From: Kiritimatiellales bacterium
Lineage (GTDB): Bacteria; Verrucomicrobiota; Kiritimatiellia; Kiritimatiellales; Tichowtungiaceae
DNA: 5,125 nt
Assembly (NCBI GenBank): GCA_028692515.1
Contig: JAQUXG010000080.1
Span: 2,097 to 7,221 of the forward strand
Direction of reading: 5' to 3'
This document shows, piece by piece, positions 1 to 5,125 of the stretch. Every line of letters starts with the position of its first letter. Position 1 is the stretch's first letter. The position numbers and the translations under genes are program-made. The notes beneath the pieces were generated by a model. It was not told where the DNA came from and did not search any database. It saw only the letters and a program-made list of their open reading frames with translations.

Positions 1-777
1 TGTCCGCTCGGCTCTGCCGCCAGTTACGGCGTACCGTTAGAGATCGACCGCGAACTGACCGCCGACCTGCTCGGCTTCAGTCGTCCGACGCACACCGTGC
101 TTTACGCCAATAACGGGCGCGGAAAACTCGAATCGATTGTGCTCGGCGCGATGAGTCAGGTCATGCTGTCGCTCTCGCGCATGGCGCAGGATCTGATGCT
201 CTTTACCATGCCGGAGTTCGGCTATTTCACGCTTCCGGATGAGCTGACAACCGGCAGCAGCATTATGCCGCAGAAGAAAAATCCGGATGTCATCGAACTG
301 GTGCGCGCCCGCGCGACGCGGGTGAAGGCCTGCGAAATCGCCGTATACGACCTGATCAAGGGATCGGCGGGCGGCTACAACCGCGATCTGCAGGATGCCA
401 AAGAACCATTCATGGAAGGCATTTCTATGACCCGCGCCTGCCTGCGCGTGCTTTCCCCGTTTGTTCAGGCGATCCGGGTGAATAAAGAAAAACTGCTGGC
501 CGGTTTTACGCCGGATGTTTTCGCGACCGATCGCGCGCTCGAACTGGTTGGGCAGGGGATGCCGTTCCGCGATGCGTATCACTACGTTAAAGAAAATCTC
601 GGTGAGCTGTCCAACATGGATCCGATCAAAGCGATCATGCAGAAGACACATCTCGGCGCACCGCTTGGCATCGACTGGGAGCTTCTAAAAGACCGTGCCA
701 AAGCCGTCGTCGAAACGGTTCGTGAAGAGCGCAAAACCATTAATGCAGCCATCAAAAAACTGATGGCGTCCACATAG
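1..777 (+). CDS. argH: Argininosuccinate lyase, C-terminal part (5' end outside window)
   Basis: This enzyme cleaves argininosuccinate to arginine and fumarate, the last step of arginine synthesis, in the cytosol. The reading frame is open from base 1 to the TAG at 775-777 and gives 258 residues. The family is usually about 460 residues, so roughly the first 200 lie off the left edge. Visible landmarks are PLGSAASYG at fragment residues 2-10, a variant of the family's PLG(S/A)GALAG segment, and the fumarate-lyase signature GSSIMPQKKNPD at residues 85-96 (bases 253-288). That signature is the mobile loop whose serine is the catalytic acid/base in this superfamily. GGYNRDLQ (residues 124-131) and the C-terminal ATDRALELVGQGMPFRDAYH helix segment also fit. 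The upstream catalytic histidine region is outside the window. PLGSAASYG in place of GALAG resembles the Bacteroidetes-type ArgH branch, from memory. The gene looks intact as far as seen. Confidence 0.96.
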   Translation, partial: CPLGSAASYGVPLEIDRELTADLLGFSRPTHTVLYANNGRGKLESIVLGAMSQVMLSLSRMAQDLMLFTMPEFGYFTLPDELTTGSSIMPQKKNPDVIELVRARATRVKACEIAVYDLIKGSAGGYNRDLQDAKEPFMEGISMTRACLRVLSPFVQAIRVNKEKLLAGFTPDVFATDRALELVGQGMPFRDAYHYVKENLGELSNMDPIKAIMQKTHLGAPLGIDWELLKDRAKAVVETVREERKTINAAIKKLMAST

Positions 778-781
778 CCGG

Positions 782-1000
782 CTACTGCCCGGATAAAACC
801 TGTTCGATGATTCCCTGAACCCTGTGGTTGTGGTTCGGGGTGAGATCGCTCGGGATAAACTCACGGCCAATAGCCATGGCAACCTGTCGCCGGGCGCAGA
901 GCGCTGGATTGTTGAGGCAATAAACTTCTTTTAGAGCGGTGCCGGCTTTTGAATCCAGTTTGTTGAAAAACAAACATCCTTCTATAAGTTCGCATTTCAT
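782..1000 (-). CDS. Small conserved four-cysteine protein of unknown function
   Basis: This gene encodes 72 residues, from ATG (complement of 998-1000) to TAG (complement of 782-784). Function is unknown. The start MKCELIEGCLFFN, the middle ALCARRQVAMAIGRE and the end FIPSDLTPNHNHRVQGII match a pattern I remember from small hypothetical proteins in many environmental bacteria: MKCE-x-I-x2-C-x-FFN, then CAR-x2-V-x2-A-x-G-x(3)-P-x-DL-x-PN. No family name is claimed. Four cysteines (residues 3, 9, 28, 35) form two pairs, C-x5-C and C-x6-C, which could bind a metal or an iron-sulfur cluster; this is inference. There is no signal peptide or membrane segment. On the minus strand a GGAAAGGGG tract lies about 6 bases before the ATG and can serve as ribosome binding site. 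The gene converges with argH, leaving only 4 bases (778-781), and is divergent from cimA. Confidence 0.78.
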   Translation of the reverse strand: MKCELIEGCLFFNKLDSKAGTALKEVYCLNNPALCARRQVAMAIGREFIPSDLTPNHNHRVQGIIEQVLSGQ

Positions 1001-1067
1001 ATCCCGCCCCTTTCCGAGGGCAGGCTATTCCCTGAGAGAGGGTGCCGCAATCTCAAAAACCGCAAAG

Positions 1068-1084
1068 TTTCCAAACATTGGAAA
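1068..1084. repeat. Intergenic copy of the TTCCAA-N3-TTGGAA palindrome
   Basis: The sequence TTTCCAAACATTGGAAA has perfect 7-base arms (TTTCCAA/TTGGAAA) around a 3-base spacer, ACA. It differs by one spacer base from the copy at 5079-5095 and shares the 6-base core arms with the copy at 3582-3596. A run of seven T starts 5 bases downstream, so a weak terminator-like role on the plus strand cannot be excluded, although the stem is A/T-rich. The recurrence argues for a dispersed genomic motif or a protein-binding site. Confidence 0.8.
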
Positions 1085-1117
1085 GTCGCTTTTTTTGGGC
1101 GTGCATAGCGGAGAAGC

Positions 1118-1183
1118 ATGGTCGAGCCGTCGCTTCTTAAAGACCCGCAGGTGCGCGAAGGATTATCGATGAATCGCATATAA
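1118..1183 (+). CDS. Possible 21-codon leader ORF upstream of cimA
   Basis: The ORF runs from ATG (1118-1120) to TAA (1181-1183) and gives 21 residues beginning MVEPSLLKDPQVREG. A GGAG at 1110-1113 sits 4 bases before the ATG, a better ribosome binding site than those of tgt or queH. It ends 95 bases before the cimA start. Branched-chain residues make up 6 of 21 (V2, L6, L7, V12, L16, I21). That is suggestive for a gene of isoleucine synthesis but is not the dense run typical of attenuation peptides. No clear pair of competing hairpins or a terminator follows it. It may be a chance ORF. Confidence 0.2.
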   Translation: MVEPSLLKDPQVREGLSMNRI

Positions 1184-1266
1184 ACCGGGTGGGTTTTTAG
1201 TTTTTCCAAAAACCGCGCCTCGGGGCTTTAATTCTGTGGATGGATTGTCTAATTTACGAGCCTTCC

Positions 1267-1272
1267 AGGGGG
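1267..1272 (+). promoter_or_regulatory. Ribosome binding site that sets the cimA start
   Basis: AGGGGG lies 6 bases before the ATG at 1279. It favours that start over the in-frame ATG at 1240, which would add 13 residues (MDCLIYEPSRGKA) with no family counterpart. It also favours 1279 over the ATG at 1285, two codons downstream. Confidence 0.7.
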
Positions 1273-1278
1273 AAAGCC

Positions 1279-4029
<2,751 letters not shown>

Positions 4030-4031
<2 letters not shown>

Positions 4032-4101
4032 ATTAATGCGTAACAAGTAATACGTAATTGGGAATTTTTCTTAATTACGCATCACGCATTACGAATTACG
4101 A
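4030..4101. repeat. Inverted array of degenerate 7-base repeats between tgt and queH
   Basis: The right arm is four tandem heptads: ATTACGC (4074), ATCACGC (4081), ATTACGA (4088) and ATTACGA (4095). The left arm holds the reverse-complement type: TGCGTAA (4037), CAAGTAA (4044) and TACGTAA (4051). The centre (about 4059-4073) is A/T-rich. Read from the centre outwards, the arms agree at about 19 of 28 positions, so the transcript could fold into an imperfect long hairpin. The array begins on the tgt stop codon and ends three bases before the queH ATG, so it fills the whole spacer. It belongs to the same family as the array at 4644-4714. It might limit readthrough from tgt or expose little ribosome-binding sequence for queH; both are inference. 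Confidence 0.85.
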
Positions 4102-4104
4102 TTT

Positions 4105-4656
4105 ATGAAAAACCCTGAACTCGAAACTTCGAACTCCAAACTGCTCCTCCACACCTGTTGCGCGCCGTGTGCGGCGCCGTCGGCGGAACGTCTGGTGCTC
4201 GAAGGGCGCGAGGTAATTCTCTATTTCAGTAACTTCAACATTCATCCCGAAGCGGAGTATCTGAAACGCCTCGAAACAGCCCGCAAACTGGCGCAGAAGA
4301 TGAACCTGGTCATTGAAGAAGATCAGTACGATCACGCCGAATGGCTGGCGCACATCCACGGTTTGGAAAACGAGCCGGAGAAAGGCGCGCGTTGCCGCAA
4401 GTGTTTTGAGTTCAGTCTGACCCGCACCAACCAGATGGCCGAGCGGCTCGGGATTGAAGCCTTTGCCACCACGCTCACACTCAGTCCACACAAAGTGTCG
4501 CGTATCATTTTTGAAATCGGCGCGCAGTTTCCGCGCTTTGTGCCGATCGACTTTAAAAAGCAGGGTGGCTTTCTGCGCAGCATTCAGCTAAGCGAGGAAT
4601 ACAACCTCTACCGCCAGAGTTATTGCGGGTGTGAGTTTTCTGTACGTAACGCGTAA
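4105..4656 (+). CDS. queH: Epoxyqueuosine reductase, QueH type
   Basis: This enzyme reduces epoxyqueuosine to queuosine in tRNA, the last step of the pathway, replacing the unrelated cobalamin-dependent QueG. The product has 183 residues, formerly the DUF208 family. Conserved motifs are LLLHTCCAPCAAP with C18, C19 and C22, FNIHPEAEYLKRLE, GLENEPEKGARCRKCFE with C97 and C100, TTLTLSPHK, and the C-terminal YRQSYCGCEFS with C174 and C176. These cysteines supply the [4Fe-4S] cluster and neighbouring iron site known for the family. ATG 4105 is the only suitable start before the first motif, but no Shine-Dalgarno precedes it. The first 11 residues (MKNPELETSNS) look like a non-conserved extension coded by 7-base repeats. 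The last three codons and the stop come from the downstream repeat array. Presence next to tgt supports the role. QueA, needed between the two steps, is not in the window. Confidence 0.95.
   Translation: MKNPELETSNSKLLLHTCCAPCAAPSAERLVLEGREVILYFSNFNIHPEAEYLKRLETARKLAQKMNLVIEEDQYDHAEWLAHIHGLENEPEKGARCRKCFEFSLTRTNQMAERLGIEAFATTLTLSPHKVSRIIFEIGAQFPRFVPIDFKKQGGFLRSIQLSEEYNLYRQSYCGCEFSVRNA
4110..4144 (+). repeat. Seven-base periodicity in the first codons of queH
   Basis: Five consecutive heptads can be laid out: AAACCCT (4110), GAACTCG (4117), AAACTTC (4124), GAACTCC (4131) and AAACTGC (4138), consensus roughly RAACTCN. The unit differs from the ATTACGN unit of the flanking arrays. It coincides with the poorly conserved N-terminal extension of QueH and runs into its first conserved codons (KLL). 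The copies are short and degenerate, so chance is not excluded. Confidence 0.55.
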
Positions 4657-4714
4657 CACGTGATGCGTAATTAAGTAATTCTCTCAATTACGGATGACTC
4701 ATTACTCGTTAATT
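4644..4714. repeat. Inverted array of degenerate 7-base repeats between queH and pgl
   Basis: The left arm reads ACGTAAC (4644), GCGTAAC (4651), ACGTGAT (4658), GCGTAAT (4665) and AAGTAAT (4673). The right arm reads ATTACGG (4687), ATGACTC (4694), ATTACTC (4701) and GTTAATT (4708). A pyrimidine-rich TCTCTC separates the arms. The unit and the inverted layout match the array at 4030-4101. The left arm encodes the end of QueH (R181, N182, A183 and TAA), and the right arm contains the pgl stop (complement of 4709-4711). Lying between convergent genes, the imperfect hairpin could act as a shared transcription stop, but there is no classical G+C stem with a T-run. Confidence 0.85.
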
Positions 4715-5125
4715 TGTCTGATCCGTCCAGATTTCGACGTTCGGATGATCGGCGAGGGCAACGCCCGCCGGAATGGTTTCCGGTTTTTTGAGAAGCGTTT
4801 GAATCATCTCTTTTTTATCCGCGCCGGTGGCGAGAATCAGAATTTTTTCAACCTTGTGCAGAAGAGTTGGAGTTACGCTGATGCGGTCGGGCTTTTCGGT
4901 TTTAATTACCGGAATCGTTAGGCGGGCATCGCGCAACGCGGCATCCTGCAGATTGAAAAGAGATGCGGTGTGTCCGTCTGTGCCGAGGCCGAGCAGTCCC
5001 AGAGGAATCCGTTCGATCCGGCTCACATCATTATGAAATATTTGTGCCGCCTGCTCAATCGGCAGGTCGGTTCTTGTTTTTCCAAGCATTGGAAAAAACG
5101 GAGAGATCGTTCCGAAATTACTCTG
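4709..5125 (-). CDS. pgl: 6-phosphogluconolactonase, C-terminal part (5' end outside window)
   Basis: This enzyme hydrolyses 6-phosphogluconolactone to 6-phosphogluconate, the second step of the oxidative pentose phosphate pathway, in the cytosol. The frame is open from the right edge to TAA (complement of 4709-4711) and gives 138 residues of a family usually about 220-270 long; roughly the first 100 are missing. The diagnostic motif is LLGLGTDGHTASLF (DGHTASLF at complement of 4955-4978), preceded by LPIEQAAQIF and followed by RISVTPTLLHKVEKILILATGADKK, the usual order. The edge begins with SNFGT, matching the family's conserved SN(Y/F)G segment, so the ATG at 5087-5089 is internal and not the start. 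Between SNFG and the IEQAA helix the protein seems about eight residues shorter than the Pseudomonas homologue as I recall it, and a palindrome lies exactly there. The gene converges with queH across a repeat array. Confidence 0.93.
   Translation of the reverse strand, partial: QSNFGTISPFFPMLGKTRTDLPIEQAAQIFHNDVSRIERIPLGLLGLGTDGHTASLFNLQDAALRDARLTIPVIKTEKPDRISVTPTLLHKVEKILILATGADKKEMIQTLLKKPETIPAGVALADHPNVEIWTDQTN
5077..5097. repeat. Copy of the TTCCAA-N3-TTGGAA palindrome inside pgl
   Basis: Perfect 9-base arms, TTTTTCCAA and TTGGAAAAA, flank the spacer GCA. This is the longest of the three copies in the window. Its central 17 bases match the intergenic copy at 1068-1084 at 16 positions. 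Read on the pgl strand it encodes FFPMLGK, in a locally short and poorly conserved part of the protein. Confidence 0.8.

Follow-up and report, generated by a model that had tools for sequence, protein, structure and literature searches.

Palindromes in the window and their host genes

The window, that is the whole stretch of 5,125 nucleotides that was analysed, contains three exact copies of the 15-mer TTCCAA-N3-TTGGAA (at 1069-1083, 3582-3596 and 5080-5094) and a degenerate copy, which are located relative to the genes as follows.

1069..1083, no strand: palindrome copy 1, TTCCAA-ACA-TTGGAA, between an argininosuccinate lyase-like gene and a LeuA-type synthase gene
2907..4031, + strand: tgt, queuine tRNA-ribosyltransferase (PF01702, E = 1.5e-162), host of copy 2 and of the degenerate copy
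3206..3220, no strand: TTCCAAACTTCGGAA, a degenerate copy within tgt that precedes copy 2 by 376 bp; its one mismatch falls within the YY degeneracy of the motif
3582..3596, no strand: palindrome copy 2, TTCCAA-ACC-TTGGAA, within tgt, where its codons read FQTLE
4709..5125, - strand: 6-phosphogluconolactonase-like gene running off the window (PF01182, E = 1.3e-19), host of copy 3
5080..5094, no strand: palindrome copy 3, TTCCAA-GCA-TTGGAA, within the 6-phosphogluconolactonase-like gene, which is on the - strand

A sequence-only reading of this stretch had recognized the three copies with their perfect arms and their spacers ACA, ACC and GCA, and had located the two coding copies in different frames (FQTLE in tgt on the + strand, FFPMLGK in the 6-phosphogluconolactonase-like gene on the - strand), which is the case. 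Of its coordinates 3582-3596 is exact, while 1068-1084 and 5077-5097 include extra T/A flanks around the 15-mers. If up to two mismatches are allowed, the window holds five matches as compared to a mean of 0.28 upon dinucleotide shuffling, with none of 200 shuffles reaching five.

The comparison of orthologous sites, which the same reading had proposed as a check, shows retention as well as loss. At copy 2, the motif is exact in seven of 11 congeneric tgt orthologues, carries one RR/YY change in three and is broken in one. The leucine codon of this site is TTG in 10 of 12 sequences, as compared to a mean TTG fraction of 0.12 over 23 invariant leucine columns; synonymous codons are held here. 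The degenerate tgt site is found at the same 376-bp distance from copy 2 in eight of the 10 relatives that cover the place, as read from the alignment. Two relatives align at copy 3, of which G007 keeps the motif (TTCCAAGCGTTGGAA) and G008 has lost it, and none of the relatives' stretches, some of which stop short of the place, aligns at copy 1.

Abundance and form of the motif

The window's own 1.81-Mb genome harbours 609 copies of TTCCAA-N3-TTGGAA and none of a reversed control, while 269 copies are present in the fetched stretches of the relative G010 (0.71 Mb) as compared to 0.10 expected from an order-3 Markov model. Of the inverted repeats in G010 with arms of 6 bases and a spacer of 3, TTCCAA is the sole strongly enriched one (269 copies; the next has 8). 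Codon or composition noise is ruled out by the 123 coding copies of G010, as only 1.27 are left after synonymous codon shuffling. The initial claims, namely that the copies do not arise by chance and are not accounted for by protein selection, are thus borne out by the own-genome count, the model and codon shuffling in G010 and the TTG codon held in tgt, with genome-wide counts far above the shuffled expectation.

Single errors are mainly A to G changes at arm positions 5 and 6, with TTCC nearly fixed, and 264 of the 269 G010 copies have C or G in the middle of the spacer. The actual motif is TTCC-RR-NSN-YY-GGAA. Uncompensated single changes dominate over compensated double changes in G010 (163 versus 12), G048 (41 versus 0), G018 (49 versus 2) and G000 (16 versus 2), and for this reason the palindrome looks like a protein site and not like a hairpin.

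Spacing and placement of the sites

Neighbouring sites are 22, 31/32, 42, 52, 63, 73 ... bp apart, which are multiples of about 10.5 bp; in G010, the commonest gaps are 22 and 31/32 (and 42) bp and the best-fitting helical repeat is 10.4-10.5 bp. Over 58 genomes, 2,126 pairs at 31-32 bp are found versus 20 at 25-27 bp (one nearly identical 27-bp pair is common to G014 and G023), and the in-phase count exceeds the out-of-phase count in all 32 genomes with at least 50 sites, six of which have fewer than five 31-32 bp pairs. Many copies of the palindrome are solitary.

For exact sites in G010, the register is pronounced at gaps of 16-60 bp (R=0.89, n=50) and 61-120 bp (R=0.87, n=23), is retained at 121-300 bp (R=0.67, n=14, p=0.0016) and is not detected at 301-1000 bp (R=0.16, n=33, p=0.42). 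In this genome, the spacing follows the period of about 10.5 bp to a distance of roughly 300 bp. With degenerate sites included, R in G010 is 0.91 if both sites are located in one gene (n=44) and 0.90 if both are intergenic (n=83). The fetched stretches of G018 (130 kb readable) displayed no register (degenerate sites at 16-60 bp, R=0.21, n=9, p=0.69); in the whole G018 genome 33 pairs are in phase versus 5 out of phase, and in all genomes labelled as its genus (g2) 138 versus 19.

By density, the palindrome is mostly intergenic. In the two genomes measured, G010 and G048, copies crowd just after stop codons, with 5.39/kb and 6.57/kb, respectively, at up to 75 bp from gene 3' ends and away from starts, as compared to 1.4-2.3/kb away from 3' ends. 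Enrichment near starts is slight (1.61 versus 1.44/kb in G010; 2.27 versus 1.76/kb in G048). A role as roadblock terminators in place of intrinsic ones is unsupported, as intrinsic terminators are found in a fraction of the 3' regions that amounts, for site absent versus present, to 0.15 versus 0.23 in G010 (p=0.16), 0.03 versus 0.04 in G048 (p=1) and 0.08 versus 0.20 in G018 (p=0.34).

In G048 (15 pairs) and G057 (11 pairs), the linkers of adjacent sites resemble each other no more than random ones do. Their similarity is slightly above random in G010 (0.42 versus 0.34, 9 pairs), where the centres of neighbouring sites also agree more frequently (0.17 versus 0.08), so that some local copying is possible there. 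Linker pairs at 90% or above amount to 1 of 1,378 in G010, 0 of 630 in G048, 2 of 120 in G057 and 0 of 36 in G000. One array keeps its places between G000 and G010 with differing linkers and centres, and at aligned places sites are gained or lost without indel. As the linkers are mostly unrelated, a tandem repeat array or tandem duplication is not supported.

Spread among genomes

Exact copies per genome range from 0 to 1,339 (G048) over the 58 genomes, and from 0 to 1,177 (G018) within g2. Among 387 genomes of the phylum searched, counts of at least 10 are confined to the window's class, which by kinship is Kiritimatiellia. Tens to 1,339 copies are present in many members of this class, to which Pontiella belongs. 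A link to Kiritimatiellota had already been suggested, without certainty, in the sequence-only reading, in agreement with the nearest named tgt being found in a record of Pontiellaceae, a family of that phylum.

Interpretation

TTCC-RR-NSN-YY-GGAA is a genome-wide site of one class, with close neighbours usually in helical register. In our view, it is probably read by a putative dimeric protein that would bind cooperatively along one helix face and organise the chromosome. Such a dimer would read the two half-sites; bound dimers would be in direct contact if two, three or four turns apart and might meet through a loop at larger whole-turn distances. The role of the clusters may lie in chromosome architecture or in insulating gene ends rather than chiefly in the control of promoters. 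A genome-wide binding site had headed the candidates of the sequence-only reading and is the best-supported one, while the binder was not found in the families and loci searched. The variation from 0 to 1,177 copies within g2 is odd for an essential architectural code and counts against this explanation, as do the missing register in the fetched G018 stretches, the 27-bp pair common to G014 and G023, the six copy-rich genomes with few 31-32 bp pairs and the many solitary copies. Palindromic dispersed sites of chromosome-organising proteins are established with matS/MatP, SBS/SlmA and NBS/Noc, where tens of copies are located in parts of the chromosome; the copies described here are far more numerous and in register, and we know of no mutual helical register for these systems.

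Across 58 genomes, none of the Lrp/AsnC, LysR, DtxR and Y1 transposase families gained support as the cognate protein, and array neighbours did not reveal it either. Beside the few arrays of array-poor genomes no common neighbouring regulator was found (seven loci read), and viral contigs with arrays yielded no candidate protein. In G050, the single pair directly precedes a restriction-enzyme-like gene, and the pair on G054:C13 is located inside an ArsR-like gene (both genes named by eye).

An unlikely alternative is that an ordinary global transcription factor, such as one of the Lrp/AsnC family, uses the palindromes as operators and binds at least two phased ones to control many promoters. 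LysR-type boxes are T-N11-A, and DtxR/MntR boxes are odd with a C/G centre. Among the 32 genomes with at least 50 sites, drafts of varying completeness, LysR has no match in 14, including G048 with its 1,339 copies, and the DtxR type has none in 14, including G048, G010 and G000. Fis/HTH_8 is present in 57 of 58 genomes, those devoid of sites included (rho 0.18 versus sites). Lrp/AsnC is attractive in its geometry, as, in the accessible text of the reports, FL11 (Lrp/AsnC, FFRP) has 13 bp (semi-)palindromes and BarR the 15 bp TTGGAAAAATTACAA, and clusters of such short palindromes are aligned on one helix face with centres two or three turns apart (PMC2995911, PMC4977709), close to the 22 and 31/32 bp observed here. 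Of the 58 genomes, 52 carry an Lrp/AsnC gene, which is single in 48. On the other hand, the palindromes are concentrated at gene 3' ends, with hardly any enrichment near starts; BarR, in the same accessible text, has 21 bound loci as compared to up to 1,339 exact copies here, densest at gene 3' ends in two genomes. Furthermore, the Lrp recognition helix differs from one copy-rich genome to another, in contrast to the fixed TTCC, and looks similar in copy-poor genomes (based on 16 usable proteins out of 21; in five of 20 fetched stretches, either a neighbouring gene was picked or none), and Lrp presence does not follow site density (rho 0.03). The usual single Lrp/AsnC protein of the palindrome genomes does not fit as the reader, and the search for a co-occurring DNA-binding protein suggested initially gave no support for LysR, DtxR or Lrp/AsnC across the 58 genomes.

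Less weight is given to the other candidates put forward initially, an uptake signal, a methylation-linked motif and a dispersed repeat, as these would not be expected to produce neighbours in helical register with mostly unrelated linkers. For an uptake-type signal, which we consider rather improbable, a competence receptor would prefer DNA with the palindrome, and biased uptake and recombination would spread it by point changes, most freely where harmless. Patchy copy number in close relatives and gain or loss without indel fit such a drive. The DUS of Neisseria is directional. According to the accessible part of one report, it is likewise mostly intergenic, may follow a stop codon and has an origin tied to recombination; in the same part, transformation depends on one DUS, close inverted pairs act as terminators and helical register is unmentioned (PMC2397512), while here register extends to about 300 bp and is also present inside genes.

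It is very improbable that the palindrome is a REP/MITE-like mobile or hairpin repeat disseminated by a transposase, for example a RAYT, or that it forms an RNA hairpin, for instance a terminator. The hundreds of mostly intergenic inverted-repeat copies, the reappearance of some G057 linkers in separate arrays and a 21-bp length difference inside the site at one aligned place are in line with it, as are compensated doubles slightly above the independent-halves expectation in G010 (12 versus 5.8) and G000 (2 versus 0.4). Against it, uncompensated errors dominate, the stem not being kept by compensated changes, and compensated doubles are below this expectation in G048 (0 versus 2.4) and G018 (2 versus 5.0); furthermore, other aligned places differ without indel and intrinsic terminators are not replaced by sites. 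In G048, the change is G.U-compatible in the transcript at seven of eight informative 3' sites; this strand preference (7 to 1) is absent in G010 and G018, where wobble and mismatch forms are even (9 versus 10 after genes and 25 versus 27 inside; 2 versus 3 and 11 versus 13). Y1 transposase (RAYT) as a partner is not supported, as its count does not track density (rho 0.17), with none in G057 with its 111 sites and presence in 12 of 18 genomes with at most five sites.

Least probable of all is a methylation- or mismatch-repair-driven motif as proposed for cyanobacterial HIP1, in the accessible text of one report likewise a very frequent short palindrome that is low or nearly absent in some relatives, of 8 bp (GCGATCGC) and methyltransferase-linked (PMC4390886), as this leaves unexplained the helical register of neighbours and the 15-bp bipartite motif with a free centre.

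Returning to the dimeric protein organising the chromosome, a more far-reaching form can be put forward tentatively, namely a genome-wide helical-phase code of the Kiritimatiellia. A putative class-specific protein would read TTCCRR-NSN-YYGGAA and assemble on one helix face, with selection placing and keeping hundreds of sites in register, both downstream of stop codons and, inside genes, at synonymous positions; this may constitute a sequence-programmed chromosomal protein lattice, copied by their phages.

Significance

Beyond what had been read from the window, the helical register, the 3'-end preference, the RR/YY degeneracy and the C/G centre are new here. No earlier report of the palindrome is among the matches listed in the literature, which include many unrelated papers and leave subscription literature mostly outside. 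To our knowledge, most bacterial chromosome-shaping proteins have loose or few sequence-specific sites. The DNA of this one class bears a strong, countable record, in and between genes, that resembles cooperation on one face of the helix at distances of up to about 300 bp. If the protein is found, it would provide a direct handle on sequence-programmed chromosome architecture, with the helical repeat estimated from sequence alone (10.4-10.5 bp in G010) and genomes that naturally range from 0 to 1,339 sites available for comparison.

Copies in the window and in related genomes

The palindrome TTCCAA-N3-TTGGAA, claimed by the sequence-only reading to occur three times in the window, is indeed present in three exact copies, with two more matches carrying one and two mismatches:

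1069-1083, exact copy
3582-3596, exact copy
5080-5094, exact copy

The window comes from G000, a fragmented genome of 1.81 Mb, where it lies on contig 176, and encodes, according to Pfam, argininosuccinate lyase-like, LeuA-type synthase, tgt, queH and 6-phosphogluconolactonase-like products. As the nearest named tgt among the matches listed (82% identical) is a record of the Pontiellaceae, a family of the class Kiritimatiellia, Kiritimatiellota, relatives of the 'same class' are presumably Kiritimatiellia. Relatives of tgt (2907-4031) among the matches listed are nearly all Proteobacteria, bar one Pontiellaceae and one Victivallaceae record, with Alphaproteobacteria as the best proteobacterial matches (71%); an old horizontal transfer is possible, and near records are perhaps absent from the matches listed. 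A 70-nt inverted repeat, 79% complementary (4031-4100 and 4645-4714) and perhaps a small dispersed repeat, brackets queH.

G000 harbours 609 motif copies versus 0 of the reversed control, and the congeneric genome G010 has 269 versus 0.10 expected under an order-3 Markov model (0.71 Mb), which upholds the claim that the copies exceed chance. Counting against shuffles that keep codon content, as had been proposed, gave numbers far above expectation: 123 coding copies in G010 versus 1.27 (largest 3) over 30 synonymous-codon shuffles, 15 versus 0.07 in G000, 25 versus 0.4 in G018 and 3 versus 0.03 in G048. That protein selection does not explain the motif is thus borne out in G010. At the tgt site, 7 of 11 congeneric orthologs are exact, 3 have one RR/YY change and 1 is broken. 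With kinship ignored, 10 of 12 sequences use TTG for the leucine of the site (mean 0.12 over 23 invariant tgt leucine columns, none of the others reaching 0.8), and of the 11 sequences having glutamine there, 9 use CAA for it (mean 0.07 over 8 invariant glutamine columns).

The motif is present in 51 of 58 genomes, G000 included, with 0 to 1,339 copies and controls of 0 to 3. When 387 genomes drawn from the phylum were counted with C/G fixed in the motif centre, all 36 with 10 or more copies belonged, by our tally, to the window's own class, and genomes of other classes had at most 4. Within the class the distribution is patchy, with 0 to 1,177 copies inside genus label g2 and 0, 85 and 110 in g51.

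Helical register of neighbouring sites

Gaps between neighbours cluster at 22, 31/32, 42, 52, 63, 73/74, 84, 94/95 ... bp. Tested in G010 against a 10.5-bp period, gaps of 16-60 bp give a vector strength (R) of 0.89 (n=50), those of 61-120 bp 0.87 (n=23) and those of 121-300 bp 0.67 (n=14, p=0.0016), with no significant register at 301-1000 bp (0.16, n=33, p=0.42). Degenerate pairs (TTCC-RR-NSN-YY-GGAA) keep register both within one gene (R=0.91, n=44) and between genes (R=0.90, n=83), and exact short gaps in G048 are without exception 31 or 32 bp (n=18, R=0.96). Over the 58 genomes, 2,126 degenerate pairs lie at 31-32 bp versus 20 at 25-27 bp; in-phase pairs outnumber out-of-phase ones in 32 of 32 copy-rich genomes (50 or more sites), 6 of which have fewer than 5 pairs at 31-32 bp. 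Three observations count against the register reading: the contrast is weaker in g2 (138 versus 19), no register was detected among degenerate sites in 130 readable kb of G018 (n=9, p=0.69), and one 27-bp pair is common to G014 and G023 and almost unchanged. Arrays of the large genome G025 show 22-40-22, 42-22 and 22-42-22 bp layouts, at least some with what appears by eye to be a GC-rich inverted repeat in the long gap:

C5:190956-191054
C5:195075-195153
C1:2180272-2180372

Adjacent units in G048 and G057 have linkers no more alike than random ones, and in G010 (9 pairs) the likeness is slightly above that level. G000 and G010 have one array in common despite differing linkers and centres; two sites match the motif in both genomes, and the third matches in G010 and has lost the last motif base pair in G000 (TTCCAATGGTTGGAC). 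Alignments between families include three places where G010 has the site and the other genome lacks it with no indel inside; one aligned place has a 21-bp length difference within the site. G057 arrays (L081, L085 and others) hold up to seven sites; as some linkers are shared across contigs and several arrays lie at contig ends, whole arrays may have been copied there.

Placement

Site density according to our own dicodon gene caller

G010: intergenic 1.43/kb, in genes 0.20/kb
G048: intergenic 1.98/kb, in genes 0.016/kb
G000: intergenic 1.71/kb, in genes 0.16/kb
G018: intergenic 1.20/kb, in genes 0.22/kb
G019: intergenic 0.50/kb, in genes 0.10/kb
G014: intergenic 0.15/kb, in genes 0.04/kb
G057: intergenic 2.68/kb, in genes 0/kb

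In the first 75 bp downstream of a stop codon, where no start is near, degenerate sites reach 5.39/kb (G010) and 6.57/kb (G048), versus 1.44 and 1.61/kb (G010) and 1.76 and 2.27/kb (G048) away from 3' ends, and 2.08 and 3.39/kb, respectively, with both gene ends near. Convergent regions are most often site-bearing (0.42 in both). That the sites substitute for intrinsic terminators is not supported; where G010 regions hold a site and a terminator, the site lies within 3 bp of the T-run end in 8 of 18.

Arrays also occur on three contigs of a viral collection, one with terminase, portal and capsid genes (PHROGs) and another with transposition proteins. One phage contig carries two (L270:3429-3505 and L271:650-767), the former within a 130-codon reading frame (3188-3580) whose start resembles, by eye, a helix-turn-helix protein, so that part of a phage protein is encoded by the sites themselves. 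In G050, the single array pair found (L308:1501-1546) starts 16 bp upstream of a gene resembling, by eye, a restriction enzyme.

Discussion

Among 6-base inverted repeats with 0 to 12-base spacers in G010, strong enrichment is confined to the palindrome, its shifted registers and neighbour links. Uncompensated single versus compensated double changes number 163/12 in G010, 16/2 in G000, 41/0 in G048 and 49/2 in G018, where independent halves predict 5.8, 0.4, 2.4 and 5.0 doubles, a slight excess in the first two genomes and a deficit in the others. Wobble and mismatch forms are near even in transcripts of G010 (9/10 after genes, 25/27 inside) and G018 (2/3 and 11/13), and 7 versus 1 in G048. 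The TTCC of each arm is nearly invariant, positions 5 and 6 of the arm take most single errors, as A to G, and C or G occupies the middle of the spacer in 264/269 (G010), 44/44 (G000), 51/52 (G048) and 42/42 (G018) copies. Taken together, the error, compensation and wobble patterns on balance favour reading by a protein dimer rather than a hairpin in RNA or DNA. Centres vary by lineage, with GCC/GGC spacers in 36 of 52 G048 copies (L066-L080); in G010 the two outer bases of the spacer are seldom complementary (34/269; L086-L105, L221-L240).

The putative dimer would read TTCCRR/YYGGAA and cooperate with neighbours on the same helix face, touching them directly where two to four turns lie between and reaching them by looping the DNA over greater numbers of whole turns. 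That register fades past about 300 bp would be expected of looping DNA with twist fluctuation.

No cognate binder was found among LysR, DtxR and Lrp/AsnC proteins over 58 genomes. Of the 32 copy-rich genomes, 14 lack a LysR match and 14 lack a DtxR match. Lrp-like regulators, with sites two or three turns apart according to an excerpt (PMC2995911), share the geometry of the palindrome arrays, and an Lrp/AsnC gene is present in 52 of 58 genomes (single copy in 48). An Lrp/AsnC reader is nevertheless unsupported, with a recognition helix variable among copy-rich genomes and showing no evident difference between these and copy-poor ones (16 of 21 proteins usable). The arrays would thus work like an Lrp array without necessarily being one.

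The motif is reported nowhere among the literature matches listed, several result sets being dominated by unrelated papers. HIP1 (PMC4390886) and DUS (PMC2397512) appear, from excerpts, to be the nearest dispersed motifs among those compared; in those excerpts, unlike here, helical register is not seen.

Since the preference for 3' ends and the copies inside genes disfavour promoter control as the main role, we argue that the sites would mainly serve chromosome organisation or insulation.
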